From contig NZ_PJCF01000003.1 in NCBI RefSeq assembly GCF_002835935.1, forward strand, positions 558,001 to 622,000: a DNA stretch of 64,000 nt, given 5' to 3'. Below the pieces are notes generated by a model. The model made no database searches. It saw nothing but the letters and a program-made list of their open reading frames with translations, and was not told where the DNA came from. Of the stretch, positions 1 to 64,000 are shown piece by piece (position 1 is the stretch's first letter; the number at the start of each line of letters is the position of its first letter). This DNA is from Paraglaciecola sp. MB-3u-78. GTDB taxonomy: Bacteria > Pseudomonadota > Gammaproteobacteria > Enterobacterales > Alteromonadaceae. Both the position numbers and the translations under genes were made by a program.

Positions 1-2
1 CT

Positions 3-809
3 TTACTACCGGCCATTGTGTTTTTCGCTATGCATCATGGGTTTGCCAAATCTACATTGTTTCTATGTGTTGGACTAAAAAAAGAACTAGAACAAAAAAC
101 GCGATTGACTCCCTTTCTATGGCTACTTGCGCTAATTCCTGCTTTATCCTTGATAGGTTTGCCGTTAACAAGTGGAGCATTCGCAAAAGAAGCACTCAAA
201 AGTGCCACCTCAAGTTGGCCTTTGTTTTCGACCTTTTTGGTTTTGAGTGCTGTAGGTACTTCGTTATTAATGGGGCGTTTTATACAGTTAATGCAACAGC
301 CTTTTACTCAACCACAATCTACTCAAAAACGATCTGCTCAACTGCTATCTATGCAAAAAACCTCAGATTCAGTACCACGTTGGGGGCTTATCTTGCCAAC
401 TGCGCTTTGTGCTTTGCTGTGTGTAGGGTATGTATATTTCACACCCGCATTCGAATTTAAAATTCACCAAAGTGTCTTTTCTACAATGAGCTGGGCTGCG
501 TTATGGCCTGGACTCATTGGACTGATGATATTAATTGCCAGTTTTAAAGTACGTGCCGCAATAGTTGCCCCTGCAGCCGGTGATATATTAATTATCTATC
601 AAAAAATCGGACTATTATGCCAAAAAATCGGACAACATCTTGGACACTCCATTGCCAGAAAATCTACAGGTTTGAGCAGTTATTTTTACCAGACATTAGA
701 ACGGTCGCAATCCTTACTCAACAACTCAAGTAAACACTGGGTCATCGAGACTCCGGGAACTGTGATGGTTGTCGTTTTAGTCCTACTTTTTTATACCTTT
801 GTTAGCTAA
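3..809 (+). CDS. C-terminal part of a NuoL/MrpD-like proton-conducting membrane subunit
   Basis: The reading frame is open to the window edge, so this is the C-terminal part of a longer protein; the GTG at 18 is only an internal codon. The visible part is rich in hydrophobic helices and begins with a segment, HHGFAKSTLFLCVG, typical of the late transmembrane helices of the NuoL/M/N and Mrp antiporter family, where the histidine and lysine lie on the proton path. A second family-like element is LIGLPLTSGAFAKEAL. The last 120 residues form a less conserved tail ending in a membrane helix. It is not part of the nuo operon at 34-49 kb. It could be an Mrp, DabB-like or stand-alone subunit, and the missing N-terminus prevents a choice. 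The UspE-like gene starts 35 bp downstream. Confidence 0.7.
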   Translation, partial: LLPAIVFFAMHHGFAKSTLFLCVGLKKELEQKTRLTPFLWLLALIPALSLIGLPLTSGAFAKEALKSATSSWPLFSTFLVLSAVGTSLLMGRFIQLMQQPFTQPQSTQKRSAQLLSMQKTSDSVPRWGLILPTALCALLCVGYVYFTPAFEFKIHQSVFSTMSWAALWPGLIGLMILIASFKVRAAIVAPAAGDILIIYQKIGLLCQKIGQHLGHSIARKSTGLSSYFYQTLERSQSLLNNSSKHWVIETPGTVMVVVLVLLFYTFVS

Positions 810-844
810 ACAATCGCGCGTTATGCACCGCAAGAGATACACCA

Positions 845-1780
845 ATGAAACGTTTTAAAAATATACTGATTAAAGTGAACAAACAAACAGAACCTGAACT
901 CGACATCGCGGTTATAAGAGGTATCGAATTAGCTAGACGTACCGGAGCAAAAGTCACTCTATTTGATGTGGTAGAGCCACTTGAAAGTATAGTGAGATGT
1001 TATATCGATATCGTCAGTCCTGAAGAACTAACCGAATTTATAGTTGAGCAGCGACTCGATCAACTCACAGAGCTAGCGCAACAACTACAGAGCAAAGATG
1101 TGAAAGTAACTCCGCAAGTAGGCATCGGTAAAAATTTCATTGAAATTATTAAAGCAGTCATCAACAGAAAAAGTGATTTACTAATTAAAGTCGCCAACGA
1201 CTGCGAACAGAGCTTCGATAGTAATGATTTTCATTTAATGCGTAAATGCGCAATCCCTGTTTGGATAATCAAGACTACACAATCCAATTCAATCAATAAA
1301 ATTTTAGCTGCGGTTGACTTGTCGATGGAACAACATGCCGAAGGTCGTGCTCAAAATCGAATGATTATGGATATAGCCTCGTCTTTGAGTAAATTTGAAA
1401 AAGCTAAGCTCACTGTACTCTCTTGCTGGCAGCTATACGGAGAACAAGCGCTGAAACATGGGGCATTCGCTAGAGTTTCAACAGATAAAATTGATGAGTT
1501 ATTAAAAGTGGAAGAGAATGAATATAAAGACAGTCTTGAGATTTTGGTTAGCGAGTATGCGAATTCAAATTTTGAGCAATGTTTGGAAAAAGGCTCTCCT
1601 AAATTACTTATTCCAAAATATGCAAACAGTAATGAAATCGATACCGTGGTGATGGGGACTCTTAGCCGTTCAGGGATCCCAGGGTTTTTGATTGGACACA
1701 ATTCAGAGACAGTTCTGCAACGCATCAATTCGTCAGTGATCACCTTAAAACCTGCGGGTTTTCTATCGCCAGTACGTTAG
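845..1780 (+). CDS. Tandem-domain universal stress protein, UspE-like
   Basis: This 311-residue cytoplasmic protein has two Usp folds, about residues 1-145 and 150-305, as in UspE. The first begins KRFKNILIKVN and the second begins NKILAAVDLS. Only the second domain keeps a clear nucleotide-binding type loop near the end, GTLSRSGIPGFLIGHNSE, followed by the usual short terminal strand VITLKP. Proteins of this family help cells survive starvation or membrane stress, in part by binding ATP or lipids. It follows the ion-transporter fragment by 35 bp and precedes the P-type ATPase, so a stress role tied to ion balance is possible but inferred. Confidence 0.85.
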   Translation: MKRFKNILIKVNKQTEPELDIAVIRGIELARRTGAKVTLFDVVEPLESIVRCYIDIVSPEELTEFIVEQRLDQLTELAQQLQSKDVKVTPQVGIGKNFIEIIKAVINRKSDLLIKVANDCEQSFDSNDFHLMRKCAIPVWIIKTTQSNSINKILAAVDLSMEQHAEGRAQNRMIMDIASSLSKFEKAKLTVLSCWQLYGEQALKHGAFARVSTDKIDELLKVEENEYKDSLEILVSEYANSNFEQCLEKGSPKLLIPKYANSNEIDTVVMGTLSRSGIPGFLIGHNSETVLQRINSSVITLKPAGFLSPVR

Positions 1781-2057
1781 ATAATTCTGATTACCAAGAC
1801 CCTTAATATTCGTAAATATTGACTGCATGATGAGCCATTGCAAATCATCAGCTGCAATGTTTAAGCAGGGAGCCGGTGGTTAATTTTATTTAACTGGAAA
1901 GTGTGGCCACTAAAATAATGCCATTTTTACGGCTCTTGCCTTGAAATTTCAATCGCTATTCAATACATCGTATTTTTCGAAGTTTTACCTGCATTAGTTC
2001 GACTTTTATTAATTAAAAGAAAACACTATTTTAAAGGTTATATTATCGGAGATATTT

Positions 2058-4844
2058 ATGGAACATAAAAAACAATCATGGTTTGCCGAACCTTCGGATA
2101 CAGTTGAAGATGGACTGCAACAAGCGTGGCATGCGCAACCCTCAGAAACTGTTGCTGAAGGACTAAATGCTGATGTGAAGTTAGGATTATCTTCAAACGA
2201 TGCGACCATTCGGCTGCATCGATATGGTATGAACAATATTACCGAGCATAAAGGAACGGGTCCGTTCAAACGTTTCATGATCCAATTTCATCAACCACTA
2301 GTGTACATCCTACTAGCCGCTGTAGCAGTGACCATGGCGCTAGGAGAATGGGTTGATTCTGCGGTCATTTTTATGGTGGTTTTATTAAATGCAATCATAG
2401 GATTTGTGCAAGAATCGAAGGCACTGCAAGCAATCAATGCATTATCTAAAAGCGTTAAAAGCACGGCGATCGTTATCAGAGATGGCAATAAAATATCCAT
2501 CTCTGCCGAGCAACTTGTTCCTGGCGATTTAGTTGTTTTACAACCGGGTGACAAAGTATCAGCAGATATGAGGCTGATTAAAGTTAAGGACCTCAAGATA
2601 GATGAGTCTGCTCTAACAGGCGAATCAGTGGCAACTGAAAAGAATAGTACATTGTTACCAAAAGATAGTGTCTTGGGTGACAGAAAGAATATGGCCTATT
2701 CCTCTACTTTGGTTACATATGGTACGGGTTTAGGGTTAGTAACAGAAACCGGCGATGCAACGGAAATTGGTAAAATTTCCACATTGATTACGACTACAAA
2801 AACCCTAGATACTCCACTAACTAAGCGTATTGCGCACTTTAGTCATATTCTTTTGTACGCAATTTTGATTTTGGCAGGATTAACAATCTTTATTGGATGG
2901 TTACACGGACAACCACTGATTGAGTCGTTTATGGCAGCTGTTGCATTAGCTGTCGGGGCCATTCCAGAAGGTTTACCTGCTGCGGTTACGATCATGTTAG
3001 CCATCGGTGTTTCTCGAATGGCAAAACGTCGTGCTGTAATTCGTAACTTACCGGCGGTTGAAACACTAGGCAGTACGACCGTCATTTGCTCAGATAAAAC
3101 CGGAACACTGACTAAGAACGAAATGACAGTCAGAGAGCTTTGGAGTGCTGGACAGCACCTAACAACAACAGGCAGCGGTTATGATCCAGAAGGCGATTTT
3201 TTCTTACAAGAAAAACCTACTAATATAAGCAACATGCCTTCGGTACTCGAAACATTGACAGCAGGTTTGCTGTGTAATGACTCCAACTTGCACGCTCCAA
3301 ACTCACTAAATGACGGTAATATGCAGTGGTCTATCACGGGTGATCCAACTGAAGCTGCTCTGATTGCTGCCACTATTAAGGCAGACATTAAGCGGGAGGC
3401 TGTTAGTTGTGAACGCTTAGATACCATACCTTTTCAATCCGAATATCAGTATATGGCGACGCTGAATGTTCGAGATAGTCAGCATATGATTTTTCTTAAG
3501 GGTTCTTTAGAAAGTCTGTTACCACGTTGTGTTTCGATGCTTGACGAGAGCGGTAACCCGCAAAAGATGGATATGTCACTTATCGAGCAACAAGCTGAAC
3601 AAATGGCAGCCCGAGGATTACGAGTACTGGCCTTTGCTCGCAAACGTGTTGCTAATGATGTTGACACAATCAACCACAGTAATGTTGAAGGAGAGATGGA
3701 GTTTTTAGGCTTACAAGCCATGATAGACCCACCGAGGCCTGAAGCTATTAAGGCCGTCGCGGCCTGCCATCAGGCGGGTATAGACGTTAAAATGATTACC
3801 GGTGATCACGCGTTAACCGCCGGTACCATTGCCCGCCAACTCGGTATTGTAGGTGACAATAGCACTAGCCTATCAGTCACAGGTGCACAGCTCGCAACCA
3901 TGACTCCCTCAGAATTTGTTGCAGCAGCTCTCAAATATAAGGTGTTTGCCAGGGTAACCCCTGAGAATAAATTGCAACTAGTCAAAGCTCTGCAAAGCGA
4001 GGGGCATGTGGTGGCGATGACGGGAGATGGTGTTAACGATGCCCCTGCCTTGCGCCGTGCAGACATTGGGGTGGCAATGGCCATGAATGGAACAGAAGTC
4101 GCCAGAGAAGCTGCGGACATGATGCTTATTGACGATAACTTCGCAACAATTCCAGATGCAATTGAGGAAGGTCGCGGTGTTTTTGACAATTTAAAAAAGT
4201 TTATCGTTTGGACTTTACCGACCAATGGCGGTGAAGGTCTAGTGATCCTCTTGGCTGTTATGTTAGGTGTGTCACTACCGCTACTACCCATTCATATTTT
4301 GTGGGTTAATATGACCACCGCAATATTTTTGGGCTTAATGTTAGCGTTCGAACCGAGAGAAGAGGGCATTATGCGACGTCCTCCAAATCAACCCAATACC
4401 CCCATTATTGATGCAACCTTAGTGTGGCGAATAATCCTTGTATCAACGTTGCTTTGTCTTACCTCGTTTGGTCTGTATGAATTTGAACTGAGCTTAGGTG
4501 CAAGCCAGGAAGAAGCCCGCACAGTGGCAGTCGCTATGTTTGTAGTTGGAGAAGCCTTTTATTTACTAAATTGCCGCTCACTTAAGCGTTCTTGTTTTGC
4601 AGTGGGTATTAATAGCAATTCTTGGATATGGGTTGGAATTGGCATAATGATGTTTTTGCAGTTGCTTTTCACTTACGTCCCTATCATGAACTCATGGTTT
4701 AGCAGTGCGCCAATCAGCGCACAAGCATGGTTGCGTGTGTTCGGTGGTGGTTTACTCATCTTTGCTTTGGTGGGATTAGAAAAACACTGGCGTTTTCGAA
4801 ACAGATCTCATCATTCGAATACTTTAAGTTTGGCTGAAGATTAA
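2058..4844 (+). CDS. P2-type cation-transporting ATPase with altered M6 ion site
   Basis: This 928-residue membrane pump has the layout of P2A (SERCA/PMR1-like) ATPases. Visible in order are the actuator motif LTGES, the M4 motif AIPEGLPA, the phosphorylation motif SDKTGTLT, the hinge motifs MITGDH and MTGDGVNDAPAL, then M5-M10. M5 keeps Asn and Glu (PTNGGE). M6 reads ILWVNMTTAIFLG, so the Asp that completes the Ca2+ site in SERCA/PMR1 is Ala here. Ca2+ specificity is therefore doubtful and another cation may be moved. The N-terminus holds a short tandem repeat (WFAEPSDTVEDGL, then WHAQPSETVAEGL). The ATG is preceded by a GGAG at good spacing. The gene lies alone, with 277 bp before it. Confidence 0.9.
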   Translation: MEHKKQSWFAEPSDTVEDGLQQAWHAQPSETVAEGLNADVKLGLSSNDATIRLHRYGMNNITEHKGTGPFKRFMIQFHQPLVYILLAAVAVTMALGEWVDSAVIFMVVLLNAIIGFVQESKALQAINALSKSVKSTAIVIRDGNKISISAEQLVPGDLVVLQPGDKVSADMRLIKVKDLKIDESALTGESVATEKNSTLLPKDSVLGDRKNMAYSSTLVTYGTGLGLVTETGDATEIGKISTLITTTKTLDTPLTKRIAHFSHILLYAILILAGLTIFIGWLHGQPLIESFMAAVALAVGAIPEGLPAAVTIMLAIGVSRMAKRRAVIRNLPAVETLGSTTVICSDKTGTLTKNEMTVRELWSAGQHLTTTGSGYDPEGDFFLQEKPTNISNMPSVLETLTAGLLCNDSNLHAPNSLNDGNMQWSITGDPTEAALIAATIKADIKREAVSCERLDTIPFQSEYQYMATLNVRDSQHMIFLKGSLESLLPRCVSMLDESGNPQKMDMSLIEQQAEQMAARGLRVLAFARKRVANDVDTINHSNVEGEMEFLGLQAMIDPPRPEAIKAVAACHQAGIDVKMITGDHALTAGTIARQLGIVGDNSTSLSVTGAQLATMTPSEFVAAALKYKVFARVTPENKLQLVKALQSEGHVVAMTGDGVNDAPALRRADIGVAMAMNGTEVAREAADMMLIDDNFATIPDAIEEGRGVFDNLKKFIVWTLPTNGGEGLVILLAVMLGVSLPLLPIHILWVNMTTAIFLGLMLAFEPREEGIMRRPPNQPNTPIIDATLVWRIILVSTLLCLTSFGLYEFELSLGASQEEARTVAVAMFVVGEAFYLLNCRSLKRSCFAVGINSNSWIWVGIGIMMFLQLLFTYVPIMNSWFSSAPISAQAWLRVFGGGLLIFALVGLEKHWRFRNRSHHSNTLSLAED

Positions 4845-4848
4845 CCCT

Positions 4849-4975
4849 ATGCTAAAAATAAGGTCTGATGGGTGAGTTCAACTCAGGAATAAATGGGGCC
4901 CTTTTACTATGCGGGCCCCACTAATTCATCATCGTTTTTCATTGCTCGGCATGGGACAAGGATTAGCTGCGAAGA
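4849..4975 (+). pseudogene. Decayed partial copy of the 5' end of the downstream permease gene
   Basis: This stretch matches the first ~125 bp of the permease gene at 5207 with scattered differences. It has an ATG at 4849, a frame starting MLKIRSDG, then an in-frame TGA, followed by KWGPFTMR, identical to residues of the intact gene. After about 40 codons the resemblance stops. It starts only 4 bp after the ATPase stop codon. It is best read as the remnant of a tandem duplication of the permease 5' end. Confidence 0.75.
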
Positions 4976-5102
4976 TCACCAATATGGAATTATCATGCTG
5001 CAGAAACAAAGTCGATCATCATTATTTTTGATAGAGGCTCATTGAACATGTAAAGCGTTTGGTCTTTTTATGTAAAAATGCTGTAATAATATTTTGCGAA
5101 AT

Positions 5103-5128
5103 TTGATAATCAACCATTTGATAATCAA
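5103..5128 (+). promoter_or_regulatory. Two palindromes TTGATAATCAA 15 bp apart, upstream of the permease gene
   Basis: The 11-bp palindrome TTGATAATCAA occurs at 5103-5113 and again at 5118-5128, inside a 15-bp tandem repeat about 80 bp before the permease start. The half sites resemble FNR half sites (TTGAT/ATCAA), but the spacer is 1 bp instead of 4, so it is not a standard FNR box. It may be a paired binding site for a dimeric regulator of the permease gene. Confidence 0.35.
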
Positions 5129-5206
5129 CCATAAGATAAGCAGTGAAGTAGCGACATACTAGTAAGTGTGCCCGTTTAATTTTTAGTCCAATACTGAGAT
5201 AACCAT

Positions 5207-6580
5207 ATGTTAAAGACAAGACCTGAGGGAGAAGTTCAACCTGGTATTAAATGGGGTCCTTTTACTATGCGGATCCCGTTAGTTCATTTACGTTTTTCAT
5301 TGTCGGATATGCTACAAGGATTTGCAGTAGCTGGGGCTACAGGACTCGCCTTAGTGCCTTATTTTATGGCTTTATTGGGATTGAATTTTGAAGAAGCGGT
5401 GACTATGGCGATGTTTCATAGCATGCTTATTTCTTTTTCCTGGATGTTTTTTGGTGACCCTTATGCGCCAGGGTGGTTAACACCAGCCATACCTTTTGTT
5501 GTCGCGTTTATTACCGCCCCCGCTTATATAGGCGACCATACTTCTCAGTTTCAAGCCATGACCGCTCTTTCATTGAACTTCGCGTTTATTTTAATTGTGT
5601 TAGGGGTGACTGGGCTTGGCGCTAAGATAATTAAAATTGTACCCAATGTGTTCAAAGGTGGCATTATTTTAGGTGCTGCAATTGCCGCTTTTTTGCGGGT
5701 TACTAAAGACGGCGATGCGGCGAATGTATTTCAATCAGCACCTATAGCCGGGACCTTGGGGGTGGTGATTTGTTTAGTCTTTGCCTTTTCTAAGCCTTTA
5801 CAAGCTCTGGCGATAGATAAAAAATGGTTGGCAACTATTCTTGGGTTTGGCTTACTTCCCGGATTTGTTATCGCGGGCAGTGTTGGATTTTTCACTGGTG
5901 AGTTTCAATACAATATTCGCTGGGAAATTCTTGATGTGGGTGCTTCGACTGCTTCTCTATGGGAAAAAGCGTCACCTTTTGCGATCGGTTGGCCGCCCAT
6001 TGAGACTTTTCTTGCTTCGTTCCCATTGGCGCTAATAACCTATATTTTGTTTTTCGGTGATGTGGTGACGGGTAATGAAATGATAGAACAAGCACAAACC
6101 ACGCGCACAGATGAAAAACTCGAATTAAACGCCAGCAGAGCACATATGGCGACGGGCATTAGAAATATTCTAATGGCTATTGTTGCGCCTTTTTTTGCCA
6201 CTCAAGGTGTGTTGTGGACCGGGATTCAAGTTGTCCTTCTCAAACGTTGGTCACAAGGACGTGAAAAGATAGATTCGATATTCGACAGCATAGGTAGTTT
6301 TTATGCATTTGGTTTACCCTTTCTGTTTATATTACTGCCGTTAGTGACTTTGTTAGAGCCCTTATTGCCATTGGCATTAGCGGTGACTCTGGTGTTGACA
6401 GCATTTGCTTGTGCTACGTTAGCCTTGTCACTTGTTAATGATGCCACAGAGCGTGGGGCGATGGTTATTACAGCAATGGCATTTAGCGTATTTGAACCTT
6501 GGTTAGGTCTACTAGTGGGCATTATTGTAATTGCCGCTTTATGTGGCTTTAAGGTCTTTATGCCGAAAAAAGAAACATAA
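5207..6580 (+). CDS. Multi-pass membrane permease, NCS2/SulP-like, substrate unknown
   Basis: This 457-residue protein consists almost entirely of hydrophobic segments (about 11-13 helices). Its glycine- and proline-containing helices, such as the segment around IVPNVFKGGIILGAAIAAFLR, are in the style of nucleobase or anion permeases with the UraA fold. A short cytoplasmic N-terminus (MLKTRPEGEVQPGIKWGPFT) precedes the first helix. The substrate cannot be told from sequence. The gene is monocistronic, with a hairpin 20 bp after its stop codon. The decayed duplicate of its 5' end lies 360 bp upstream. Confidence 0.6.
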   Translation: MLKTRPEGEVQPGIKWGPFTMRIPLVHLRFSLSDMLQGFAVAGATGLALVPYFMALLGLNFEEAVTMAMFHSMLISFSWMFFGDPYAPGWLTPAIPFVVAFITAPAYIGDHTSQFQAMTALSLNFAFILIVLGVTGLGAKIIKIVPNVFKGGIILGAAIAAFLRVTKDGDAANVFQSAPIAGTLGVVICLVFAFSKPLQALAIDKKWLATILGFGLLPGFVIAGSVGFFTGEFQYNIRWEILDVGASTASLWEKASPFAIGWPPIETFLASFPLALITYILFFGDVVTGNEMIEQAQTTRTDEKLELNASRAHMATGIRNILMAIVAPFFATQGVLWTGIQVVLLKRWSQGREKIDSIFDSIGSFYAFGLPFLFILLPLVTLLEPLLPLALAVTLVLTAFACATLALSLVNDATERGAMVITAMAFSVFEPWLGLLVGIIVIAALCGFKVFMPKKET

Positions 6581-6598
6581 ATGATCGATTATTAGCAC

Positions 6599-6624
6599 AA
6601 GACTGCTCTTTGAGGAGCAGTCTT
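6599..6624 (+). terminator. Hairpin after the permease gene
   Basis: A perfect 10-bp inverted repeat (AAGACTGCTC with GAGCAGTCTT) and a 6-base loop lies 19 bp after the permease stop codon. The T run after it is weak, so termination may be inefficient or bidirectional. The A run before the left arm could serve convergent transcription from the minus strand. Confidence 0.6.
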
Positions 6625-6686
6625 AATCTCAGACGCGTTTAGCAAGCCACATCTGTGAATGAATATGCAACTATCATCACAATATT

Positions 6687-6830
6687 TTAAGGGGGATTTA
6701 TTGTATCTTGCGATACCAAAAAGGCATCAATTTTTTTAATTAATTCGGATGCATTAGGATATGCTTTTGACAATTTAAGGTAAAGCGCTAAAAGAATGGG
6801 CGAACATGCTGAGATTAAAAAGTACTTCAT
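6687..6830 (-). CDS. Possible 47-residue membrane miniprotein
   Basis: A short minus-strand frame starts at an ATG 20 bp after the stop of the solute-binding-like gene, in the same orientation. It encodes an N-terminal hydrophobic stretch (KYFLISACSPILLALYL) and a polar tail ending in DTINPP. No clear ribosome binding site is visible and no family is recognised. It could be a real small membrane protein at the end of the operon or a chance frame. Confidence 0.25.
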   Translation of the reverse strand: MKYFLISACSPILLALYLKLSKAYPNASELIKKIDAFLVSQDTINPP

Positions 6831-6850
6831 TTTACGGTGCTCATTTTTTG

Positions 6851-7624
6851 CTATTTCATCTGCATAGTGTAAATTTTTGAATCAATACCTTGTCTAGATA
6901 ATATTGCCTGAAGTTTACCCGAAGTTTTCATCTTTTGAATGGCTCGGTTTAACGAGGGGATAAGTGCGCTATGTTCTTTTCTTAATCTGATTATCAGATT
7001 ACCGCTAGTATGTAGGGCAGCAAAACCTATTTCAGTGTTATTCAGTTTTGCCCAGTACTTAGCGGTTTCTCTTTCTAAAATAATAGCTTTGAATCGATTG
7101 TTTTTTAACCCCTGAATCAGTTGGTTTTCGTTGAGAAAGTCTGTGCGAATAAATTGGTCATCGTCAAAGTAAAAGTAACCTGAAATAGTACCTACATGTT
7201 TCCCATAAATAGACTCTGGAGTGGGAAATAGATGAGTGTTTTTACTTAATGTGACTATGTATTCTGTGATTTCAAAGAAGGGATCGGTTGCGACAAATCC
7301 CGGTCCTGGATCATTATTTTTAAACCACTCAAGGTAAGAAAAATCAAAATCGACTATGCCATCTATGAGCGCTTTAGCCGCCCGTTTTTGGGGGAAGTGT
7401 ACCGTTTTAAATTGAATGCCTGAATCAGCTTCCAAGGCTTTTGATAACTCAGTGAAAATACTCGTTCCACCGTTTTTTGCTGCATTTCGAAAAGGCACCC
7501 AGCCACCCTTTTCTCCTAGATCAAAATATAATGTAGGTGCTTCTTTGTTATCTGATGCTAAACAGTGTGTTGCCTGAAAACATAAAAAAATAATCCCCAA
7601 AATACTAAAATGTTTTTTCAGCAT
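6851..7624 (-). CDS. Exported solute-binding-like protein (SBP family 3 type)
   Basis: The product resembles periplasmic amino-acid-type binding proteins: two lobes with segments such as FPQKRAAKALIDGIVDFDFSY and a lobe-return region before LNRAIQKMKTSGKLQAIL, the usual C-terminal pattern. The ATG at 7624 is chosen because it puts a good signal peptide (MLKKHFSILGIIFLCF, cleavage after CLA) at the N-terminus. An alternative ATG at 7705 overlaps the stop of the upstream regulator gene (TAATG) and would add 27 residues before the signal. There is no ABC permease nearby, so it may sense or scavenge rather than import. Coupling to a response regulator suggests a signalling role, which is inference. 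Confidence 0.7.
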   Translation of the reverse strand: MLKKHFSILGIIFLCFQATHCLASDNKEAPTLYFDLGEKGGWVPFRNAAKNGGTSIFTELSKALEADSGIQFKTVHFPQKRAAKALIDGIVDFDFSYLEWFKNNDPGPGFVATDPFFEITEYIVTLSKNTHLFPTPESIYGKHVGTISGYFYFDDDQFIRTDFLNENQLIQGLKNNRFKAIILERETAKYWAKLNNTEIGFAALHTSGNLIIRLRKEHSALIPSLNRAIQKMKTSGKLQAILSRQGIDSKIYTMQMK

Positions 7625-7704
7625 TGCTCGCTTTTTATTGTTGAATTGTAATTGTTTAATGTGAGTTAGGATGTGTATTGATTTCTTTTGAAGCACTATC
7701 TTCA

Positions 7705-9351
7705 TTACCCCTGTACTTTATTGTCACTAGTAATAAAATATAAATCTTTTTTATTGGTGATACGACTGACGATTTCTTCTAAACGTTTTTTATTACCTTC
7801 ATTGAGTTCACGGTTTTGTAATTCTGTTAAAAATTCAAGTGTGTTCACTTTTTTGTAGGAAATTAACTCTGCATCGACTAAGCCCTGTAATAAATTGAGG
7901 CTGAAAGCCAGTTCCCGAGGGAATAATAAATACGCCTGATAGAAGTCATCCGTTGCTGCGGCATATTTCCTGTTTGTGTATTTTTGCAATCCAACTTTAT
8001 TGAACTCGAGGGCTTGTGGCCTTTTTTCGCCAATCGCATCTTCGCTTTTGGCTACTAACATCCCTGAGACCGTTTTTTCATTACCGTCCTCAATGTTTTT
8101 CAGCTTTTCTTGGCTCAGTTTTAAAAACGCTTTCGCTTTTTCATTATCGCCAGTTTTACGCCAAGCTTGAACTGCATCGGTAATCGTGGATATTTCAGCA
8201 TCTTGTAGTTCACTCATCCCTGGCCGAGATAAAATTTCATTCGCTTTGACCACATTACCTTCCATAAAAGCAATCATGGCAAACATATAGTCTTTTCTGA
8301 TAGTTAAACTCGGATCAGATAATTTTCTACCTGCAGCACCAATCAAATATTTGGCGACTTGTAAATCTGAAGAACGTTCGGGTTTAGTCCTCAGTTCTGC
8401 TTCAGCTATATAACAGCGAGCAAGATCCAGTGATATTTCATCGTAACGTTCGCGAATAGAACGGTTAGACTCACGCTTCTTTTCTAACAACGAAATGGCT
8501 TCTGCGCCTCTTTCTTGCGCCTGATATATATAGGCTTTCAAACGAGCGGCAGGAATAGATAACTCGCCTTCCCGGATCTGATGCATGTAGTTTTCAGCTT
8601 TGTTGTATTGATTATTGCCTACACTAATGCGTGCTAGCCATTCACATGCTTTGTCACTGGTGAGCTCCGAACGCGTCAAATCACGTAATAAAATTTCACT
8701 TTCTTCTATGTGCTCATCTAAAAATAAATTTTGAATCAAACCCCATTTTGCCCATATGACCTTGTCTGAACGTTGCAAAATAACACGGTAAAGATCGGCA
8801 GCTTCTGCAAAGCGTCCTAGTTTGGTTAGCAGTCTGGCACGTAATTTAATCAGCGCACTTTTTTTCTTAGGTAGGGCATTTTTTTCTAGCAAATGATCTA
8901 TTAGCACTAATGCTTGTGGATAATTTTCATCATCCATCATTTCGTAAACAGGCATTAAATATTTATGTAGATTAAGGCAGTTAGAAATATTCTTAGCCAA
9001 ATTACGGATTGTATAAGGTTTGATGACTAATGCTTCTGGATGTAAATCAACAATCTGACCGATAATCAACGGGAGTCGGTCGTAGGTAATAAACATCACA
9101 CAAGTCTTGTGAGTGATTTGTTTCTGCTTTTGTAAGTCTTGAACCACCTCTACGCCGTTTTTATTTTGGCCAAGATGAAAATCCATAAGTAGAAGATCTA
9201 ACTTTTGTTTTTTCAAGTTGGCTTTCAGATCTCGGCCATTACTAAAACAGCTAATGTGGCCAAACCCCATATCCAACAAATGATTACGGATATTCGTACG
9301 GGCCATTCCATTGTCTTCCACAACGGCGACTTTAACTTTAGTAAGTGACAT
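7705..9351 (-). CDS. Response regulator with TPR-rich C-terminus
   Basis: Residues 5-125 form a receiver domain, with an acidic start VAVVEDN, a probable phosphorylated Asp in LLLMDFHLG, and the conserved Lys in VIKPYT. The remaining 420 residues are helical and carry several TPR-like repeats, for example around YPQALVLIDHLLEKNALP, FAEAADLYRVILQRSDK and YNKAENYMHQIREGE. There is no DNA-binding domain, so output is probably by protein-protein contact. No histidine kinase is adjacent. The stop codon overlaps the next possible ATG by one base (TAATG), which suggests translational coupling with the exported solute-binding-like protein. Confidence 0.85.
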   Translation of the reverse strand: MSLTKVKVAVVEDNGMARTNIRNHLLDMGFGHISCFSNGRDLKANLKKQKLDLLLMDFHLGQNKNGVEVVQDLQKQKQITHKTCVMFITYDRLPLIIGQIVDLHPEALVIKPYTIRNLAKNISNCLNLHKYLMPVYEMMDDENYPQALVLIDHLLEKNALPKKKSALIKLRARLLTKLGRFAEAADLYRVILQRSDKVIWAKWGLIQNLFLDEHIEESEILLRDLTRSELTSDKACEWLARISVGNNQYNKAENYMHQIREGELSIPAARLKAYIYQAQERGAEAISLLEKKRESNRSIRERYDEISLDLARCYIAEAELRTKPERSSDLQVAKYLIGAAGRKLSDPSLTIRKDYMFAMIAFMEGNVVKANEILSRPGMSELQDAEISTITDAVQAWRKTGDNEKAKAFLKLSQEKLKNIEDGNEKTVSGMLVAKSEDAIGEKRPQALEFNKVGLQKYTNRKYAAATDDFYQAYLLFPRELAFSLNLLQGLVDAELISYKKVNTLEFLTELQNRELNEGNKKRLEEIVSRITNKKDLYFITSDNKVQG

Positions 9352-9506
9352 ATGGGTAGACTATTTTTTTACAAACAATCAATAGCATAGCAGGCACAAG
9401 AGATAAAAATAATCAATTTCTTGCGTCTATATCCATGGCCCCACTTAAACACATAGCTGCAGCCTGTATAGCTAACGAAACAGTTGGCTATAAACAAAAT
9501 TGTTTA

Positions 9507-9524
9507 CTTTACGTTAACGTAAAG
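9507..9524 (+). promoter_or_regulatory. LiuR-type operator, 18-bp perfect palindrome
   Basis: CTTTACGTTAACGTAAAG is a perfect palindrome 48 bp upstream of the mmsA start codon. It resembles the sites reported for LiuR, the MerR-family regulator of branched-chain amino acid and fatty acid breakdown in gammaproteobacteria. The operon it precedes is valine degradation, which fits. No liuR gene is present in the window. Confidence 0.75.
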
Positions 9525-9571
9525 GTAAAAATTTGTTAGCCTCGTAAAATATAAACAATTTAGGACTACTT

Positions 9572-11068
9572 ATGCATCTTGTTCCGTCTTTAATCAATGG
9601 CGAGTTGGTCACATCGACTTCACTGCCAAACATAGCAGTAACTAATCCCGCCAATAATAAAGTGATTGCAGAGTTGACTTGCACCACTGACGCTGAATTA
9701 GCGTTAGCTGTGGCTAGTGCAAAAGCGGCTTTCGAAGATTGGAAAGAAGTGCCTGCTTCAGAAAGAGCACGAGTGATGATGCGCTATCAACATTTACTGA
9801 AAGAGCATCATGAAGAAATTGCTACCATTTTAAGCAGTGAGACGGGTAAAACCCTTGCAGATGCAAAAGGCGATGTGTGGCGTGGTATTGAGGTGGTAGA
9901 ACAAGCCATGAATATTCCGTCAATGATGATGGGCGAAACCGCAGAAAATGTGGCTAGAGGTATCGATACTTACAGTTATATTCAACCATTAGGTGTGTGT
10001 TTAGGCATTACGCCCTTTAATTTTCCGGCGATGATCCCACTATGGATGTTTCCTATGGCGATTGCTTGCGGTAACACTTTTATTCTCAAACCCTCAGAGC
10101 AAGACCCTCTGACACCAATGAAGTTAGCTGAGTTGTTTGTGCAAGCGGGTGCGCCCAAAGGTGTACTTAATGTAGTGCATGGCGGCAAAGATCAGGTTAA
10201 CGCGTTACTGAAAGACCCAGACATTCGCGCTGTGTCTTTTGTTGGCTCGGTACCTGTAGGGCAACATATCTATAAAACAGCCACCGACAACATGAAACGC
10301 GCCCAGTGTTTTGCTGGGGCCAAAAATCATTCAGTTATCATGCCTGATTCAAATAAACAGCAAGTCATAAATAACCTAGTTGGCGCTTCTGTAGGCGCAG
10401 CAGGGCAGCGTTGTATGGCTATTTCTGTGGCGGTATTTGTAGGCGAGTCTAAAGAGTGGATAGGTGAATTAACTGAACTCTTAAAGGCCGTTAAACCAGG
10501 ATTATGGGACGATGAATCAGCAGGGTTTGGTCCGTTAATTAGCCCTCAAGCGAAACAAAAAGTGCTGTCATTAATTCAACAAGGTAAAGACGAGGGGGCG
10601 ACTTGTTTGCTCGATGGCTCAGGTTTTGTTTTAGACAAAGAAGGTTATCAACAAGGTAATTGGGTTGGCCCTACTGTTTTTGCCGACGTGAGCGAAGACA
10701 TGGTGATTTACCAAGAAGAAATTTTTGGTCCAGTATTGTGCTGCATGACAGTTGATACCTTAGAAGAGGCCATTGCCCTAGTGAATCGCAACCCATACGG
10801 TAACGGCACGTCTATCTTTACTGCTAGCGGTGCAGCAGCTCGTAAATACCAACATGAAATAGAAGTAGGTCAAGTGGGTATCAACGTACCTATTCCTGTG
10901 CCACTGCCATTTTTCTCTTTTACAGGTTGGAAAAACTCTTTTTATGGTGATTTACATGCTTATGGCAAACAAGCCGTGCGTTTTTATACTGAAACAAAAA
11001 CAATTACAGCACGCTGGTTTGAAGACGATATTCCGTCTGGCCCTAATATGACCATCTCGTTGAAATAG
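9572..11068 (+). CDS. mmsA: Methylmalonate-semialdehyde dehydrogenase (CoA-acylating)
   Basis: This 498-residue aldehyde dehydrogenase oxidises (methyl)malonate semialdehyde to propionyl-CoA or acetyl-CoA, the last step of distal valine degradation. Signs of the family are the Rossmann region with [15 protein letters not shown], the FVGSVPVG segment, the motif [13 protein letters not shown] typical of MmsA, and the catalytic cysteine in GQRCMAIS (about residue 282). The length is normal for MmsA. It is the first gene of a five-gene operon; the next gene follows after 18 bp. The upstream palindrome suggests LiuR control. Confidence 0.95.
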
Positions 11069-11086
11069 GAAAATAAGGAAAGAGTT

Positions 11087-12244
11087 ATGAATTTTGACTT
11101 AACCGATGATCAACTTGCTTTTGCCGACACGGCCAAGCAATTTGCCGAACAAGAATTAGCGCCACATGCAGCAAAGTGGGATAGAGAGCATATTTTCCCA
11201 AAAGAGGTGATTCAAAAAGCCGGTGAGTTAGGTTTTTGTAGCTTGTATTCGCCAGAAAGTGAAGGTGGTTTGGGTTTAAGTCGCTTGGACTCCTCCATTA
11301 TTTTTGAACAACTTGCTATGGGATGTACCACCACCACAGCCATGATGACCATTCATAATATGGCCACATGGATGGTGGCAACGTGGGGCACAAGAGCGGC
11401 CAAAGATAAGTGGTGCCCTAGTTTGGTCACGGGTGAAAAATTAGCGTCTTATTGTTTAACTGAGCCTGGTTCAGGTTCAGACGCTGCAGCTATGCGCACT
11501 TCAGCTAAAAAAGACGGTGGGGATTACCTGTTAAACGGCTCCAAGATGTTTATATCAGGTGCAGGTGAAACCGAAGTGTTGGTGGTCATGGCGCGCACCG
11601 GCGAAGCGGGTCCTAAAGGGATATCTGCTTTTGTAGTGCCCGCTGATGCCGAAGGGGTGATTTATGGCAAGGCAGAAGAAAAAATGGGCTGGAACGCTCA
11701 GCCTACGCGTTTGATTACTTTTGATGATGTCCGTGTGCCGTCAGATTGTTTATTAGGTGAAGAAGGGCAAGGATTTACTTTTGCCATGAAAGGCTTAGAT
11801 GGCGGTCGTATAAACATTGCCACTTGCTCGATTGGCACTGCGCAAATGGCATTGAATACCGCTAAATCTTACATGCAAGAGCGTACTCAATTTGGTAAAC
11901 CACTGGCGGCGTTTCAAGCCTTACAATTTAAGCTGGCTGATATGGCGACTGAGTTAGTGGCTGCCAGACAAATGGTTAGATTGGCTGCGTTCAAGCTGGA
12001 CAATGAAGACCCAGAATGCAGTGCTTATTGCGCCATGGCAAAACGCTTTGCCACCGATGTTGGTTTTAATGTGTGTAATGAAGCATTACAAATTCATGGC
12101 GGATATGGGTATATCAAAGAATATCCCTTAGAGAGATACGTAAGAGATGTGCGAGTACATCAAATTTTAGAAGGCACCAATGAAATTATGCGGATGATCA
12201 TTGGTAGACGTTTGTTAGCGGAACATGCTGGTGACATTCTTTAA
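11087..12244 (+). CDS. Acyl-CoA dehydrogenase, probably isobutyryl-CoA dehydrogenase
   Basis: This 385-residue flavoprotein has the standard acyl-CoA dehydrogenase signatures: CLTEPGSGSDAAAM in the middle domain, ERTQFGKPLAAFQ, and a C-terminal region with HGGYGYIKEYPLERYVRD and the catalytic base in ILEGTNEIMR. In this operon it most likely converts isobutyryl-CoA to methacrylyl-CoA using electron transfer flavoprotein. Specificity is inferred from its position between mmsA and a 3-hydroxyisobutyryl-CoA hydrolase. A purine-rich AAGGAAAG ribosome binding site precedes the ATG. Confidence 0.9.
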   Translation: MNFDLTDDQLAFADTAKQFAEQELAPHAAKWDREHIFPKEVIQKAGELGFCSLYSPESEGGLGLSRLDSSIIFEQLAMGCTTTTAMMTIHNMATWMVATWGTRAAKDKWCPSLVTGEKLASYCLTEPGSGSDAAAMRTSAKKDGGDYLLNGSKMFISGAGETEVLVVMARTGEAGPKGISAFVVPADAEGVIYGKAEEKMGWNAQPTRLITFDDVRVPSDCLLGEEGQGFTFAMKGLDGGRINIATCSIGTAQMALNTAKSYMQERTQFGKPLAAFQALQFKLADMATELVAARQMVRLAAFKLDNEDPECSAYCAMAKRFATDVGFNVCNEALQIHGGYGYIKEYPLERYVRDVRVHQILEGTNEIMRMIIGRRLLAEHAGDIL

Positions 12245-12284
12245 GTCTTGTTTCGATCAGTACCACTGTTAAAAAAGGAAGAAT

Positions 12285-13439
12285 ATGTCTAGTGAAAATG
12301 CACCGGTTATGTTTAACGAATTAACCACCGAAAATGGTTTTAAAATTGGTCATGCCACGTTAACTAAACCCGCTTCGCTGAATGCCCTAGATTTGCCAAT
12401 GATCAACTTGCTCACGCCGCAACTAGAAAAATGGCAACGAGATCCGAAGATTGCTATGGTGATTTTAGACGGAAGTGGTGAACGGGCTTTTTGTGCCGGC
12501 GGCGATATTGTGTCGATGTACAAATCGATGCAAGAAGTGCCATCTAAAAAGGAAAATCCTGATGCTAAAGATAGCTACGCATTACAGAACTTTTTCACCC
12601 AAGAATATCAACTCGATCACCTGATCCACATGTTCTCCAAGCCAATTTTAGTGTGGGGTAACGGTATTATTATGGGAGGAGGATTGGGCTTAATGAGTGG
12701 CGGTAGTCACAGAGTTGTCACAGAAACTTCGCGTATTGCCATGCCTGAAATCAGTATCGGTTTATATCCAGACGTCGGCGGTAGCTACTTTTTAAATAAA
12801 ATGCCAGCAGGCTGTGGTCTGTTTTTAGGGCTGACAGGGGCATTTATTAATGCAGCCGATGCGATATATAGCAATTTAGCCGACTACTTTGTGCCTCACG
12901 ATGCTAAACAGACTCTCTTTGACAGACTGTTAGCAGCAAATTGGCAAGAGGATTTATTACACCAAACTTTGTCGAGCATTTGCGAAGATTTTCACACTTT
13001 GCATAGTGAGCAATTACCCCAAGGTAACCTTATCGAATATCAGGATTGGTTCACAAGTTTAGCGACTAAAACTGATGCATATCAAGCCGCTGAGTACATA
13101 ATGTCAGTTAATGCTGAGGATAATAAATGGTTAAGCAAGGCACAAAAAACCTTAAGTGCTGGGTCACCTATCACTGCAAATCTGGTTTTCGAACAACTGC
13201 GAAGAGGCAAAGACATGACCTTGGCAGAATGTTTTCAAATGGAATTAGGTTTGTCTTGTAAATGTGGTGAGTTTGGTGAGTTTCAGGAAGGTGTTAGAGC
13301 GCTGTTGATTGAGAAAGATCATCAACCCAATTGGCGTTTTAAATCTGTTGACCAAGTTCCCAAGGATACTATTGATTATTTCTTTGAGAATGTTTGGTCA
13401 CAAAACGCCCATCCTCTTGCGCATTTAGGCGTAAATTAA
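12285..13439 (+). CDS. 3-hydroxyisobutyryl-CoA hydrolase (crotonase superfamily)
   Basis: The 384-residue protein has the crotonase fold, with AFCAGGDIVSMYK (oxyanion hole loop), GNGIIMGGGLGLMSG and MPEISIGLYPDVGGSYFLNK. The length and the EISIGLYPDVGGS motif fit 3-hydroxyisobutyryl-CoA hydrolase rather than the shorter enoyl-CoA hydratases. It releases free 3-hydroxyisobutyrate for MmsB. A dedicated methacrylyl-CoA hydratase is not encoded in this operon, so that step must come from elsewhere or from side activity. The gene is preceded by AAAAAGGAAG at good spacing. Confidence 0.88.
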   Translation: MSSENAPVMFNELTTENGFKIGHATLTKPASLNALDLPMINLLTPQLEKWQRDPKIAMVILDGSGERAFCAGGDIVSMYKSMQEVPSKKENPDAKDSYALQNFFTQEYQLDHLIHMFSKPILVWGNGIIMGGGLGLMSGGSHRVVTETSRIAMPEISIGLYPDVGGSYFLNKMPAGCGLFLGLTGAFINAADAIYSNLADYFVPHDAKQTLFDRLLAANWQEDLLHQTLSSICEDFHTLHSEQLPQGNLIEYQDWFTSLATKTDAYQAAEYIMSVNAEDNKWLSKAQKTLSAGSPITANLVFEQLRRGKDMTLAECFQMELGLSCKCGEFGEFQEGVRALLIEKDHQPNWRFKSVDQVPKDTIDYFFENVWSQNAHPLAHLGVN

Positions 13440-13473
13440 TAAGAAAAACCAGCAATCAAAATAGGCAACTAAA

Positions 13474-14382
13474 ATGCAAAAACAACACCCTAAGATAGCC
13501 TTTATTGGCTTGGGCAATATGGGCTCTCCTATGGCGCTCAATCTGTTAAAAGCGGGTTATAGTGTATCTGTATTTGACTTAGTGCAAGCCACTATGGACA
13601 CCCTGGAACAAGCGGGTGCTACCCAAGCTAATTCTGCATCTGAGGTTGTTCAAGACGCAGATATTGTCATATCGATGCTGCCGGCAGGTAAACATGTTGA
13701 GTCACTTTACATTGCTGAAAATGGGTTAATTAACCAGTTAAAAGCAGGCACCTTGGTGATTGATTCGAGCACCATTGATGCTTTGACTTCAAAAGCGGTT
13801 GCTAACAAATTAGCAGAGAGAAACATCCATTTTATTGATGCTCCGGTATCTGGTGGGGTGAGCGGCGCCACGGCGGGCACTTTGACTTTTATTGTCGGTG
13901 GTAAAGAGCAGGATTATGCAACAGCACTGCCAATTTTGCAGGCTATGGGCAAAAACATCTTCCATGCTGGCGACCATGGGGCAGGGCAGGTAGCCAAGAT
14001 ATGCAACAATATGTTGTTGTCAGTATTGATGTTAGGCACCTCTGAAGCGCTACAAATGGCGATTGATAACGGCCTAGATCCTAAAGTAATGTCAGATATT
14101 ATGCTGCAAAGCTCTGGTAGAAATTGGACTTTAGAATTATATAACCCATGTCCTGATGTGATGCCCAACGTACCTTCATCTAATGACTACCAAGGCGGTT
14201 TTATGGTGGATTTGATGAAGAAAGATTTAGGCCTCGCTATGGATACCGGTATTAAAAGCCAATCGTCTACCCCTATGGGCGCGCTGGCGCAAAGTTTGTA
14301 TACTATTCATAGTATGCAAGGTAACGGACAACTGGATTTTTCCAGTATTTTTAATTTATTTTCCAAGCAAGAGAAGTCGTAA
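13474..14382 (+). CDS. mmsB: 3-hydroxyisobutyrate dehydrogenase
   Basis: This 302-residue NAD-dependent enzyme oxidises 3-hydroxyisobutyrate to methylmalonate semialdehyde, the MmsA substrate. Visible are the dinucleotide fold FIGLGNMGSPMALNLLKAGY, the substrate-binding motif DAPVSGGVSGATAGTLT, and the catalytic lysine motif GAGQVAKICNNM. The length is normal. Its stop codon overlaps the start of the following SDR gene (TAATG), which indicates translational coupling. Confidence 0.95.
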   Translation: MQKQHPKIAFIGLGNMGSPMALNLLKAGYSVSVFDLVQATMDTLEQAGATQANSASEVVQDADIVISMLPAGKHVESLYIAENGLINQLKAGTLVIDSSTIDALTSKAVANKLAERNIHFIDAPVSGGVSGATAGTLTFIVGGKEQDYATALPILQAMGKNIFHAGDHGAGQVAKICNNMLLSVLMLGTSEALQMAIDNGLDPKVMSDIMLQSSGRNWTLELYNPCPDVMPNVPSSNDYQGGFMVDLMKKDLGLAMDTGIKSQSSTPMGALAQSLYTIHSMQGNGQLDFSSIFNLFSKQEKS

Positions 14383-15143
14383 TGAATTTACAAAATCAAG
14401 TGATAGTTATCACCGGTGCCGCCCAAGGTTTGGGTAAAGCCATGGCTGAAGAGTTTGCCAAACAAGGTGCACATATCGCTTTATTAGATATGCAGGCAGA
14501 AGCCGTTGAAGCTGCTGCTAGTGAAATTGAAAAACTCGGTGTTAAAGCCTGCGGTTATGCAGTGAATGTCACAGACGAGAAACAAGTCGAAGACACTTTT
14601 GCCAAGATCGCTGCAGATTTTGGTCAAATCAATGGCTTGATCAATAGTGCCGGTATTATGCGTGATGGTATGTTGCTCAAAGTGAAAGAAGGCAAAGTGG
14701 TGAATAAAATGCCGCTAGAACAATTCCAATCCGTTTTAGATGTGAATGTCACCGGCACATTTTTGTGTAGCCGTGAAGCGGCTGCACAAATGGTCGAGAC
14801 CAAAAGCAAAGGTGTAATAGTGAATATCTCCTCTGTGTCTCGCGCTGGTAATGCGGGTCAAACCAACTACTCTGCATCTAAAGCGGCAGTGGCGACCATG
14901 ACCGTCTCTTGGGCTAAAGAACTCGCTCGTTTTGGTATTCGTACTGGTTGTATCGCGCCTGGCTTAGTCGAAACTGCCATGGCCGCACAAATGCGCCCTG
15001 AAATGCGTGAAATGTTTATCAAAAGCATCCCCGCACAACGTCTTGCTGAAGTGGAAGAGCTTGCTCATGCAGCTAAGTTTATCTTTGAGAATGATTATTT
15101 TACGGGCAGAACGTTAGAGTTGGATGGTGGGACTAGGGTTTAG
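14382..15143 (+). CDS. Short-chain dehydrogenase/reductase, last gene of the valine operon
   Basis: A classical SDR of 253 residues: cofactor motif TGAAQGLG at residues 12-19, NSAG near residue 90, and catalytic Ser-Tyr-Lys in NISSVSRAGNAGQTNYSASK. It starts in the stop codon of mmsB. SDRs occupy the same place in LiuR-regulated branched-chain operons of related bacteria, where a 3-hydroxyacyl-CoA dehydrogenase role (2-methyl-3-hydroxybutyryl-CoA in isoleucine breakdown) has been proposed. The substrate here is inferred from context only. Confidence 0.85.
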   Translation: MNLQNQVIVITGAAQGLGKAMAEEFAKQGAHIALLDMQAEAVEAAASEIEKLGVKACGYAVNVTDEKQVEDTFAKIAADFGQINGLINSAGIMRDGMLLKVKEGKVVNKMPLEQFQSVLDVNVTGTFLCSREAAAQMVETKSKGVIVNISSVSRAGNAGQTNYSASKAAVATMTVSWAKELARFGIRTGCIAPGLVETAMAAQMRPEMREMFIKSIPAQRLAEVEELAHAAKFIFENDYFTGRTLELDGGTRV

Positions 15144-15451
15144 GGATTATTGACATAAATTGTCTTCACTTTTTGCAAGCACCTGCTAAGTTAGTTGGCG
15201 CTTTTTTGTTCTACTGGTCTTAAGTTAATATCTAAACATTGATATAGGAACGCTGCAGCTAAAGCATCGGCTTTGCCGACTAAGATTTTGATACCTAATT
15301 AGGGCCATTTATACTGGTTTTGTTTTCAGTGCTCAGTCATTTGTCCAATAACAGCAGAGCGTGGACATTTAGGGGTATTTCCGCAATTACGTTTTGCTTG
15401 GTTGCTTGAAATCGTTTATAAAGATGGCAGTAGGGGCCGTATAAAAAAATG
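15144..15451. other. Gene-free stretch leading into the cassette array
   Basis: No credible coding frame was seen. The first part contains GCTAAGTTAGTTGGCG (about 15187), which reappears with one change at about 17207, just after an attC site. From about 15342 onward the sequence is homologous to 17023-17133. It therefore looks like degraded cassette material that extends the array upstream to close to the valine operon. Confidence 0.5.
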
Positions 15452-15520
15452 GTCTGAATAATATTGGACATAAATGGGAGGGTGAAAGATCCCTTTATGT
15501 CGTCGAATAAATTGTTAGCA
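15342..15520 (+). repeat. Diverged direct repeat, copy 1 (cassette end plus attC)
   Basis: About 180 bp is homologous to 17023-17200. Shared landmarks are TTTGTCCAATAA, CGTGGACATTTAGGGG, TTTCCGCAATTA and TTTTGCTTGGTTG, and both copies end in an attC-like hairpin. The reading frame open in copy 2 is broken by stops here, so the repeat is probably not protein-coding. Confidence 0.75.
15452..15520 (+). repeat. Degenerate attC site 1
   Basis: GACATAAATGGGA pairs with TCCCTTTATGTC apart from one extra base, like the extrahelical bases of attC. It ends in GTTAGCA at 15514-15520. The left end (TCTGAATAAT) departs from the RYYYAAC consensus. It is homologous to the better site at 17133-17200. Confidence 0.5.
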
Positions 15521-15531
15521 GCCTAAATAAA

Positions 15532-16146
15532 GTGAGATGTAAAGTGAAAATAGCCGTATTATTATTGGGTCTATTAGCTGTAGGGTGTACTTCCACAACA
15601 ACATTACAAGTTGAGAAAGTAGAGGACAATGTCAGAGATGGTTTATCATTCAAAATATCATCTCGAGAAGGTCCTTCATCTGAAGTAATAAAGTATCTGC
15701 CCCATGACTTCTGTAATATGGGATTTACGGCTTCCGTTTCAAAAGTTTATGATGAAAGTGAATGGAATCCTAACTCAAGAGTAACATTTTCAAGTTCGAA
15801 AAACGGACAAAGTTTTTCCATATTGTTTTACTACGACAAATCCAATAAGAACATTTTACCCCTAATTATGCACAGCGAGGACGAGACAGCAGAACCACTT
15901 GGAATGGCTTTTTCCTTAGGAGAGAAAATCACATCAATGATTTACTACGAAAATCTTGATTTAGGTGTTTCCCTTGCACCATCATCCAAGATGGATAGCA
16001 TTATTAATCATGTTGGTGAAACTAAGCATACAGAAGAGTTTGATTTTTCAGTAGTAGATATTGGATTCAAGCCTGACCAAGTAAAATTTTTAGGTGTATC
16101 CATTGATTCAGTTTTTGATTCAATATATTTTTCTGTCGGCTGCTAA
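15532..16146 (+). CDS. Cassette gene: predicted lipoprotein, unknown function
   Basis: The 204-residue product begins with a lipoprotein-type signal (VKIAVLLLGLLAVGC), so it is probably anchored to a membrane through Cys19. The remainder is polar and beta-rich, with no domain recognised. The start is ambiguous: GTG at 15532 or GTG at 15544, the latter giving a more usual signal length. The stop codon lies inside the next attC site, as is common for cassette genes. Confidence 0.7.
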   Translation: MRCKVKIAVLLLGLLAVGCTSTTTLQVEKVEDNVRDGLSFKISSREGPSSEVIKYLPHDFCNMGFTASVSKVYDESEWNPNSRVTFSSSKNGQSFSILFYYDKSNKNILPLIMHSEDETAEPLGMAFSLGEKITSMIYYENLDLGVSLAPSSKMDSIINHVGETKHTEEFDFSVVDIGFKPDQVKFLGVSIDSVFDSIYFSVGC

Positions 16147-16233
16147 CAAGGTATTCAAACGGACACGTACAGTTTGCTTGCGCTTCGCGCAGTCTAGCAA
16201 ATTGTACTTAGCCGCTTAATATAAGCGTTGAGG
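16141..16233 (+). repeat. attC site 2
   Basis: It runs from TGCTAAC (16141-16147) to GTTGAGG (16227-16233). The inner part contains paired segments around ACAGTTTGCT and AGCAAATTGT. It overlaps the end of the lipoprotein gene. Confidence 0.65.
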
Positions 16234-16412
16234 CTGTAGGATTTCTCAAAAGAGGGAAATAACGGATGAAATTTATGTTCGTAGATCCTGTAAAAGTCAT
16301 TTTTTGGTAGGATATCGCATCAAGTCTCACGGAGAAACGCGTGTTGAGGCTTAATTTAAATAATTTCTGAAGCTGTTTTTCTATAAAGAGAAATTCTACA
16401 GCCTCGTTAGGT
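16234..16412 (+). other. Possible ORF-less cassette with long inverted repeat
   Basis: Between attC site 2 and the GTTAGGT at 16406-16412 there is no credible gene. Two 18-bp arms (16230-16247 and 16388-16405) are complementary at 17 of 18 positions, each adjoining a GTT core. The 140 bp between them could be a large attC-like structure or a non-coding cassette. No RNA family is recognised. Confidence 0.45.
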
Positions 16413-16416
16413 ACTT

Positions 16417-16677
16417 ATGGAAAAGGACAGTAAATTGCGTATATTCTTAATTGTATTTCTTAGTCTGTTTGTTTCAGGCTGCGCTTTAAATATGCCGTCA
16501 AACGACAGAATAATAGAACTATCACACAAGCAGATCGAATGCCCAAAAGAAGATGTTTCAGTTGTCCATAGACGTAACTCTCTAACAAGCCGTGATTGGG
16601 AATTGTCATGTGGCGATACAAAACACGTTTGTGAAATGCATGCAAATAATTCAGTAAGCTGCAAGGCTAAACTCTAA
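16417..16677 (+). CDS. Cassette gene: small lipoprotein of unknown function
   Basis: The 86-residue product starts 4 bp after the GTTAGGT core. Its signal peptide ends in a good lipobox (FLIVFLSLFVSGC, Cys22). The mature part is short and contains three further cysteines (IECPKE, LSCGDT, HVCEMH) and a fourth near the end (VSCKAKL), so disulfides are likely in the periplasm. No family is recognised. The stop codon is followed within 20 bp by the next attC region. Confidence 0.7.
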   Translation: MEKDSKLRIFLIVFLSLFVSGCALNMPSNDRIIELSHKQIECPKEDVSVVHRRNSLTSRDWELSCGDTKHVCEMHANNSVSCKAKL

Positions 16678-16696
16678 CAAGGTTGTCTATGCAAGT

Positions 16697-16783
16697 ACCT
16701 AACAAGCCGTTTAACAAAAACGCCAGCAAACCAAGCTGGCACGGACTCGCAAAAAGCGCTCGCCCGTTAACGGAGCGTTAATG
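16697..16783 (+). repeat. attC site 3, with an extra R''-like box before it
   Basis: ACCTAAC (16697-16703) to GTTAATG (16777-16783), with inner pairing of GCCAGC and GCTGGC. A second R''-like box, CTCTAAC, lies at 16672-16678 in front, as if two attC left ends had been joined by a recombination or deletion. Confidence 0.75.
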
Positions 16784-17132
16784 TCTGCTTTAGAGCTATA
16801 GCTCAATCATAAACCGAATGTCCCCTATGTCCGCAATTCGCTCTTTGCTGACGTTACCCAAAGCCTTAGTCGCTGACCACCTTACAATTATAATAATTGA
16901 AGTCTTATTACCAAACGTCGATATCGAAAAATTTACTAATAATTATCAGGCAGTTACATCGATGTGGCTAGTACCACTAATTAACACTTATATAGCCACA
17001 TATATGCAGTTATTACCAATTTGTCCAATAAGAGCAGATCGTGGACATTTAGGGGGATTTCCGCAATTATCTTTTGCTTGGTTGGAAGAAAACGTTTATA
17101 AAAGAGATACGTAGAGGCCGAGTAAAAATATG
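16784..17132. other. Cassette body without a convincing gene
   Basis: A 98-codon frame (16818-17114) is open, but the homologous copy at 15342-15450 has stop codons in that frame and no ribosome binding site is clear, so it is not called. Its second half is the repeat shared with 15342-15520. It probably represents a decayed or non-coding cassette. Confidence 0.45.
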
Positions 17133-17200
17133 GCCTGAACTATAGACGACATAATGGGGTGTTTAAACACGACATTATGTCGTCGACTAAACTGTTAGGT
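17023..17200 (+). repeat. Diverged direct repeat, copy 2 (cassette end plus attC)
   Basis: This is the partner of 15342-15520. Similarity runs through the end of the cassette body and the attC hairpin and continues briefly after it (GCTAGGTTAGTTGGCG). Confidence 0.75.
17133..17200 (+). repeat. attC site 4
   Basis: GCCTGAAC at the left and GTTAGGT (17194-17200) at the right. The inner palindrome GACGACATAATG / CATTATGTCGTC is perfect over 12 bp. Confidence 0.7.
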
Positions 17201-17498
17201 GCTATAGCTAGGTTAGTTGGCGGAGTTACGAAAAAATGACAAATAGCGGCGGTGTAAAAAGGTTGAAGTTATTTCTTAGAAGTTATTCGATTTTTTGGAC
17301 TTTAACTTTGAGTGTAGCGATCGGTGGTTTTATTTATGAGATCAGGTCTGAGCAATTTTCACTCTACCAGTATGCATTGGTGTTATTCATAATAGTTTTG
17401 GTTTTCGTTGTTTCGTAAGCGCCAAATAAACCCACGGTCTTATTTTACCATTACCGCTGGTGCATAATTTCGTCACTGAAATCAAGTGAGGAAATGAC

Positions 17499-17801
17499 AT
17501 GTCAAAACAACCCATCATCTTTTGGCAGCAACACGTAAGCCAATGGAAGGATTCAGCATTAACACAAACGCAGTATTGTAAAAAGCATCAACTAAACCCG
17601 CAGCGACTAAGTCACCATAAGCGTAGATTAGAAACGCAAGAAACAGCACCGGTCAAAACGGGTTTCATTGCATTGCCTATTCCAGAGTATTTACCCAAGC
17701 CAGAATTATTAACGCTGCACTTCGCCAATGGCCTGTCGTTATCGGGTATTGCGCCCAATAATATCGATGTGGTGAAACAGCTAACGGCGGCATTGTCATG
17801 A
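17499..17801 (+). CDS. tnpA: IS66-family TnpA (accessory protein)
   Basis: A 100-residue protein with a helical N-terminus, WQQHVSQWKDSALTQTQYCKKHQLNP, in the style of the helix-turn-helix TnpA of IS66 elements. It is required for transposition but its exact role is not known. The last 4 bp overlap the start of tnpB (ATGA). Confidence 0.85.
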   Translation: MSKQPIIFWQQHVSQWKDSALTQTQYCKKHQLNPQRLSHHKRRLETQETAPVKTGFIALPIPEYLPKPELLTLHFANGLSLSGIAPNNIDVVKQLTAALS

Positions 17802-18163
17802 CAAGTGCGATGCGCCCGTGCATGTCGCTTACGCATATTTATCTATATCCGCAGGCAATTGACTTCCGTAAGTCATTTCGAGGCATTAGCGCCATTGTCG
17901 AATGTGAGTTGGGTCACAACCCTTTTTCGGGTCACTTGTATGTGTTCACCAATAAACGGCGCACTAAAATCAAATGTCTGTTCTGGGAAAACAATGGTTT
18001 CGTGCTGTATTACAAAAGCCTAGAGGAAGATAGATTCATTTGGCCGAGGTGTGAAAAGGAGGTGATAACACTCAACGGCCAGCAAATAAACTGGCTACTT
18101 GATGGTCTTGATATTAGTGCCATGAAGGGCCATAAAAAGTTGCATTTCGACAGTGTTTTTTAG
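17798..18163 (+). CDS. tnpB: IS66-family TnpB (IS66 Orf2)
   Basis: The 121-residue product has the IS66 Orf2 signature: YPQAIDFRKSFRGISAIVE, FTNKRRTKIKCLFWENNGF, and the C-terminal part with INWLLDGLDI. The true start may be one of the internal ATGs (17810 or 17819), since family members usually begin shortly before this motif. It overlaps tnpA by 4 bp. Confidence 0.9.
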   Translation: MTSAMRPCMSLTHIYLYPQAIDFRKSFRGISAIVECELGHNPFSGHLYVFTNKRRTKIKCLFWENNGFVLYYKSLEEDRFIWPRCEKEVITLNGQQINWLLDGLDISAMKGHKKLHFDSVF

Positions 18164-18198
18164 GGCTTTTTAGCCTCAAGTTTAGTATAATATCGGGC

Positions 18199-19815
18199 AT
18201 GAAATTACCGCCCAACACCCATAAAAACAAGGCTTTTAGCGACACCGATACCATGTCAAGGTTGCAAGCTATGCTGTCTGAAAAAGACGGGGTGATTGGG
18301 GAAAAAGAAACACTGATTGCAGAGCAAAGTGACATCATCGAAAAGAAGTCTGATGTCATCGATTCACTTAAAAAGCGCGTTGAGTTACTCGAAGAGTATT
18401 TACGCTTATCTAATAGCAAACGCTTTGGCAGCAGCTCTGAACAAACCCCGCCAGAGCAAGGTAACTTGTTCAACGAAGCCGAAGCGACCAGTGAGCCAGA
18501 ACAAACTGAGCCTGAGTTACCGACCACAAGCGAGCCTAAAGCCAAAACCGGTCGCAAACCCTTTGCTAAAAACCTACCACGCACCCAAGTGTTTGCGTAT
18601 TTGTCAGATACTGAAAAAGAAGGCGCAATCAATACCTTCTTTGTGAAAGTCAGAGAAGAGCTAGATATTATCCCTGCCAAAGTACAGGTACTAGAGTACA
18701 TGCAGGAAAAGGCGGTGTTTAAAGACGAACAAGGCACAACCACCATGAAAGCGGCTGAGGTCATTAAACACCCTGTACCCAAAGCCATGGGCAGTATCAA
18801 CTTAATGACCTACATCATTATTGCTAAATACGCCGATGGCATGCCGCTTTATCGATTAGAGGGGATTATCGAACGATACGGGGGCAGCATATCAAGAACA
18901 ACACTCGCCAACTATGTCATTGCGCTAGGCAAACAAATCCAACCCTTAATTAACTTATTAAGGGAGACTCAGCATGCCGGCTCACTCATTATGGCGGATG
19001 AAACCCGCATTCAGGTATTAAAAGAGCCAGGGCTTGCGCCCACGGGCGATAAATTTATGTGGGTGACACTCGGCGGTAAAGCCGACCAACAAAGCGTGCT
19101 GTTTGACTATGACCCATCGCGTGCTCGCCATGTGCCTATGCGCTTGCTACATGGATTTACTCATGGCTACCTGCAAACCGACGGTTATGCAGGTTACAAC
19201 GAAGTGTGCCGCAAAAACCAGCTCATTCAATTAGGCTGTATGGATCACGCTCGCCGCAAATTCATCGAGGCACAGCAATCACAACCTAAAGGGAAAAAAA
19301 TAAAAGCCAGCAAAGCCGACATGGCCTTGAGCCTGATTAACAAGCTCTATGGGATTGAGCGCACCATCAAACATGCTAGCAATGAGAAAAGACTGGCCGT
19401 TCGCCAAGCTAAGAGCATGCCGATATTAAACACACTGCAGGCATGGCTCACGGCAAACAAACCGCGCGTGGCCACCGACAGTTTAACTGGCAAGGCCATG
19501 ACCTACTTGCATAATCAGTGGGATAAACTCACTGTGTATTGCACAGATGGGCAGCTTCGCATCAGTAACATTATGGCTGAAAACGCCATTCGCCCTTTTG
19601 CCGTTGGGAGGCGTGCATGGTTATTCGCCGACACACCTGCTGGCGCAAACGCCAGTGCCGCACATTACAGCTTGATTGAAACCGCTCGGTTACATGGCAT
19701 TGAGCCATACGCATATCTCAATACTATATTCAAAGCGATACCCTATGCGGAAACGGTGGAAGATTTTGAAGCGTTATTGCCGTGGAACTATAAGCGCAGT
19801 ATTACGACTGTTTGA
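18199..19815 (+). CDS. tnpC: IS66-family transposase TnpC
   Basis: This 538-residue DDE transposase has a coiled-coil N-terminal region (leucine-zipper-like, up to about residue 75) and SSEQTPPEQGNLFNEAE. The catalytic domain contains IMADETRIQVL, the segment LQTDGYAGYN and, near the C-terminus, NIMAENAIRPFAVGRRAWLF. The frame is uninterrupted, so the element may be active. Confidence 0.93.
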   Translation: MKLPPNTHKNKAFSDTDTMSRLQAMLSEKDGVIGEKETLIAEQSDIIEKKSDVIDSLKKRVELLEEYLRLSNSKRFGSSSEQTPPEQGNLFNEAEATSEPEQTEPELPTTSEPKAKTGRKPFAKNLPRTQVFAYLSDTEKEGAINTFFVKVREELDIIPAKVQVLEYMQEKAVFKDEQGTTTMKAAEVIKHPVPKAMGSINLMTYIIIAKYADGMPLYRLEGIIERYGGSISRTTLANYVIALGKQIQPLINLLRETQHAGSLIMADETRIQVLKEPGLAPTGDKFMWVTLGGKADQQSVLFDYDPSRARHVPMRLLHGFTHGYLQTDGYAGYNEVCRKNQLIQLGCMDHARRKFIEAQQSQPKGKKIKASKADMALSLINKLYGIERTIKHASNEKRLAVRQAKSMPILNTLQAWLTANKPRVATDSLTGKAMTYLHNQWDKLTVYCTDGQLRISNIMAENAIRPFAVGRRAWLFADTPAGANASAAHYSLIETARLHGIEPYAYLNTIFKAIPYAETVEDFEALLPWNYKRSITTV

Positions 19816-20064
19816 TACGTGGGTTGATTAGCCGCTTACGTTGTTTCTGCTTTACCGTTTGATATATGGCAGAAGAAAAAGGACAAAATACTGTGTGGTC
19901 ATCTTGGGATAAGCTATGAAGATTTTGTTTTTAAACCAGCAAATGAAAAAGATAGCCTTCGAGCTTCATTTAAAGGTAATTCTAAATAAGCTTTCAATAT
20001 GAAGTGGTTGAAAGTTGCCTGCCAGTCGAGAGATGATTAGTGGCACAGCAAATTACATAAAAGC

Positions 20065-20142
20065 ACCTAACAAGTGCATCATGGTGGGAATTTTACTCGC
20101 TGGAAAAGCGCTCCTAAAATCCCCATATGCAAAGCGTTAGGT
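20065..20142 (+). repeat. attC site 5
   Basis: ACCTAAC (20065-20071) to GTTAGGT (20136-20142), 78 bp. Inner arms around GGGAATTTTACTCGCTG and CTAAAATCCCC pair, with the usual asymmetric extra bases. Nearly the same core recurs in attC site 8 at 22143. Confidence 0.92.
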
Positions 20143-20162
20143 GAACAAAGGATATTTTGAAT

Positions 20163-20969
20163 ATGGGTATTCCAAAAAAGCTTTATAAGTACGAAAGCTT
20201 TACTACTCAAAGCCTATCGAACTTAAAATCTCAAATCCTATATTTCGGTTCACCGTTAGACTTTAATGATCCTTATGATTGTGCAATCACAGCAAGGATA
20301 AAAGAACCAACTGATTCAGACGTTGAATCATTCAGAGGTCTATATTCAAAAATCCCCGATTTTCCAGAACAAACAAAGCAAGCTTTAGCCCAAGCATCAA
20401 CTGACGAGTTAAGAAGCTGGTTACATGGGGTTGGCAATCGGAGTATTAGCGATATTGTTCACAAAGCTATAGATGGCAAAGGTGTATCTTGCTTCTCTGA
20501 GAAACACAATGACCTACTTATGTGGTCTCATTATGGAGACAAAAATAAAGGGTTTTGTCTGGAGTTTGACACTTCCTTTGAGCCATTCAATAAAGCAAAA
20601 AAAGTAAAGTACACTGAAGAAATACCATCAATCAGTATTACGGATGCTATCGTCAAAAATAATTTTGAACAGCTCTTTGATTTATATTGTACTAAATCTA
20701 CGTCTTGGGAATACGAGGCGGAGTGGAGATGTATACACCATCATGTGGGGACTAAGTGGACTTATGAAAGTGAAGCTCTTACAGGGGTGTATTTTGGTTC
20801 AAATGTCCCCGATCAAGTTATAGATATTGTATGTTTAATCCTCCAAGGTCAAAATACACACGTTAAATATTGGAAAGGGAAAAGAAGTGACACTAAATTT
20901 GAATTAGAGTTCGAGGACTTTAATTATATACCTTATATAGTTGCTAAGGATCGTGGGCTTGTCACCTAA
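20163..20969 (+). CDS. Cassette gene: DUF2971-family protein
   Basis: The 268-residue product shows the DUF2971 pattern: an N-terminal LYKYESFTTQSLSNLKSQILYFGSPLDFNDPYD, then VSCFSEKHNDLLMWSHYGDKNKGFCLEFD in the middle, and WEYEAEWRC with a following IYFGS-like strand. The biochemical role of this family is unknown. The ATG at 20163 is preferred over the TTG at 20157 because the AAAGGA box then has better spacing. The stop codon lies within the next attC site. Confidence 0.85.
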   Translation: MGIPKKLYKYESFTTQSLSNLKSQILYFGSPLDFNDPYDCAITARIKEPTDSDVESFRGLYSKIPDFPEQTKQALAQASTDELRSWLHGVGNRSISDIVHKAIDGKGVSCFSEKHNDLLMWSHYGDKNKGFCLEFDTSFEPFNKAKKVKYTEEIPSISITDAIVKNNFEQLFDLYCTKSTSWEYEAEWRCIHHHVGTKWTYESEALTGVYFGSNVPDQVIDIVCLILQGQNTHVKYWKGKRSDTKFELEFEDFNYIPYIVAKDRGLVT

Positions 20970-21032
20970 CAAACCAATTAATCCGACCTCAACTCGCTGC
21001 GCTCTTTGTGTCGGCTTATTGGGGCGTTAGAC
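20964..21032 (+). repeat. attC site 6
   Basis: ACCTAAC (20964-20970) to GTTAGAC (21026-21032), 69 bp, overlapping the DUF2971 stop codon. It is closely related to the last site at 29689-29756. Confidence 0.92.
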
Positions 21033-21054
21033 ATAAAAATGGAGATGGTCTTAA

Positions 21055-21453
21055 ATGGATAGTGATTGTATTCAGTCTATAGCTGCAGTGATATCCTCAA
21101 TAGCTGCGGCCTTTGTAGTATATTTTGCCTATAAGACTATTATTGAAAATAGAAAGAATATATTCATAAGAGACAAACATCGACTCGCTATAACTCTAAG
21201 GGATTTACACTTAAAATTTCAGCAAGATTGGGGCAGCTTCAAACTTTCAAACTACCCAGAAGAACAAAATATAATATTGGCTTCAAAATATATTATCTCC
21301 CCTGAGTTATATAATGACCTTATGGGGCTTATGGTAAAACTGCACCAATTTGAGAAAAGTGAGGATGTTGATTCTGTGTATAAAAATGAGACTGCTGAAG
21401 GCATTTCTACATTATTTAAAAGCGTTTCGTGCAAGCAACGACTTGATGAGTAA
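21055..21453 (+). CDS. Cassette gene: one-helix membrane protein of unknown function
   Basis: The 132-residue protein has a single N-terminal transmembrane helix (SIAAVISSIAAAFVVYFAY) followed by a charged cytoplasmic region with a predicted helical pattern (RLAITLRDLHLKFQQDW). The layout is often seen in small unnamed membrane proteins of integrons. No domain is recognised. It ends 12 bp before the next attC. Confidence 0.7.
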   Translation: MDSDCIQSIAAVISSIAAAFVVYFAYKTIIENRKNIFIRDKHRLAITLRDLHLKFQQDWGSFKLSNYPEEQNIILASKYIISPELYNDLMGLMVKLHQFEKSEDVDSVYKNETAEGISTLFKSVSCKQRLDE

Positions 21454-21465
21454 GGTGGTTGTAAT

Positions 21466-21573
21466 GCCTAACAAACGCATCAAACCTGAATCCGCAAACA
21501 GTCCAGTTTTTTGCAAAATACACGGCGCAAAAAAGCGTCCAATTTGCTCCGCTGTTTATGCGAAGCGTTAGGC
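21466..21573 (+). repeat. attC site 7
   Basis: GCCTAAC (21466-21472) to GTTAGGC (21567-21573), 108 bp, with a long imperfect inner hairpin around GGCGCAAAAAAGCG. Confidence 0.92.
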
Positions 21574-21593
21574 ATATAAGGAAGTATCCATCT

Positions 21594-22148
21594 ATGGAGC
21601 TATTAAAAAAACTATGGAAAGATCCTGTATGGAGCAAAGTTATTGCTACGGGAATCATCGCACTGATCGTTGCAGTTGCGACGTATATATTAAATTTATG
21701 GCCTGATATCCTATCGTTAATAAAACTCACTTGGGGTTTTATTACTTCCAGTACAAGCACTCCTAATTGGTTACTTACAATAATGGCAATACCCTGTTTT
21801 CTATTTGTGATGGCTATACTTTCTTCCTTGAAAGGCAAAAAAAATCAAACCAGTTCTTTTACTGATTATGTAAAAGATAACTTCGAGGGGTTAAGTTGGG
21901 GGTGGAGATATCACGGGCAACAAATTACAAACTTGCATTGTCTTTGTCCAAAATGCCAATATCAAATAATTCCCCGAGCCGAGCATGATTATCAGAAAGG
22001 TGGATTTGTGTATATATATGCTTGTGAGGAGTGTGGTTATAAAGTATCTCCTGTCGCTATCGAGAACCATGAGTTTGAACAAAAAATAGAACTCAAGATA
22101 CAAAAGAAGTTAAGAACAGGAGAATGGATTGAGGCACTAAATGCCTAA
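21594..22148 (+). CDS. Cassette gene: membrane protein with C-terminal zinc ribbon
   Basis: The ATG at 21594 is chosen because it follows AAGGAAG at good spacing; longer frames would start inside the attC site. The 184-residue protein has two transmembrane helices (VIATGIIALIVAVATYIL and LLTIMAIPCFLFVMAIL). A soluble tail has paired Cys-x2-Cys knuckles, CPKCQYQI and CEECGYKV, 30 residues apart, a probable zinc ribbon. The C-terminus is highly charged. No family name can be given. A membrane-tethered nucleic-acid or protein-binding module is one possibility. Confidence 0.75.
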   Translation: MELLKKLWKDPVWSKVIATGIIALIVAVATYILNLWPDILSLIKLTWGFITSSTSTPNWLLTIMAIPCFLFVMAILSSLKGKKNQTSSFTDYVKDNFEGLSWGWRYHGQQITNLHCLCPKCQYQIIPRAEHDYQKGGFVYIYACEECGYKVSPVAIENHEFEQKIELKIQKKLRTGEWIEALNA

Positions 22149-22217
22149 CAAGCCAAGTCAGCGGGAATTTTACTCGCTGAAAAACACTCATAAAATCCCC
22201 TGCTTGGGGCGTTAGGC
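22143..22217 (+). repeat. attC site 8
   Basis: GCCTAAC (22143-22149) to GTTAGGC (22211-22217), 75 bp. The preceding gene stops inside it. Its inner arms are similar to those of attC site 5. Confidence 0.93.
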
Positions 22218-22226
22218 AAAAAACAT

Positions 22227-22781
22227 ATGATCAGACTGTTTATTGTAATATCTCTGCTGTGGTTAGCTACCTTTACGTACGCAATACAGCCAGATCCTAT
22301 TTACCGAGAAACAGAGGTCCGAAATGAAAGGCCTCGCGCAGTCAATGAAAAATTCGATTTACAGGAAGTTAATCCTAGGTTCAAAAAAATATTTTCTGAT
22401 GTGGACAAAAAAGCAGAGAGGCGTGTCGGTAATGTGAAACGTAACGTTGATTTTATTCATAGGTTTTGGGATGAGAAAAAATCAATTCTGCATGAACAAT
22501 ACGATATTCAATGGCAATCTCCTGCGGATTTGAATCCAGCTATAGATTATGGAGACTATGGCCAGCCAATGATTACCGATAATGAACGAGAGTCGATCTC
22601 TTACTACATTAAGGCAGAAGGGTACATGGGGAACGAGTCCGTTCTTCGCGTCTGGAGGATGTTTGATGGTACTGTTTACGTATCGACAAAGGACAATATG
22701 TCGGAGCGCATACGCCACTATCAGCTAGCAGGCATTGGCGATCAATGGAAATTTGTAAACGTACATTTTGTGGAGCCGTGA
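22227..22781 (+). CDS. Cassette gene: exported protein of unknown function
   Basis: The 184-residue product begins 10 bp after attC site 8 and has a signal peptide (MIRLFIVISLLWLATFTYA, cleavage after YA). The mature part is rich in charged and aromatic residues (IHRFWDEKKSIL, MFDGTVYVSTKDNMSERI) and probably sits in the periplasm. No family is recognised. The stop codon lies 5 bp before the attC site now split by the group II intron. Confidence 0.72.
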   Translation: MIRLFIVISLLWLATFTYAIQPDPIYRETEVRNERPRAVNEKFDLQEVNPRFKKIFSDVDKKAERRVGNVKRNVDFIHRFWDEKKSILHEQYDIQWQSPADLNPAIDYGDYGQPMITDNERESISYYIKAEGYMGNESVLRVWRMFDGTVYVSTKDNMSERIRHYQLAGIGDQWKFVNVHFVEP

Positions 22782-22790
22782 GCATGCCTA

Positions 22791-24710
22791 ATCGGGTAGC
22801 CAAGGGTCTCTAACCCTCAGCCCCCACAACACCCTGCATGCGGCTCCGCACAGGGCGTTTCATTTAGGATAGTGAAGCGCAATCCAACCATCACGTAACG
22901 AATAAAGCCCTTCGGATTTTAAGTAATCAAGCGATAAGGCTTGATTGATCCCCGGAGTTTTCGCACTACGCCATGGCCCTTTACTGGTAATGCCACACGC
23001 AACCGCAGCTTGTACATGCACACCTAATCTCATTAAACTTCTGACTTTGGTACGTGGTCTTCGCCACTGCCGCCAATACGCCATTCTCACTCTGCGCCTG
23101 ATCCAATGATCTAAGTCTACACATCGTTGATAGCTATTAGCGATACCAAAGTAGTTTATCCAGCCTCGTAAATATTGACTGATTTTAAAGAGTTGATAAT
23201 GCATAGACACGCCCCAGTTACGGTTCGTTAACCGCCGAACTTGCTGTTTAAACTTCAGCAAAGTCTTCGGATGCCATTGAATGCGTCCTCTGTTGAATGT
23301 GAATCCAAGGAATTTGCTTTCACTGGTTTTAACGACGTGGCTTTTGGTCGTATTAACGACCAGTTTCAAACGGTGACACAGGAACCTGCTGATACTACTC
23401 AGCACACGCTTGCCCGAACGCGGCGTCTTTACCAAAATGGTAAAGTCGTCCGCGTATCGGGCAAACTGATGGCCTCGTTTCTCAAGCTCTTTGTCCAGAG
23501 GGTCGAGCATGATGTTGGACAGCAAGGGTGACAACGGCCCGCCTTGTGGTACTCCTTCTCGGCTCTCCACGTAAAGCTGGTTATCGATAACCCCAGCTCG
23601 CAGATAACGTTTAATCAATTTAAGTAGACGTTTGTCCTTCACTTTGTAGCCAAGGAGCGTCATAAGTAAATCATGATTAACGCGGTCAAAGAACTTAGAC
23701 AGATCAACATCGACTGTAAAACGGCGACCCGTTTTAATGATGCTTTGTACCTGTTTCACCGCTTGTTGCCCATTTCGATTTGGCCTGAACCCAAAACTGT
23801 TGTCTGAGAAGGTCGGGTCGAAAATAGGCGTAAGGACTTGAGCAATGGCTTGTTGGATCACTCGGTCAACGATGGTCGGGATACCTAGCTGACGTTTACC
23901 GCCATCTGGTTTATCTATTTCCACACGCCGAACGGGTGAAGGTTGGTATTGACCTGAGCAAAGCTCAGACATAATACGTTTCCAGTTTCCATCCTTTGCC
24001 CAAGCGGGGAAGTCATCAATGGACATCCCATCAATGCCAGCGGCCCCTTTGTTGGCTCGAACTCGTTTCCATGCAGCCAAGATATTGGCTGGACGAAGAA
24101 TAAGCCCAAGTAGATCTGCACTAAAGGCTGGCTGCTTGTCGGTACGCTGAGTCACGTCACTACCGGACGGCATTCGTGTATTCAAGTCTGACAAGGCTCC
24201 TCCTTTGTTCTAAATGTTCGGACCTTCACCGTGTCCCAACCATTACGATGGGCATTTGGCTAATATGTCGTCTGCTGACTTCTGCTTAATCACATGACGG
24301 CTTACACCGTTATGCGCTATCGGTTTTCATCTATTTGCTCTTTCCAGTCGATGACACTGAAAAGCCAAGGCACTTGTATACCAGAGCCTCACTGGTTAGT
24401 TACCGATCGCTTGTTAAGCAGATCTCCCCAGATAAAAGCATGAACTTTCTTTGCACTGCTGCATCATTTACGGTGGCCATTAGATCACGTGGTTTCGTCG
24501 TCTTGTGCCAACTCACCTCTAGCCTACGCCTCATATGATGTTCTTGTTCATCAGCTCGCAAATTTGCGTCCGGCTTCCTCCAGACCAAGCCTCGCGGCTA
24601 AGCCCTTGCCATTCGCTAGTAGTTAACGTTTAATAACGGTAAGTTATATAAACGGTGATCTTCCTACAGAGGACTTTCACCTCATTAGTTCGTGCCCATG
24701 CTGGGCGTAC
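22791..24710 (-). mobile_element. Group II intron of the IIC-attC type
   Basis: The 1920-bp intron lies on the minus strand, opposite to the cassettes, as is usual for attC-targeted group IIC introns. Its 5' end reads GTACGCCCAGCATGGGC, followed by GGTGAAAGTCCTC, typical of domain I. Its 3' end has the structured region with GGAGCCGCATGCAGGGT and finishes in GGCTACCCGAT. The exons join as TTTTGT and TAGGC on the minus strand, which is the target described for this intron class. A start two bases upstream (GTGTACG) is possible but would not restore attC. Confidence 0.92.
22860..24194 (-). CDS. ltrA: Group II intron reverse transcriptase/maturase
   Basis: The 444-residue intron-encoded protein helps the intron RNA splice and reverse-transcribes it into new sites. 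Visible RT blocks include GAAGIDGMSIDDF, the segment VDVDLSKFFDRVNHD, GVPQGGPLSPLLSNIML and the catalytic FARYADDF. A thumb/maturase region follows (LRGWINYFGIANS). There is no C-terminal HNH endonuclease domain, as expected for class C introns. The frame is complete, so the intron may be mobile. Confidence 0.95.
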   Translation of the reverse strand: MSDLNTRMPSGSDVTQRTDKQPAFSADLLGLILRPANILAAWKRVRANKGAAGIDGMSIDDFPAWAKDGNWKRIMSELCSGQYQPSPVRRVEIDKPDGGKRQLGIPTIVDRVIQQAIAQVLTPIFDPTFSDNSFGFRPNRNGQQAVKQVQSIIKTGRRFTVDVDLSKFFDRVNHDLLMTLLGYKVKDKRLLKLIKRYLRAGVIDNQLYVESREGVPQGGPLSPLLSNIMLDPLDKELEKRGHQFARYADDFTILVKTPRSGKRVLSSISRFLCHRLKLVVNTTKSHVVKTSESKFLGFTFNRGRIQWHPKTLLKFKQQVRRLTNRNWGVSMHYQLFKISQYLRGWINYFGIANSYQRCVDLDHWIRRRVRMAYWRQWRRPRTKVRSLMRLGVHVQAAVACGITSKGPWRSAKTPGINQALSLDYLKSEGLYSLRDGWIALHYPK

Positions 24711-24833
24711 ACAAAACTGTCAATGGGACATTTTTTACTTCGCTCCGTTTTGCGGTGGCTTCGCCACTTTACCGCAAAACTCCACTACGCAAAAAATGCC
24801 CATTACAGTGGCGTTAGGTTTCAGGAGGGAATT

Positions 24834-25232
24834 TTGAAAACGGAATTATTTGACGAAAATTTAGTAAAAAAAGAAGCCAAGAGACAAAATGATTACCTTA
24901 ATACTTTTTTAGGTATTTTATTATTTACACTTGGTTTTTCATGCCTTGGTCTTGAAAATCCAACTAGAGGAGCAGTAGTTTGCATAGCTCTACTATTGCC
25001 TCTCTTTTATAAAGCCATTCAATATGTGCCAGAAACAATAATTACGCTAAGAGTGCTTGCTAAAGAGCACCCTGAGAATGAAGAAATAAAAATTTCACTT
25101 AAATATTTAGAAAAAAAATATCTTGGTTTCAAGTCAATATTTACCAGTAATTTAGTGTATATGGTAGGTGTAATCATGTTTGGTTTGGTTCTGCTGTCGC
25201 CAGACTTTGTTTATTGGGTTAAATCATCATGA
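24834..25232 (+). CDS. Cassette gene: multi-helix membrane protein of unknown function
   Basis: The TTG at 24834 is chosen as start because a strong AGGAGG lies just before it and longer frames would begin inside the attC site. The 132-residue product has a charged N-terminus (TELFDENLVKKEAKRQND), two close hydrophobic segments (FLGILLFTLGFSCLGL and AVVCIALLLPLFY) and a third at the C-terminus (LVYMVGVIMFGLVLL). A polar loop with EHPENEEIKISLKYLEKKY separates them. No family is recognised. Confidence 0.7.
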   Translation: MKTELFDENLVKKEAKRQNDYLNTFLGILLFTLGFSCLGLENPTRGAVVCIALLLPLFYKAIQYVPETIITLRVLAKEHPENEEIKISLKYLEKKYLGFKSIFTSNLVYMVGVIMFGLVLLSPDFVYWVKSS

Positions 25233-25233
25233 A

Positions 25234-25331
25234 ACCTAACAAGCGCTTTAAATTTGACTCCAAAAGCTGTCATGCTTTTTGCGGAGCAAAATCAAAGCCA
25301 ACTTTTTCCGCAATTTAAGCGGGCGTTATAT
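25234..25331 (+). repeat. attC site 10
   Basis: ACCTAAC (25234-25240) to GTTATAT (25325-25331), 98 bp. Complementary flanks AAGCGCTTTAAATT and AATTTAAGCGGGCG lie inside. Confidence 0.88.
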
Positions 25332-25349
25332 TTTGCAGGGAGCATACCT

Positions 25350-26018
25350 TTGAATTCTAGTGAGCGTTCTAAGTTTTACGAAAAGCAGTACAATCAAGAA
25401 CTAGATCGTAAAGAAAAAATTAATGCGCGCTTAAATTTACCATTAGCTATAAGTGTTGCTTTAATCGGTTTATTATCATATCTAATAAAAAGTGCTCCTT
25501 TAGAATTAAATTCCAATTGGAGTTACTTATTCTGGCTGCTTTTCTTATCCTCAATAACGTCAATATTTTTTGCATTTTACTATTTTAGACAGTGTTGGTT
25601 TGGACATACAGATCAACTTATACCAACAGCAGATGTTATTGAAAATTATTATGTATCACTTCTGAATCATTATTCTAAATATCCTAACTCCAGTAAGAAT
25701 ATCGAAAATGAGTTTAAAGAATTCATAAAAAATAGTTTTATGAATTACGCAACAACAAACGCTACAAATAATGACAAACGTAGTTTTAAACTATACAAAA
25801 CCACTGTGTCTTTAACTTTTTCACTAGTATTTGCGTTTTTTTCGCTAATACCGCACACGCTACATAATCTTAATGTAAACACTGAAAATCAAACAAAGGA
25901 TAGTTTAAGTATGTCAAATCAAAAACAGCCGCCACCGCCGCCAGCTGCACCAGGCCCGAGAAGTGTAAAAGGTCAAGTTCCACCAAAAAACCCACAGCCA
26001 AAACCAACTCAACGGTAA
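25350..26018 (+). CDS. Cassette gene: three-helix membrane protein with proline-rich tail
   Basis: The TTG at 25350 follows CAGGGAG at good spacing; the longer frame from 25254 would start in attC. The 222-residue product has a charged N-terminal helix (YNQELDRKEKINARL), two transmembrane helices (LPLAISVALIGLLSYLI and LFWLLFLSSITSIFFAFYYF) and a third near residue 170. The C-terminal ~35 residues are proline-rich (KQPPPPPAAPGPRS and PPKNPQPKPTQR). The pattern resembles unnamed 2TM effector-like proteins seen near defence systems, but this is only a layout resemblance. Confidence 0.72.
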   Translation: MNSSERSKFYEKQYNQELDRKEKINARLNLPLAISVALIGLLSYLIKSAPLELNSNWSYLFWLLFLSSITSIFFAFYYFRQCWFGHTDQLIPTADVIENYYVSLLNHYSKYPNSSKNIENEFKEFIKNSFMNYATTNATNNDKRSFKLYKTTVSLTFSLVFAFFSLIPHTLHNLNVNTENQTKDSLSMSNQKQPPPPPAAPGPRSVKGQVPPKNPQPKPTQR

Positions 26019-26023
26019 GCAAA

Positions 26024-26125
26024 ATATAACAAGCAAATTAAGCGGGACTTCAAACAGTTGGCTGAGTTCCGCTTCGCTACACATTTTAGCCAACGTGTTA
26101 TAAGCCCCTTATTTGGGCGTTAGCT
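26024..26125 (+). repeat. attC site 11
   Basis: ATATAAC (26024-26030) to GTTAGCT (26119-26125), 102 bp. Inner segments CAGTTGGCTGAGTTCCGCTT and TTTTAGCCAACGTG are close to those of attC site 12. Confidence 0.85.
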
Positions 26126-26139
26126 CTCAAGGAGATTCC

Positions 26140-26754
26140 GTGGCATCGGACGCAATAGAATTAGTATCTACAACCACATGGTTAGATCCAAAAATAATCA
26201 TTCCTGCGATATGCGTGATCATTGCGTCTGTTGTTATCCCTTTATTGCTTCATGTACTTAAGGGTAAAAGAGAGAAATCAGATAAAATTCTAGAAATTCG
26301 AACCAAAGCATATACCGAGTATTTCAAAAAATTTGAAGATATCGCAAAAGGTCTAGGTACAGATTATGAGCATTTTTCAAAAGTTACTTTGGTTGAAGAG
26401 TTTCGAGAATTGCTTGAAGCAGAAAACTCACCTGACGCGCTTATTAAGTTTCAAGAAACAGTTGGTAAATTCCCACACCAAATCCAAGAGTCACATAGAA
26501 AAGCAATGGAAGAGGTGACAGTTCTAAAAATATTAGGATCTTCTCATCTTTTAAAGCTTACAAATGAATTTGAATCCTTAAATCAAGAGATTATGACATT
26601 ATCATCTCAGTGGCTTGAGGAAATGAAGCAAGCCTTCATCATGCCAGACTTTGATGCACCTATTGCCAAAGAGATGACACAAAAAGGTCTTAAAGCCAAA
26701 GAGTTAAAAGAAGAAATCATTAAACAAATGAGAATAGAAATTAACCTTGAGTAA
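26140..26754 (+). CDS. Cassette gene: membrane-anchored helical protein of unknown function
   Basis: GTG at 26140 is chosen because AAGGAG precedes it; the longer frame starts within attC. The 204-residue product has one transmembrane helix (IIIPAICVIIASVVIPLLLHVL, residues about 20-40), then a long helical, charged cytoplasmic part (EIRTKAYTEYFKKFEDIAKG ... LTNEFESLNQEIMTLSSQW), likely coiled coil. No domain is recognised. Confidence 0.7.
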   Translation: MASDAIELVSTTTWLDPKIIIPAICVIIASVVIPLLLHVLKGKREKSDKILEIRTKAYTEYFKKFEDIAKGLGTDYEHFSKVTLVEEFRELLEAENSPDALIKFQETVGKFPHQIQESHRKAMEEVTVLKILGSSHLLKLTNEFESLNQEIMTLSSQWLEEMKQAFIMPDFDAPIAKEMTQKGLKAKELKEEIIKQMRIEINLE

Positions 26755-26758
26755 TGAG

Positions 26759-26861
26759 AGCTAACAAGAAAATCAACAAGGACACGTAACAGTTGGCTAC
26801 GTTTCGCTTCGCTACACAATTTTAGCCAACCATTACTTAGCCTGTTATTTGGGCGTTATGC
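26759..26861 (+). repeat. attC site 12
   Basis: AGCTAAC (26759-26765) to GTTATGC (26855-26861), 103 bp, with an inner hairpin around AGTTGGCTACG and TTTTAGCCAACC. Confidence 0.88.
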
Positions 26862-26971
26862 AAATAATGCGGTCATAGTTTTCGACGAAAATTTCACAGT
26901 AATTCCTGTCTATCACTTAAATTCCGTTTTCGACAATTATAATAAAAAACATAGAAATTCTCAGGATAAAA

Positions 26972-28504
26972 ATGAAAATCAATACAAAATTCATCACCTT
27001 ATTGCTGCCTCTGACACTGTTAGCTAATGCTACTTTTGCAGGTAATGATTTTTCAGCGATTGATCGATATGTTAATGCTGTAAAAGAAGAAGTCGGTTTA
27101 CCGTCAGGTACCGCGATCGCTATTGTAAAGGATGGTGAAATTGTTTATGAAGGCTATTTTGGTTACGCCAATGTAAAGGAAAAGAAAAAGGTAACGTCGA
27201 ACACCGCCTTTTATCTTGCTTCTGTCACTAAGCCCCTATTTGCATTGTCTACGTTGTTAATGGAAAACAACGGGAAGATTAAAGACACTACGTCAATGAC
27301 AGAAATGTTTCCAGATATAAATTTTCCTCACCTTGATACAAGTCACATTCAGGTTAAGCATTTATTATCTCATACTCATGCTTTAGCTAATCGTCCGTTG
27401 GAAGATACCCTTGCATTTACAGGGCAACATAATAAATTACAACGATACAAATTAGCCGCAGCAACAACTATCGATAAAGCGACTGAGTTGGGCAATTTTC
27501 AATATAGTAACTTGGGTTATAACCTGCTGAGTCTTTGGGCTGAAGATAGCTTTAAACAAGATTGGCAGAAAACAATTGCTGAATTGGTTTATCAACCTTT
27601 ATCAATGCAGCATACCTCTTCATATACAAGTGATGCCCCTAAAAAAGGATATGAAATTGCGCGTCCGTATGGATTTTATGTTGAGGACCCTGAAGAAATA
27701 CTTCCTTTTGAAAAAAGTGATGAAACCATGCAAGCCGCTGGTGGAACCGTTTCTTCTGCACGTGATATGGCAAGGTTTTTAATTGCCCAATTAAACGAAG
27801 GACGAGTTGATGATAAACAAGTATTTCCTGCTAGTGTCATTAAAAAATCGCATCAACAATTAGCGGTAAACGACTTAAAATATCGTGACTTTATACGCAA
27901 GGGTTACGCTTGGGGCTGGTACATGGGACCTTATAAAGAAGAAAAAATGTACCATCACTTTGGTGGCGTGGCAGGCACCCATGCCCATACTTCATTTATG
28001 ATAGAGCATAATATTGGGCTAGTTGTGCTTAATAATGAGTCTACGGTTGGCAGTAAAATGACAAATGGTATCGCAGATATTGCTTATAGTATTTTGCTCA
28101 ATAAAGGGGATGCCAACACTATTGCTGATGCTCACCTTAAAAGTATGCAAAATAGCTGGAAAGCAATGGAAATTGATATTCAAGAAACCTTTGATAGCCA
28201 TAAAAAACGAAACGCTTCCAGAACAATGACACTTACTCAAGATAAAGCTAATTATGCGGGAAGTTTTCGTAATCCATTATGGGGAAAATTGATTGTAGAG
28301 TTACTTAAAACAAACGAGTTAAAGTTCAGTTTGGGAGATTTAAAAGCCGTTGCTACTGCGGGGAAATATCCTGATGAATTCAGAATACAGTTCCAATCTA
28401 GCGGCAGAATAGCTGCTTATAAAGTGATTGATGGAGAACTATCATCAATCGATGTCTACGGTATAAACCCCCTTGGTGTTGAACGATTTACACGTATAAA
28501 CTAA
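26972..28504 (+). CDS. Exported beta-lactamase-family serine hydrolase
   Basis: The 510-residue product has a signal peptide (KFITLLLPLTLLANATFA), then a beta-lactamase/penicillin-binding-like domain with the SxxK motif in LASVTKPLF and the YxN motif in FQYSNLGYN. A later HHFGGVAGTHAH segment stands where class C-like enzymes carry the third motif. About 110 C-terminal residues form an extra domain, as in many esterase-like members. The substrate is unknown; peptidase, esterase or lactamase activity are all possible. A perfect TATAAT lies at 26938-26943, so the gene may carry its own promoter, which is unusual for a cassette. It follows attC site 12 by 110 bp. Confidence 0.82.
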   Translation: MKINTKFITLLLPLTLLANATFAGNDFSAIDRYVNAVKEEVGLPSGTAIAIVKDGEIVYEGYFGYANVKEKKKVTSNTAFYLASVTKPLFALSTLLMENNGKIKDTTSMTEMFPDINFPHLDTSHIQVKHLLSHTHALANRPLEDTLAFTGQHNKLQRYKLAAATTIDKATELGNFQYSNLGYNLLSLWAEDSFKQDWQKTIAELVYQPLSMQHTSSYTSDAPKKGYEIARPYGFYVEDPEEILPFEKSDETMQAAGGTVSSARDMARFLIAQLNEGRVDDKQVFPASVIKKSHQQLAVNDLKYRDFIRKGYAWGWYMGPYKEEKMYHHFGGVAGTHAHTSFMIEHNIGLVVLNNESTVGSKMTNGIADIAYSILLNKGDANTIADAHLKSMQNSWKAMEIDIQETFDSHKKRNASRTMTLTQDKANYAGSFRNPLWGKLIVELLKTNELKFSLGDLKAVATAGKYPDEFRIQFQSSGRIAAYKVIDGELSSIDVYGINPLGVERFTRIN

Positions 28505-28630
28505 ATCATCATCTGTTTTTTATGTGGGCATAGTTCATTAACTAAGGGCGATAAAAATAGGTGGTTAGGTTGTGTTTTTCTACGCACTTAGCAAACCGTT
28601 ATCTAGACGCTTACAATTAACAAGACGCCG

Positions 28631-28850
28631 AGTGCGCCGAGATAAATCGGTAGAAGATCGGTGGTGTGAGTCCTCTATTTGGTAAGGTAAGCACACCGCC
28701 AATGCCCCGAGTTATGGGCTTTGATCGTAAGGTGTCGAGTTAAGCGTTGACAGGGCTGTCTTGTTAATTCTATAACGATCTGGATGTGTTAAAAGCAGCT
28801 GACTATTCGAGAAAATCAACGTCACTTTCCCTGCGGACTGATCCAGTTAG
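28631..28850 (+). mobile_element. Possible 5' fragment of a second group II intron
   Basis: The sequence starts with GTGCGCCGAG, like the GUGYG 5' end of group II introns, and goes on with GTGTGAGTCCTC, resembling domain I. No reverse transcriptase or 3' end follows. The identity as intron is inference from these short features; another structured RNA is possible. Arms AATTAACAAGAC and GTCTTGTTAATT (about 28614-28771) can pair around it. Confidence 0.35.
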
Positions 28851-28868
28851 AAGCTAAAGAAGACACCC

Positions 28869-28899
28869 AGTGCGCCGAGATAAATCGGTAGAAGATCGG
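28869..28899 (+). repeat. 31-bp exact copy of 28631-28661
   Basis: Begins AGTGCGCCGAGATAAATCGG and ends GATCGG, identical over 31 bp to the start of the putative intron fragment 238 bp upstream. It is flanked on both sides by AGCTAAAGAAGACA units. Confidence 0.85.
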
Positions 28900-28926
28900 C
28901 ACAGCTAAAGAAGACAGCTAAAGAAG

Positions 28927-28991
28927 ACACCCATTTTTAAAAAGTAGAAAAACAGCGGTTGAGATTGAGTACTTTATTACTTTGGGTGTCT
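28927..28991 (+). repeat. Hairpin repeat element, copy 1 (AGACACCCA / TGGGTGTCT)
   Basis: Nine-bp perfect terminal arms enclose about 47 bp. The internal part (GTACTTTATTACTTTGGGTGTCT) is similar to the element at 30604-30680, so this is a dispersed repeat. Confidence 0.7.
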
Positions 28992-29003
28992 CGATTACTG
29001 CGC

Positions 29004-29121
29004 ACTTAATAAACCGCTGCACGCTGACACATACTGCTACGCTCGTTTTAGTGTCAGTCGCTGCGCTCTATTTTCACACAAAAACGCTCCGCAGTATGTG
29101 TAGGTGAGCGGGGCGTTGGCG
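29004..29121 (+). repeat. Degenerate attC-like site
   Basis: Paired arms CACATACTGC and GCAGTATGTG are perfect over 10 bp, and the right end reads GCGTTGGCG. The left end (CTTAATAAAC) does not match RYYYAAC, so recombination activity is doubtful. Confidence 0.35.
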
Positions 29122-29138
29122 CACTTTGAATATCAAAA

Positions 29139-29167
29139 GTTACATTTTACACAAATAGTTTTATACT
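29139..29167 (+). promoter_or_regulatory. Possible promoter of the toxin-antitoxin cassette
   Basis: GTTACA at 29139-29144 and TATACT at 29162-29167 are separated by 17 bp, 31 bp before the antitoxin ATG. Toxin-antitoxin cassettes usually carry their own promoter, which supports the reading. Confidence 0.4.
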
Positions 29168-29197
29168 CTTCATATCAAAAATTGTTAGGCTGACATT

Positions 29198-29398
29198 ATG
29201 AAAATAGATGAATTGAGTCCGAGTGAAAAGATGATTCTAGCTCAACAGCTTTGGGACTCAGTCGCAGTTGAACAGAATGCAATTGAGCTTATGACAGCAC
29301 AAAAAACCGAGTTAAATAGTAGGCTGTCACAATTTGAATCAGATCAAAATATCGGTTTGGATTGGAACACGGTCAAATCTAAAATTTTGGATTCTTAG
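29198..29398 (+). CDS. Antitoxin of a ParE-type addiction module (TIGR02574-like)
   Basis: The 66-residue product has the pattern of small addiction-module antitoxins: LSPSEKMILAQQLWDSVA at the N-terminus and LTxAQKxELxxRLxxxE-like LMTAQKTELNSRLSQFESD in the middle, ending in WNTVKSKIL. It binds and neutralises the ParE-like toxin encoded next. The stop codon overlaps the toxin start (TAGTG). The frame is intact while its toxin partner is broken. Confidence 0.85.
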   Translation: MKIDELSPSEKMILAQQLWDSVAVEQNAIELMTAQKTELNSRLSQFESDQNIGLDWNTVKSKILDS

Positions 29399-29694
29399 TG
29401 TCATATGATGTAAGGATACGTCCTGAAGCTGAAGGTGATCTAAAAGAAGCCTATTCTTATTTCGAACAGTGAAGGAGTGGATTGGGTGCGGACTTAATTC
29501 TTTGTGTTGAAGATTCATTATCGAAAATTTCGAGAAATCCTGAGCAATTCCCAAAAATTCACAAGGCACTTCATCGTGCATTAGTTAAAAGATTCCCTTA
29601 TGGTATTTTTTACAAGATTCACGGTGATATTGTCATTGTTTTTGCGATTATGCATTGTGCAAGAGAACCTAAAAAATGGATGTCTCACACCTAA
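29398..29694 (+). pseudogene. ParE/RelE-superfamily toxin, inactivated by an in-frame TGA
   Basis: From GTG 29398 the frame reads SYDVRIRPEAEGDLKEAYSY, then FEQ, then TGA at 29470-29472. It continues in the same frame as RSGLGADLILCVEDSLSKI through FPYGIFYKIHGDIVIVFAI to REPKKW. Both halves match the ParE family (EQRxGLG-like turn, RRFPYxxxY-like strand), so one nonsense change has broken the toxin. Translation from an internal start would lack the first helix. The stop lies inside the following attC site. Confidence 0.88.
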
Positions 29695-29756
29695 CAAACC
29701 AATTATTCCGCCCCCAACTTGCTGCGCTTTTTTCGTCGGTATATTAGGCGTTAGAA
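29689..29756 (+). repeat. attC site 13 (last clear site)
   Basis: ACCTAAC (29689-29695) to GTTAGAA (29750-29756), 68 bp, overlapping the toxin stop codon. It is closely related to attC site 6 at 20964. Confidence 0.9.
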
Positions 29757-29771
29757 TTTTGTGGAGGTAAT

Positions 29772-30008
29772 TTGCGCAACCTGCAACTTAAAGTTGAAGA
29801 TTTGCTTTCTAGAGACACGAGATTATGGCGCTATACGGATCTAGCAAAATTCGTGTCGTTGCTCGACTCAGGTAGTCTGTGGCTCGCTAGGTCGGATACT
29901 TTTAAAGAACAAAGCGAAGGGCGCTTTCACGATGAGATGAGAACAGCTCTTGAAAGTGCTTACGAAAGCTTTGAAGAGAAAGAAGGCTCCAATAAACAAC
30001 GTCCATGA
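29772..30008 (+). CDS. Truncated DUF2971-like cassette gene
   Basis: TTG at 29772 follows a GGAGG box, 15 bp after the attC site. The 78 residues carry a start typical of DUF2971-like proteins (LWRYTDLAKFVSLLDSGSLWLARSDTFKE), but the frame ends after EGSNKQRP, far short of the usual 250-300 residues. No continuation is obvious in other frames. The rest seems to have been lost where the array meets the flanking DNA, so this is likely a broken gene. Confidence 0.6.
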   Translation: MRNLQLKVEDLLSRDTRLWRYTDLAKFVSLLDSGSLWLARSDTFKEQSEGRFHDEMRTALESAYESFEEKEGSNKQRP

Positions 30009-30098
30009 CTTTCAGTTGTATCAATTTTTTAATCGACAAATACCTGTGTATTTATCGTCTTCTTCGGAGCGTTTGCTGAGATCACAAACTAAAGAAAA

Positions 30099-30515
30099 TT
30101 ATTTTCCATTCGATTCAACATTTGGTTCTGGGCTCCGCTTTGTGCTTGCCCACCCAAGATATTCTTTTTCTTCGTAATAAATAACGAGGCGTTGAGTGAC
30201 AACAAACTCACTAGGCAGAAAACTAAACACTCCCCTGCTTTCTAAAATACCTTTAAATTTGAAGCGACCGTTTTCATCTGTCTTTACTGTGGCGAGGAGC
30301 TCTTTACCATCTGATTTATAAATATGTTGTTCAATTTTCGCCGACACACAAGGTGTGCCGTTTATTGTAACAACGCCCTCAACTTCTGAAAATAACGTGT
30401 TCGACCCCAAAATTCCCGCCATTGTATCAACCCCAAAAGATAGTAAAAGAAAGCCAGCCCCGATTAAGCCAAGCTTTCTGTTTTTTTTAGTAAAAATTGT
30501 CATTCCTATTCGCAT
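30099..30515 (-). CDS. Exported DUF6795-like protein
   Basis: Starting at ATG 30515, the product has an N-terminal hydrophobic segment (LGLIGAGFLLLSFGVDTMA), then a beta-sandwich of carboxypeptidase-regulatory type: VEGVVTINGTPCVSAKIEQ and ATVKTDENGRFKFKGI. Small proteins of this kind are common in gammaproteobacteria and of unknown role. It is the only gene in this part on the minus strand, so it is probably outside the cassette array. The downstream end abuts the truncated DUF2971 gene. Confidence 0.65.
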   Translation of the reverse strand: MRIGMTIFTKKNRKLGLIGAGFLLLSFGVDTMAGILGSNTLFSEVEGVVTINGTPCVSAKIEQHIYKSDGKELLATVKTDENGRFKFKGILESRGVFSFLPSEFVVTQRLVIYYEEKEYLGWASTKRSPEPNVESNGK

Positions 30516-30518
30516 CAC

Positions 30519-30943
30519 TATACTTTCTACTTACTAGATATCGCCCTACTTGAAGATTGAGTCAACAATGAAAAAATTATCAGAATCGCTGCAGCAGTAC
30601 TAAAAAAGCCCCCCATTTTTTCAAAATAACAAATCAGCTGTGATTGGGTGCTTTATTACACTGGGTGTCTAGATTTTATCCTGCTGGTTTATCTGAATCT
30701 ACGCAATGAGCAAGCAGTCTTTGGAACATTGAATCTCAAACATATATTTGTAAGACTACCTGATGCTTAAAAATCAATAGGGTATAGCAATACAATAAAA
30801 ATCAGTTATTCGAACTCGCACAAAATATTATGACTATACCGAATTTTTATTACTATTTATCCAGAGCGCAGGTTAATTAGTTTGCTCAATATTAGGCTAA
30901 TGAGTAAGAGCCGCAACAATAAAACTCGTTTGGAAATTCACTT
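30519..30943. other. Gene-free stretch before the IS21 element
   Basis: No gene is seen. It contains copy 2 of the hairpin repeat (30604-30680) and one copy of a 14-bp dispersed motif, CCAGAGCGCAGGTT (30861-30874), related to motifs near 61916 and 63137. Confidence 0.6.
30604..30680 (+). repeat. Hairpin repeat element, copy 2
   Basis: This is similar to 28927-28991: CCCCCCATTTTT at the left and GGGTGCTTTATTACACTGGG then TGTCT at the right. The left arm is partly changed, so only the right end is well conserved. Confidence 0.6.
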
Positions 30944-31007
30944 TGACTATAGCGCGTCAACTATCTTGACCGGTCAGCGGCAATTATCTTGACCAGTTGC
31001 CACCGTT

Positions 31008-31760
31008 TTATTTCCCTTCTTTCATAGCTGTTTTTCTGCGATAACTTTCTCCTGTTAATTGAATGATGTGAGCATGATGAACTAGTCTGTCTATAGCGGC
31101 GACGGTCATGGTGGTATCTGTAAATAGCTCGTCCCAGTCTTCGAACGATTGATTTGAGGTTATGATCAAGCTATGTCTTTCATAGCGATGTGCAATCAGT
31201 TCAAACAGCACGTTGGTTTCTTGTTCGGTCTTTTTAACGTAACCAATGTCGTCAATGATAAGCGCTGGGTATTTATCAAGTTTGTTGAGTGCATCTTGTA
31301 ATTTGAGTGACTGTTTGGCTTCTTGTAGCTGTTGGACTAATGCGCTGGCTGAGTAGAATTTCACACGGGTACCCGCTTCAATCAGGCTGTACCCTAAGCT
31401 ACTCGCCAGATGTGTTTTACCTACGCCACTGGCTCCGAACAACAATAAATTAGCACCCTTTCTTACCCAGTCGTGATTGTCCGCAAGCTCGTACATTCTC
31501 GCTTTGTTAAGGCCTTCAATGGCCGTGAAGTCGAAGCCACCTAAGTGCTTGCCAGACGGCAGCAGCGATTCTTTTATGTAGCGCATTTGACGTTTGTCAG
31601 TGCGACTGGCCAGTTCAATATGGCATAGTTCACTGAGATACTGTTCGGGTCGCCATTGGTCGTGCAAGGCTTTATCAGCAATAGCTTCCCACTGCTCTGT
31701 AACGGCACTTAAACGTAGTTGTTTGAGCATTAAAGGCAATGAAGCCGTTGCACTATTCAT
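31008..31760 (-). CDS. istB: IS21-family helper ATPase IstB
   Basis: The 250-residue AAA+ protein assists the IstA transposase and target capture. The Walker A motif is GASGVGKTHLASSLGY and the Walker B is ALIIDDIGYV. The N-terminal helical domain begins LPLMLKQLRLSAV. It overlaps istA by 8 bp, as is usual for this family. The frame is complete. Confidence 0.93.
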   Translation of the reverse strand: MNSATASLPLMLKQLRLSAVTEQWEAIADKALHDQWRPEQYLSELCHIELASRTDKRQMRYIKESLLPSGKHLGGFDFTAIEGLNKARMYELADNHDWVRKGANLLLFGASGVGKTHLASSLGYSLIEAGTRVKFYSASALVQQLQEAKQSLKLQDALNKLDKYPALIIDDIGYVKKTEQETNVLFELIAHRYERHSLIITSNQSFEDWDELFTDTTMTVAAIDRLVHHAHIIQLTGESYRRKTAMKEGK

Positions 31761-33246
31761 GACGACCGCCTTGCAGTAACGACTGGTATTGCGACAACTG
31801 ATGCTGCATCACATTTACCTGTGGGATGTCCTTAGGCTTCGCGCCAAAGCGCTCCTGGCAATCAAATAAGCTCGGTAATCGACTGATATTGAGTTGGTTA
31901 GTTATGAAGCGACCTAAGCGCATTTCATTATCCAACTTGCTGCCCAGATGTAATATTCTGACCATGTAACGGCTGGCATCATCTGCCTTCATGGTAGCCT
32001 CAACGTACTGCCAGATGGTGCGGTAATCCTCATTAGGCAACAACTCATCACGCCATTGTGAGCATCTAAAAGCCCTTGGCTTTTTCACGAGTGCGTCGAT
32101 TACGTGTTTGTAATTGACGCTGCGTTTGCGTGTTGCACCTGACGCATAAACGCGCTCTAAGCGATAGGTCAGTTCGTGGCCTAAGAACAAGTCTAAGTGG
32201 TCATCATAGACATGCACCTTTACCTGACTGTCCACTAATCGAGAGGGCACCGTGTACATGACACGTTTCACATTGATGGTACTGGTGCGCGTCACTCGCA
32301 CGTATTCTTGTGAGTAATTGACGCTCTTATGCACAGGTAAGTCTTGTAATTGTCGCTGCTCTTGCGCGAACTTAGCGGCAATGCGTTTATTGCGCCGACT
32401 GGTGACGCTTTGAACGAAGGACTCATATTCTACCCGGCAATTAAAATCGAATGAGCCTCGCACTTTAAGGGCTTGCTCAACCTGAGATTTAATATGGCGA
32501 TTACTTGATTCAATCGCGCCATTCTCATGCGCTACGCCGGTATTATTGCGCGTTGCAATAAACCCATAGTGCGCGATCAACTCTTGATAACTGGCGGTAA
32601 AATCCTCAACGGAACTGTTGTTTTTATACGCGGCACTTAAGCTATCTGTACGCACTTCCTGAGGCACACCTTCGCTTTTAGCAAACGCATTTTGTAAGCC
32701 ATCGGAGAAGGCAGCAAAGCTTTCTCCACCATAAATAACGTGTGAGTACACCCAACCGCTGGCGGGCAAACGATAATTAAACAGCATGTGTTTAAACGTC
32801 TTACCATCAATGGTTACGGGACTCTTGATGTGGGTAAAATCACATATCCCGAGCTTTCCAGGTTCATGGTGCTGCATAAACATCACGTCTTGAGCAGGAC
32901 CATGTAAATGTCGCCACTTGCGGATACGCCGCTCAAGTGTTCGTCTGGATGATGAACTGAATTTATCGGAATGGGCATCGCATAAGTGGTCGAAGACACC
33001 AACAGGGCTTATGTTTGCATCTTGCTTTAATAGCGGTAAAACAACTGTATCCCATATTGATTCAAGCGGATCTACTCTGGTTCGCCACCCTCGTTTATTC
33101 TTTTTAGGTTGGTGTCGATTACCTTCAATACGACCGGCAGTGCTGACGGAAATGCTAGATTTACTCGCTGCGACTTCCTGTGTGAAATTCTCTCGTAACT
33201 TCATATATAACCTGATTTGTCTTTCTGTAATGTGATTACCCGACAC
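31753..33246 (-). CDS. istA: IS21-family transposase IstA
   Basis: A 497-residue DDE transposase. The N-terminus has a helix-turn-helix (FTQEVAASKSSISVSTAGRIE). The catalytic core includes LGICDFTHIK, VRTDSLSAAYKNN and the Glu in NNTGVAHENGAIESSNRHIK. A C-terminal beta-barrel-like part follows. The frame is intact, so with istB the element may be active. Confidence 0.93.
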   Translation of the reverse strand: MSGNHITERQIRLYMKLRENFTQEVAASKSSISVSTAGRIEGNRHQPKKNKRGWRTRVDPLESIWDTVVLPLLKQDANISPVGVFDHLCDAHSDKFSSSSRRTLERRIRKWRHLHGPAQDVMFMQHHEPGKLGICDFTHIKSPVTIDGKTFKHMLFNYRLPASGWVYSHVIYGGESFAAFSDGLQNAFAKSEGVPQEVRTDSLSAAYKNNSSVEDFTASYQELIAHYGFIATRNNTGVAHENGAIESSNRHIKSQVEQALKVRGSFDFNCRVEYESFVQSVTSRRNKRIAAKFAQEQRQLQDLPVHKSVNYSQEYVRVTRTSTINVKRVMYTVPSRLVDSQVKVHVYDDHLDLFLGHELTYRLERVYASGATRKRSVNYKHVIDALVKKPRAFRCSQWRDELLPNEDYRTIWQYVEATMKADDASRYMVRILHLGSKLDNEMRLGRFITNQLNISRLPSLFDCQERFGAKPKDIPQVNVMQHQLSQYQSLLQGGRHE

Positions 33247-33324
33247 TGAATTCCCTCCGAATTTCAGTATCGAACCTTAACAGAACGACCGGTCAAGATG
33301 GTTGCCGCTAGCTGGTCAAGTTAA

Positions 33325-34080
33325 TTGTCGCTTAATACTTTGACAAAATCAGTTCGTCATTCACTTCATTTTCTTTGGTGTGTACCTCGGTCAAGAAGTA
33401 CCGCATTCGAAAAAATGATGGTCAATTCTGGCCAGTTTAATGTTATTGGGGAGCCATTTATTGATATTTATAAACAAGGAATGCTCTCATCACATGATGT
33501 TCGAATAACCCAGAGAAATTTCAATCAGGTTTTTGACTCGCTTTCCCAGAATAGTCTGCTACAGCCCGTTTTTGTGAAAGATATGGCTTACCATGTCACC
33601 CCTTTTATTTCAGATAGTCAGATATTATCAGCCCAACATACCTTTTTAATCAGAGACCCTAAATTATCTATCCCTTCGCTTTTTAAAATGCGTGAAAATT
33701 TCCATGAAAATGAGACCGGATTTACAGGCCAGAGCACGTTATTTAAAAGAATATATACATTGACGGGAAACAAGCCTTTCATTGTAGATGCTGAACAACT
33801 AATCAGGTCCCCAATCAAAACTGTCGGTCGCTACTTTGATTCTATTAAACATGTAATGCCTAAAGATGTTTTAGATTGGCATCCCGGTTCGAGGGACGAA
33901 TGGAAAGAAAGGGAGTCTTGGCATATTGACGCTATTAACAGTAGTGGATTTGTTGATACAAAAAGAGACGTAAAAACAGAACCCTTACCTTCACGCATTG
34001 CACAAATCATCCAGAAAAACATGGTGCCCTATAATTATATGTGGGAACAATTGTCTCAACAAAAACTGGATGTAAGTTGA
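33325..34080 (+). CDS. Sulfotransferase-like protein; 5' end abuts the IS21 element
   Basis: The product resembles small P-loop sulfotransferase-family proteins: HFLWCVPRSRSTAFEKMMVN has the PRSRST loop that binds the 5'-phosphosulfate of PAPS, followed by VIGEPFIDIYKQG. A later TFLIRDPKLSIPSLFKM fits the 3'-phosphate motif. The available starts, TTG 33325 and TTG 33340, both fall inside the right end of the IS21 element, so the native start may have been lost or replaced. The rest appears complete at about 250 residues. The substrate is unknown. Confidence 0.65.
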   Translation: MSLNTLTKSVRHSLHFLWCVPRSRSTAFEKMMVNSGQFNVIGEPFIDIYKQGMLSSHDVRITQRNFNQVFDSLSQNSLLQPVFVKDMAYHVTPFISDSQILSAQHTFLIRDPKLSIPSLFKMRENFHENETGFTGQSTLFKRIYTLTGNKPFIVDAEQLIRSPIKTVGRYFDSIKHVMPKDVLDWHPGSRDEWKERESWHIDAINSSGFVDTKRDVKTEPLPSRIAQIIQKNMVPYNYMWEQLSQQKLDVS

Positions 34081-34355
34081 AATAGGTAAATAAAATTATA
34101 ACCCCTCCAGGGTAATCACCTTGCATACTTACGGGATCTGCACAGGCAAAAATAACAATCAAAAAATCCACTGCTTTACGTCGCTATTCCTGCCACGATT
34201 CTCATTAAAAAATCAGCGCATATAAAAAATCAACTTATTTTTCAGTATCTTCTGTATGAATTTTGAGCTATGTTAAAAAAATGTAAATTGTATGTGGCAT
34301 TTTTCAACAGTCTACTAGTATCAATATTACTAAGTATGAAATAGGAAATACATCA
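34081..34355. other. Gene-free stretch before the small ORF
   Basis: AT-rich DNA with no coding frame or repeat recognised. It must hold the promoter for the small ORF at 34356 and perhaps for the nuo operon, but no unambiguous -35/-10 pair was picked. Confidence 0.4.
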
Positions 34356-34532
34356 ATGAGTCACTTCTCTCAGGTGCAGGATTTATTGCTACATAATCAA
34401 CAATTACACGCTCGCACCGCAACATATTATGGCGAGTTTTCGGCTGAATCTGACGACGAAAGGGTCAAAATGTTTCTTAAAACCTTAGTCAATCCATTCG
34501 TTAGTCACTTTGAAAAACAAGATAGTTTGTAG
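34356..34532 (+). CDS. 58-residue predicted helical protein upstream of nuoA
   Basis: An ATG preceded by ATAGGAAA at good spacing opens a 58-codon frame, MSHFSQVQDLLLHNQQLHAR to FVSHFEKQDSL. The composition is amphipathic and helical, with many His and Gln residues, and looks like a real short protein rather than random sequence. No function is known. It lies 103 bp before nuoA on the same strand, but a link to complex I is not established. Confidence 0.6.
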   Translation: MSHFSQVQDLLLHNQQLHARTATYYGEFSAESDDERVKMFLKTLVNPFVSHFEKQDSL

Positions 34533-34635
34533 TTAATTTTAGTAGCGCCTTACGGACGTTGTAAGTGATAAGTCCAGAAAGGTAATTTCGACAATAATGA
34601 TCGAAAGAACTAATTAATTTTTGGGGTAATGTTTT

Positions 34636-35025
34636 ATGACACAAGCGCTGATTGAACTGTGGCCAATTCTGTTGTATTTCACTTTCACATTGGTTTTATT
34701 GGCCGCTGTGATGTTCGCATCGTCTTTGTTGGGTCCCCGAACCCGTGGTCATTCTACGCATTTACCCTATGAATCCGGCATTCTCTCCTTGGGCAATGCC
34801 CGCGTTAAGTTTGCTAATCACTTCTTTTTATACGCTATATTTTTTGTCATTTTCGACTTAGAAACCTTGTTTCTATTTGCTTGGGCTATTTCCTTTGAGC
34901 AGGTTGGGGTAACAGGCTTTATCGAAGCGTTAATTTTCATGCTTATTCTACTCGTCGCTTTGGTGTATTTATGGCGAATTGGCGCACTCAATATTCTTAA
35001 AAGACAGCTACCGGAGCAACATTAA
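34636..35025 (+). CDS. nuoA: NADH-quinone oxidoreductase subunit A
   Basis: The 129-residue membrane subunit of complex I has three helices and the conserved loop between the first and second ([31 protein letters not shown] split here as [10 protein letters not shown] and [11 protein letters not shown]). It lies at the membrane-arm/quinone junction. It is the first gene of a 13-gene operon. Its stop overlaps nuoB by one base (TAATG), so translation is coupled. Confidence 0.95.
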
Positions 35026-35669
35026 TGGATTGGAATCTCAGCGACCCTAACGTGGTGCCCAAACAGCTGCCAGTAATCGATGAATCGGTTCGGGAGGACA
35101 TAAAAAAGAACGTTATCTTTACCACCTTGAACAATATGGTCAATTGGGGTCGTAAAAACTCAATCTGGCCTTTTAACTTTGGTTTGTCCTGTTGTTATGT
35201 GGAAATGGCCACCAGTTTTACTGCACGACACGATATCGCCCGCTTTGGGGCTGAAGTGATCCGTGCTACGCCAAGAGAAGCTGATTTAATTGTCATTTCA
35301 GGTACCGTATTTCGGAAAATGGCACCTGTTGTAAAACACTTATATGATCAATTACTCGAGCCTAAGTGGGTCATATCCATGGGCAGTTGTGCCAATTCGG
35401 GCGGCATGTATGACATCTATTCTGTGGTGCAGGGCGTAGACAAAATCTTACCGGTTGATGTGTATGTACCCGGCTGTCCACCACGGCCCGAAGCCTTGAT
35501 GCAAGGTTTGATGTTGTTACAAGATGCAATCGGTCGTGAGCAACGCCCACTCAGTTGGGTAATTGGTGAAGACAGCAAGGTCAGTACCATTGAAAAGCCC
35601 AGTCAAAGAGATATTCATAATAGCGAACGTATGCGTGCTCGTGATCTCACTCCACCGGATAGGGTGTAG
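35025..35669 (+). CDS. nuoB: NADH-quinone oxidoreductase subunit B
   Basis: This 214-residue subunit carries the N2 [4Fe-4S] cluster, the last electron carrier before quinone. The ligand cysteines are visible in [20 protein letters not shown] and [10 protein letters not shown]. The two adjacent cysteines are characteristic. The C-terminal 30 residues are polar. It begins in the nuoA stop codon. Confidence 0.96.
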
Positions 35670-35671
35670 GT

Positions 35672-37426
35672 ATGGGGCAACCTTCGAAGGCAAGTTTACT
35701 CAACGAAATTCAGTTATTGTTGGCAGGCTCTCACTTACAAGAAGAAACCACGGCCGATGAAATCCCAACCCTGTGGGTAGAGCCAAATGACATAGTGGTC
35801 TTGTGTGATGCTTTGCGTTTTAAACTCACCGCACCCTTTGATTTCTTGTTTGATCTTACTGCCATAGACGAAACCACACGGCAGCATAATGTGATAGCAC
35901 AGCGCCTTGATTTTACTGTGGTCTACTTATTGCGCTCATACGCACGCAATCAGGACTTACGTCTTAAAGTCGCACTGCCACAAGATTCAAAATCACTTGC
36001 CTCTGTCACTTCTATTTGGCCAAACGCCAATTGGTATGAGCGTGAAGTCTGGGACTTATTTGGGATTACATTTACCGGTCATCCTTGTTTGCGCCGAATA
36101 ATGATGCCGACCACATGGCAAGGCCATCCTTTGTGTAAAACTCATCCAGCCCGTGCCACAGAAATGGGCAAATATAGTTTGCCCGATGATATTCGTGACT
36201 TGGAGCAAGAAGCTTTAAAATTTAGCCCCGCAGACTGGGGGCTTGAACCAAAAGGTAATCCTGAAGAATTTATGTGGCTTAACCTTGGGCCAAATCACCC
36301 CAGTGTGCATGGTGTGTTCAGGATCATGTTACAGCTTGATGGCGAAGAGATTGTTGAGGCTATACCTGATATTGGTTACCACCATCGCGGTGCAGAAAAG
36401 ATGGGCGAACGCCAAAGCTGGCACTCCTACATCCCCTACACTGACCGCATCGATTACCTAGGCGGGGTCATGAATAACCTGCCTTATGTGATGGCCCTTG
36501 AAAAACTCGCGGGTATTGAAGTGCCAGAGCGGGTCAAAATCATCCGGGTGATGATGTCTGAAATGTTCCGTATTCTTAGTCATCTGTTGTTTTACGGCAC
36601 CTTTGCTCAAGACATTGGTTCGTTATCGCCCATTTTTTATATGTTTGTTGATAGAGAAAAACTGTTTGGCATTGTTGAAGCGATCACCGGCGCACGCATG
36701 CATCCTGCTTGGTTCAGGATCGGTGGTCTGGCAGCTGACTTACCCAAAGGTTGGGACAAGATGGTCACCGAGTGGCTTGATTATATGCCGGCCAGAATGG
36801 CTGACTACGATCAGATGGTGATGCAAAACAGCTTAATCAAAAAACGCGCGGTCGGTATCGGTGCTTACGATACCGCCACTGCCATAGATTGGGGCGTCAC
36901 AGGTCCAGGTTTACGGGCCACCGGCTTTGACTGGGATCTCCGCAAAAAACGCCCTTACAGCGGATATGAAAATTTTGATTTTGAAGTACCTCTGGGCACA
37001 CGTGGTGATTCTTATGACCGATGTGCAGTGCGGGTCGAAGAAATTCGCCAAAGCATGCGTATCATTCGTCAATGTGTGAACAATATGCCAGCAGGGCCAT
37101 ACAAAGCAGACCATGCATTGACCACCCCACCACCTAAAGATCGCACCATGCAAGATATTGACAGCCTAATTCCGCATTTTTTAAGTGTCAGTTGGGGGCC
37201 CGTCATTCCTGCTGGCGAAGTGATGATGGAAGTGGAAGCAACCAAAGGCAGCAACGCTTATTATCTTACCAGTGATGCCGGTACTATGAGTTATCGAACC
37301 CGAATTCGAACACCATCCTTCCCTCACTTACAGATGATCCCAGTGATGGCCAAAGGACAAATGATCGCCGACTTGATAGCAACAATTGGCAGCATCGATT
37401 TTGTTATGGCGGACGTAGACCGATGA
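35672..37426 (+). CDS. nuoCD: NADH-quinone oxidoreductase fused subunit CD
   Basis: The 584-residue fusion joins the 30-kDa (residues about 15-180; [18 protein letters not shown]) and 49-kDa (about 195-584; [16 protein letters not shown]) subunits, as in enteric and other gammaproteobacteria. The 49-kDa part supplies quinone-site residues ([14 protein letters not shown]) and ends [15 protein letters not shown]. The start is 3 bp after nuoB, with a weak purine-rich site. Its last 4 bp overlap nuoE. Confidence 0.96.
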
Positions 37427-37986
37427 ACAAAACCATTCCCATCACCTTGATAGACCCACAGGCAGAAGTACCAGTTGACTACCGCGAGGTGCTCAGTCAA
37501 GTTGAAATTTCTGCTATAGAACACGAATGTGCTTTATATGAAAGTCGCCCCGCTGCCGCCATAGATGCCCTACAAATAGTGCAACGTGAGCGCCGTTGGA
37601 TAAGCGACGAAAGCCTGTACGCTATTGCTGACATGTTGGGAATGTCAGCCACCGAATTAGAAGGCATTGCCACTTTCTACAATCTTATTTACCGCCAGCC
37701 GGTGGGACAACACGTTATCCACTTGTGCAATAGCATTACGTGCTGGTTACATGATTATCAAAGTATTGCCGAGCATTTACGCCAGACCCTTAACATTGAA
37801 TTTGGTCAAACCACGGCAGATGGCAACATCACTTTACTGCCTAATGTGTGTTTGGGTTGCTGTGACAAAGCCCCCGCGTTGATGTTAGACGGTGAATTAG
37901 TAGAAAGTCTGGATATCAACGCTATCGACAAGCTGCTACAAGGGCTGAAAGGGATGAATGGGATGAAAGGAGGCGAAAATGTTTAA
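37423..37986 (+). CDS. nuoE: NADH-quinone oxidoreductase subunit E
   Basis: The 187-residue subunit holds the N1a [2Fe-2S] cluster, bound by Cys pairs in [11 protein letters not shown] and [12 protein letters not shown]. Family members usually have CLGAC in the second; the additional Cys here (CLGCC) is a harmless-looking change. It overlaps nuoCD by 4 bp and nuoF by 8 bp. Confidence 0.95.
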
Positions 37987-39247
37987 GCCATTAAGCCAAC
38001 ACCTGGACCTCAACAACCCACAAAATCTAATCGCTTACCAAAGCACCGGCGGTTATCAAGGATTTAGCAATGCCCTAAACATGCAGCCTCAGGATGTGCA
38101 GCAGCAAGTCTCAGATTCCAAGCTCAAAGGCCGTGGTGGCGCAGGTTTTATGACAGGTATGAAGTGGAGTTTTGTGCCAATGGGCGAAGGTGCACCACAA
38201 CATAAATATCTGGTGTGTAATGCCGATGAAATGGAGCCAGGCACATTCAAAGACCGCTGGCTGATGGAAGGCTCGCCCCACTTACTGATTGAAGGCATGA
38301 TGATTGCGGCCTACGCCATAGGTGCGGATGTGGCTTACATATTTTTACGGGGCGAATACCGACTGTGTGCCACGCGTTTGCAACAAGCCATAGATGAAGC
38401 TCAAAGCGCCGGATTACTTGGCGACAATATTAATGGCAGCCACTACTCACTCAAATTGCATCTTCACACCAGCGCAGGGCGTTATATCTGCGGTGAAGAA
38501 ACGGCGCTTATCAATGCATTAGAAGGCAAACGCGCCAACCCACGGGCCAAACCCCCTTTCCCACAAGTCGCGGGGTTATTCGGCCGTCCGACCATAGTCA
38601 ATAACTGTGAAACCCTGTGTAACTTGCCTTGCATTCTTAAAAACGGCTCAGACTGGTACCAGCAATTATCCAGCGGCGCTGACACCGGCAGCAAAATTTA
38701 TGGCATCAGCGGACGAGTCAAAAACGCCGGTTTATGGGAGCTGCCCATGGGTACAACGGCAGGCGAAATTTTCAAATTAGCCGGCGGTATGCAACAAGGA
38801 TTAACCTTGCGTGGCTGGTTACCCGGCGGCGCTTCAACCGACTTTTTATTGCCCGAACATTTAGATATTCCCATGGAATATGACGCCATTGCTAAAGCCG
38901 GGAGTCGTATGGGCACAGGTGTGATTATCGCTTTAGATGACAAACACTGTCCGGTGGGTATGGTGCTGAATTTATTACAATTTTTTGCCCAAGAATCTTG
39001 TGGTTGGTGCACACCTTGTCGTGATGGTTTGCCCTGGGCGGTAGAAATTTTAACTCGCATAGAAAATGGCCAAGGCAGTCAAGATGATATCGACGCCTTG
39101 CTGCAACTATGCGGTTTTATGTGGCTAGGTAAAACCTTTTGCGCCCTTGCACCTGGAGCAGTCGAGCCGTTGCGCAGTGGTATGAAATACTTTGCCGATG
39201 ATTTTCAGCAGCATATTGATCACAAGGAGTGTCCTCACAGACATTAA
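37979..39247 (+). CDS. nuoF: NADH-quinone oxidoreductase subunit F
   Basis: This 422-residue NADH-binding flavoprotein carries FMN and the N3 [4Fe-4S] cluster. Visible are the NADH loop LKGRGGAGFMTGMKW, the FMN region NADEMEPGTFKDR, and the cluster motif ESCGWCTPCRDG with a fourth Cys in GKTFCALAPG. A GGAGG site lies just before the ATG. It overlaps nuoE. Confidence 0.96.
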   Translation: MFKPLSQHLDLNNPQNLIAYQSTGGYQGFSNALNMQPQDVQQQVSDSKLKGRGGAGFMTGMKWSFVPMGEGAPQHKYLVCNADEMEPGTFKDRWLMEGSPHLLIEGMMIAAYAIGADVAYIFLRGEYRLCATRLQQAIDEAQSAGLLGDNINGSHYSLKLHLHTSAGRYICGEETALINALEGKRANPRAKPPFPQVAGLFGRPTIVNNCETLCNLPCILKNGSDWYQQLSSGADTGSKIYGISGRVKNAGLWELPMGTTAGEIFKLAGGMQQGLTLRGWLPGGASTDFLLPEHLDIPMEYDAIAKAGSRMGTGVIIALDDKHCPVGMVLNLLQFFAQESCGWCTPCRDGLPWAVEILTRIENGQGSQDDIDALLQLCGFMWLGKTFCALAPGAVEPLRSGMKYFADDFQQHIDHKECPHRH

Positions 39248-39250
39248 TTT

Positions 39251-42028
39251 ATGGCTAAAATATTTATCGACAATCAACAATACACAGTCAACGATGGACA
39301 AAACCTGTTACAGGCCAGTCTTTCGCTAAAATTAGACTTACCCTATTTTTGTTGGCATCCGGCAATGGGCTCGGTAGGTGCGTGTCGACAATGTGCCATG
39401 ACCCAATATCAAGACGAAAACGATACTCGCGGTCGATTAATTGTAGCCTGCATGACGCCGGTCTCGGAGGGCATGCGCGTGAGTATGCAACAACCGGCTG
39501 AAAAAGAATTTCGCGATCAAGTTATCGCTGCACTGATGACTCATCATCCCCATGATTGCCCGGTTTGTGCCGAGGGTGGGGAATGTCATTTACAAGATAT
39601 GACCGTTATGGCGGGACATCACGAACGCAGTTACAAAGGTAAAAAAACCACCTTTAAAAATCAAAATTTAGGTCCTTTAATCAAACACGAAATGAATCGC
39701 TGCATTACCTGTTATCGCTGTGAACGTTTCTATAAAGATTATGCCGGAGGCAGTGATTTAGCTGCACAAGCGTCAAAAAATCATGTGTATTTTGGCCGTC
39801 AGCGAGATGGTGTATTGCAAAGTGAGTTTGCCGGGAATTTGGTAGAGGTTTGTCCCACTGGTGTATTTACTGACAAACCCTTTGGCGATCACTACGCCCG
39901 TAAATGGGATCTACAAGCTGCGCCTTCAGTTTGTCAACACTGTTCAGTGGGCTGTAACATCAGTTTGTCTGAGCGTTATGGCTCGGTTAGAAGAGTCACC
40001 AACCGCTTGAACGAACATCTCAATGGTTATTTCCTGTGTGATCGTGGCCGCTTCGGTTTTGGTTTTGTAAACAGTGATCTACGTCGTAAACACATTTTAA
40101 CTAAGGGCGAACCAGCAAACTGGGCCGACTCAGCCGTTAGTGCCAAATTAACCGGCTCAGCACCTTGGCTGGGCATTGGCAGCAGCCAAGCTAGTCTGGA
40201 AGATAACTTTGCTTTGCAACAACTTGTTGGTGTGGATAATTTCAGCCTAGGTCTGGACTCCAATCAAGAAGACTTACTCGCCACCCACATGGATATTTTA
40301 GCGCAATGGCCGAGTGCCAGTTTGGCTGAAATGGAACAGGCCGATGCCATAGTCATACTCGGTGAGGATGTGAATAACAGCGCGCCGCGTATTGCGCTAT
40401 CCATCCGTCAGGCCTTATTAAATAATGCCCGTGAACAAGCGGTAAAATTGCGTGTGCCTGATTGGCAAGATGCGGCAGTGCGCAGCATTGCACCCCATCA
40501 CCCGGTACCTTTAGCTTACTTAGGTTATGGGCAATCTGATCTAAGCAAACAAGCCACAATACATCTGATATGCGACGATAAACGTGCGGCTGAACAAGGT
40601 TTTATATTAGCCGGTTTGTTAAACGAAAAAGCCCCTAAAGCCAAAGTTCGCAAAGTTGATGCACAAACCCTGTTGCTGGTGGACATTCTAAAAACAGCCA
40701 AACGCCCCTTGATAGTGACCGGTTGGTCGGCAAATAATCCGGCATTGTTAGCTGCTGCCGCTAATATTCGCAAGGCGCTGGCTAGTTTAGAGCAAGAGCA
40801 AGACCACAGTATGTTGTGCATTGTGCCGCCCGAAGCCAATACCTTGACTTTAGGGCTATTGATGCAACAAGGTTATTTGCCTGCTGAGCAAGTAAAGGAA
40901 AAACTAGCTGCCGCACAAACCAATCTTTTGGTCCTCGATCACAGCAGCTCTAAATTTAACGCGCAACTCGATGAACTTCGCTCCAATTCAGTAAATATAA
41001 TGCGAATAAGCCAACTAGGTGAACCAACTAAAGATGAAGTGAATCTGCCAGCATCAAGTTTTAGCGAGTGCAGCGGTACTCAACTTAATTATCAGGGACT
41101 GCTACAATCTTACATTCCAGCGACCAAACCTGCTGGGCAATGTTTACCAGCTTGGCAGTGGTTAGTGAATATTGCCAAGTTACGCCAACATACACTGGGG
41201 AGTATTAGTGACTTAGGCCAATTAAGAGATAAAATCTCTCAATTGTATCCACATTTCACGGCCCATTGGCTACAACATCATCACGGACAGTTGGCCTTAC
41301 AAACTCCCAGAGCCAGTGGCCGAACAGCCATGTTAGCAAACCAAACAGTGCATGAGCCAAAGCCTTTTTCTGAAGCAGGTGCTGGGTATAAACAGAGCAT
41401 GGAAGGGTTTAAGGCGGGGCAATATAGTGACGAACCATTAGCGTATAGCTGGTCACCAGGTTGGAATTCAAATCAATCCAACCATAAGTTTCGGGACGAA
41501 TATCGCAGTGACACACTCACCGCCCAAGGCGGAGTGCGCTGCGTGACTGCCGTGCAAAATAAGCAGTGGTTTAAATGGTCGCCACAATGGTCTAAGTCCA
41601 ACAAAGCAAAATGGCAATTATTGCCCTTGCAAAAAGTATTTGGCAGCGACAATCTAAGTTTACATGCATTGCCTGTCGCCCAACTTAAGGTGCAAGCACA
41701 AGTTGTAATGAGCCAAGCACAAGCACAAAAACTCGAAATAGCGGCAGGACAATTAGTCTATTGCGATGATAACTCAACACTTTTTCACGTCGTTGTTAAC
41801 CCACAAGTGCCTGTGAATAGTCTGTTGATATATGTACCAGCTGACCAATATTTCCCGTTGCAACATTGCGAACAGCTAACACTTGCCACAGCAAAGCAAA
41901 CCCAGGAATACACAGAGCAATTACAACGTGCCCTCGTTAATCAGACTAACCAAAAGCAGACTCAGTTGCAGAATTTGCGAGCCCAAGACCAAACCATTCC
42001 CATTCACTTTATTGAGGGAGTGGTCTGA
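39251..42028 (+). CDS. nuoG: NADH-quinone oxidoreductase subunit G
   Basis: The 925-residue subunit is the largest of the peripheral arm. The N-terminus binds N1b, N4 and N5 through [24 protein letters not shown] and [10 protein letters not shown] with CPTGVFTDK. The extra N7 cluster ligands (CQHCSVGCN and FLCDRGRFG) are present, as in E. coli NuoG. The rest is a molybdopterin-oxidoreductase-like domain without cofactor. It is somewhat variable in the C-terminal third. The spacing to nuoF is 3 bp. Confidence 0.95.
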
Positions 42029-42981
42029 TGCCAGAGTTAGATTTGATATTATTGATCGCCGCCATGGTGGCCATTTTAGTGCCAACTGCTGCTATGTTGG
42101 TCTGGTTTGAAAGACGTTTGCTGGGCTTCTTTCAGCAACGTTATGGACCTAATCGGGTTGGCTATTTTGGCATTTTACAATCTTTGGCTGACTTGATAAA
42201 AATCCTCTTTAAACACGACTGGATCCCACCTTTTGCCGACAGACCAGTGTTTGTATTGGCACCTCTGATTGGCGCAATGGCCATATTAATGAGTTTTGCA
42301 GTTATCCCCATGGCGCCAGGTTTAGTGGTATCAGACAGCAATATTGGTTTGTTGTTTTTTCTCGCCATGACCTCAATGGCAGTCTACTCGGTGGTGCTGG
42401 CTGGTTGGGCGTCTAACAATAAATATGCGGTATTGGGGGGAATGCGAGCAGCCGCTCAAACCATTAGTTATGAAGTGTTTATGGGGGTGTCTTTGCTTGG
42501 CGTGGTGATCTTAAGTGGTAGCTTCAAACTCACTGACATTGTGTTAGCACAAGAGGGCATGTGGTATGTCATTCCTCAGTTTCTTGGTTTTGTGATTTTT
42601 ATCATTGCCGGTGTGGCGGAAAGTCATCGCTTGCCTTTTGATTTACCAGAAGCGGAAACAGAGCTGGCAGCAGGTTTTCACACCGAATACTCGGGGATCA
42701 AATTTGCACTTTTTTTCCTCGGTGAATATCTGGGCATGATGTTGATTTCGATGATGATCACCACCTTGTTTTTAGGTGGCTGGCTGGGCCCTTGGTTACC
42801 GCCTTTTGTGTGGTTTGTATTAAAAACCATGGGTTTAATCTGTTTCTTTATTTTGCTGCGTGCATCCCTGCCTCGTCCACGTTTTGACCAGTTATTAGAA
42901 TTTGGTTGGAAATGGATGTTACCTCTTGCTTTGCTCAATTTAGTGGGCACCGCTGTTGTTCAACTATGGGGAGACTTTTAA
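42028..42981 (+). CDS. nuoH: NADH-quinone oxidoreductase subunit H
   Basis: A 317-residue eight-helix membrane subunit forming part of the quinone chamber. Typical segments are [18 protein letters not shown] near the N-terminus and the charged loop [20 protein letters not shown], followed by [14 protein letters not shown]. The start overlaps the nuoG stop by one base (TGATG). Confidence 0.96.
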
Positions 42982-42983
42982 CT

Positions 42984-43499
42984 ATGTATTCTCAAATTAG
43001 AACCATGTGGACTGTATTCAAACATCTGTTTGATCGAACCGATACGGTGCAATATCCAGAACAAAAACCTTATTTAGCACCGCGATATCGAGGGCGTATT
43101 GTGCTGACCCGGGATCCTGATGGGGAAGAAAGGTGCGTGGCTTGTAATTTATGTGCAGTGGCCTGCCCAGTAGATTGTATATCCTTACAGAAAACCGAAG
43201 ATGAACAAGGGCGTTGGTCTGCCGATTTTTTTCGGATTAATTTCTCCCGCTGTATTATGTGTGGTTTGTGTGAAGAAGCTTGCCCCACCTACGCGATCCA
43301 ACTTACGCCCGATGTTGAAATGGCAGAATACGATCGGCAAAGCATGGTGTATGAAAAAGAACATTTACTGATAGACGGCTCAGGTAAATATCCCGATTAC
43401 AACTTCTACCACAAAGCAGGAATAAGTATTAAAGGTAAAGACAAAGGTGAAGCCGACAATGAAAAGCCTCCTGTGGATATCAGGAGCTTAATGCCATGA
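42984..43499 (+). CDS. nuoI: NADH-quinone oxidoreductase subunit I
   Basis: The ATG at 42984, 2 bp after nuoH, gives 171 residues, the family length. Longer frames would run into nuoH. Two [4Fe-4S] ferredoxin motifs bind N6a and N6b: [16 protein letters not shown] and [16 protein letters not shown]. It sits at the base of the peripheral arm. The last 4 bp overlap nuoJ. Confidence 0.96.
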
Positions 43500-44029
43500 A
43501 TGCTGAACTGTTATTTTATGTAAGTGGCAGCATAGCAGTCGTCGCCAGCCTGTTTGTAGTGACCAATAAAAACGCGGTACATGCCCTGTTGTATTTGGTG
43601 GTGAGTTTGTTGGCTTTGGCCATGTGTTTTTATTTACTCGGTGCGCCTTTTGCTGCGGCCCTACAAATCATCGTTTATGCCGGGGCAATTATGGTGTTGT
43701 TTGTGTTTGCGGTGATGATATTTAACATCAACCAATCAGACATTGACCGAGAAAGTCAGTGGCTGAAGTGGCAATACTGGGTGGGTCCCTCAGTGTTAGT
43801 GATGATATTACTGGCTGAAGTGGTGTGGGTGCTGCAATCCCAGCAGACATGGTCTCCTAGTGAGGTGCAATTAGTGGATGCTAGAGCTGTGGGTAGCTTA
43901 TTGTTTGGCCCGTATTTATTGGCCGTTGAAATTGCCTCTTTCTTATTATTGGCAGGGTTGGTGGGTGGTTATCACTTAGCCAAAGAACTGCCCCAAAAAG
44001 CCATTAACAAACAGGACCATAAATTATGA
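43496..44029 (+). CDS. nuoJ: NADH-quinone oxidoreductase subunit J
   Basis: A 177-residue membrane subunit with five helices. The third helix carries the conserved [18 protein letters not shown], a pi-bulge helix important for proton coupling. It overlaps nuoI and nuoK by 4 bp each. Confidence 0.95.
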
Positions 44030-44331
44030 CAGTGCCAATTGAACATGGTTTTGTGCTGGTTGCCATCCTTTGGGCCATTGGCCTTATCGGTTTGTTAAGC
44101 CGCAAAAACACCTTATTTATGTTGATGTCCATGGAAATTATGCTGAATGCAGGTGCCCTGGCCTTTATTCTGGCCGGCAGTTTATGGCAACAAGCCGATG
44201 GACAAGTCATTTATATTCTTATCCTCAGTGTTGCCGCCGCCGAAGTAGGACTTGGACTGGCCTTGCTGATACGTTTACGTGAACATATTGGCGATTTAGA
44301 TATCGACAAACTAGACGAGTTGAGAGGCTAA
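44026..44331 (+). CDS. nuoK: NADH-quinone oxidoreductase subunit K
   Basis: A 101-residue three-helix antiporter-like subunit. Conserved glutamates are visible in LMSMEIMLNA and AAAEVGLGLALL. The overlap with nuoJ (ATGA) and the 2-bp gap to nuoL fit a tightly coupled operon. Confidence 0.95.
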   Translation: MTVPIEHGFVLVAILWAIGLIGLLSRKNTLFMLMSMEIMLNAGALAFILAGSLWQQADGQVIYILILSVAAAEVGLGLALLIRLREHIGDLDIDKLDELRG

Positions 44332-44333
44332 AC

Positions 44334-46160
44334 ATGCAAGATTGGCTGTTTGTTGTCCCGCTACTACCGCTTACTTCGGCAATAACATTGTTGTTATTTG
44401 CCGGTCGATTGTCACCTATTATGGTGGCCATGCTGGGCGTCGGTTCAATGGGCTTGGCTGCCCTGTTAACGTTGGCCATTGGCCTAGAATTTTTTGCCAA
44501 TGATGCCGTAGCCTATCAACAAGTGTTGTTTAACTGGCTACCTATTGCTGGGGCAAGTCTGAATGCAGGTTTACATTTAGATCAACTGTCCATAGTGATG
44601 ATGGGCGTGATCACCGGTGTAGGCTGGATGATCCACTGGTACGCCGCCGCTTATATGTACACCGACAAAGACGTGCAGCGTTTTTTTGTGTACATGAATT
44701 TATTTGTTTTTGCGATGTTAATGCTGGTGTTAGGCGACAGCCTAATTCTCCTGTATTTGGGCTGGGAAGGCGTGGGTTTATGCAGTTTCTTACTGATTGG
44801 CTTTTGGCAACATGAGCCCAATAACGTAGCCGCAGCAAAAAAAGCATTTATTGTAACCCGGGTAGGTGACACCGCAATGATGCTCGGGTTGTTGATCTTA
44901 TTTAGCGAGTTTGGCTCCCTACATATCAATACCATTGTGACTTCGAGTTTGGTTGTTGACCCAAGCAACTTGTGGTTAGCCTGTATTTTACTGGTGGGTG
45001 GCGCCGTGGGTAAGTCGGCCCAGTTGCCATTGCAAACTTGGTTACCAGACGCGATGGCGGGCCCCACACCTGTGAGTGCGTTGATCCATGCTGCCACTAT
45101 GGTTACCGCTGGGGTGTATTTAATTGCCAGAATGCATCCATTGTTTTTGCAGGTTGAAGGCATACTAAACATAGTTGCTTGGATAGGCGCCTTAACCCTA
45201 GTATTAGCGGGTTTGGCAGCGCTAGCGCAATCCGATATCAAACGTATTCTGGCCTACTCCACCATGAGCCAAATTGGTTATATGTTTCTTGGTTTGGGTG
45301 CTTTAGCCTTCGACGGTGCGATTTTCCATTTAATGACCCATGCTTTTTTTAAGGCGCTACTGTTTTTAACTGCCGGCAGCATTATCTTAAAAATGCACCA
45401 TCAACAAGACATCTTTAAGATGGGCGGTTTGTTTCGTAGTTTGCCGATGACCTCGACCTTTTTACTGATTGGTTTATTAGCCCTAGTCGCCTTTCCCGGT
45501 AGTTCAGGGTTTTTCAGTAAAGAAGCTATTTTGGTGGCAACCTATGAGGCCCATACTGCCGGTCCTCTTCTTTGGTGGATGGGTGTTTTAGGCGCCTTCT
45601 TGACCAGTTTATACAGTTTTCGTTTATTGTTTATTGTCTGTTTTGGCCCAGCGAATCACCATCTTGAAGAAGGTGATTATGCCCCGTCTAGCCAACTTGT
45701 CGTAGCGTTATTGCCCTTAGTCACGTTAGCGGCGTTAGGTGGCTTTATTAGTTTAGATTTCAGCCAGGTATTTGGTCCCGCTACCCATCCACATTTGCCC
45801 CTATGGATTGAATGGATGCCTGTAGCGGTAGCGGTTGTCGGCTTTGCGCTGGCATGGGTGTTTTACTTTCCTCGAAGCAATTTACACTCGCAGCCTAGTC
45901 ATGGTGCGTTGCAGAATTTTTGCCGAGACGGACTGGGTTTTGATTGGCTATATGACTGGGTGTTTACAAAACCACTACAGCTGTTTGCGCGGGTCAATAA
46001 AAGCGATGTCGTCGACCACTTTTATCATTTTGTTGGCTGGTTTAATTTCAGTTTAAATGAGGTGTTGGTGATTAGCCAAAACGGCAAAGTACGCTGGTAC
46101 TTATATGGCACCCTTGCCGGCTGCGCCTTAATGTTGGGAGGACTGGTATGGTGGTCGTAA
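44334..46160 (+). CDS. nuoL: NADH-quinone oxidoreductase subunit L
   Basis: The 608-residue distal proton-pumping subunit. It has family motifs LGWEGVGLCSFLLIGFW (key Glu), QTWLPDAMAGPTPVSALIHA and HAFFKALLFLTAG (His/Lys). The C-terminal lateral helix and final transmembrane helix are present up to LVWWS. It is 2 bp downstream of nuoK. Confidence 0.96.
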   Translation: MQDWLFVVPLLPLTSAITLLLFAGRLSPIMVAMLGVGSMGLAALLTLAIGLEFFANDAVAYQQVLFNWLPIAGASLNAGLHLDQLSIVMMGVITGVGWMIHWYAAAYMYTDKDVQRFFVYMNLFVFAMLMLVLGDSLILLYLGWEGVGLCSFLLIGFWQHEPNNVAAAKKAFIVTRVGDTAMMLGLLILFSEFGSLHINTIVTSSLVVDPSNLWLACILLVGGAVGKSAQLPLQTWLPDAMAGPTPVSALIHAATMVTAGVYLIARMHPLFLQVEGILNIVAWIGALTLVLAGLAALAQSDIKRILAYSTMSQIGYMFLGLGALAFDGAIFHLMTHAFFKALLFLTAGSIILKMHHQQDIFKMGGLFRSLPMTSTFLLIGLLALVAFPGSSGFFSKEAILVATYEAHTAGPLLWWMGVLGAFLTSLYSFRLLFIVCFGPANHHLEEGDYAPSSQLVVALLPLVTLAALGGFISLDFSQVFGPATHPHLPLWIEWMPVAVAVVGFALAWVFYFPRSNLHSQPSHGALQNFCRDGLGFDWLYDWVFTKPLQLFARVNKSDVVDHFYHFVGWFNFSLNEVLVISQNGKVRWYLYGTLAGCALMLGGLVWWS

Positions 46161-47614
46161 ATATGGAGCTTTTAAGTTTACTGATTTTCTTACCTCTTCT
46201 ATGTGGTGCAGTAGCCTGGTTTGCCGAGAAAAAATTGAGGGGTTCAGGTAATTGGATCACCTTGTTCAGTTTAACTGGATTACTGCTATTAAGTTTTTAC
46301 TTAGGTAGCTTAGGCGATAGCAGTTTAAGTTGGTCTTGGTTTGCGCGCTTTAATATTCATTTTGCCCTGTTGTTCGACGGTTTAGCCTTATTAATGGTGG
46401 TATTGACCCTCGCTCTAGCCATATTAGCGGTAGCGGTTTCCTGGCGCGAAATCGAACAACACAGAGGTTTCTTTCACTTCAATTTACTGTTCAGCGTAGC
46501 GGGTATTATTGGTGTATTCCTGGCTGCTGATCTATTCCTGTTTTTTGTGTTTTGGGAAGTGATGTTAATACCCATGACCGCACTTATATTAATCTGGGGT
46601 CATGAAAAGCGCCGCTACGCTGCAATTAAATTTTTCATCTTCACCCAAGCCAGTAGTTTATTGATGTTAGTGGCGATCATCGCACTGGCCTTGGAACATC
46701 AGACACAAACCGGCTTTTTGAGTTTCAGTTTGGCCGAGTTACAAATTTTGGGATTTGCGCCTAAAACGGAATACTGGTTAATGCTCGGTTTCTTTATCGC
46801 GTTTGCGGTGAAATTGCCTATGGTGCCCTTACATAGCTGGCTACCTGACGCCCATACCCAAGCTCCCACTGCCGGCAGTGTTTTGTTGGCGGGTATCTTA
46901 TTAAAAACCGGCGCTTATGGGCTAATTAGAATCGTGCTACCACTATTCCCAAACGCCACTATGGAATTTGCCCCTATTGCAGTGACTTTAGGTGTGTTGA
47001 GTATTATTTATGGCGCGTTAATGGCTTATAGCCAAACTGACTTCAAACGTTTGGTGGCTTATTCTAGTATCAGTCATATGGGTTTTGTGTTGTTAGCGCT
47101 CTTTAGTTGGCAGGAAGTGGCGCTGCAAGGTGCAATATTAACCATAGTCGCCCACGGTATCAGCAGTGCTGCCTTGTTTAGCATGGCAGGTATGATTCAA
47201 CATAGGATCCATAGCCGCGAAATCGGTAGCATGGGTGGCATGTGGGCCAGCGCGCCCAAAATGGCCACCATCACCTTGATCTTTGTTATGGCTGGCATAG
47301 GTATGCCGGGTATGGCTAATTTTAATGGCGAGTTGTTTACCTTACTAGGAAGTTATCAAGTATTTCCCACCCACACTATTATTGCCGCATTGGGCATTAT
47401 TGGCTCGGCCGTGTATGGCTTGCATCTTTTCCAGCGAGCGTTTCAGGGGCCGACAAACATCGACATAAGCGATTTACGGATGCGCGAACTGGTGTATACC
47501 AGCTTATTGGTTGTGGCCTTATTCTATTTTGGTTTACAACCTCACATCATACTTGACCTCAGTGCCGACACCCTGAGCAGTTTGTTAAGCATCGCGAAGG
47601 AGGCAAAACCATGA
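46148..47614 (+). CDS. nuoM: NADH-quinone oxidoreductase subunit M
   Basis: A 488-residue antiporter-like subunit with FWEVMLIPMTALILIWG (key Glu), LHSWLPDAHTQAPTAGSVLL and YSSISHMGFV. The ATG at 46148 lies inside the end of nuoL with a GGGAGG site 6 bp before. The ATG at 46163, 2 bp after the nuoL stop, gives a more usual N-terminus (MELLSLLIFLP), so either may be used. Confidence 0.95.
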   Translation: MVVVNMELLSLLIFLPLLCGAVAWFAEKKLRGSGNWITLFSLTGLLLLSFYLGSLGDSSLSWSWFARFNIHFALLFDGLALLMVVLTLALAILAVAVSWREIEQHRGFFHFNLLFSVAGIIGVFLAADLFLFFVFWEVMLIPMTALILIWGHEKRRYAAIKFFIFTQASSLLMLVAIIALALEHQTQTGFLSFSLAELQILGFAPKTEYWLMLGFFIAFAVKLPMVPLHSWLPDAHTQAPTAGSVLLAGILLKTGAYGLIRIVLPLFPNATMEFAPIAVTLGVLSIIYGALMAYSQTDFKRLVAYSSISHMGFVLLALFSWQEVALQGAILTIVAHGISSAALFSMAGMIQHRIHSREIGSMGGMWASAPKMATITLIFVMAGIGMPGMANFNGELFTLLGSYQVFPTHTIIAALGIIGSAVYGLHLFQRAFQGPTNIDISDLRMRELVYTSLLVVALFYFGLQPHIILDLSADTLSSLLSIAKEAKP

Positions 47615-49059
47615 GTTTGCAAGAATTATGGTTATTACTGCCGGTATTAATTATCAGTGCTGGGATTTTGTTAGTGATGCTGCAAGCGTCTTGGAAACGT
47701 CATAGTGTTATTGCTCAAGGCTTAACGGTGCTGACCCTAGTCTTGGCGTTAGCCGCGTTAATCTGGCAATACCCGAACGATATTAAAACCATCACACTAT
47801 TGTTTGAGTATGAACCCATAGGTGGATTTTTCAGCTTACTGATTTTGATGGCGTGTATTTCTGTGGCCCTATTACAAGGTCCTTACATGGGTAGCTCTTA
47901 TCAGGGGAACAGTAGCAAAGAAGTAGCCGAAGAGTTTTATATTCTACTGCTGCTGTCTTGTTTGGGTGGTATGTTGTTAGTGATGTCGCGACATGTGGGC
48001 AGTGTTATCCTCAGCATTGAATTAATGAGTTTGGCCATGTTAGCCATGCTTGCCTATAACCGTGAGCGTAAAGTCGCCTTAGAAGGCGCGATGAAATACC
48101 TGCTGCTATCGGGTGCAGCGACCAGTGTGTTATTGATGGGTTTTGCGCTACTTTATGCTACCAGCGGACAATTGTTGTTAGTGGATATGCTGCAATCTCC
48201 CATGGGTTTGTTAGCCAAAAGTGGCTTTGTACTGTTACTCGCCGGATTGGCTTTTAAACTATCATTGGTGCCCTTACATTTTTGGACCCCAGATGTTTAT
48301 CAAGGTGCGCCAGTCAACTCCACTTTATTATTAACCACCTTATCCAAAGCGGCAGTGTTCGCTTTATTTATCAAACTGATATTACTGGTACCTGAGGATT
48401 TTGAAGCCGACATGGTACGCATGCTCAGTTGGATGGCTATAGCCAGTATGTTGCTTGGTAACTGGTTGGCATTGCAACAACAAAGTCTAAAACGTTTAAT
48501 GGCGTACTCGGCCATCGCCCATATGGGCTACGTGTTAGTGGCGGGTATTATTGCCATGGGAATCGACCACAGTTTGGTATTAGAAGGGGTCAGTTATTAC
48601 TTGTTGGCTTATTTGGTCGCCTCTATTTTGATTTTTGCGGTATTAAGCTTGTTATCTAAACTAGATGACCAACAAGACCTAGATCAGCTACCACAATTAC
48701 AGGGTTTATTCTGGCAACATCCTTGGCTTGCGAGCATCATGACCTTAGGCTTTTTGTCTTTGGCAGGTATGCCCATCACTATAGGTTTTATAGGCAAATT
48801 TTACCTGCTGACCTTGGCGGTTAAATTATCCGCCTGGTGGTTAGTCGCCGCCATGTTGGTTGGCAGTGCAGTAGGTTTATATTATTACTTACGGGTTATT
48901 TTCACCTTGTTTGCCCCCTCAAAAAACGAAATACACCAAGCTTCTGGCGCCTATTTTACCAAGATCTGGATCGGCATCATTGCAGCGGGCTTATTGCTGC
49001 TAGGAATATTACCTGGATTATTGGGCGATCAATTACGCAGTATATTAGTGGTAGGCTAA
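47611..49059 (+). CDS. nuoN: NADH-quinone oxidoreductase subunit N
   Basis: The 482-residue antiporter-like subunit ends the operon. Typical segments are SIELMSLAMLAMLAYNRER, LHFWTPDVYQGAPVNSTLLL and LMAYSAIAHMGYVLV. The start overlaps the nuoM stop by 4 bp. After it no gene follows on this strand for 1.1 kb. Confidence 0.95.
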   Translation: MSLQELWLLLPVLIISAGILLVMLQASWKRHSVIAQGLTVLTLVLALAALIWQYPNDIKTITLLFEYEPIGGFFSLLILMACISVALLQGPYMGSSYQGNSSKEVAEEFYILLLLSCLGGMLLVMSRHVGSVILSIELMSLAMLAMLAYNRERKVALEGAMKYLLLSGAATSVLLMGFALLYATSGQLLLVDMLQSPMGLLAKSGFVLLLAGLAFKLSLVPLHFWTPDVYQGAPVNSTLLLTTLSKAAVFALFIKLILLVPEDFEADMVRMLSWMAIASMLLGNWLALQQQSLKRLMAYSAIAHMGYVLVAGIIAMGIDHSLVLEGVSYYLLAYLVASILIFAVLSLLSKLDDQQDLDQLPQLQGLFWQHPWLASIMTLGFLSLAGMPITIGFIGKFYLLTLAVKLSAWWLVAAMLVGSAVGLYYYLRVIFTLFAPSKNEIHQASGAYFTKIWIGIIAAGLLLLGILPGLLGDQLRSILVVG

Positions 49060-49552
49060 GGGGATTTTTAAAACTAAGGTCTTGTTTGTGCTGTCAAATT
49101 TTGGTGATCACAGAGGGGGCGCCAAAAGGATAGACCTTCAAGGTTTCTCCATCTATCTACTAGAGTCGTTATTTTTATTGTTGAGTACCCTAAGATACGA
49201 CCTAATCTTATAGAAAAAAAGCCACCTTTGTAACTATAGCTATAGTCAGCTCAGTAAAATCAAAGAGGGATAATACTAGCCGCCCAAAGTTGTCATAGAC
49301 CCATGGATCAGGGAATAGTGGTTCGTGCCAAAACCCGCCGTTGATGATTGGATAAATCAGCGTCTCTGATAATCCTCAGCTCAATCCTTTTGTCTTATAT
49401 TTCGGTATTTGGAATGGTTTTGATAGCCAATACACATCCAGCGCAGAAACAGCAGTAACTCAGCACTTCTTTCACTAAAACACACCGGTTTGTGTGATTT
49501 AATCCTGTATTTAGGGGTGTGTTTTTGTTGTATTTAAGGATGGCTGTCTTTT
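49060..49552. other. Gene-free stretch after nuoN
   Basis: No coding frame was accepted. It holds the sequence TTGAGTACCCTAA at about 49184, which recurs at about 49806 on the other side of the transposase remnant, and a terminator-like hairpin at 49477-49525. Confidence 0.5.
49477..49525 (+). terminator. Weak terminator-like inverted repeat
   Basis: AAAACACACC pairs with GGTGTGTTTT across 29 bases, followed by further T residues. The large loop makes this uncertain. It lies 420 bp after nuoN. Confidence 0.3.
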
Positions 49553-49785
49553 TTATTTTGGCATAAGCGCAAATACGGTAGCCGCGCTATCAATAGAAAA
49601 CACCGAAGATAAAAATAATAAACGCTCTTCTACCCAACCTCGGCGATGTTCGTAACTCTGCCCTGTAAACTTATCCTTGACGCGGTCACCGCACCACACA
49701 AAAAAGAACGCCGAACACAGCGGGAAACACAATGACAAAAAGGCGTATCGATTAAACTTGTTTGATTCTTACGTGGCTGAGGCAT
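49553..49785 (-). pseudogene. Remnant of a RayT/Y1-type transposase, frameshifted and truncated
   Basis: From ATG 49785 on the minus strand the frame reads [19 protein letters not shown], then CVRRSFLCG. The match continues in another frame as [20 protein letters not shown], then [14 protein letters not shown]. These are the first ~70 residues of REP-associated tyrosine (Y1/IS200-like) transposases, which normally go on to a His-x-His metal site. That site and the catalytic Tyr are missing. So there is one frameshift near 49680 and a 3' loss. Confidence 0.85.
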
Positions 49786-50151
49786 AACAGACCATCCGTG
49801 GTTGTTTGAGTACCCTAAAGTTTAGAACATAACGCCTATTTTGCTATTTTTGAAAAGTGGGTGATGTCTATGTAATTTCGGTGTCTATGTAATTTCGCGG
49901 TGTGGCAAGGGGGGTGGTAATATTTGTGCAACATCCACTTTATCTCTTATAAAGACCGTTTTATCTTTTTTGAATATATAAACATTCGTTCATACTATAT
50001 GTTCTGAAGGTTTGATGAAATTGACTTATCTACAGATGAAATAAATTAATATTACCGCTTATAGTCGCACCTAGCAGCACCTTTTAGATTATCCATATAA
50101 ATTCAACTAATCCCGTCTGGTTACAAACATAAAACACGGTGAGAAATATAA
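49786..50151. other. Upstream region of the large lipoprotein gene
   Basis: No gene is seen. It contains a second TTGAGTACCCTAA (about 49806), a duplicated TGTCTATGTAATTTCG (about 49864 and 49881), and AT-rich DNA that presumably carries the lipoprotein promoter. Confidence 0.45.
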
Positions 50152-53100
50152 ATGATTTTAGGAAACAAAAAAAATTATCTTAAAAAAACAATGTTAATGG
50201 CGAGCTTAGCTTTAGTATTGACAGCTTGTGATGGAGATGATGGTAGTAAATTAACAGAACAAAAAGATGACACAATAGCGCCATCAATCACTTTAATGGG
50301 TGATAATAATTTAACCTTACCTCTCGGGGAGGCCTATCAAGAACCTGGTTCAACAGTTACCGATAATATCGATACAGGTTTAATTGCCAGTGAATCCGGA
50401 AACGTTGATAGTTCAGTGCCTGGTACATATATTATCACTTATACCACATCTGACCTTGCTGGTAATACAGCCACCATCACAAGAACCGTTATTGTTGAAG
50501 AAGCCCCAGCGCCAGAGCCGCCTGTTGAGCCACCAACAGGCGATAACTTAGTGAGTGATGGTGATTTCGAGGCCGGTTTTGGGTCTTGGACCACTGTTGG
50601 AGATGTTACGCTTGAGGCTGGAGCCGTTAAACTATTAGCAGCTTCTGATGGTCAATCAAGTATTAAACTAGCAGGCATTGGCGCAGGCACCCTGACTGCA
50701 GGCCAAGTAGTGACCGTTTCTTTTGATGTGAAAGGCTCTCTTACAGGTGGCGGTGTCGTTAACGGTATTATTCAGACTGTCTCTTCTGCAAACGCGGTAG
50801 TGGCTACCTATGAAATTCCTATGCCTACCCTTACCGCCGAATGGGTCACACATAGCTTTGAGATTCCTATCGGAGATGTTGCGCCTGGGACTGGACTCTT
50901 TAAACTGTTAGCTTTTCAGGGTGGTCAATCAAATATTAAAGACTCTGATTCTGACTTGGGAGTTGATCTTTCTTTCGCCGTGGTATGCGGTGACGTAGAG
51001 GATTGTGAAGTTGAAGCTTACTTCGACAATGTTGGCCTTACATCAGAAGAAATAATTAGCCCGCCAAGCGCTGATGGTTATATTTTCCATTCAGTCAATG
51101 ACGCCTCATATGAGATAGCTTATTGGGGAGAGAATTGGGACACAGGCACCGTATATACTGAGCTACCTGATGACATAAATTACCCTGGAGCATTGGAAAT
51201 TTCAAAAAGTGATGGTTGGGGAACTGTTATAGCATGGGGAAATGAAGATGAAAATTCGATTGATATTTCTGCATTTACCCATGCCAAATTTAAAGTTAAA
51301 ACTGACACGTTTACTTCTGTCGAAGTCTTTGTTCAAAGTGCAACAATGTCCGAATCTAAGATCAGTTATGATCTTTCATCAGGACTTGATTTAGGTAATG
51401 GCTGGCTTGAAATTGAGGTTGCCTTACCTGGCTTTACCGACATGACTTGGTTTGCTCTAAACTTTATCGGAGATGCTGGCACCACGATTTTATTAGCCGA
51501 TGTATATTTCACAACATCAGAGCCAGAGCCACCTGTTGAGCCACCTGTTGAGCCACCAACAAGCGATAACTTAGTCAGTGATGGTGATTTCGAGGCCGGT
51601 TTTGCGTCTTGGGCCACTGTGGGAGATGTGACCATTGAGGATGGTGCCGTTAAACTGTTAGCAGCTTCTTCTGGTCAATCAAGTATTAAGCTAACAGGCA
51701 TAGGCGCAGGCACCCTGACTGCAGGCCAAGTAGTGACCGTTTCTTTTGATGTGAAAGGCTCTGCTAATGTAGGCGGTGTCGTTAACGGTATTATTCACAC
51801 GGTCTCTTCTGCAAACGCGGTCGTGGATACGGATGAAATTCCTATGCCTACCCTTACCGCCGAATGGGTCAGACATAGCGTTGAAATTACTATCGGCTCT
51901 GACGCTGGCATGGGCGTGGATCTTTCTCTCGGCGCGGTATGCGGTGCAGTAGAGGATTGTGCTGTTGAAGCTTACTTCGACAATATTGTCCTTACTTCAG
52001 GCACTAACCCAGGTACTGACCCAGAGCCACCTGTTGAGCCACCCACTGGCGAAAACTTAGTCAGTGATGGCGATTTCGAGGACGGTTTTGCGTCTTGGGC
52101 CACTGCTGGAGATGTGACTCTTGAGGCTGGAGCCGTTAAGCTATTAGCCGCTTCTGCTGGTCAATCAAGTATTAAACAAACAGGCATAGGCGCCGGGATA
52201 CTAACGGCAGGCCAGGTAGTGACTGTTTCTTTTGATGTGAAAGGCTCTGCTAATGTAGGCGGTGTCGTTAACGGTATTATTCACACGGTCTCTTCTGCAA
52301 ACGCGGTCGTGGATACGGATGAAATTCCTATGCCTACCCTTACCGCCGAATGGGTCAGACATAGCGTTGAAATTACTATCGGCTCTGATGCTGGCATGGG
52401 CGTTGATCTTTCTCTCGGCGCGGTATGCGGTGCAGTAGAGGATTGTGCAGTTGAAGCTTACTTCGACAATATTGTCCTTACTTCAGGCACTAATCCAGAT
52501 ACGGACCCAGGCACTGATCCAGGTACGGACCCGGGCACAGACCCAAATACTTCACTTGTAGATATTCTCAAAAATGGTGAGTTCTCGGGCACTGATTTTG
52601 CGCCTTGGAGCACTTTTGGAGCTGTTACGCTTGAGGAGGGAGCCGTTAAAATGTTGGCAGCTTCTTCTGGTCAATCAAGTATTAAACAAACAGGCATAGG
52701 CGCAGGCAGGCTAACGGCAGGCCAAGTAGTAACTGTTTCTTTTGATCTGAAAGGCTCTCTTACAGATGGCGGTGTCGTTAACGGTATTGTTCACACTGTC
52801 TCTTCTGCAAACGCGGTAGTTGATACGGATGAAATTCTTATTCCTGCACCTACCGCTGAATGGGAAACGCATAGCGTTGATATTACTCTCGGCTCTGACG
52901 CTGGCATGGGTGTTGATCTTTCTCTTGGCGCGGTATGCGGTGCAGTAGAGGGTTGTGAAGTGACTGCCTACTTCGACAATATCCGTCTTAGCGCATGGGT
53001 GGAAACAATTGATGATATCCAAGCACCACTAATCACTTTAGTGGGTGACGACGTTGTCTACGTTTTAACTGGTGATACCTACACAGATGCAGGCGTGACC

Positions 53101-54663
53101 ATCACAGATAATGTAGATTCGAATTTAGTTGCTACCGTAGCTGGCGATGAAATTCTTACTGCAGTAGAAGGCGACTACATCACAACTTATGATGTAACGG
53201 ATGCCGCTGGCAATGACGCTGTTCAAGTAACAAGAACCGTTACGGTAAGCTCAACAGATATGGTTGCACCGGTTATTACATTAGTTGGCTTGCCTTCAGT
53301 AACGCTTAGCTTAAATGATGCATACTTTGAACAAGGTGCAACAGCAGCAGATAACGTTGATGGTACTATCACCGCGGATATCATTATTGATGAGTCAGAT
53401 ATTGATACGTCGGCAGTGGGTATTTACACGGTTACATACATGGTGATGGATGCGGCAGGGAACGAGTCGGTACAAGTAACCCGCCAAGTTAATGTGATAA
53501 ACCCAAGCCAAAATATTCTCACCAACGGTGATTTTGCAACGGCATTAGGTGGAGAGTGGATTGTTCAAGAAGGGGCTGCCGATATAGAGATTGTCAACGA
53601 TGAACTTTCGGTAACTAATCTAACTCCAGGTGGTGCACATTGGCAGCCTAGACTCGTTCAGGCCGGCGTGGATCTGATGCCTGGTGTTACCTATGCAATC
53701 CATTTTGATGCAGTGGTCGCAGAGCAGAGAAGTATCGTAGTGCAACTGGGTGAACAGTTTACTAGTGCCCCTTGGTTTGCTGAATTCATGGATGACAAAA
53801 CCGTAGCGTTAACAACCAGTATGGATTCATACAAAGTGATTTTCACTGCCAACGCTAATGCGGTAAATCCGGGGTCCCTTATCTTTGCCTTAGGCGCAGG
53901 TGTGGCCACGGACGTAACTTTTGACAATATCTCAATCAGGGAAATAACAGCAGCAGAGATAGGGCCTGAGATTACCTTAGTTGGTGACTCAGCCGTGTCG
54001 CTTACTGTCGGTGGTGACTACACGGATGCTGGCGCAACGGCCCTTGATAATCTAGAAGGTGATGTAACGGCAAATATCATTACTACTGGTGATGCTGATG
54101 TTGATGTCGACACCGTAGGCGTTTACACCATTACTTACAATGTGATGGGCAATGATGGCAACGCAGCAAACCAAGTCACTAGAACGGTAAACGTAAAAGA
54201 AGAAATCTCTGGACCTGTAGGTACTATTCCTACTGACACTGAGATTGTTAATGGTGACTTTGCAACGGGAAATCTTGAAGGCTGGTCAGTTAATACTGTT
54301 CCTGGTGGAACTGCCACAGCCGAACAAATGGCTGGTAATTGGTCGGCAAAATTGACTGCGGCAGATACGCAAGCGGCAATTATCAGCCAATCAAGTATCG
54401 GCGCAGGCACGTTCACCACAGGGCAACAAGTGACTATTGCGTATGCTATGAGAGGCACATCAAGCGAAGGTGGTGTGGCGCATGTGGTGCTAAGTGGGGT
54501 CCATCTCACCACTACGTCCCCCACTGAACAATGGCAATACTACAGCCAAGATGTCACTGTCGGTGACGCAGGGCTGTCACTGTCACTGATGGCCGAATGT
54601 GGCGCTGTGGCCGAATGTGAAGTTACCGCTTATTTTGACAATGTCAGTATAATGGCAAACTAA
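50152..54663 (+). CDS. Very large surface lipoprotein with DUF5011 and carbohydrate-binding-like modules
   Basis: The 1503-residue product has a lipoprotein signal (LALVLTAC, Cys26). DUF5011-like Ig folds (VGD..T...GxTYxDxG pattern) lie at about 40-117, 945-1025, 1040-1115 and 1270-1350. CBM4/9-like modules starting NLVSDGDFE lie at about 130-300, 470-610 and 625-765, with related modules at 800-935, 1120-1265 and 1362-1503. An ExoP-like beta domain (GWGTVIAWGNEDE) lies at about 305-455. Linkers are acidic and proline-rich (EPPVEPP, TDPGTDPGTDPGTDP). It is probably anchored to the outer membrane and binds polysaccharide; no catalytic domain is visible. Three modules are nearly identical at DNA level. 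It is paralogous to the gene at 54847. Confidence 0.8.
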   Translation: MILGNKKNYLKKTMLMASLALVLTACDGDDGSKLTEQKDDTIAPSITLMGDNNLTLPLGEAYQEPGSTVTDNIDTGLIASESGNVDSSVPGTYIITYTTSDLAGNTATITRTVIVEEAPAPEPPVEPPTGDNLVSDGDFEAGFGSWTTVGDVTLEAGAVKLLAASDGQSSIKLAGIGAGTLTAGQVVTVSFDVKGSLTGGGVVNGIIQTVSSANAVVATYEIPMPTLTAEWVTHSFEIPIGDVAPGTGLFKLLAFQGGQSNIKDSDSDLGVDLSFAVVCGDVEDCEVEAYFDNVGLTSEEIISPPSADGYIFHSVNDASYEIAYWGENWDTGTVYTELPDDINYPGALEISKSDGWGTVIAWGNEDENSIDISAFTHAKFKVKTDTFTSVEVFVQSATMSESKISYDLSSGLDLGNGWLEIEVALPGFTDMTWFALNFIGDAGTTILLADVYFTTSEPEPPVEPPVEPPTSDNLVSDGDFEAGFASWATVGDVTIEDGAVKLLAASSGQSSIKLTGIGAGTLTAGQVVTVSFDVKGSANVGGVVNGIIHTVSSANAVVDTDEIPMPTLTAEWVRHSVEITIGSDAGMGVDLSLGAVCGAVEDCAVEAYFDNIVLTSGTNPGTDPEPPVEPPTGENLVSDGDFEDGFASWATAGDVTLEAGAVKLLAASAGQSSIKQTGIGAGILTAGQVVTVSFDVKGSANVGGVVNGIIHTVSSANAVVDTDEIPMPTLTAEWVRHSVEITIGSDAGMGVDLSLGAVCGAVEDCAVEAYFDNIVLTSGTNPDTDPGTDPGTDPGTDPNTSLVDILKNGEFSGTDFAPWSTFGAVTLEEGAVKMLAASSGQSSIKQTGIGAGRLTAGQVVTVSFDLKGSLTDGGVVNGIVHTVSSANAVVDTDEILIPAPTAEWETHSVDITLGSDAGMGVDLSLGAVCGAVEGCEVTAYFDNIRLSAWVETIDDIQAPLITLVGDDVVYVLTGDTYTDAGVTITDNVDSNLVATVAGDEILTAVEGDYITTYDVTDAAGNDAVQVTRTVTVSSTDMVAPVITLVGLPSVTLSLNDAYFEQGATAADNVDGTITADIIIDESDIDTSAVGIYTVTYMVMDAAGNESVQVTRQVNVINPSQNILTNGDFATALGGEWIVQEGAADIEIVNDELSVTNLTPGGAHWQPRLVQAGVDLMPGVTYAIHFDAVVAEQRSIVVQLGEQFTSAPWFAEFMDDKTVALTTSMDSYKVIFTANANAVNPGSLIFALGAGVATDVTFDNISIREITAAEIGPEITLVGDSAVSLTVGGDYTDAGATALDNLEGDVTANIITTGDADVDVDTVGVYTITYNVMGNDGNAANQVTRTVNVKEEISGPVGTIPTDTEIVNGDFATGNLEGWSVNTVPGGTATAEQMAGNWSAKLTAADTQAAIISQSSIGAGTFTTGQQVTIAYAMRGTSSEGGVAHVVLSGVHLTTTSPTEQWQYYSQDVTVGDAGLSLSLMAECGAVAECEVTAYFDNVSIMAN
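51739..51902 (+). repeat. 164-bp exact repeat within the lipoprotein gene, copy 1
   Basis: Identical to 52225-52388, a distance of 486 bp (162 codons). It lies within the CBM-like modules. Further diverged copies are at about 50715-50870 and 52735-52895. Confidence 0.9.
52225..52388 (+). repeat. 164-bp exact repeat within the lipoprotein gene, copy 2
   Basis: The partner of 51739-51902. Identity extends with few changes on both sides, so the whole module was duplicated or homogenised recently. Confidence 0.9.
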
Positions 54664-54695
54664 ACGTTTGGTTTTTTGCGGAAAGCGGGGGCTTG

Positions 54696-54801
54696 CTGCC
54701 AGCAGTTCTTCGATGACACGGAAGCTAAGTGTAAATCTGTGATAAAGCCACACAGCGTGGCTGATTATTTGGGCTGGATAGCGATATCCGGCGTAATTCA
54801 T
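54696..54801 (-). pseudogene. N-terminal fragment of an IS6-family transposase
   Basis: From ATG 54801 on the minus strand the frame reads MNYAGYRYPAQIISHAVWLY then HRFTLSFRVIEELLA, which matches the conserved N-terminal helix-turn-helix region of IS6-family transposases. After ELLAA the similarity ends. The fragment sits in the 183-bp gap between the two large lipoprotein genes. No inverted repeats were found. Confidence 0.8.
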
Positions 54802-54846
54802 GATGTTATTGAAAAAACCATATCAAATAAATAAGGAACTTAAATT

Positions 54847-57189
54847 GTGAAAAAAACAGCGTTAGTGATTTTGACATCACTCAGCCTTACTTTAATGGCT
54901 TGTGGTAGTAGTAGTGACGATGTTATTGAGCCAGCAGATACATCAGCCCCTGTTATCACCTTAGCAGGTGAGACTAATATTATTTTGACTGTGGGTGATA
55001 CATATATAGAAGCAGGCGCAACGGTAACTGACGATGTTGACGCTGATTTAACAGCCGTGATTGACAGTACGGTTGATACCTCCGTTGCGGGCAATTATAC
55101 CGTAACCTATAGCGTTGCTGATGCGGCGGGTAATGCGGCAACGGCAACCAGAACCGTTAAGGTAGCTGACGCTGTTGATACACAAGCGCCGGTGATTTCT
55201 TTAATTGGTGCTGCGAACATAAATTTGACCGTGGGTGATACTTATTCAGAAGCAGGCGCTACGGTAACTGACAATGTTGACGCTAATTTAACGGCTGGTA
55301 TTGAAGGTACTGTTGACACCTCTGTTGCGGACACGTACACCCTAACCTATAGCGTTTCTGATGCAGCGGGTAATGCGGTAACGGCAACCAGAACCGTTGT
55401 GGTAACTGCCGCCGTTGTCATAACGGGTGATGCTTATATATTCGAGTCATCTAATCCGGATACTTTTGGCTTTCAATATTGGGGTGATGTTTGGGATTCA
55501 GAGACCCAGTATACCGACAACCCAGCGGAATTTACGGTTCAACCAGCGGACACTACCTATGCAAAAATACTTGAATTTACAAAAAGCAGTGGCTGGGGAA
55601 CCCTTATCGCCTGGGGTAATGATGAAACTGCAAACCTGGTGGATATCTCAGCCTACACCCATGCAAAATTTAAAGTCAAAACAGATACCTTTACACAAGT
55701 AGAAGTTAGAGTACAAAGCCCCACTGCAGTTGACTCAACGGTCGCTTACAATTTATCAAGAGGAACGGACCTGGGAAATGGCTGGGTGGAAATGGAAGTC
55801 TTATTACCTGGATATACTCAAATGTCCTGGTTTGTATTAAATTTCATCGGTGACAGCGGCACGGTCGTATTACTGGCGGACGTATATTTTACTACTCAAA
55901 CCGAGGATTCGGTAACTGGACCGCTGCAAGCGGCGCCGGTTCCACCCCAATACGCCGATGACGAAGTGATTGTTCTTTACAGCGATTCATTAACTGAAGA
56001 TAGCTTTATCGGTGTGTGGAATGCAAATTGGTGGAATGCTCCGGTGTATTCAGAGGGTGATATTACCGGCAATAAGTTTGCTAAATATGTGATAACCGAT
56101 GGGGGCATTGCAGGGGGTGTGGTTGGTTTGGAATTTGGATTTGAAAACGGACCCTTAGATGCCTCGACAACCACAACCTTGAATTTTGACCTGTTTATTG
56201 AGAGCGGTATTACCAAAGCGTTGATACAGCTTGTTTCAGAAGATGGCAGCGTTACTTATGCCATTGACAACCCGCAAACAGATACATGGGTAAGCTATGA
56301 ACCTTTATTCTCAGAATTGACTGATAATGATGGTGCTGGTTCACAGGTGCTTAATTCAGGATCTTTAACCGCTGTTGGGATCCAACTCTATGGCGCAGCG
56401 GATAAAGCAGTCTACCTTGATAACCTCTATTTTTCTGGTCAAGCATCGTTCTTTGATTTATCGGTAACGGTGACCGATGACACCAATACCCCCATCGCTA
56501 ATACAACGGTTTCAGTGGGCGATGTATCGGCTATGACGGATGCAAATGGGGTGGCAACATTAAACCTTCAGGAGGGTGAACATAAGGTTTATGCTGACGC
56601 ACCCGAGTATGGCGTTGCACTCGTTAACAAAACCGTATTAGGTGGTGATGCCACGGTAGATATAAGTGTCGTGCCTTTAAACGCTGGACCTAGTGTTGCA
56701 GCACCTATCCCTATTATATCTGATGATGACGCGCTAGCGATTTACAGTGATACCTTAATATTAGACAAATTTATCTCATTTTGGTCTGATCCTTGGTACA
56801 ATCCGCCAGGCTTTTCTGAAAGTGATTTTTCTGGTAATAAAGTGGCTAAATTGCAGATTACTCCGGATGGGGTAGCGGGTGGGATTACCGGGATCCAGTA
56901 TGGTATTTCAAATGGTCCGCTGGACGCTTCTACTGCAACAGGAATACGATTTGATATGTATGCCACAAGCGGTATCACTGAGCTTCAAATACAAGTTGTC
57001 TCTAACGGCGGTCCGGGGATATACAACTTCGAACCTGCAGCAACAGGGCAATGGATTGTTGTTGACATACCGTTTAGCGAAATGAGTAATTCGGATAAAA
57101 TCTCGAAAGCGACCTTAACTCAGTTAGGTGTCGGCTTATGGGGTACAACCAGTGATGCAGTTTACTTAGATAATATTTACTTTTATTAA
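54847..57189 (+). CDS. Surface lipoprotein with DUF5011 and carbohydrate-binding-like domains
   Basis: The 780-residue product has a lipobox LTLMAC (Cys19). Two DUF5011-like Ig folds lie at about 33-107 and 113-188, and an ExoP-like domain at about 195-350 (GWGTLIAWGNDETA, closely matching the upstream paralogue). Two related beta modules, about 370-535 and 627-780, share WNAPVYSEGD/YNPPGFSESD and AGGVVG/AGGITG patterns, separated by a carboxypeptidase-regulatory fold (VTDDTNTPIANTTVSVGD). It is probably an outer-surface polysaccharide-binding protein. Start: GTG 54847, after AAGGAA. A strong terminator follows. Confidence 0.8.
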   Translation: MKKTALVILTSLSLTLMACGSSSDDVIEPADTSAPVITLAGETNIILTVGDTYIEAGATVTDDVDADLTAVIDSTVDTSVAGNYTVTYSVADAAGNAATATRTVKVADAVDTQAPVISLIGAANINLTVGDTYSEAGATVTDNVDANLTAGIEGTVDTSVADTYTLTYSVSDAAGNAVTATRTVVVTAAVVITGDAYIFESSNPDTFGFQYWGDVWDSETQYTDNPAEFTVQPADTTYAKILEFTKSSGWGTLIAWGNDETANLVDISAYTHAKFKVKTDTFTQVEVRVQSPTAVDSTVAYNLSRGTDLGNGWVEMEVLLPGYTQMSWFVLNFIGDSGTVVLLADVYFTTQTEDSVTGPLQAAPVPPQYADDEVIVLYSDSLTEDSFIGVWNANWWNAPVYSEGDITGNKFAKYVITDGGIAGGVVGLEFGFENGPLDASTTTTLNFDLFIESGITKALIQLVSEDGSVTYAIDNPQTDTWVSYEPLFSELTDNDGAGSQVLNSGSLTAVGIQLYGAADKAVYLDNLYFSGQASFFDLSVTVTDDTNTPIANTTVSVGDVSAMTDANGVATLNLQEGEHKVYADAPEYGVALVNKTVLGGDATVDISVVPLNAGPSVAAPIPIISDDDALAIYSDTLILDKFISFWSDPWYNPPGFSESDFSGNKVAKLQITPDGVAGGITGIQYGISNGPLDASTATGIRFDMYATSGITELQIQVVSNGGPGIYNFEPAATGQWIVVDIPFSEMSNSDKISKATLTQLGVGLWGTTSDAVYLDNIYFY

Positions 57190-57213
57190 TACGTAGTCTG
57201 TTTTTAGTTATTC

Positions 57214-57242
57214 AAAAAGGGGAATTTTTAATTCCCCTTTTT
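57214..57242 (+). terminator. Rho-independent terminator after the second lipoprotein gene
   Basis: A perfect 13-bp stem (AAAAAGGGGAATT with AATTCCCCTTTTT) and a 3-base loop, 25 bp after the stop codon. The T-rich right arm makes it a good intrinsic terminator, probably bidirectional. Confidence 0.85.
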
Positions 57243-57510
57243 CATGTGTTAAGCATGTAGCTAATTCAGCTATTGCTGCGCACATCGTCTGCAACCACCA
57301 ATGCTTCACCACTTTTACCAATAAATCTCCCCATCTATTTAGCACCAGATCCATGCTAACGAATTAAAATAACATCTTGTTTTGCCCGCTGATATGATAA
57401 ACATCTTGTTAATTCTGCTGCTTAATTTAGCAATAACTGGCATTGCTGATGGTTTCCCAAGTCATAGTGCGTTATCCAGATAAATATGAATTTGACTATG
57501 TCAGAGTATT
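57243..57510. other. Gene-free stretch
   Basis: Nothing recognised apart from AT-rich DNA. It separates the lipoprotein terminator from the recombinase remnant. Confidence 0.4.
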
Positions 57511-57684
57511 TCAAGAATAAAGAGAACGAAGGCGCAGTAAGGTCTGTATGTACAGAATATCTACTTTGGTTTCTAGCAAGTGAGTCGCGAAACTGTGCCT
57601 TAAAGTGTACATGGGCACCCGTTTTTCAATCTCAGCATCTTTGGCCACCATTTCGCTCACCCGCAATCCCTCGGCGTATGCCAC
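57511..57684 (-). pseudogene. Remnant of a tyrosine recombinase with internal deletion
   Basis: A short minus-strand frame reads VAYAEGLRVSEMV, then AKDAEIEKRV, then YTLRHSFATHLLETKVDI and LYIQTLL, ending at TGA 57511. The first part matches the catalytic Arg I region (GLRVSE) and the second the His-x-x-Arg region (LRHSFATHLLE) of phage-type integrases. About 70 residues between them and the final Tyr box are missing. It is too short to be functional. It is not clearly an integron integrase; the pattern is closer to XerD-like or transposon-type recombinases. Confidence 0.8.
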
Positions 57685-57735
57685 TAAACTTTGGCATTGT
57701 TACCAAGACGATAACAACGCCAAAAAGAACCAACC

Positions 57736-58692
57736 TTAAATTGATTGACGATTATGTACTTTGGTAAAATCTTGCGCTGGGCCTACAGGTACAATCCCCG
57801 TGGGGTTGATTGTCAAGTGACTCCCATAGTAGTGGGTTTTGATATGCTCAAAATTCACGGATTCGGCAATGCCTTGAATTTGATACAACTGACGCAAGAA
57901 GTTGCTCATGGCCGGATAGTCGGCAATTTGCTGACGATTAGTTTTAAAATGACCGAAGTACACCGCGTCAAAACGTATTAAAGTAGTAAACAGACGCCAG
58001 TCAGCTTCGGTAAGTTGCTCACCTGCCAGATAAGGTTGTTTAGATAAAATATCTTCAACCCAATCCAGTGACTCAAATAACGCCTTGAACGCTTTTTCAT
58101 AGGCTGGTTGGGTGGTGGCAAAACCACAGAGATACACTCCATTGTTAATGGTGTCATACACTCGGGTATTCACAGAGTCTATTTTGCTGCGCAAATTCTC
58201 AGGATAATAATCTGTTTGGTCACCGGTTAAATGATTAAACGCGGTGTTAAACATGCGAATAATTTCTGATGATTCGTTGCTGACAATCGTTTGGGTTTGT
58301 TTATCCCAAAGAATGGGCACTGTGACTCTGCCTTCATAACTTGGGTCTGCTTTTAAATAGAGTTGGTAGGCATAATCAAATCCATACAGTGGATCACTGA
58401 GCTCCCAACCATTTTCTAGCATGATGGGTTCAACAGCTGTGACATCAATGTAATCTTGTAAACCTTTCAACGCCCTGAAAATCAGGGTTCTATGTGCCCA
58501 AGGACAAGCCAAGGAAACATATAAGTGATATCGGCCTTTTTCAGCTTTAAAGCCTTGTTCGCCATTAGGGCCGGCTGCACCGTTGGCTGTTAGCCAACTT
58601 CTAAAACGACTGTCTTGACGACGAAATTCGCCGTCGTTATTTTTGGTGTCGTACCACTTATCGACCCATTTACCTTGCTGTAGTAAGCCCAT
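57736..58692 (-). CDS. yqjG: Glutathionyl-hydroquinone reductase (YqjG/ECM4 family)
   Basis: The 318-residue protein belongs to the Xi-class glutathione transferases, which reduce glutathionyl-hydroquinones. The catalytic Cys is in SLACPWAHRTLIF, with the thioredoxin fold continuing to VPILWDKQTQTIVSNESSEI. The C-terminal helical domain carries GVYLCGFATTQPAYEKA and conserved Tyr residues. It shares a base with the stop/start of the azoreductase gene, so the two are co-transcribed. Confidence 0.92.
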   Translation of the reverse strand: MGLLQQGKWVDKWYDTKNNDGEFRRQDSRFRSWLTANGAAGPNGEQGFKAEKGRYHLYVSLACPWAHRTLIFRALKGLQDYIDVTAVEPIMLENGWELSDPLYGFDYAYQLYLKADPSYEGRVTVPILWDKQTQTIVSNESSEIIRMFNTAFNHLTGDQTDYYPENLRSKIDSVNTRVYDTINNGVYLCGFATTQPAYEKAFKALFESLDWVEDILSKQPYLAGEQLTEADWRLFTTLIRFDAVYFGHFKTNRQQIADYPAMSNFLRQLYQIQGIAESVNFEHIKTHYYGSHLTINPTGIVPVGPAQDFTKVHNRQSI

Positions 58693-59300
58693 TACGCGAC
58701 AACTAAATTTTCAGTGGTTTGTGCGGTTGATAATAGATTATCAACTTGTTGTTTACCCGACTCAATGATTTGTTCAGGTGACCCCTTCGAACCACTAGCA
58801 TCGATATGCAACACCTCTTTGACACCTAAAAAACCACAGATGTGTGCCAAGTAACCACTGGCAAAGTCCATACTGCTACCAACAGGTGTACCGCCAGTAG
58901 CAGTAATAATGAATGCGCGTTTAATATTCAATAGTCCTACTGGACCTTGAGCGGTATATTTAAAACTGACGCCCGCGCGGCATATGGCGTCTATCCACTG
59001 CTTTAACGATGCGGGTATACCAAAATTGTACATTGCCGCACCGATAACTAATGTGTCGGCATCTTTTAGTTCCTGAATCAATTGATCGGATAACGCCAAA
59101 TGTGTGTGCAAACTGTCCCGTTGATCATCAGATGAACCATGTACACCCATGAGATCTTGCGCGCTAATTTGGGGGAGGGGGTGAACGGCCAGATCACGAT
59201 GCACCACTGTTGTGTTTAATGTATTCACAAGGTATTGCCCAATAAGGCGTGTATTAGAGCCGGTTAAACGGGCGCTGCTGTCTATATGTAAAATGCTCAT
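58692..59300 (-). CDS. azoR: FMN-dependent NADH-azoreductase
   Basis: A 202-residue flavodoxin-fold quinone/azo reductase. The N-terminus has the FMN phosphate loop LHIDSSARLTGSNTR, then MYNFGIPASLKQWIDAICRAG and TATGGTPVGSSMDFASGYL. It reduces quinones in two-electron steps. It is the middle gene of doxX-azoR-yqjG, a set that fits defence against electrophiles or quinones. Confidence 0.92.
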   Translation of the reverse strand: MSILHIDSSARLTGSNTRLIGQYLVNTLNTTVVHRDLAVHPLPQISAQDLMGVHGSSDDQRDSLHTHLALSDQLIQELKDADTLVIGAAMYNFGIPASLKQWIDAICRAGVSFKYTAQGPVGLLNIKRAFIITATGGTPVGSSMDFASGYLAHICGFLGVKEVLHIDASGSKGSPEQIIESGKQQVDNLLSTAQTTENLVVA

Positions 59301-59326
59301 GGTATTCTCCTATCAAGTTATGATGG

Positions 59327-59773
59327 TTATTTAGTTAATTTATTTTGTAATAGATTGTCTATGCTTAGGCTGCCAGCACCTCTAAGCGCTAAGCCCATAC
59401 TTATTACTAATAGTGCCAACCCAAACTCGTAACCGTTGTTGGACATAAATAGGCCATTTTGAAAATGCACTGTGACAATCGCCACCAGCATAGTGATAGC
59501 TAAAACAACCGCGGCTGGTCGCACCAATAACCCTGCTATTAATAACAAACCACCAAAAAATTCAGCACCGCCAGCTAATGCAGCCATTAACGTGCCGGGT
59601 GCAAGACCAATAGATTCCATCCAACCTGCTGTGCCTTCTAGCCCATAGCCACCAAACCAACCAAACAGTTTTTGCGCGCCGTGTGCAGTAAATATAACGC
59701 CTGCACCGACACGAAGGGGTAAGGTATCTAGACCAAGTTTTGTTGCGATTAATGCATTGATTAATGTTTTCAT
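59327..59773 (-). CDS. DoxX-family membrane protein
   Basis: The 148-residue protein has four hydrophobic helices and the DoxX pattern: LPLRVGAGVIFTAHGAQKLFGWF near the N-terminus and LAGGAEFFGGLLLIAGL, followed by RPAAVVLAITML. DoxX-like proteins often go with oxidoreductases; their molecular role is poorly known. It is the first gene of the operon, divergent from the LysR gene. Confidence 0.88.
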   Translation of the reverse strand: MKTLINALIATKLGLDTLPLRVGAGVIFTAHGAQKLFGWFGGYGLEGTAGWMESIGLAPGTLMAALAGGAEFFGGLLLIAGLLVRPAAVVLAITMLVAIVTVHFQNGLFMSNNGYEFGLALLVISMGLALRGAGSLSIDNLLQNKLTK

Positions 59774-59871
59774 TTTGCTGCTCCAATAAAGTATTGCGAT
59801 GTGTTTAGGTAACTGATGACGCTATTGTACTGAACTGAATATTTGGAATAAGGGGGGATATGTGTTTAATA

Positions 59872-59890
59872 TGTTCTAATTTTTAGAACA
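59872..59890 (+). promoter_or_regulatory. LysR-type operator between doxX and the LysR gene
   Basis: TGTTCTAATTTTTAGAACA is an inverted repeat with perfect 8-bp arms and a 3-bp centre, 16 bp before the LysR start. Its position in the divergent promoter region suggests it is the binding site of that regulator, repressing itself and controlling the doxX operon. Confidence 0.65.
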
Positions 59891-59906
59891 ATAGGAAGCT
59901 GACGCT

Positions 59907-60800
59907 GTGGCCAGAAATCCAATTAGTATAGAGGTGCTTGAAACTCTAGATGCTATCGATAGACGTGGAAGTTTTGCAAAAGCCGCGGAGGAGCTGAACA
60001 AAGCAACCTCGGCTATATCTTATGCAGTGCAAAAACTTGAAGAGCAACTCGATATCGCTTTATTTCAGCGCTTGGGTCGTCGCTCAGTCTTAACACCCGC
60101 TGGGCGTTTAATCTTGGCCGAAGGCAGAGATATTTTACAGACTACTCGCAGGTTGGCAGATAAAGCCAAAGAGATTGCCACCGGCTGGGAGCCTAGGATC
60201 AGTATCGGGCTTGAGTCGTTGTACTCATTTCCAGATTTTTTTAATGTGCTCAATGAATTTTTACTGGCATTTCCAACGATTGAAATTGATATATCTGAAT
60301 GTGTGTTAAACGGCGGATGGGAGGCATTAGAGCAAGGTAGAGTTGACTTGTTAGTAGGCTCACCTGGCCCGGTGCCTTCTCAAAAAGGTTACAGGTCGGT
60401 TGCTATTGGTCGGGTTGAGTTAGTACCTGTTATTGCGGCTAAACATGTATTAGCTGCTCATGTTTTAGCTAAGAAGCAAAACATAGACAGTGTCATGGGG
60501 CAACTAAGACGTATCGTTATTCACGATACGTCATTTAATGGCATCGTACGCAGTGAAGGCTTAAGCAGTGATGGCCAAATGTTCTATGTGCAAAACATGG
60601 ATCAAAAAATACAAGCAATTTTAGCAGGCATAGGCATTGGTAATTTGCCAAAACATCGGATCCAAGGTTATCTTGATAAAGGCGTACTTTTACCTTTAGG
60701 CATTAAACAACAAGATAACGCTGAGTCTTTTTTAGCATGGAAAATCAGTAACAAAGGCAAAGGATTAAGAGCCCTCACCGAAACGTTAATCGTTAAGTAA
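59907..60800 (+). CDS. LysR-family transcriptional regulator
   Basis: The 297-residue protein has the N-terminal winged helix (LETLDAIDRRGSFAKAAEEL and AISYAVQKLEEQLDIALFQR), then a periplasmic-binding-like effector domain. The start is GTG 59907 after AGGAAG. It is divergent from doxX-azoR-yqjG and probably regulates that operon in response to quinone-like or electrophilic compounds, as do many LysR proteins next to azoreductases. The inducer is not known. Confidence 0.92.
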   Translation: MARNPISIEVLETLDAIDRRGSFAKAAEELNKATSAISYAVQKLEEQLDIALFQRLGRRSVLTPAGRLILAEGRDILQTTRRLADKAKEIATGWEPRISIGLESLYSFPDFFNVLNEFLLAFPTIEIDISECVLNGGWEALEQGRVDLLVGSPGPVPSQKGYRSVAIGRVELVPVIAAKHVLAAHVLAKKQNIDSVMGQLRRIVIHDTSFNGIVRSEGLSSDGQMFYVQNMDQKIQAILAGIGIGNLPKHRIQGYLDKGVLLPLGIKQQDNAESFLAWKISNKGKGLRALTETLIVK

Positions 60801-60816
60801 GGAAGTCAATAAAAGC

Positions 60817-61731
60817 CTACAAATTAACAATCAGACCATCGGTAGCAAGGATTATTGGCCCTCGATACTTTTGGCGAATAATGCCCTGTGTTACTTTTTG
60901 AATGGGTAAGGTACGTTTCATAAAATGTGATAACACCAGCTGTTTTACCTGAGCTCGTTTAGCTATTTGAGCTATTGTTGATGGCGTCATATGTAAATTA
61001 AGTGCTGCGCCAATCGCGTTATCAGGCACCGCATTGCTTGCTACCAATATATCGGCCTTATTTGCAAATGTGCTAAACACATCAAACTGATTACTCATAT
61101 CGCCAGAAAACACAATGCTACAACCGGCCACTTCAACTCGCCAAGCAACAGCTGCTACGGGACCGTGGTGCACGAAGGTCGCCTTGGCCTTAATATTTTC
61201 ACCAAGTGTATATTCATAGGTCTGTCCTTTTATCAACGGAACATCTGTTGCAACAATCTTGTAGTCAGCATTATCTCGTTTATTGACATAGTCATTTAGG
61301 TACGCAAATGCACCTTTATCGCCCAGTAATCTTTGCAAATAATCACTAGTGGATGGCATCAAATAGTTTGCTGCAGGACCATATAAACCTATATCAGCAC
61401 TTCTCGAAGTAAAATAACTACCTTTAATATACCCCGGTAAATCAGCACTGTGGTCAACATGTAAATGGGTAAGCAAAATACCTTGTAGGTCTGCAAACTT
61501 TGCCCCGCTTTTATCAAATTCAACACTCGAACCTGTGCCAGCATCGATAAGTACTCGCGCTTTATTCTTATACCAAATCAAATAACCGCTAGAACTACGC
61601 CCATCATCAATTTCAGGGCCACCAGAGCCCAATACTTGTAACTTAACTTGATCAACTTTGCACTGGTTGGCATAACTATTGGTGCTAATTAAAATTAAAA
61701 TTAAAATTAATACGGCGATGGATTTAAACAT
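60817..61731 (-). CDS. Exported metallo-beta-lactamase-fold hydrolase
   Basis: The 304-residue product has a signal peptide (FKSIAVLILILILISTNSYA). The metal site is visible in LTHLHVDHSADLPG, FSGDMS and, near the end, SHFMKR. The arrangement resembles RNase Z/arylsulfatase-like members of the fold (VLGSGGPEIDDGRSSSGYLI). A periplasmic esterase or phosphodiesterase is likely, but the substrate is unknown. The signal is encoded by an AAAATT hexanucleotide repeat (61687-61710). The 3' end converges with the LysR gene. Confidence 0.85.
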   Translation of the reverse strand: MFKSIAVLILILILISTNSYANQCKVDQVKLQVLGSGGPEIDDGRSSSGYLIWYKNKARVLIDAGTGSSVEFDKSGAKFADLQGILLTHLHVDHSADLPGYIKGSYFTSRSADIGLYGPAANYLMPSTSDYLQRLLGDKGAFAYLNDYVNKRDNADYKIVATDVPLIKGQTYEYTLGENIKAKATFVHHGPVAAVAWRVEVAGCSIVFSGDMSNQFDVFSTFANKADILVASNAVPDNAIGAALNLHMTPSTIAQIAKRAQVKQLVLSHFMKRTLPIQKVTQGIIRQKYRGPIILATDGLIVNL

Positions 61732-62252
61732 GACACTTATCCTTTTAGTTAACGCTAGCTTTGCACATTAGGGTTAATACTGCCAATGTCTAATTTACAA
61801 TATCATCAGCAGTACATATTAAAAAACGAGCGCATTTATCAGTTCCTAATAGATGTGTAGTCGAGTTTAAATTCAAAATAATCCCTACAAAACCATGAGA
61901 TGAAAGCCTATTTATCCAGAGTTTAGGTTATTGAACCTGAACTTGGGCTAAGACGTGCCGCGTCCCTAAAAGCAATTTTAGTAAAAAATATGTTAGATGG
62001 TGCTAATGGGTTTGCACTGACATTGAGCGCATCCAGTGCTGCTATTATTGCGTTTATGGAGGCGAGCTTGTGAGGGAGTAGCCCGCTATTGTGAGCAAGT
62101 TCAACGTAAGATAGGCGCAATAATAGTGGTACTGGACGGTATGGCTTATCTCGAGCTTAGGTTATTTAATAACAAAGAATTAAACACACTCAGGTTAGTG
62201 TTACAATTTCGTTTCTAAAATAGTGCTGTCTAACAAGGTTTATTTATAGTTT
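61732..62252. other. Gene-free stretch with dispersed 14-bp motifs
   Basis: No gene is accepted. CCAGAGTTTAGGTT (61916-61929) is followed by AACCTGAACTTGGG (61934-61947), forming an imperfect hairpin, and a related GAGCTTAGGTTAT lies at about 62153. The AACCTGAACTTGGG copy recurs at 63137-63150, and CCAGAGCGCAGGTT at 30861. It may be a MITE-like or extragenic repeat. Confidence 0.5.
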
Positions 62253-63089
62253 ATGTCTTCGTGGAAATGCCCCTCTTGCTCAAATGTGCTGTCACTAAAT
62301 AATCAAATCTGGACATGTTCAAATGGCCATAGTTATGATGTGGCGAAAGAGGGTTACGTTAATCTATTACTGGCCCAACATAAAAATAGTAAACAGCCAG
62401 GCGACAACAAACAGATGGTGAATGGGCGCAGGGCATTTTTAGAACAAGGGTTTTATCAGCCTCTAGCAAATTCAATTTCCAATATTTTTAATCAACATCT
62501 TGCAACACTTAACGGCCAAGCTGAAGTTGGTTTTTTCGATGCTGGTTGTGGTGAAGGTTATTACATGGCTCAAGTGAGGCAGTCTTGCAACCAAGGAGAT
62601 AGTCAAATTGAGTTTAGTGGTTTGGATATTTCTAAATTCGCGGTGCAAAAAGCGGCTAAAAAGTATCCTAATAATCATTTCGCTGTAGCCAGCACTTTTC
62701 AATTGCCATTGGAAAGCAGCAGTCAGGACGCAGTCTTACAAATTTTTGCGCCCAGCAGTGAGATTGAAATTCATCGTGTCTTAAAACCCAGTGGCATTTG
62801 GATAACTGTTAACCCTGCGGCCAATCACTTATATGAATTCAAACAAGCTTTGTATGATAAACCTACTGAACACAAAGCAGGTCAAGTTACCCCTGAAGGA
62901 TTTGAATTGGCGCAGCAGTTAAATCTAAGTTTTGTTATTCAGCTCCCCGAACCTCAGCAGAGGGAAAACCTGTTGATGATGACGCCTTATTATTGGTCGG
63001 CAACCGCAGAAAAAAAGCAAAAATTAGTGGAAAACTTACAACAGTTCACAACCGATTTTGATATCAAAGTGTTGACTAAGTTAGCTTGA
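62253..63089 (+). CDS. rlmA: 23S rRNA (guanine745-N1)-methyltransferase
   Basis: The 278-residue enzyme methylates G745 in helix 35 of 23S rRNA. The zinc-binding N-terminus WKCPSCSNVL and WTCSNGHSYDVAKEGYVNLL is typical, followed by KQPGDNKQMVNGRRAFLEQG. The SAM-binding motif is FFDAGCGEGYY. The gene is monocistronic. Confidence 0.93.
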   Translation: MSSWKCPSCSNVLSLNNQIWTCSNGHSYDVAKEGYVNLLLAQHKNSKQPGDNKQMVNGRRAFLEQGFYQPLANSISNIFNQHLATLNGQAEVGFFDAGCGEGYYMAQVRQSCNQGDSQIEFSGLDISKFAVQKAAKKYPNNHFAVASTFQLPLESSSQDAVLQIFAPSSEIEIHRVLKPSGIWITVNPAANHLYEFKQALYDKPTEHKAGQVTPEGFELAQQLNLSFVIQLPEPQQRENLLMMTPYYWSATAEKKQKLVENLQQFTTDFDIKVLTKLA

Positions 63090-63136
63090 TTTTGAGTGAA
63101 ACACAGCAACACGGATGAATGTTAAGGGCTGTTTTT

Positions 63137-63150
63137 AACCTGAACTTGGG
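63137..63150 (+). repeat. Dispersed motif AACCTGAACTTGGG
   Basis: An exact copy of 61934-61947, between the convergent ends of rlmA and the HvfC-like gene. Confidence 0.7.
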
Positions 63151-63963
63151 TTAACCATCCCAGTTGGCATCCACAATCCAACCACGCTGCAACCATTCAA
63201 CAATAAAGCCATATAAAGTCGCGGCTATTTGTTCTTCACAAACATGTTCTAAAAGAGATTCACATACTTCTGCGAAGTTTTTACCTTGTTGCATAACCCT
63301 TAGCACTTCTCTTTCCGTAGCTAACATTGATTTATATTCAGTTAACTTACTTAATCCACGCCATACGGCCCACATTTTGGATTGTGCTGTAGCTGTTGGA
63401 GCTGGCGGGGGTTCAGCATTTTTTAAGCATTGCCAACTTTCAACAGCATTCCATTGGCATTCATAAAAGGTAAGACTCGGGTGAAAACTAAAGGTTAGTA
63501 ATGGCCATTTATCAGCTGGGATCTGCTGCAATAGTGACAGGCTTAAGGTGTCGGCGTCGGCCGAATCAAAAGCATTAAGCAAAGTGCGCTCAAAACTAGC
63601 CATCTCTGCCAAGATTGGGTGGTCTGAGAACGGTGCAGTGTTTTCTAAATATTCGGGCAATCGGTCGCCAAAAAAACGTAACGAAGGATGTTGTGACGGT
63701 GCCGCGTCAATATAACCTTCAACCATTTGTGCATACAAATCATCGCCAAGATAGATGCCTAACATTTCATGGTCGGAATCAATCACCCCTCTCAATCTCA
63801 GTCGATAGCCTGTTCGGTATATATCGACGCGTTGCACATTGGTTAACAAACCTTGCTGGATCACCCGTAGTTCAATATGGCGGTCATTGGTTTGTAGTAA
63901 AGACATAAATTCTTGCTGCAATTCAGCAAGACTTGGGGCGAGCTGTTGTTTGTTGTTAGACAT
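63151..63963 (-). CDS. HvfC/BufC-like (DUF2063) protein
   Basis: The 270-residue protein has the DUF2063 pattern: LAELQQEFMSLLQTND, VDIYRTGYRLRLRGVIDSD, the segment YIDAAPSQHPSLRFFGDRLP and FERTLLNAFDSADA. Proteins of this family act as partners of MNIO (DUF692) iron enzymes that modify cysteine-containing peptides, where known. The start overlaps the upstream gene by 8 bp. It runs towards rlmA (convergent). Confidence 0.85.
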   Translation of the reverse strand: MSNNKQQLAPSLAELQQEFMSLLQTNDRHIELRVIQQGLLTNVQRVDIYRTGYRLRLRGVIDSDHEMLGIYLGDDLYAQMVEGYIDAAPSQHPSLRFFGDRLPEYLENTAPFSDHPILAEMASFERTLLNAFDSADADTLSLSLLQQIPADKWPLLTFSFHPSLTFYECQWNAVESWQCLKNAEPPPAPTATAQSKMWAVWRGLSKLTEYKSMLATEREVLRVMQQGKNFAEVCESLLEHVCEEQIAATLYGFIVEWLQRGWIVDANWDG

Positions 63964-64000
63964 GAGTTGTTTCTAGGGTTTTCTGCCAGGCTTTTGCGCC
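63956..64000 (-). CDS. C-terminal end of a gene continuing beyond the window (possibly DUF692/MNIO)
   Basis: The last 14 codons read GAKAWQKTLETTHV before TAA at 63958-63956. The stop overlaps the start of the HvfC-like gene by 8 bp. DUF2063 genes usually follow a DUF692/MNIO gene, which is the reason for the suggestion; the sequence in the window is too short to prove it. Confidence 0.4.
   Translation of the reverse strand, partial: GAKAWQKTLETTHV

Follow-up and report, generated by a model that had tools for sequence, protein, structure and literature searches.

A probable IS1182-type miniature element at an attC core in a cassette array of Paraglaciecola sp. MB-3u-78

The 64,000-nucleotide stretch of DNA analysed here (the window) contains a cassette array at about 15.2-30 kb, in which a stretch of 176 bp, without any gene, lies between two gene cassettes. 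This locus raises the question of whether such a stretch is itself a cassette, an outsized recombination site, an RNA gene or a mobile element. An earlier note on this DNA had described arms that match at 17 of 18 positions and each adjoin a GTT, with no coding frame between them, and had proposed an unusually large attC, a non-coding RNA cassette or a miniature element using attC cores. The features of the locus, all on the plus strand, are the following.

15515-16227, plus strand: upstream gene cassette, beginning TTAGCAGCC after the G of a GTT core, with ORF 15532-16146 and its own attC at the end
16141-16229, plus strand: normal attC of the upstream cassette, R'' TGCTAAC, R' GCGTT (attC model R1 match; empty relative in locus L190)
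16227-16229, plus strand: GTT core of the attC R', left copy of a 3-bp direct repeat
16230-16405, plus strand: probable miniature inverted-repeat transposable element (MITE) of 176 bp, without ORF (homologues with the same arms in G001, G020, G027, G016, L051, L065, L079, L086 and L108)
16230-16247, plus strand: left terminal inverted repeat GAGGCTGTAGGATTTCTC (same end on IS copies)
16388-16405, plus strand: right terminal inverted repeat GAGAAATTCTACAGCCTC (same end on IS copies)
16406-16408, plus strand: GTT where the next cassette adjoins, second (right) copy of the 3-bp direct repeat (single GTT in the empty sites L190, L191, L193, L194 and L200)
16407-16777, plus strand: downstream cassette, beginning TTAGGTACTT, with ORF 16417-16677 and an attC (model match 16697-16783)

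The earlier description of the arms and of the space between them is borne out. The 18-bp arms 16230-16247 and 16388-16405 are complementary at 17 of 18 positions and adjoin GTT at 16227-16229 and 16406-16408, and the space between them has no ORF of at least 60 aa, the longest ATG frame being 23 aa. Structure prediction, for which the earlier note had called, gives a strong hairpin: none of 200 shuffles was equally stable when the element was folded as RNA (z -5.93), and one of 200 when it was folded as DNA, bottom strand (z -3.09). By this comparison the arms go beyond chance, a conclusion for which the recurrence of arms and interior across genomes provides the stronger basis.

To locate attC sites, a covariance model (R1) was built from 34 element-free attCs, two of them from this window, the upstream attC not being among them. 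Its source alignment (A4) combines 32 of 38 regex picks with the 2 window sites; L039, L043, L128 and L142 (not attC by eye), L086 (ending in an element) and L157 were excluded. R1 matches the upstream attC at 16141-16233 (55.7 bits, E 1.5e-9, cmsearch), the match ending at the left arm, and the downstream attC at 16697-16783 (23.4 bits, E 0.012). Between 16234 and 16696 no R1 match is found at E up to 1, either inside the element or at its right end. As judged by this model, 16230-16405 does not have the R''-L''-L'-R' architecture of an attC, nor does it carry an attC of its own at the 3' end as a gene cassette does; its right end consists of the inverted repeat and GTT. Pairing between the two ends of one cassette is to be expected, and both neighbours show it: 15505-15531 is complementary to 16130-16156 in the upstream cassette (27 nt at 81%), and 16403-16416 to 16693-16706 in the downstream cassette (14 nt at 93%). 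Both neighbours are therefore whole cassettes, and 16230-16405 is an extra piece exactly between them.

The corresponding empty site is present in genome G027 (locus L190), where an attC 93% identical over 90 bases has a single GTT that is followed directly by the next cassette. Four other loci (L191, L193, L194 and L200) show the same empty arrangement, with 80-91% identity to the upstream attC. Compared with the one GTT of the empty sites, 16230-16405 has GTT on both sides, a pattern in which a duplication is indistinguishable from a GTT carried on one end. The unusually large attC is not supported by model R1, which places a normal attC at 16141-16233, beside the element, and finds nothing on the element or at any of 45 right ends of its relatives. 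Of the two observations that the earlier note had named as counting against its proposal, the normal attC is indeed there, but the arms, rather than lacking conservation, are conserved in homologues.

Matches to 16230-16405 at E 0.001 or better occur in 11 of 98 related genomes, the window's own included. Four other genomes contain full or near full-length copies of 70-82% identity (G001, G020, G027 and, with two copies, G016), and in the remainder the similarity is confined to the ends. In its own genome 16230-16405 is the sole match at E 0.001; contig C87 of that genome carries a decayed IS with the same kind of ends. By eye, the G001 and G016 copies are located at attC cores with GTT, and the G020 copy is at an attC-like site whose left core reads TTT. 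The G027 copy (L003:1491-1520) is a window-type MITE that has lost its left end; the sequence found there instead is similar to the end of a group II intron, which suggests recombination between two attC parasites. Nine aligned copies of the window type (171-178 bp; alignment A2) come from seven genomes, have a mean column identity of 85% and share one orientation relative to the attC side. Excluded from this alignment were L091 and L088 (other interiors) and L028 and L029 (N runs); beyond the nine there are two window-type copies in G016 and one in G027.

A sister MITE subfamily of 146-148 bp has ten copies in genome G093, with a mean identity of 94% (89-100%), in flanks that are only 40% identical over the upstream 100 bases and 34% over the downstream 80. 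Such near-identical MITEs in unlike flanks are not explained by integrase-driven shuffling, which is conservative. As far as sequence can tell, this subfamily, as distinct from the window type itself, is one that has multiplied within one genome and is mobile by copying. Together, the nine window-type copies in seven genomes and the G093 subfamily provide the many copies at different sites that characterize a MITE. One 178-bp copy (L091) still contains the first codons of a transposase gene and looks like the product of an internal deletion. The interior of the window type shows no visible derivation from an IS interior. Tandem elements split by a single GTT are seen in L032:2459-2627, L218 and L046, as would result from new copies inserting at the attC core next to an older one. 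In L092 a minus-strand stretch of 1438 bp has two exact ends at GTT, and the longest ORF in it, of 170 aa on the opposite strand, does not encode a transposase; it may represent either cargo or two broken elements.

The 18-bp ends of 16230-16405 are also those of IS copies of 1843-1870 bp, which bear terminal inverted repeats of 16-18 bp on both ends and, where intact, encode a transposase of ~510 aa. With its 176 bp, its longest frame of 23 aa and these IS ends, 16230-16405 thus has the build of a MITE, i.e., a short element without ORF whose terminal repeats are common to an autonomous IS. The transposase of locus L081 (512 aa) matches DDE_Tnp_1_6 and DUF772 over the Pfam cut-offs and the IS1182 model NF033551 with 263.8 bits (E 3.1e-78), under the curated cut-off of 270. 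Residues D142, D305 and E468 are invariant in 15 transposases and were taken as the catalytic set. A close transposase is present in 15 of 197 genomes of the order, at 17 places, and at each of the 17 loci GTT stands at the left end or AAC at the right end, both being present at 11 loci (ends were listed with up to 3 mismatches and any flank, and poorer ends just at GTT/AAC). In the window's own genome, the broken IS copy on contig C87 with these ends lies ~25 kb from an integron integrase gene. At E 1e-60, close transposases occur in 3 plasmid records (2 Pseudoalteromonas, 1 Catenovulum) and distant ones in 2 (Pseudoalteromonas). A link to resistance integrons was considered and rejected, as neither the 72,556 plasmid records nor the E. 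coli collection contains a match to the element at E 1e-5.

In 28 IS copies (30 listed, with L049 and L110 skipped) the transposase is always directed away from the attC side. All 27 readable left flanks are CGTT, and all 25 right flanks found are GTT, in a search whose pattern allowed only GTT and three near variants; three right ends outside the 25 are also at GTT, and the right end listed for L046 is that of the neighbouring MITE. By eye, a short inverted repeat and, after it, a run of T are seen just inside the IS left ends of L079, L098 and L059; this may be a terminator that protects the transposase gene from transcription coming from the array.

As the search for elements with both ends accepted just GTT and six near variants, the unbiased count of placements comes from scanning the 18-bp end alone, without flanks. 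In genome_contigs (84,980 species) this end was found in at least 116 stretches. There are at least 137 exact copies, preceded by GTT in at least 79 cases, by AAC in at least 45 and by other letters in at least 13; the chance expectation for the whole collection is about 7.5 by arithmetic. Among the matches listed, 124 of 137 exact ends adjoin GTT/AAC, ten of the 13 exceptions being judged chance copies by organism and flank (two in Edwardsiella, the others outside the carrier genera). With these set aside, 124 of 127 listed ends are at GTT/AAC, and the three listed ends that have other flanks in carriers read ATT, AAT and CAC. Furthermore, 73 of the 79 GTT flanks among the matches listed read GCGTT and none reads TTGTT, which places the insertions at R' and not at R''.

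At E up to 0.01, 53 of 80 left junctions have an attC that ends there according to model R1; the same holds for none of 45 right ends. At E up to 1 the number of left junctions with a match rises to 61 of 80, as counted from part of the R1 match lists. Of the 27 left junctions lacking a match at E up to 0.01, the 19 that also lack one at E up to 1 are, by eye, mostly other attC types or situated after another element. An attC-hairpin heuristic, at its loosest threshold, had marked 43 of 73 junctions versus 6% of 1500 controls; it misses the window's own attC and was replaced by R1. Out of 52 both-ended elements, L026 (an IS110-like ORF with chance ends), L059 (right flank GAT, poor end) and a 600-bp row of L033 (a nested pair) were dropped. 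The 49 retained comprise 45 with GTT on both sides and 4 that differ on one side (L027, L112, L051 and the third of L031). Their sizes are mainly 69, 121-129, 145-149, 167-178 and 1843-1870 bp, with additional elements of 199, 201 (N runs), 821 and 1438 bp.

The matching ends, the IS with its invariant D-D-E set, the strong preference for attC cores in the close group, the fixed orientation, the empty site and the multiplication of the sister subfamily together lead to the view that 16230-16405 is very probably a non-autonomous MITE of an IS1182-type IS group whose insertions are made at the R' core (G^TT) of attC sites in integrons. The last of the three earlier readings, a miniature element using attC cores, is thereby supported. 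In the proposed mechanism, a DDE transposase supplied by a complete IS would recognise the 18-bp ends and cut there, and the element would be joined to the upstream cassette's attC at its R' GTT, giving GTT on both sides. The decayed IS on C87 may be the survivor of such a complete IS in this genome. We infer that the IS1182-type transposase moves the MITE in trans, and that GTT would be a duplication of 3 bp of the target and not belong to one end. The upstream attC likely keeps a usable core (GTTGAG), and the MITE would become a leader of the downstream cassette. On these grounds the most fitting view of 16230-16405 is that of a parasite on integrons, and neither of a cassette nor of a giant recombination site.

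The integron integrase IntI cuts at G^TT, and both boundaries of 16230-16405 are of this kind, with a fixed orientation relative to attC; one could hence propose a true gene cassette without ORF, moved by the integrase, whose whole length is an odd attC. This is very improbable, as there is no attC match on the element or at any of the 45 right ends of relatives, the neighbours are both whole cassettes with complementarity running up to the element, the same ends bound DDE insertion sequences, and the multiplication of the sister subfamily in one genome is not explained by a conservative recombinase. The strong predicted hairpin and the 85% mean column identity among nine copies would also suit a structured non-coding RNA gene carried as a cassette, the remaining reading of the earlier note. 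The covariation term is, however, unfavourable (+0.45, nine homologues), double-side changes occur in only 3 of 45 pairs, and changes in the arms mostly break pairs. Covariation lends no support to a structured RNA family in 16230-16405, there is no Rfam match at gathering scores, and none of four promoter-like sites found is inside the element. Of the alternatives weighed here an RNA gene appears the least probable.

DDE families other than IS1182 also mobilise short-ended elements, and the window-type interior has no visible alignment to an IS interior. These points are compatible with a MITE that has a different partner and has come to share its ends with the IS1182-type IS by convergence. 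Yet MITE and IS agree in their 18-bp ends, in their placement at GTT and in the side on which the attC lies, and a decayed IS of this type that has these ends is present in the own genome; convergence is considered even less credible than a true cassette.

A more distant branch of the family bears on how the target is recognised. The transposase of locus L184 is 46% identical, and with it further copies were found in 18 of the 369 genomes that represent the class in the sample, taken to be Gammaproteobacteria as judged from named carriers. From 27 distant places 21 were examined, giving 22 loci with L184; both ends are at GTT in 15, one end in 3, and no ends are found in 4. The ends of this group resemble GAGGCTGTAGAAAAAC. 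By eye, 15 upstream sequences of the group comprise 11 that are attC-like, 1 tandem and 3 that are not attC. In L184, L231 and L236 the distant relatives are situated at ACGTT outside a recognisable attC, in one case apparently in a coding region.

A perfect stem of at least 4 bp just before GTT is present at 29 of 75 insertion sites, versus 6.6% of 3000 control GTT and 7.3% of 1651 control CGTTA. Such a stem also occurs at 17 of 34 element-free attCs, and at none of three non-attC sites of distant relatives. The stem is a general feature of attC; it does not show that the IS selects hairpins as IS1272 does, and it does not separate targeted attCs from element-free ones. The transposase may read either a linear CGTTA-type motif plus context or the folded attC. 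The three distant copies at ACGTT outside attC favour a linear motif, while recognition of the folded attC is attractive because DNA hairpins are the targets of two members of the IS1182 family, IS1272 and TnSha1 (PMC5678879 and PMC4923244, in their available parts). A more far-reaching proposal is that an old IS1182 lineage became a dedicated integron parasite. Its transposase would recognise the folded attC much like the integron integrase and join the same G^TT, its end (GAGGC) would imitate the R' box and so keep the attC recombinogenic, and its MITEs, as leaders of downstream cassettes, would spread by transposition as well as by integrase-driven shuffling. This scenario is speculative and, taken as a whole, rather unlikely.

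Several other features of the array and genome were observed.

17499-19815 and 31008-33246: insertion sequences of IS66 and IS21 type, within the array or next to it
22791-24601: group II intron (Rfam matches), with a reverse transcriptase at 22860-24194, minus strand
26972-28504: serine beta-lactamase-fold protein in the array (PF00144, E 9e-45)

The group II intron is apparently inserted in an attC of the same array. A second ORF-less repeat is present as two copies of ~180 nt, 15339-15518 and 17019-17198, which are 80% identical and both end in (C/T)TGTTAG at a cassette start; no further copy is found in the own genome at E 0.001. No integron integrase over the family cut-off is found within the window, and intact ones are located on two other contigs (G000:C8:32608 and G000:C87:138272), so that the array has the appearance of an attC cluster lacking an integrase of its own. 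On the minus strand, at about 57535-57648, there is a weak integrase-like fragment.

Targeting of attC by mobile elements is known, and Post & Hall 2009 and Tetu & Holmes 2008 are cited on one set of such elements, the IS1111-attC group. According to the available part of PMC11187229, IS1111-family elements (ISKpn4, ISPst6 and relatives) target attC by means of a DEDD transposase, with subterminal repeats and a non-coding region that guides targeting. In contrast, the partner IS described here has a DDE transposase, probably of IS1182 type (DDE_Tnp_1_6 and DUF772), in place of the DEDD enzyme, terminal rather than subterminal repeats, and GTT on both sides. In their available parts, PMC5678879 and PMC4923244 describe secondary structures in DNA as the targets of IS1272 and TnSha1 (IS1182 family), and state that IS1272 removes the target stem-loop, makes no target duplication and has little sequence preference. 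The transposase family is probably the same, but in the present case the attC stays, GTT flanks the element on either side and there is a strong preference for CGTTA. Group IIC-attC introns are also mobile elements inserting in attC; unlike these retroelement ribozymes with a reverse transcriptase, 16230-16405 has neither ribozyme nor reverse transcriptase. IMU-type integron-associated MITEs are short inverted-repeat elements near integrons, which flank and mobilise genes. Tn3-derived miniature elements near integrons are described in the available part of PMC13367494. Whereas the elements of both these kinds flank and mobilise genes, 16230-16405 is located inside the array at an attC core. 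IS1202-family elements are site-specific and lie in fixed orientation beside dif/pdif sites of tyrosine recombinases (PMC10132070, in its available part). They are alike in their fixed orientation beside a recombinase site, but represent another family at another site, 5 bp from the XerC box.

No report of an IS1182-type IS or MITE at attC was found in the literature searched, which lay mostly outside subscription journals and included a search by the end letters, and none is contained in the available parts of PMC12444791, PMC9374279, PMC12950786, PMC9137128 and PMC7923331. While attC targeting as such is already known, its use by an IS1182-type transposase family and the MITEs of that family appear to be new.

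An ORF-less stretch of a cassette array can easily be taken for an odd cassette or an unusual attC site, and one class of such stretches gains an identity here, with 18-bp ends flanked by GTT as a key for recognising such elements. A DDE transposase lineage is added to the elements known to target attC, and it becomes directly testable whether a DDE transposase reads a folded recombination site or a short linear motif.
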